Part shown: positions 1 to 12,236 of the stretch, piece by piece
Position numbering within the stretch: the stretch's first letter is position 1
How the letters are laid out: each line of letters begins with the position of its first letter
Source: Clostridiales bacterium
GTDB lineage: Bacteria > Bacillota_B > Dehalobacteriia > UBA4068
Length of the DNA: 12,236 nucleotides
Reading direction: 5' to 3'
Assembly: GCA_009782975.1 (NCBI GenBank)
Contig: WRIA01000003.1
Coordinates: 1 to 12,236 of the forward strand
Made by a program: the position numbers and the translations under genes
The notes under the pieces: model-generated
Told to the model about the DNA's origin: nothing
Seen by the model: the letters and a program-made list of their open reading frames with translations, nothing else
The model's database searches: none

Positions 1-92
1 AAGGCTATATGAGGCTTCTTAACGAAAGCCCCGGCGGCATCGGCTATCAACTGACAAGCAGCCGCGCCTATACTATGGAAGTATTTAACTGA
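1..92 (+). CDS. C-terminal end of an unidentified protein (partial)
   Basis: An open frame enters from the left edge (first full codon at base 3) and ends at TGA 90-92, leaving 29 visible residues that finish ...SSRAYTMEVFN. The other two forward frames stop within the first 20 bases, so this is the only candidate. The stop lies 9 bases before the YukD-like start, and the GAGGTG ribosome site of that gene overlaps the stop codon, so the two genes are probably cotranscribed. The fragment is too short to assign a family. Given the context it could be another type VII secretion component, but nothing in the residues proves it. Confidence 0.55.
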   Translation, partial: GYMRLLNESPGGIGYQLTSSRAYTMEVFN

Positions 93-101
93 GGTGTTGT
101 T

Positions 102-332
102 ATGAGATACATATTTATAACCTTAAAAATGCCGGGCAAGACGCAACTGGATCTTAAAATACCGGCCTTTGTTACCGGCGAAGAACTTTTAAAAATGCTT
201 ACAACTATAACAAAAGGCGGCCTGGCTCCGGGCAGCAAGATACAGGCGGAACCTTTGGGCAGAATACTGGATAACAGCCAGACTCTGGACGCGGAGGGCG
301 TGGGGCAGGGAGCCTTGCTGACCATACTATGA
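102..332 (+). CDS. YukD/EsaB-like ubiquitin-fold protein of type VII secretion
   Basis: A 76-residue cytosolic protein. It starts RYIFITLKMPGKTQLDLKIP, then has a helix-like segment (TGEELLKMLTTI), and ends in a short hydrophobic strand (GALLTIL). Length, beta-beta-alpha order and ending fit the YukD/EsaB family, whose members adopt a ubiquitin-like fold without the conjugation di-glycine tail and regulate or assist Firmicutes ESX-type secretion. No signal peptide or membrane segment is present. GAGGTG at 90-95 serves the ATG at 102. In the Bacillus locus yukD lies next to the WXG100 gene and YukC, whereas here it is about 5 kb upstream of the WXG100/EssC operon, with the surface operon in between. 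The family call rests on length, pattern and context; no search was run. Confidence 0.72.
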   Translation: MRYIFITLKMPGKTQLDLKIPAFVTGEELLKMLTTITKGGLAPGSKIQAEPLGRILDNSQTLDAEGVGQGALLTIL

Positions 333-368
333 TTCTGTGCGCGTAAAATCGTGTTAAAACTACGCGCG

Positions 369-374
369 AAGGAG
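369..374 (+). promoter_or_regulatory. Ribosome site fixing a GTG start at 384
   Basis: AAGGAG lies 9 bases before GTG 384. The longer in-frame choice, GTG 351, has no Shine-Dalgarno-like sequence in the 20 bases before it. This supports the shorter protein. Confidence 0.65.
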
Positions 375-383
375 CGGATTGTT

Positions 384-1211
384 GTGAATATCTCCAACGG
401 AGCGCTTATAACCAAACATAAAGGCCGCCTGTATGTATGCGATCTGGAAAATTATCGGGGCACATATATCCTGGACGAAGAGTGTGGCGTAGCAGGTAGG
501 ATAGAGGGCCTGATGTGGTTTGCCGCCACTCTTGGCACAAGCCTTTATTACAGCGACCAAAGGGATAAGGACTACCTGTATTGCCTGGATACGGAAAGCT
601 TAAGCGAAAATTGCCTGTTAAAAAGGCCTTGCGGATATATAACGGTCTTTGATGACAGACTGTTCTTTCTGGACGAAACAGAAAGCCTTATACATGAGCT
701 AGACCTTAAAACCGGTAAAACGTCCCCTGTGATGAGGGAGCGGGTATCCTCTTTTATCCTTTGGGAAGGGGCGTTCTATTGCGCCTCTGCCAAAGGGCTC
801 TTAAGGTTCGGTTTGTACGGCGGCAAAGGCGATCTGCTTACGGAGCATATCCCTTTATGCCTGGCGTACAGCGCTTTGGGGCCGGTATTTGCCGACGTCT
901 CCCACAATTTTGCCTTAAGCGTCCTTAAGGACGGGCAGCGTACGCCCGATAAAGCAGGCCGCGTAAAAACGCAAAGCCTGGCAGTGGAAGGCCGCTACAT
1001 TTACGCAGCCGATCTTACGGATGATTGTTCCGTAGTAAGGCTGCATACGGAAGGCGGCGGCGCTATAAGGTTTTGCGGGGAAAGGGCGGAGAAACTGCAT
1101 ATAATAGAGGATCACCTGTATTTTTTAAACCAAAACGATAAAAATGCCTGGTATAAAATGCCTTTATCCGGCGGCCGCAGCATACGCTTGCTACCTGCTT
1201 TGCCCTTATGA
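384..1211 (+). CDS. Cytosolic beta-propeller-like protein (DUF5050-type repeats), function unknown
   Basis: A 275-residue protein from GTG 384; the open frame extends 11 codons further to 351 without a ribosome site. The sequence is a series of short beta-strand units of the kind D-x-L-Y/F-F/Y-x-x-x followed by a polar turn and an L-D-L-x-T-G-K or P-L-S-G-G motif. Examples are LYYSDQRDKDYLYCLDTESL (residues 54-73), DRLFFLDETESLIHELDLKTGK (91-112), GRYIYAADLTDDCSVVRL (203-220) and DHLYFLNQNDKNAWYKMPLSGG (243-264). These resemble DUF5050 and related propeller repeats that often act as binding platforms. No signal peptide or membrane helix is visible, so a cytoplasmic location is inferred. It follows the YukD-like gene by 51 bases and probably shares its transcript. 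It carries several cysteines but no recognisable catalytic motif. A role beside type VII secretion is inferred only from position. Confidence 0.6.
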   Translation: MNISNGALITKHKGRLYVCDLENYRGTYILDEECGVAGRIEGLMWFAATLGTSLYYSDQRDKDYLYCLDTESLSENCLLKRPCGYITVFDDRLFFLDETESLIHELDLKTGKTSPVMRERVSSFILWEGAFYCASAKGLLRFGLYGGKGDLLTEHIPLCLAYSALGPVFADVSHNFALSVLKDGQRTPDKAGRVKTQSLAVEGRYIYAADLTDDCSVVRLHTEGGGAIRFCGERAEKLHIIEDHLYFLNQNDKNAWYKMPLSGGRSIRLLPALPL

Positions 1212-1246
1212 CAGCGGGTGGTCAAAGTTGAGCAAAATAATCGGTA

Positions 1247-1262
1247 TGTTTCACGTGAAACA
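1247..1262. promoter_or_regulatory. parS site A1 (ParB/Spo0J binding motif)
   Basis: The 16-mer TGTTTCACGTGAAACA is a perfect palindrome and matches the bacterial parS consensus (TGTTNCACGTGAAACA) at every position. The palindrome extends one base each side (ATG...CAT, 1246-1263). It lies 35 bases after the propeller gene stop. Known role of the motif: nucleation site for ParB in chromosome segregation. Confidence 0.88.
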
Positions 1263-1273
1263 TTCGTTTATAC

Positions 1274-1289
1274 GCCGGTCGCCAGCTAA
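1274..1289 (+). repeat. Conserved core between parS sites of module A
   Basis: GCCGGTCGCCAGCTAA is identical to 5481-5496 and sits at the same offset (12th base of the 48-base spacer) between the two parS sites. The rest of the spacer is only partly alike, with GCGGT shared further on. It may be a second protein-binding site or just the trace of a duplication. Confidence 0.8.
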
Positions 1290-1310
1290 CAGAAGCGGTA
1301 TGGCCTAAAA

Positions 1311-1326
1311 TGTTTCACGTGAAACA
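1311..1326. promoter_or_regulatory. parS site A2 (ParB/Spo0J binding motif)
   Basis: This is a second perfect TGTTTCACGTGAAACA, starting exactly 64 bp after site A1. The 18-base palindrome covers 1310-1327. It ends 28 bases before the AAAGGAGG ribosome site of the SLH gene, so a protein bound here would be in the promoter/leader region of that operon. Confidence 0.88.
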
Positions 1327-1354
1327 TATCCGGACCGCTGGTCGATTAAACTTT

Positions 1355-1362
1355 AAAGGAGG
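1355..1362 (+). promoter_or_regulatory. Ribosome site fixing a TTG start at 1370
   Basis: AAAGGAGG is followed by a 7-base spacer and TTG. The in-frame ATG 1310 lies inside parS site A2 and would place MFHVKH plus 14 further residues in front of a good signal peptide. The TTG start gives a normal exported protein. Confidence 0.85.
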
Positions 1363-1369
1363 CGCCGAA

Positions 1370-2572
1370 TTGAAAAATTTTATTGCGAAGAAAACCGTAG
1401 CGGCATTTTTGGGCATTTTGGCTTTGTGTCTGCCGCTAATCGTAAGCGGCGTTGTTTCGGCGGAGGAAAAAGAGCCGGAAAGAATATATATACCTGCGGG
1501 TGACCGCGTAACCTCCAAAATACAAAAGTACCCTGATGTACCTCAAAGCCATTGGGCCTCCACCTTTGTAATGCGCCTTACCTACGAGGGTGCTATAACC
1601 GGCTACCCGGACGGCGCTTTTGGCCCGGAACGCAGCATAACCCGGGCGGAATTTGTAGCGCTTACGGTGGGCGCTTTGCAGGGCAGACCTCAAGCACCAC
1701 CCGCCGGTCAGCATTGGGCGGCTAATATAATACAAGCCGCGGAGGATAACGGCCTGCTGGAAGCCGGAGAGTTCGCCCCGGATACCTGGAATACGCCCAT
1801 AATACGGCAGGAGATGGCTAAGATAATGACCCGCGCCACCCAATATGTTCAAAAGGAAGCGCCTGTACCCGACACCGGAAGTTATACGGCTAATATAGCG
1901 GATTTTGCGGATATAAGCGAAAGTTACCGGCCCTATATAGCCCAGGCCTATGCCAAAGGTCTGGTAACGGGCTACCCGGACGGCAGCTTTGGCGGAGGGC
2001 GGCAGGCCACCAGAGCGGAAGCCTCCACTATGCTGGTAAGGTTGCTGGATCCCTGTTACCGCCTGCGCGAGATAACCTTCGACCCGGCTGCGGATGTGGC
2101 GGCGGACGGGCGTATGAAGCTGGCCAAGGCAGAGCAATATCTGATGAAAAACCTGCGTAGCCTGCGCTTTTATATGGAAGGCGGCAAGTTTTACTTCGAG
2201 GGCGAAGTGGCGGAGGTGCCGGAAGGATTCAAAAACAACCTTAATATAGCGGTAGAATTTAAAAAAGGTTCCGGTCTGCCAATTGCCAGTTACAGCTCGT
2301 ACCCTTTTAAAACAGACATGGATCTGCCGGATAAAGGCACGTTTAAGGAAGAGATAAAGGGCATGAACAGCCTGGACCAGATAAACTATGTTCAAATAAT
2401 TATGATGGTCGAAGCTCCCGGTCATACCAACAAAGAATACGATAAAAAAAGTTTTGAAATACTCTGGTCGTTTTATTCCATCTACGATAACAGGATAAAC
2501 GTATTTGATTATATTGAAGAAATAAATGCCTCACATAAGTTTTATGACTTTTCTCAGATATTTCAGTGGTGA
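1370..2572 (+). CDS. Secreted S-layer-homology (SLH) domain protein
   Basis: A 400-residue precursor from TTG 1370. Residues 1-31 form a signal peptide: basic KNFIAKK start, hydrophobic core around 10-28, and cleavage after VSA. Three SLH domains follow: about 54-102 (HW near the start, GYPDGAFGPERSITRAEF), 114-157 (degenerate, with IIRQEMAKIM replacing TRAE) and 179-227 (GYPDGSFGGGRQATRAEA). SLH triplets bind pyruvylated wall polysaccharide and anchor proteins non-covalently to the cell wall. The remaining 170 or so residues (about 230-400) are beta-rich, start with RSLRFYMEGGKFYFEGEV, and match no family I recognise; they are presumably the functional part. The gene is first in a two-gene operon, 19 bases before the CARDB-like gene, and is preceded by parS pair A. 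The two proteins may form a wall-anchored complex, which is inference. Confidence 0.88.
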   Translation: MKNFIAKKTVAAFLGILALCLPLIVSGVVSAEEKEPERIYIPAGDRVTSKIQKYPDVPQSHWASTFVMRLTYEGAITGYPDGAFGPERSITRAEFVALTVGALQGRPQAPPAGQHWAANIIQAAEDNGLLEAGEFAPDTWNTPIIRQEMAKIMTRATQYVQKEAPVPDTGSYTANIADFADISESYRPYIAQAYAKGLVTGYPDGSFGGGRQATRAEASTMLVRLLDPCYRLREITFDPAADVAADGRMKLAKAEQYLMKNLRSLRFYMEGGKFYFEGEVAEVPEGFKNNLNIAVEFKKGSGLPIASYSSYPFKTDMDLPDKGTFKEEIKGMNSLDQINYVQIIMMVEAPGHTNKEYDKKSFEILWSFYSIYDNRINVFDYIEEINASHKFYDFSQIFQW

Positions 2573-2591
2573 ACATTAGGAGGCAGTAAAA

Positions 2592-5417
2592 ATGTTTGAA
2601 TTATCATCTGTATCGGCAAAAGGCCGCCTGTTGCAGCTTGCCGTGGCGTTAACGGCTATGCTTGTTTTGTTCTTCATATGGCCGTGCGGGCAAGACCCGG
2701 CCGGTGCGGCGGCGGAAGATGGCCATATGGCAGGGGACGGATATTGGCTTTTGCTGCCGGATACACCGCCAAAAGGGCGGGAGATACTGCTAAACATCAC
2801 ACATGAATTTGTTATAAGCCCCTGGCGCAATACAGACGGTTCCTGGAAGGAGGAGGTAAGCGGTAAAATAATCGACGCGGACAAAAACCTTACGGACGAG
2901 GATATTTTGATACAGGCATTGGAGCGGGAATGGGAATTCAATATGGCGCTCCCCGACGAGGTGGCGGATAAAATAAACGAGGGCTACACGGTAGGGGTAT
3001 CCGCCAAAGCCGCCTGGGGCCTGCAAACGGATATGCTCTTCTACCTGGAGCGGGGGCCATTGCAATACAGGCTGGAAGACGATCGCCTTTATATAAACTG
3101 CTATCCCCGGGCGCAAATGCATCAGGACGTTTATTATCATAAGATAATAGACCGTTTTGATAAAGCAATACCACTGGTGGAACCGCGTTACGGTACAAAT
3201 CCTCATGGCATATACGATCTTGACGGAAAGCCCCTGGGCTCTACCTCCACCTTTATAAACGATGCGGATCTGTTTAAAAAAGGGCAAAACCTCTCCTACC
3301 AACAACAAAAGGAGATACAAAAAGAATTGGAGGAATGTGCGGAAAAAAAATGGATACACTTCTCTCAGATACAGGATGCCAACGGCTACCTTACGGGCCA
3401 TCAGGACGGCAAGCGGCCCTTCGAGATAGGCATTTGGAAGGACGATAATGTTATCTATCGCAACTCCGGCGAAGTAAGGATAGGCAGTGGCGGCAGCTTT
3501 GAGGAAGGAGCCGATATAGGTCTGTGGTTTTGGTATCCGCTGGAATTGACCTTCTTTTTGGAAAATATGGAGGACGTGGCGGTCGTCAGCATAGATTGCG
3601 GGGATCTTGAGCCCTTTGGCACGGCCACAGTCTTTGTAACGGTAGCCAATTACGGCGTAACAGAGCATGACCCCCAACTTAAAGTAACTATACCGGGCAT
3701 AAAAGAAAGCGTAACTACCGTTACCGGCCTAAAGCATAAGGGGGACCCCGATGGCAGGGATGTTAAGACGGTGGAATTCTGGTTTACCGCACCAAAGAGC
3801 GGTTTGCTTTCCATAACTGCGGAAATAAACCCAAACAGGGCCTTTGAGGAAATAAATTACGATAACAATATCCTTACGCTGGAAAACCTGGTGGTAGCGC
3901 TGGAAAACATCCCGCCTTGGATATTGACCAAGGATTTATACTTCAGCCTGGGATCTTCCGTAAGCATATCCGCCGCCAGGTCAGTTACCTGGGATGGCAA
4001 CGCTACCGGCGGCCTTATTGTGGAAAATGTTTCCGGTCCCCCGGATATCTACAATAATTTTGAGGTAAAAAATAATCCTGCTGTAAACGCTCCGCAAAAC
4101 AGTTTTATACGTAACCCGCAAATAACGGCCACCCTGGATAGGGCGGATTTCGGCGACGACCCCAAAGGAGGGTATTTTGGCGACAACCTTGTTCCTTTAA
4201 GCGAAAGTGGCAGGATAACCGGCTACGGCTCGGCCAGCAGGGATTATCATTATACCGTAACGACCCGTTATTCCGACGGAACGCGCGAAAAAGACAGGAT
4301 AACCGGCACGGCCATAGGGCATTTCGGCGCCATAGACGATGAGCGGTCATACGCCTTTGATGTTTACAACGGCCTGGAGGAGCTGCCTTACCAAAAACCG
4401 CTTAATTACGAAAAGCCCTTCGATAGCGGCGCTATGAATATCTTCGCCGAAAAACATAAAAAGCGCAGGCTGCCCGGGGGCAAGGATTCGGAGGATAAGT
4501 TCGATCTGTTTTGGAAGGGCGAAAACTACGATTTTAATGTGGTACGCTGGATGTGCCATCTGGACGAAAACGACGAGGAATACGGCTGGGAAAGCGTGCC
4601 GGGGCAATACATACGCGCCTTTACCGGCCAAAGCAGCGCCACCCTTACCTGGGAGACCGTTAAAACCATGGAGGAACTGTACGGGCCGGACAAGGCCGCC
4701 GTTAAGGCAAATTACACACACGCGGTATTCGCCACGGACAAGCTGCTGCGGGAAAAATATGATTGGCCCATAAAATCGGGATATTATTTCAACCCGGTGG
4801 GGGAATACAAATGCACGGTCTATACGGCGCAGTACAAAAACAGCGAAAGCAAAACAGAAGAACACGCGGAGCTGGTGGATAAAGTAAAAAAAGCCTTCTG
4901 TTACGATTCCGCCCTGCTTTATGTAAGAAAGGATATGGAGCCCTCCAGGCTGGGGGAGATAAAGTGGGGCACCGACGGCAACGGCCTGCTGGTGATAGAT
5001 GCGGGGCCCACGGACAAAGATACCGCCTGGCTGGCAACTACAGCGGCCAGGGAGGAGGACGCGGTTTTGGAGGTAAGCGGTCTGTACAAGGAGGCTATGG
5101 AAGGGTACGGGGAATCGCGCACGGAGGAGAGTTATAGAAAGTACAGGTATATGGAGCGCACGGATGATAGCGTATCCGGGCAGGATATATATTTGGTGGA
5201 GGAAACCACGGTAATATCTTTTAAGGTAGAGGTTCCGGCGGGCAAACTATATACCCATGTAAATATGAAAAACGGGGAATACACGGTACGTGCCAGGGTA
5301 AAGCCTATGGAATTAGCGTTTGACCACCGCGGGAGCAACGGCGCGCTTACAATGGAAGGGTTCAATCTGGATGCCCTTAAAGTAACGGTCAGCGGTTCCA
5401 TGTACGACGACCGCTAA
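2592..5417 (+). CDS. Large exported protein with a CARDB-like domain
   Basis: A 941-residue protein from ATG 2592, with AGGAGG at 2578-2583. Residues 12-30 are a hydrophobic export segment, followed by PAGAAAED, which offers a signal peptidase I site near residue 41. Residues about 328-438 look like a CARDB (bacterial cell-adhesion) immunoglobulin-like domain: DVAVVSIDCGDLEPFGTATV at the start, then VANYG, and an ending with EINYDNN. The N-terminal 300 residues and C-terminal 500 are rich in charged and aromatic residues and have no motif I recognise. Similar very long exported proteins next to SLH proteins are known from thermophilic clostridia (Athe_2463-type), but I cannot confirm kinship. 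There is no LPXTG anchor or C-terminal membrane helix, so it is either released or held by a partner, plausibly the SLH protein encoded just upstream. No terminator is seen after it. Confidence 0.75.
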   Translation: MFELSSVSAKGRLLQLAVALTAMLVLFFIWPCGQDPAGAAAEDGHMAGDGYWLLLPDTPPKGREILLNITHEFVISPWRNTDGSWKEEVSGKIIDADKNLTDEDILIQALEREWEFNMALPDEVADKINEGYTVGVSAKAAWGLQTDMLFYLERGPLQYRLEDDRLYINCYPRAQMHQDVYYHKIIDRFDKAIPLVEPRYGTNPHGIYDLDGKPLGSTSTFINDADLFKKGQNLSYQQQKEIQKELEECAEKKWIHFSQIQDANGYLTGHQDGKRPFEIGIWKDDNVIYRNSGEVRIGSGGSFEEGADIGLWFWYPLELTFFLENMEDVAVVSIDCGDLEPFGTATVFVTVANYGVTEHDPQLKVTIPGIKESVTTVTGLKHKGDPDGRDVKTVEFWFTAPKSGLLSITAEINPNRAFEEINYDNNILTLENLVVALENIPPWILTKDLYFSLGSSVSISAARSVTWDGNATGGLIVENVSGPPDIYNNFEVKNNPAVNAPQNSFIRNPQITATLDRADFGDDPKGGYFGDNLVPLSESGRITGYGSASRDYHYTVTTRYSDGTREKDRITGTAIGHFGAIDDERSYAFDVYNGLEELPYQKPLNYEKPFDSGAMNIFAEKHKKRRLPGGKDSEDKFDLFWKGENYDFNVVRWMCHLDENDEEYGWESVPGQYIRAFTGQSSATLTWETVKTMEELYGPDKAAVKANYTHAVFATDKLLREKYDWPIKSGYYFNPVGEYKCTVYTAQYKNSESKTEEHAELVDKVKKAFCYDSALLYVRKDMEPSRLGEIKWGTDGNGLLVIDAGPTDKDTAWLATTAAREEDAVLEVSGLYKEAMEGYGESRTEESYRKYRYMERTDDSVSGQDIYLVEETTVISFKVEVPAGKLYTHVNMKNGEYTVRARVKPMELAFDHRGSNGALTMEGFNLDALKVTVSGSMYDDR

Positions 5418-5453
5418 AAAACGCAAAAGCAAAAACACGACGCTTACCGCAAA

Positions 5454-5469
5454 TGTTTCACGTGAAACA
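5454..5469. promoter_or_regulatory. parS site B1 (ParB/Spo0J binding motif)
   Basis: This is the third perfect TGTTTCACGTGAAACA, in the gap after the CARDB-like gene. The 18-base palindrome covers 5453-5470. It starts 4207 bp after site A1. Confidence 0.88.
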
Positions 5470-5480
5470 TATCCATACAA

Positions 5481-5496
5481 GCCGGTCGCCAGCTAA
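5481..5496 (+). repeat. Conserved core between parS sites of module B
   Basis: GCCGGTCGCCAGCTAA is identical to 1274-1289 and lies at the same position within a 48-base spacer. Together with the flanking parS sites it makes the second copy of an 80-bp module. Confidence 0.8.
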
Positions 5497-5517
5497 TAAA
5501 GGCGGTTTAAACATAAA

Positions 5518-5533
5518 TGTTTCACGTGAAACA
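5518..5533. promoter_or_regulatory. parS site B2 (ParB/Spo0J binding motif)
   Basis: This is the fourth perfect TGTTTCACGTGAAACA, 64 bp after site B1, the same spacing as in module A. It lies 56 bases before the TTG start of the first WXG100 gene, in the likely control region of the secretion operon. Confidence 0.88.
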
Positions 5534-5546
5534 TTCCTGAAACAGA

Positions 5547-5570
5547 TCAATGGGCACATTTATCCATTGA
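5547..5570. repeat. Perfect 7-bp inverted repeat before the WXG100 operon
   Basis: TCAATGG (5547-5553) and CCATTGA (5564-5570) are exact reverse complements separated by 10 bases. The repeat ends 4 bases before the AGGGAGGGG ribosome site at 5575-5583. It could be a dimeric repressor operator or an mRNA hairpin affecting ribosome access. There is no T-run, so it is not a terminator. Confidence 0.5.
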
Positions 5571-5589
5571 ATAAAGGGAGGGGTAAAAA

Positions 5590-5898
5590 TTGGCGGATAA
5601 AGTAAAGGTATCCCACGCGGAATTTCAAAAGACAGCCGCGGAGCTGCAAGATGTTCTGGATATGCTTAAAAGCTATAAAGGCGAGATGTCCCAAAAATAC
5701 GAATTTATGGGGGAAACCTGGAAGGGCGAGGCCGGCTGCGCTTTTGCGGAGCGTTCCCAAAGTATTATCTCCGGTTTGGAGCTTAACATAGCAAAGCTGG
5801 GTAAGTTTATTCTGGATATCAGGCAAGTGGAAAAGCTATCGGCAGATATGGACAGCCAACTGGCCAAATCGGTAAAGGATAGCCAGACGCGGAGGTAA
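5590..5898 (+). CDS. WXG100 (ESAT-6-like) protein 1
   Basis: A 102-residue protein from TTG 5590, with AGGGAGGGG at 5575-5583 and a 6-base spacer. It has two predicted helices joined by a turn holding the W-x-G motif: helix 1 about 9-38, WKG at 44-46, helix 2 about 48-95. Length and motif position are typical of WXG100 proteins, which form four-helix-bundle dimers and are secreted through, and needed for, type VII systems. No Sec signal peptide is present, as expected. The usual C-terminal YxxxD/E export motif is not visible; the tail is KDSQTRR. It is the first gene of the secretion operon, 5 bases before the cysteine-rich gene. It could be either a structural EsxA-type component or a partner for the second WXG100 protein. 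Confidence 0.88.
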   Translation: MADKVKVSHAEFQKTAAELQDVLDMLKSYKGEMSQKYEFMGETWKGEAGCAFAERSQSIISGLELNIAKLGKFILDIRQVEKLSADMDSQLAKSVKDSQTRR

Positions 5899-5903
5899 TT
5901 ATT

Positions 5904-6236
5904 ATGACTTGCCGTTGCAAGGAGATACAAAAATGCGGGCAGGATATACGGCTTTTGGAAAGCGATATGGCGCGGGAGCTTAACGCTGCGCAGCAAACCT
6001 GCGATCTTTGCGACCGGCTTATTTCCTCTTTGGGCAAAGATTTGGCGGCAGCGGCTTTTGTAGGCGATATGGCAAGAATAGAAACGCGTTTGGCCGCGAT
6101 GAAAAAAAATCAGGAAGGCCGGATAAGTAATGCCCAGGCCAAACGCTGCGGGGAATCGGCGCGGATACGCGGCAAGCGCGCCGCTTACGAAAACGAGGAT
6201 CGCCGCCATCACGAAATGCTGAAACAGCGGGGTTAA
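5904..6236 (+). CDS. Small cysteine-rich helical protein between two WXG100 genes, unknown
   Basis: A 110-residue protein with GGAGG at 5891-5895 before ATG 5904. It is strongly charged and predicted mostly helical, with coiled-coil-like stretches (about 14-45 and 55-105), no signal peptide and no W-x-G. It has six cysteines: C3, C5 and C11 at the N terminus, a CDLC pair at C33/C36, and C82. The CxC plus CxxC arrangement could bind a metal or form disulfides. In Firmicutes type VII loci, small helical non-WXG proteins (such as the DUF5082/YwqI-like and LXG-accompanying proteins) act as partners or targeting factors. A similar adaptor role here is inferred from size and position only, since I do not recognise the family. 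Its 5-base upstream gap suggests translation coupled to the first WXG100 gene. Confidence 0.65.
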   Translation: MTCRCKEIQKCGQDIRLLESDMARELNAAQQTCDLCDRLISSLGKDLAAAAFVGDMARIETRLAAMKKNQEGRISNAQAKRCGESARIRGKRAAYENEDRRHHEMLKQRG

Positions 6237-6258
6237 CACAGATGCGGGGGTCATAACA

Positions 6259-6564
6259 ATGGCGCAACAGGATATCTACCTGGATTTAGAACAACTTAAT
6301 ACAGATATAATAGTGTTTACCGGCAAAAAAATACAGGATATAGGCCGGGCCATAAATGTCGCCCGGAATACCGCAAACAGTTTGGCGCGCCAAGGTTGGG
6401 AGGGCGACACCCAAGAAGCCTTTGCGGAAAGCTTTTCCCTCTATATCAAGGATATGGAAGCCTTCAGCGATCATTTAAAGGAATTCAACAAACAGTTGAA
6501 AACTATACACGCCAACGGTAAAAGCCTAAGCGGGCAAAGCATAAAAATAGCCTCAAAGCTGTAA
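6259..6564 (+). CDS. WXG100 (ESAT-6-like) protein 2
   Basis: A 101-residue protein from ATG 6259. The ribosome site is weak (a GGGGG run about 10 bases upstream). Helix 1 covers about 8-43, the turn carries GWEGD with W47-E48-G49, and helix 2 covers about 51-90, ending SIKIASKL. It differs from protein 1 in almost every surface residue, so the two are not a recent duplication; they could be homo- or heterodimer partners. No C-terminal YxxxD/E motif is evident. The gene lies 22 bases after the cysteine-rich gene and 54 bases before the EssC-type gene, so it is in the same operon. Isoleucine is coded 8 of 10 times by ATA, in line with the neighbouring genes. Confidence 0.87.
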   Translation: MAQQDIYLDLEQLNTDIIVFTGKKIQDIGRAINVARNTANSLARQGWEGDTQEAFAESFSLYIKDMEAFSDHLKEFNKQLKTIHANGKSLSGQSIKIASKL

Positions 6565-6618
6565 TAAGCGCGGCGTATGCTTTTAGCGGGTATCATAAAA
6601 TATAGGGAGATATAGGCC

Positions 6619-9600
6619 ATGGCACAAAAGGAATTTACGCGGCAGCCACGCTTTTTGCCGGAAATGCCCGCGGGAGAAAAAAATATAGGATCCCCTCCGC
6701 CAATGCCGCAAAAGCCGGAGATATCCTGGTTAAGCATAATTCTGCCCCCGCTTATCATGATAGCCGTTACGGTATTCGTGGTGATGAGCGCCCACAGCTC
6801 GTTTATGTTTATCTCACTGGCAATGACAATAGCGGCGCTGATAAATTCTCTTATATCCGTATCCCGGCAAAACAAAAAATACCGGGCAAGCAAGGAACTG
6901 CGGGAAAGCCGCTACCTGCAATATATATCGGATATACGGGCGGAACTGACCATGCAAACAAAACTTCAGGCCGCGGCCATGAGCGAGATGAACCCGGACC
7001 CGGAAGTATGCGTTACCCGCATACGAAACACGGATAGCAAATTATGGGAAAGAACACCGGCCCACAGCGATTTTCTTTCCGCGCGTGCAGGCATGGGCAA
7101 TGTGCCCTTTGCGGTAAAATTATGCTGCGAGCGGCAGCGTTTCGACCTGGAGGAAGACCCTTTGGCCGGGGAACCGGAAAAAATAGCCCTGGATTTCGAA
7201 AAAGTAAATGATGTTCCGGTATGCCTGGATATATATAATGGCGAGATTTGCGGTATAGCGGGGGATAACGAGCGTGTAATAAGCTTGCTTAACGCTGTTA
7301 TGACGCAACTTGTAACCAATCACGGTTATGATGACGTAAATATAGTGCTGTTGCTTAAAGAAGAAAACGTGGAAAAATTGTCCTGGATGAGGTTTTTGCC
7401 CCATGTCTGGGATGCGGAATATAAGATACGCTTTATTTCCTGCGGCGCCGTAATGACCCATCAAACACTGGCTGTTCTTTACGATATACTGCGCGGCAGG
7501 GAGCTTCGCAAAAAAGACGATTCCCGCTCTGCCCCGCTTATGCTGCCCCATTATGTGTTTGTTGTGGATGATAGCTCCCTTCTGGATAAAGAGCCCATAG
7601 CAAAGTATCTGTACGAACCTAATAAAGACCTGGGCGTTTCCAGCTTGTTTTTGGCCGGTAACAAGGCCTATTTGCCTATGAACTGTAAAACGGTTATAGT
7701 AACCGGTGCTAAAGCCCACGAGATAAGCAATAAAGATCATGGCGGTAAAGCCACTTTTACCCCCGACAAGGTGGACGAAAGCAAGCTTGGTTTCGTCGGC
7801 AGGCAGCTGGCATCCTTAAGGATAAAAAGCTCTTTTTCTCACTTTGGTCTGCCCAGATACATAACCTTGAACCGTATGTACGGCATAAAAACGCCGGAGG
7901 AAATAGACCTGCGGGACAAATGGCTTAATAACAGGACTTATATGGGCATGAGCGTGCCTGTAGGGGCCCGCGCGGGCGGGGAATTGTTTTACCTGGATAT
8001 GCACGAAACAGGCTTTGGCCCTCATGGGCTGGTGGCCGGTACCACCGGCTCCGGCAAAAGCGAGATGTTGCAGTCTTTGATGATCTCGCTGGCCATTAAT
8101 TATCACCCCCACGACGTGGTATTTGTTTTGATAGATTATAAAGGCGGCGGTATGGCGGATGCCTTTAAAGGCCTGCCGCATCTGGTGGGGACAATTACCA
8201 ACCTGGGGGGCAATCAAACCGCCCGGGCCCTTATCTCCATAAAAAGCGAGTTGCAAAGGCGGCAAAAAACATTTTCCCATTACGGCGTAAACAACATAGA
8301 CAAATACCAAAAGCTGTATCACAATGCCGGGGCCGCTTTGCCCATACCTCATCTTATAATGATAGCCGACGAATTTGCCGAGCTTAAGGCAGAGCAGCCG
8401 GAGTTTATGAAGGAGCTGGTAAGCGCGGCGCGGGTAGGGCGCAGCCTGGGCGTGCATCTGATACTGGCTACCCAAAAGCCGGGCGGCATAGTTGACGATC
8501 AGATATGGAGCAACTCCAAATTCAAAATATGCCTTAAGGTACAGGATGCCGGAGATAGCAGGGATGTTATAAAAAGGGACGATGCCGCCTATATAAAGGA
8601 GCCGGGCCGGGCCTATATACAGGTGGGCAATGACGAGTTTTTCGAGATGTTTCAATCGGCCTATTCCGGCGCGGATATCGACCCTTTAAACGAAAAAACG
8701 CGAAAAGAAGAACATCATATTTACAAAGTGGCCCTAAACGGGCGCTGCGATAAAGTTTACCCGCAAAGGGAGGAAAAAATTACCGAAACAGAATTGCCCA
8801 GCCAGCTTAAAGCCATGACAGAGCATATTATGAATACTGCTGCAAATATGTCTTTATCCGCGCTGCCGGGCCCCTGGCCGCCGCCTTTGGAGGAAAGCCT
8901 GTATTTAGAGGATATACTGGATACAAACGGCGGTTTCGATTATAAGACAGGGGAATGGAGGAAGTGCGCCGCAGACACACCGACAGCTATAAAGCCGGTG
9001 GTGGGCATTTACGACGACCCTCGTAATCAGATACAGGATAAGCTGGCTCTGGATTTTACGGCAAACGGTAATTTGTTCGTTTACGGTATGCCCGGCAGCG
9101 GAAAAACGGTGTTTTTGCAGACCCTTTGTCTCTCGTTGGCCCATAGCTATACCCCGCAGGAGGTCAGCATATATGTAATGGATCTCGGCGGCGGCGCCTT
9201 TAAGCGATGGGAAGCCTTGCCCCATATAGGCGGCGTAATTACGGTGGAGGAAGAACACAGGCTAAATCAATTTATGGTCTTTATATTCCGCATGATAGAG
9301 GAAAGAAAAAAAGCCTTTTTAAGCGCCGGCGCGGATAGTTTTGCCGGGTTTAAGGAAACATCCGGGCAACGGATGCCGGCGGTATTCGTTCTGCTGGATA
9401 ATTACACCGCTTTGGCGGAGGTTTACGATAATATCGCCGAACAAATGATAACTTTGGCGCGGGAAGGCTTTAAATACGGCATATATATAGTTGCCGCCGC
9501 CAATCAGGAAAGGGCCTATCGTTTTTCCGCCAATTTTAAAATGGCGGTGACCTTCGAAATGAACGATAAAGGGGATTACGAGGCCATAGTGGGCAGATGT

Positions 9601-10524
9601 CATGGTTTGGAGCCCGCGAAAAATGCCGGGCGCGCCCTGCTGCGCAACAATCCCCCGCTGGAGTTCCAAGCGGCCTGCTGCCGCTTTAGGGAAAAAAGCC
9701 CGGAGGATATACTGGAAGTATTCGCTTCCTTTGTAAAAGTAGGGCGCATAAGACCGGCCTTGCCCATACCGCAGATGCCGGATGTCGTAGATATATTTGA
9801 TTTAAACAGGCATACTTACAGCAGCGTTATAAATGTTGGGTTGTTAAACGATAATTTACAGCCCGCCGCACTGGATCTGGATATCAACCATTTGTTGCTG
9901 GTAACGGGCGAACCCGGCTGCGGCAAAAGTACCCTGCTTGTTTCTCTGGCCGGTCTGCTTTTAGGCCTTGCAAGCGCCAGGGTATATATAAAAGACAGCG
10001 CCTCATCCGGCCTTTATCCCCTGCTGGGCATGGATAATGTGACAGATATAGGGGGTATGGGCGACGAATACGCGTTTGCGGAGGAAATAGACGCTTTGCT
10101 GCAGGACCGCCGCACACAAATGCTAGAATACCGCAAAAACGGCCGGGATATATCCGCGTTAAAGGATAGCTGGGAGCATATAGTATTTATAGTGGACGAT
10201 CTGGCGGATTTTGTTGAAAAAAGCGCGGGGCCTCTGCTTGACCTGCTGGAAAGGATAGCCAAAAAGGAGTACGGCCTAAAAATATCTATCTGGGCCGCGG
10301 GCAATAACAGTGACATCAGCGTTTCCTACGACAGCTTTGTAAAGGCCTTTAAAAACGCGCAATGCGGCGTTTTATTAGGCAGCCTTAAAGAGCAGGGCGT
10401 ATTTAATGTAAGGATGCCCTACGGCAGCTACGAAAAAAAGGAATTTGCCGTTGGGGAAGGCTACCTGGTGCTTAAAAACAAATACGCCGGTATAAAGGCG
10501 GCGGCGGATATCCGCCTGCTGTAA
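6619..10524 (+). CDS. essC: EssC/YukB-type type VII secretion ATPase (FtsK/SpoIIIE family), no FHA domains
   Basis: A 1301-residue membrane ATPase that powers substrate export through the type VII channel. After a 35-residue cytosolic start come two membrane helices (about 38-56 and 60-80). Three FtsK/SpoIIIE modules follow. Domain 1: Walker A GTTGSGKS at 474-481, Walker B LIMIADE ending D584-E585, then LATQKP. Domain 2: GMPGSGKT at 823-830, Walker B FVLLDN with D927-N928. Domain 3: GEPGCGKS at 1097-1104, Walker B IVFIVDD with D1193-D1194. Only domain 1 keeps the catalytic D-E pair, as is usual for the family, where the later domains are less active. Typical Bacillus/Staphylococcus EssC has about 1480 residues with two N-terminal FHA domains; these are absent here and the start is well supported (GGGAG at 6605-6609 before ATG 6619). 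The gene ends the 5590 operon, or is followed by WXG100 protein 3. Confidence 0.93.
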   Translation: MAQKEFTRQPRFLPEMPAGEKNIGSPPPMPQKPEISWLSIILPPLIMIAVTVFVVMSAHSSFMFISLAMTIAALINSLISVSRQNKKYRASKELRESRYLQYISDIRAELTMQTKLQAAAMSEMNPDPEVCVTRIRNTDSKLWERTPAHSDFLSARAGMGNVPFAVKLCCERQRFDLEEDPLAGEPEKIALDFEKVNDVPVCLDIYNGEICGIAGDNERVISLLNAVMTQLVTNHGYDDVNIVLLLKEENVEKLSWMRFLPHVWDAEYKIRFISCGAVMTHQTLAVLYDILRGRELRKKDDSRSAPLMLPHYVFVVDDSSLLDKEPIAKYLYEPNKDLGVSSLFLAGNKAYLPMNCKTVIVTGAKAHEISNKDHGGKATFTPDKVDESKLGFVGRQLASLRIKSSFSHFGLPRYITLNRMYGIKTPEEIDLRDKWLNNRTYMGMSVPVGARAGGELFYLDMHETGFGPHGLVAGTTGSGKSEMLQSLMISLAINYHPHDVVFVLIDYKGGGMADAFKGLPHLVGTITNLGGNQTARALISIKSELQRRQKTFSHYGVNNIDKYQKLYHNAGAALPIPHLIMIADEFAELKAEQPEFMKELVSAARVGRSLGVHLILATQKPGGIVDDQIWSNSKFKICLKVQDAGDSRDVIKRDDAAYIKEPGRAYIQVGNDEFFEMFQSAYSGADIDPLNEKTRKEEHHIYKVALNGRCDKVYPQREEKITETELPSQLKAMTEHIMNTAANMSLSALPGPWPPPLEESLYLEDILDTNGGFDYKTGEWRKCAADTPTAIKPVVGIYDDPRNQIQDKLALDFTANGNLFVYGMPGSGKTVFLQTLCLSLAHSYTPQEVSIYVMDLGGGAFKRWEALPHIGGVITVEEEHRLNQFMVFIFRMIEERKKAFLSAGADSFAGFKETSGQRMPAVFVLLDNYTALAEVYDNIAEQMITLAREGFKYGIYIVAAANQERAYRFSANFKMAVTFEMNDKGDYEAIVGRCHGLEPAKNAGRALLRNNPPLEFQAACCRFREKSPEDILEVFASFVKVGRIRPALPIPQMPDVVDIFDLNRHTYSSVINVGLLNDNLQPAALDLDINHLLLVTGEPGCGKSTLLVSLAGLLLGLASARVYIKDSASSGLYPLLGMDNVTDIGGMGDEYAFAEEIDALLQDRRTQMLEYRKNGRDISALKDSWEHIVFIVDDLADFVEKSAGPLLDLLERIAKKEYGLKISIWAAGNNSDISVSYDSFVKAFKNAQCGVLLGSLKEQGVFNVRMPYGSYEKKEFAVGEGYLVLKNKYAGIKAAADIRLL

Positions 10525-10546
10525 AAACAAATAAGAAGGCTTAAGC

Positions 10547-10571
10547 AGACAGCAGACAAAGATTGCTGTTT
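10547..10571 (+). repeat. Small hairpin between the EssC gene and WXG100 gene 3
   Basis: ACAGCA (10549-10554) pairs with TGCTGT (10564-10569) and extends by a G-T and an A-T pair to an 8-bp stem with a 9-base loop. It is followed by TATATAC rather than a T-run, so it is at best a weak attenuator or an mRNA processing/stability element. Confidence 0.35.
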
Positions 10572-10606
10572 ATATACAATAAACGCGGTATAAAGGAGGT
10601 GAGAAT

Positions 10607-10912
10607 ATGGCAACAAACGCGGATATACAGGTTTCTATAGAGGCAAAAGAAGCGTCGAAAAAAAAGTTTAACACAGAGCGGGAAAATATCGTGGCCAGCC
10701 TGGAAAGGCTGCAAAGGGAAGTAAATAATGTGCAGTCCTGGTGGAAGGGCGAATCCGGCGCGGCGTTTATGGAAAAATTTACCAAGGTAAAGGCGGAGAT
10801 AAAAGCCGGTATAGAAAGCTGCGTGGCGGATTATTGCGCTTTGATGGACGCTACGGTGGATGCCCATCTGGAAGCGGACAGGCAGCTGGCAGCCAAAGTA
10901 AGGTCTATGTAA
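10607..10912 (+). CDS. WXG100 (ESAT-6-like) protein 3
   Basis: A 101-residue protein from ATG 10607. The ribosome site AAAGGAGGTGAG (10592-10603) is almost fully complementary to the 16S rRNA tail, the strongest in the window, so high translation is expected. Helix 1 is about 8-43, the turn is SWWKGESG with W46-K47-G48, and helix 2 is about 51-98, ending AAKVRSM. No signal peptide or clear YxxxD/E tail is present. It is closest in style to canonical EsxA (QSWWKGESGAAF). It sits 82 bases after the ATPase gene and is followed by a strong terminator, so it closes the secretion locus. The high predicted expression and separate position suggest that this may be the main secreted substrate. Confidence 0.9.
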   Translation: MATNADIQVSIEAKEASKKKFNTERENIVASLERLQREVNNVQSWWKGESGAAFMEKFTKVKAEIKAGIESCVADYCALMDATVDAHLEADRQLAAKVRSM

Positions 10913-10920
10913 CCTGTCAT

Positions 10921-10963
10921 AAAAACCCCCCGCCGCGCCTTTACGGTGCCGGAGGGGGTTTTT
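10921..10963 (+). terminator. Rho-independent terminator of the secretion locus
   Basis: AAAAACCCCC on the left pairs with GGGGGTTTTT on the right. An inner stem (GCGCC 10935-10939 with GGTGC 10945-10949, loop TTTAC) closes the hairpin, with small internal mismatches between. The stem ends in five Ts on the plus strand. The A-run on the left would also let it work on the minus strand. It begins 8 bases after the WXG100 gene 3 stop. Confidence 0.88.
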
Positions 10964-11070
10964 ATATGGCAAAAGCAAAAGGATAATAGGGGCGGCGGTA
11001 ATGATATTTCAACAAGCCCATAAATGTAATGTGTTATGAATAATTAACCGAAAAATTAATATTTTTCTAC

Positions 11071-11100
11071 TTGTGGCGCGGTTTGTTTATGTGGTACAAT
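11071..11100 (+). promoter_or_regulatory. Likely sigma-A promoter of the chimeric binding-protein gene
   Basis: TACAAT (11095-11100) matches the -10 consensus at 5 of 6 bases and has the extended -10 TG at 11092-11093. TTGTGG at 11071-11076 is a weak -35 box at 18-base spacing. It lies in AT-rich sequence after the terminator. Transcription would start near 11107, giving a leader of about 87 bases. Confidence 0.6.
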
Positions 11101-11154
11101 GTATGCGTCGAATTAGAGTGTTACATCGGGCTGCTTCCGAAATTTCAGGCATAC
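11101..11154 (+). other. Possible structured 5' leader
   Basis: GTATGC (11101-11106) is complementary to GCATAC (11149-11154), and TCGG (11126-11129) to CCGA (11137-11140) within it. A CTTTTTG tract follows at about 11156-11162. This could form a folded leader or a weak attenuator, but no known riboswitch pattern is recognised. The outer stem would begin at or before the expected transcript start, which weakens the idea. Confidence 0.22.
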
Positions 11155-11193
11155 GCTTTTTGCCCAATACAAGTAAAGAGGAGATGTAATAAT

Positions 11194-12236
11194 ATGAAAA
11201 CGAAATCGAGACGGCTCTTATCAACCCTGCTTACGGTGATGATGGCGTTCGGCCTGTTTGCGGCTTTCCCGCTGACGGCAGGCGCGGCGGATCAGGGAAC
11301 TGTTATGGCAAACTTTGCGAAAGAACAATTTGCCGCCCAAAAGGCTTATTGTTTGGCTCAATTAGGAGACGCCTACTCTACAGGTCTATGCAGCTCCTTC
11401 AGAGAAGCGTTTGGCAGCGCGAAATGTGTTTACGAATCATTCCCTACGGGCACGTCTGATTTCAGCACCTACTTGTTAAACGCAAGAGCTCAGGGAGCCG
11501 ATGTTATTTTCGCACCAGTTCAAACGGAAGCCGGTGTTCTGATATTCGAGCAGGCCGATTCCATGGGTCTTGGTGTGCCGATACTTGCGGGCGGCACTTG
11601 GGATTCAGACGTAATTTTGAATGCCGCGAAGAGTAAAGATGTCGACATATATGTGGTTACAGCCGACGCTACCACTATCAAGAAATGCAACACCACCACC
11701 GGTAAGTGGGATGTAGTAAAGCAATCCTCGGCCGGAGCAACCCTTAGCCCGACGTCTGTGGCCTTTGAAAAAGGCAACAGCGGAGATATTACAATAAGCG
11801 GGGATACGGCCGGGCATAGCCCGCAGAATATCAAAAATGGCGACTTCACGCTTCAACCGGATACGGATTTCGTCATAAACAGTATGACTTCCATGACGCT
11901 TAAAGCCGCTTATCTCAACACGCTTGATGTAGGCACTCACACGCTTACTTTTAATTTCAGCGGCGGGACAAGCCCCACCTTGACCATCACCGTAACAGCG
12001 GCAGCGTCTATTGCGCCCACAATTACCGGACCGACAGCGATGAGCCTCACAACCGGGTACTCGGCGACTTCGACGGGCGCTTATACCGTTACGGGCGATC
12101 CCGCGCCGGAGGTCACAAAGGCATCAGGCGACGGTAAGATCACATGGAACAAAGATACAAAGAAACTTGATATAGCTGCGGGGCTTACAGCAGGTAAATA
12201 TGAGGCCATATTAAAGGCAAGCAGCACGGGTAAACC
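11194..12236 (+). CDS. Exported chimeric protein: binding-protein fragment, X2-like and Ig-like domains (partial)
   Basis: The frame is open from ATG 11194 (AGAGGAG just upstream) to the right edge, giving 347 visible residues. Residues 1-32 are a signal peptide (MKTKSRR, hydrophobic core, cleavage at AGAA). Residues about 35-156 match the middle part of periplasmic-binding-protein-6 (LivK-like, branched-chain amino acid) proteins: QGTVMANFAKEQF, LGDAYSTGL, SDFSTYLLNARAQGADVIF and GVPILAGGTWDS. The usual first lobe and the C-terminal part of the family are missing. Residues about 183-270 resemble an X2/CBM_X2 Ig-like domain (LSPTSVAFEKG...DVGTHTLTFNFSGG...LTITV). A further Ig-like domain starts near 276. 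A binding lobe joined to surface-display domains is unusual; it may be a repurposed adhesin or sensor. The unit is separate from the secretion operon (terminator before it, own promoter). Isoleucine codon use is mixed (7 ATA, 5 ATT, 4 ATC), unlike the ATA-rich secretion genes. Confidence 0.8.
   Translation, partial: MKTKSRRLLSTLLTVMMAFGLFAAFPLTAGAADQGTVMANFAKEQFAAQKAYCLAQLGDAYSTGLCSSFREAFGSAKCVYESFPTGTSDFSTYLLNARAQGADVIFAPVQTEAGVLIFEQADSMGLGVPILAGGTWDSDVILNAAKSKDVDIYVVTADATTIKKCNTTTGKWDVVKQSSAGATLSPTSVAFEKGNSGDITISGDTAGHSPQNIKNGDFTLQPDTDFVINSMTSMTLKAAYLNTLDVGTHTLTFNFSGGTSPTLTITVTAAASIAPTITGPTAMSLTTGYSATSTGAYTVTGDPAPEVTKASGDGKITWNKDTKKLDIAAGLTAGKYEAILKASSTGK

Follow-up and report, generated by a model that had tools for sequence, protein, structure and literature searches.

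Why would a locus for secretion and surface proteins carry several copies of parS, the site bound by the chromosome-segregation protein ParB? This question is raised by a stretch of 12,236 nt (hereafter the window), for which an earlier sequence-only reading offered two answers: either the locus lies in the centromere zone near the replication origin, or a ParB-family protein regulates its operons.

Four parS sites in two copies of an 82-bp module

A scan of the window located the 16-mer TGTTTCACGTGAAACA, the parS consensus as used in PMC7383237, with 0 mismatches at 1247-1262, 1311-1326, 5454-5469 and 5518-5533, as the earlier reading had claimed, and no further site at up to 3 mismatches. 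Chance would provide a mean of 0.04 matches over 200 shuffles, none of which held four. The hexamer CACGTG occurs four times in the window, each time within one of these sites, which bears out the claim that there is no other CACGTG-centred copy. All four sites are intergenic, also as proposed before: two of them lie in 1212-1369, between the stop of a DUF5050 gene and the likely start of an SLH gene, and two in 5418-5589, between the stop of a gene for a 941-aa protein and the start of a WXG gene. Their position upstream of operons, the other half of that claim, is what the gene order suggests.

The four sites belong to an 82-bp module that is present twice and consists of an 18-bp palindrome, a 10-bp linker, a 26-bp core, a second 10-bp linker and a second 18-bp palindrome, with a parS start-to-start spacing of 64 bp in both. 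Module 1 spans 1246-1327 (palindromes 1246-1263 and 1310-1327, linkers 1264-1273 and 1300-1309, core 1274-1299) and module 2 spans 5453-5534 (palindromes 5453-5470 and 5517-5534, linkers 5471-5480 and 5507-5516, core 5481-5506). The modules are direct repeats that flank the SLH/941-aa gene pair and end 43 and 56 bp upstream of the likely start codons of the SLH and WXG genes, respectively. Between the copies, the palindromes are identical at 36/36 positions and the cores, both read on the forward strand, at 23/26, compared with 7/20 for the linkers, whose length is kept and whose sequence is not, and 21/80 for the outer flanks. When both spacers were shuffled 500 times, core identity never exceeded 17/26. 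The 18-bp extended palindrome was observed in 4/4 window sites versus 4/28 sites in relatives, which fits the copying of one module. This structure of two copies with equal spacing and a common core had escaped the sequence-only reading.

Folding predicted long stems for the two intergenic stretches (z -4.8 and -5.4), which result from pairing between the two palindromes. An RNA element was rejected, as the 48-nt middles, folded without the palindromes, are no more stable than shuffled sequences (z -0.27 and 0.39); a search against Rfam with E values up to 1 had no hit in the window. The idea that the core is a dispersed motif of a known type was rejected as well: allowing 2 mismatches at most, its first 16 bases gave 48 matches in the 35 genomes of the order versus 45 for the reversed control, two of the 48 having one mismatch and none being exact. 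The exact core was not found in viral contigs, and parS followed by the core was absent from both the viral_contigs and genome_contigs collections.

Genes of the window and their order in a relative

All the genes lie on the forward strand. The window opens with the 3' end (3..92) of a gene resembling the last pilus-type gene of another essC locus, L019 (both products end in RAYTMEVFN), which we take to be TadE-like. It is followed by genes for YukD, a type VII secretion component (102..332; Pfam YukD, E 2.8e-08), and for a DUF5050 protein (351..1211; Pfam), which in L019 adjoins a WXG gene. Between the modules stand the gene of the SLH-domain surface protein (1370..2572; Pfam SLH in two stretches, E 9.6e-27), with a 61% identical homologue in the relative G001, and that of the 941-aa protein (2592..5417), which has no Pfam or NCBIfam match and adjoins an SLH gene in G001 too. 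Among 43 genomes of the class, which include the order's 35, another copy of the latter was found in G001 only. Module 2 is followed by genes for a WXG100-like protein below the Pfam and NCBIfam cut-offs (5590..5898), a 110-aa protein with a 45% identical homologue in L019 (5904..6236), a WXG100 protein (6259..6564; Pfam), the type VII secretion ATPase EssC (6619..10524; NCBIfam TIGR03928, 1219.7 bits) and another WXG100 protein (10607..10912; Pfam). The domain scans covered the main ORFs, with EssC scanned by NCBIfam only and DUF5050 by Pfam only. The nominal extent of the SLH ORF is 1310-2572, and its nominal ATG start overlaps a parS site; the TTG at 1370 is a likelier start than the ATG at 1310, since AAAGGAGG stands just upstream and the protein then begins like a signal peptide.

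The EssC ATPase, WXG100 proteins and YukD together mark a type VII secretion locus of the Firmicutes Ess/Yuk type, and these domain matches, with that of the SLH protein, confirm the earlier description of a type VII secretion and surface-protein locus. In agreement with the earlier remark that parA and parB are not in the window, eight origin and par query proteins, ParB among them, had no match there, the ParB domain was absent from the Pfam and NCBIfam results for the main ORFs, and no par gene was found across the 12 kb.

Most of this gene set recurs in the relative G001. Its contigs C180, C32 and C155, joined by exact shared ends of 80 and 85 nt, give the order 207-aa gene, aldolase, pilus-type genes, SLH gene, 941-aa gene, pilus-type genes, YukD, DUF5050, WXG and EssC. 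The genes that flank the SLH/941-aa pair in the window are thus direct neighbours in G001, about 40 bp apart, and the pair is located in the adjoining pilus-like cluster instead.

parS sites and the replication origin

Thirteen of the 20 genomes of G001's family carry 1-7 perfect parS sites (27 in all); perfect sites were absent from the other seven, whose assemblies may be incomplete. With one more site in G003, these 14 relatives provide 28 perfect sites, all of which lie within 3.9 kb of a gene of the dnaA-to-parB cluster, 27 of them within 0.8 kb, and the parS clusters of the relatives examined are at or near rsmG-parA-parB. Among 398 genomes sampled from the phylum, five have perfect parS pairs spaced 52-76 bp apart, and in each of the five a pair is at parAB. 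As essC was found in only 2 of the 35 genomes of the order, membership of the window's species in G001's family is itself putative. Seven further essC genomes were searched whole: in four of them (G040-G043) there are 7 perfect sites together, none farther than about 7 kb from parA or parB; G039 shows no more than a 1-mismatch site, and G037 and G038 showed no site.

The pilus-secretion cluster of G001 adjoins the 207-aa gene and the aldolase gene. In G002, G018, G019 and G036, four of the five genomes whose contigs allow judgement, this 207-aa gene and rsmG/parB are about 1, 24, 24 and 7 kb apart, respectively (in G002 without the aldolase). The fifth, G023, speaks against this linkage: its marker stands on a 47-kb contig, 45 kb from one end and 2 kb from the other, on which no origin gene was found. 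No origin gene was found beside the marker in G017, G024, G025 and G035 on contigs of 6-25 kb, too short to tell, and the par contig of G001 (C156) has no join to its secretion contigs. Two further observations speak against an origin-proximal position of the window: none of the eight origin and par queries matched it, in contrast to the 28 sites of the relatives with such genes within 3.9 kb, and the essC loci of the three closest relatives (L019, L020 and L031, L020 reaching only 0.6 kb before essC) showed no parS at up to 2 mismatches. Proximity to parA/parB or neighbouring origin genes is not known to be required of every parS.

Taken together, these results make it probable that the four sites are genuine ParB-binding parS and that the window lies in the origin-proximal centromere zone of an uncultured Bacillota chromosome, whose parS set expanded into the cluster. 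The perfect sites, the two module copies with identity favouring palindromes and core, the different placement of the gene pair in G001 and the parS-origin linkage in the relatives examined are observations; the origin-proximity of the window is deduced from the relatives. The first of the two earlier answers has thereby gained indirect support. In our view, the best reading is that a centromere close to the origin has reached into a type VII secretion locus; the modules might in addition play a part in switching secretion and surface genes.

A Tad-like pilus and type VII secretion cluster would then occupy origin-flanking DNA, and this proximity is most likely why parS modules lie within it. 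The parS set would have expanded into the cluster as two paired-parS module copies, at both junctions of the SLH/941-aa pair, which has another place in G001. ParB may load at the four sites and slide over the flanking genes, parS-bound ParB would help SMC recruitment and origin segregation, and any transcriptional effect would be a by-product. According to a review, some species have as many as 20-23 parS close to the origin (PMC7333895), and outside a zone around the native cluster added parS are described as not tolerated (PMC7333895; PMC5815017). The window resembles Bacillota chromosomal parS clusters of the Spo0J/ParB type in its 16-bp consensus, its several copies and its tight pairs; it differs in that two pairs with a common core flank a surface-gene pair and that the sites lie in a type VII/pilus cluster in which no par gene was found over 12 kb. 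If origin-proximal, it would be an example of outward growth of a bacterial centromere, in which a paired-parS module was copied into a secretion/pilus cluster, and would bear on the expansion of parS sets.

Regulation and other explanations

We regard it as unlikely that the modules are primarily regulatory, with the ParB of the chromosome, or a regulator of the ParB family whose gene lies elsewhere, binding the paired parS to repress or activate the SLH and WXG-EssC operons, and the core serving as promoter or second operator. The distances of 43 and 56 bp to the likely start codons would suit such a role, as would a core conserved beside the palindromes with spacing kept and linkers not, and a gene pair that had been relocated would need new promoters at the very positions of the modules. 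Precedents also exist: mutation of one parS in S. pneumoniae induced comCDE expression, and ParB loss changed 1166 genes in P. aeruginosa, although the same source describes minor transcriptome changes in other species tested (PMC7022226). However, the window showed no ParB-like gene, and perfect parS was observed in 0/80 essC loci examined, with a 1-mismatch site in 1/80 (L097), so that a general association of type VII secretion with parS was rejected. The core matches in the order, close in number to their reversed control, and the lack of parS followed by core in genome_contigs also argue against regulation, and a promoter scan gave no site in either intergenic region at its threshold. The second of the earlier answers thus keeps its precedents, VirB among them, but neither a ParB-like gene in the window nor perfect parS at the essC loci examined stands behind it.

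A more specific form, to which we give less credence still, would make the module a composite ParB-operated control element, with paired parS at fixed spacing around a promoter or operator core, copied to the heads of the surface-protein and type VII secretion operons. The origin-segregation machinery might thereby switch these genes, for instance silencing them while ParB coats the origin region and releasing them after segregation. If the modules act on transcription, they would be a natural case of a segregation protein positioned in front of operons for type VII secretion and surface proteins, of which our literature search found none.

Known systems offer partial parallels. The S. pneumoniae parS(-1.6 deg) near comCDE likewise lies near a non-housekeeping operon and can influence expression there, but it is a single site 5 kb from the operon (PMC7022226), whereas the window has pairs just upstream of both gene groups. 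VirB of Shigella belongs to the ParB family. It uses CTP and activates virulence genes (PMC10676424); it is, however, a dedicated, plasmid-encoded protein, no such gene was found in the window, and the secretion type differs.

A plasmid, chromid or integrated element that carries a parS array of its own is quite improbable as the source of the window. Viral-collection contigs can carry tight perfect arrays, 18 of them with pairs at 40-60 bp gaps, but neighbouring sites were 64 bp apart in 0/18, parS followed by core was not found in that collection, and the module had no match among plasmid or phage records. The main ORFs scanned gave no replication or mobility family match, and the G001 gene set is contiguous, through contig-end overlaps, with the aldolase gene and three tRNA genes. 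Least probable of all is that the modules are copies of an intergenic repeat of dispersed type, or were left behind when recombination relocated the SLH/941-aa pair, and merely contain parS-like palindromes: direct repeats do stand at both junctions of a pair placed differently in G001, but identity is concentrated in palindromes and core, not evenly spread, and no comparable repeat turned up in the relatives and collections that we searched.

Noc, a ParB-like protein of Firmicutes, binds a related 16-bp palindrome, NBS, with the consensus TATTTCCC-GGGAAATA, described as widely spread over the genome (PMC7383237). The centre of NBS is CCCGGG, TATTTCCCGGGAAATA, and the four window sites, all centred on CACGTG, are thus not NBS. 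An ECF-sigma promoter was set aside: in both modules GGTC follows 15 bases after the TGAAAC of the first site, an arrangement weakly similar to ECF promoters, but the motif TGAAAC is present in each site and is inherent in parS.

Two copies of a paired-parS module

The four mismatch-free parS 16-mers that the sequence-only reading had placed at 1247, 1311, 5454 and 5518 were confirmed, as was the confinement of CACGTG to these sites, which hold all four occurrences in the window. The sites are also intergenic as claimed, one pair lying before the SLH surface-protein gene, whose start is likely the TTG at 1370, and the other preceding the WXG-type gene that comes first and starts at 5590. No other parS with up to three mismatches was found in the window, and the shuffled window gave a mean of 0.04 matches to the 16-mer. 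The parS feature is real and its layout unusual.

That reading overlooked that the four sites belong to an 82-bp module present twice (1246-1327 and 5453-5534). In each copy, two 18-bp palindromes enclose a 26-bp core, with a 10-bp linker on either side of the core. Between the copies, both palindromes were fully identical (18/18 each) and the core matched at 23 of 26 positions, while the linkers matched at 3/10 and 4/10 and the outer flanks at 21 of the 80 bp compared. Identity was higher in palindromes and core than in linkers (Fisher p = 7e-08), also for the core alone (p = 0.0004), and did not differ between linkers and outer flanks (p = 0.42), these p values being generous because the core boundaries were set after viewing the alignment. 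As a fairer test of core conservation, both spacers were shuffled 500 times; the best 26-base ungapped match never exceeded 17, compared to the 23 observed. Taken together, the identities and the shuffling suggest that palindromes, core and spacing are maintained while the linkers drift.

Gene order and origin linkage in relatives

The window encodes YukD, DUF5050, the SLH protein, a 941-aa protein, two WXG100-type proteins (the first scoring below the Pfam and NCBIfam cut-offs), a 110-aa protein, EssC and a third WXG100 protein. Its own entry aside, the nearest EssC proteins were 64-75% identical to that of the window, and the closest genomes with DNA were the MAGs Nt197P4bin8 (L019, G001), Nt197P3bin103 (L020, G002) and Th196P4bin59 (L031, G003), presumably termite-gut bins. 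essC was found in just 2 of the 35 genomes of the order of G001, so the place of the window's species in the family of G001 is inferred from protein similarity and common gene order.

Exact overlaps between contig ends in G001 (C180-C32, 80 nt; C32-C155, 85 nt) allowed its gene order to be assembled across contigs: a 207-aa gene, an aldolase, three pilus-type genes, SLH, 941-aa, TadA and more pilus-type genes, YukD, DUF5050, WXG and EssC. We take the relatives' pilus-type genes to be TadA-TadE, Flp, CpaB and TadZ; domain support was confined to a T2SSE ATPase (TadA) and AAA/CbiA in two others, one of these matches falling below Pfam's cut-off. The SLH/941-aa pair of G001 (C180/C32; SLH 61% identical to the window's, the 941-aa protein 36 and 56% in two parts) is surrounded by pilus-type genes and occupies a different place than in the window, where it lies between the modules. 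Between the DUF5050 gene of G001 (to 3595) and the WXG gene that follows it (from 3636) lie about 40 bp without parS. The first bases of the window are the tail of a gene resembling the last pilus-type gene of L019. In L033, from a more distant genome, pilus-type genes, a Tad-like set, immediately precede YukD, DUF5050 and EssC (1442-13906), and such a set adjoins the same genes on C180-C32-C155 of G001, suggesting a conserved supercluster of pilus and type VII genes.

The 207-aa gene was present in 13 of the 35 genomes of the order, including G001. An origin or par gene lay near it in G002, G018, G019 and G036 (about 1, 24, 24 and 7 kb). None was found on the whole 47-kb contig of G023, where the gene lies 2 kb from one end and 45 kb from the other, nor on the 6-25 kb contigs of G017, G024, G025 (all but the last 0.3 kb) and G035; G021, G029 and G031 had just short partial matches to the 207-aa gene and do not enter this comparison. 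In G001 the gene is on C180, which is unjoined to the par contig C156. The linkage in relatives therefore indicates that the pilus-secretion cluster of G001 probably flanks the origin and, at one further remove, we infer the same for the window.

parS positions and the possible role of the modules

In the family of G001, 13 of 20 genomes carried 1-7 perfect parS (27 sites in total) and the other 7 carried none; G003 had one. For all 28 of these sites, the nearest match to dnaA, yidC, jag, mnmE, mnmG, rsmG, parA or parB lay within 3.9 kb, and for 27 within 0.8 kb (low coordinate to low coordinate). None of the 80 fetched essC loci (up to 10 kb per side, many shorter) had a perfect parS, and a single one, L097, had a site with one mismatch. 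Perfect pairs with a 36-60 bp gap were absent from the 35 genomes of the order and present in 5 of 398 genomes of the phylum, one pair adjoining parA or parB in all five. In G138 (L208) and G364 (L209), perfect parS groups flank parAB on both sides (6 sites per stretch read), resembling the window modules around the SLH/941-aa pair. Another locus, L128 (G014:C115), has four perfect parS at 180-181 bp spacing directly before parA (5325-5882), perhaps belonging to a tandem repeat.

ParB loads at parS, from where it spreads to neighbouring DNA; it brings in SMC, and ParA moves it. In some species, near-origin parS number 20-23 (PMC7333895). In Caulobacter, extra parS are tolerated as long as they fall within a zone, about 500 kb in size, that surrounds the native cluster (PMC5815017). 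Given this biology, the most economical account would be a centromere that duplicated its module and so extended into a pilus/type VII cluster near the origin. The explanation of the layout most likely lies in ordinary chromosome biology, if at an unusual location. The core and the location at gene starts would leave room for a transcriptional role. ParB can influence expression, as in the pneumococcal comCDE case, and 1166 genes changed in P. aeruginosa without ParB, but changes were called minor in the other species tested (PMC7022226; Attaiech 2015 as cited in PMC7022226 and PMC10516426). No paper retrieved on parS together with type VII secretion, or with secretion and surface protein, dealt with parS in such a secretion locus, as judged from title, opening of the abstract and term counts.

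The 941-aa protein and the window end

The 941-aa protein had no Pfam or NCBIfam match. Besides its own entry, its family comprised five relatives (P0002-P0006; 32-44% local identity), which recur next to EssC or SLH genes; P0002 and the EssC protein P0008 are both listed with a 70,462-base contig. Partial matches come after EssC in L033 (the last third of the protein) and L034. One possibility is that the protein acts together with type VII secretion or with the pilus, as a partner not yet recognised. The protein encoded at 11194-12234, truncated by the window end, combines a CBM_X2 domain with a part resembling periplasmic binding proteins.
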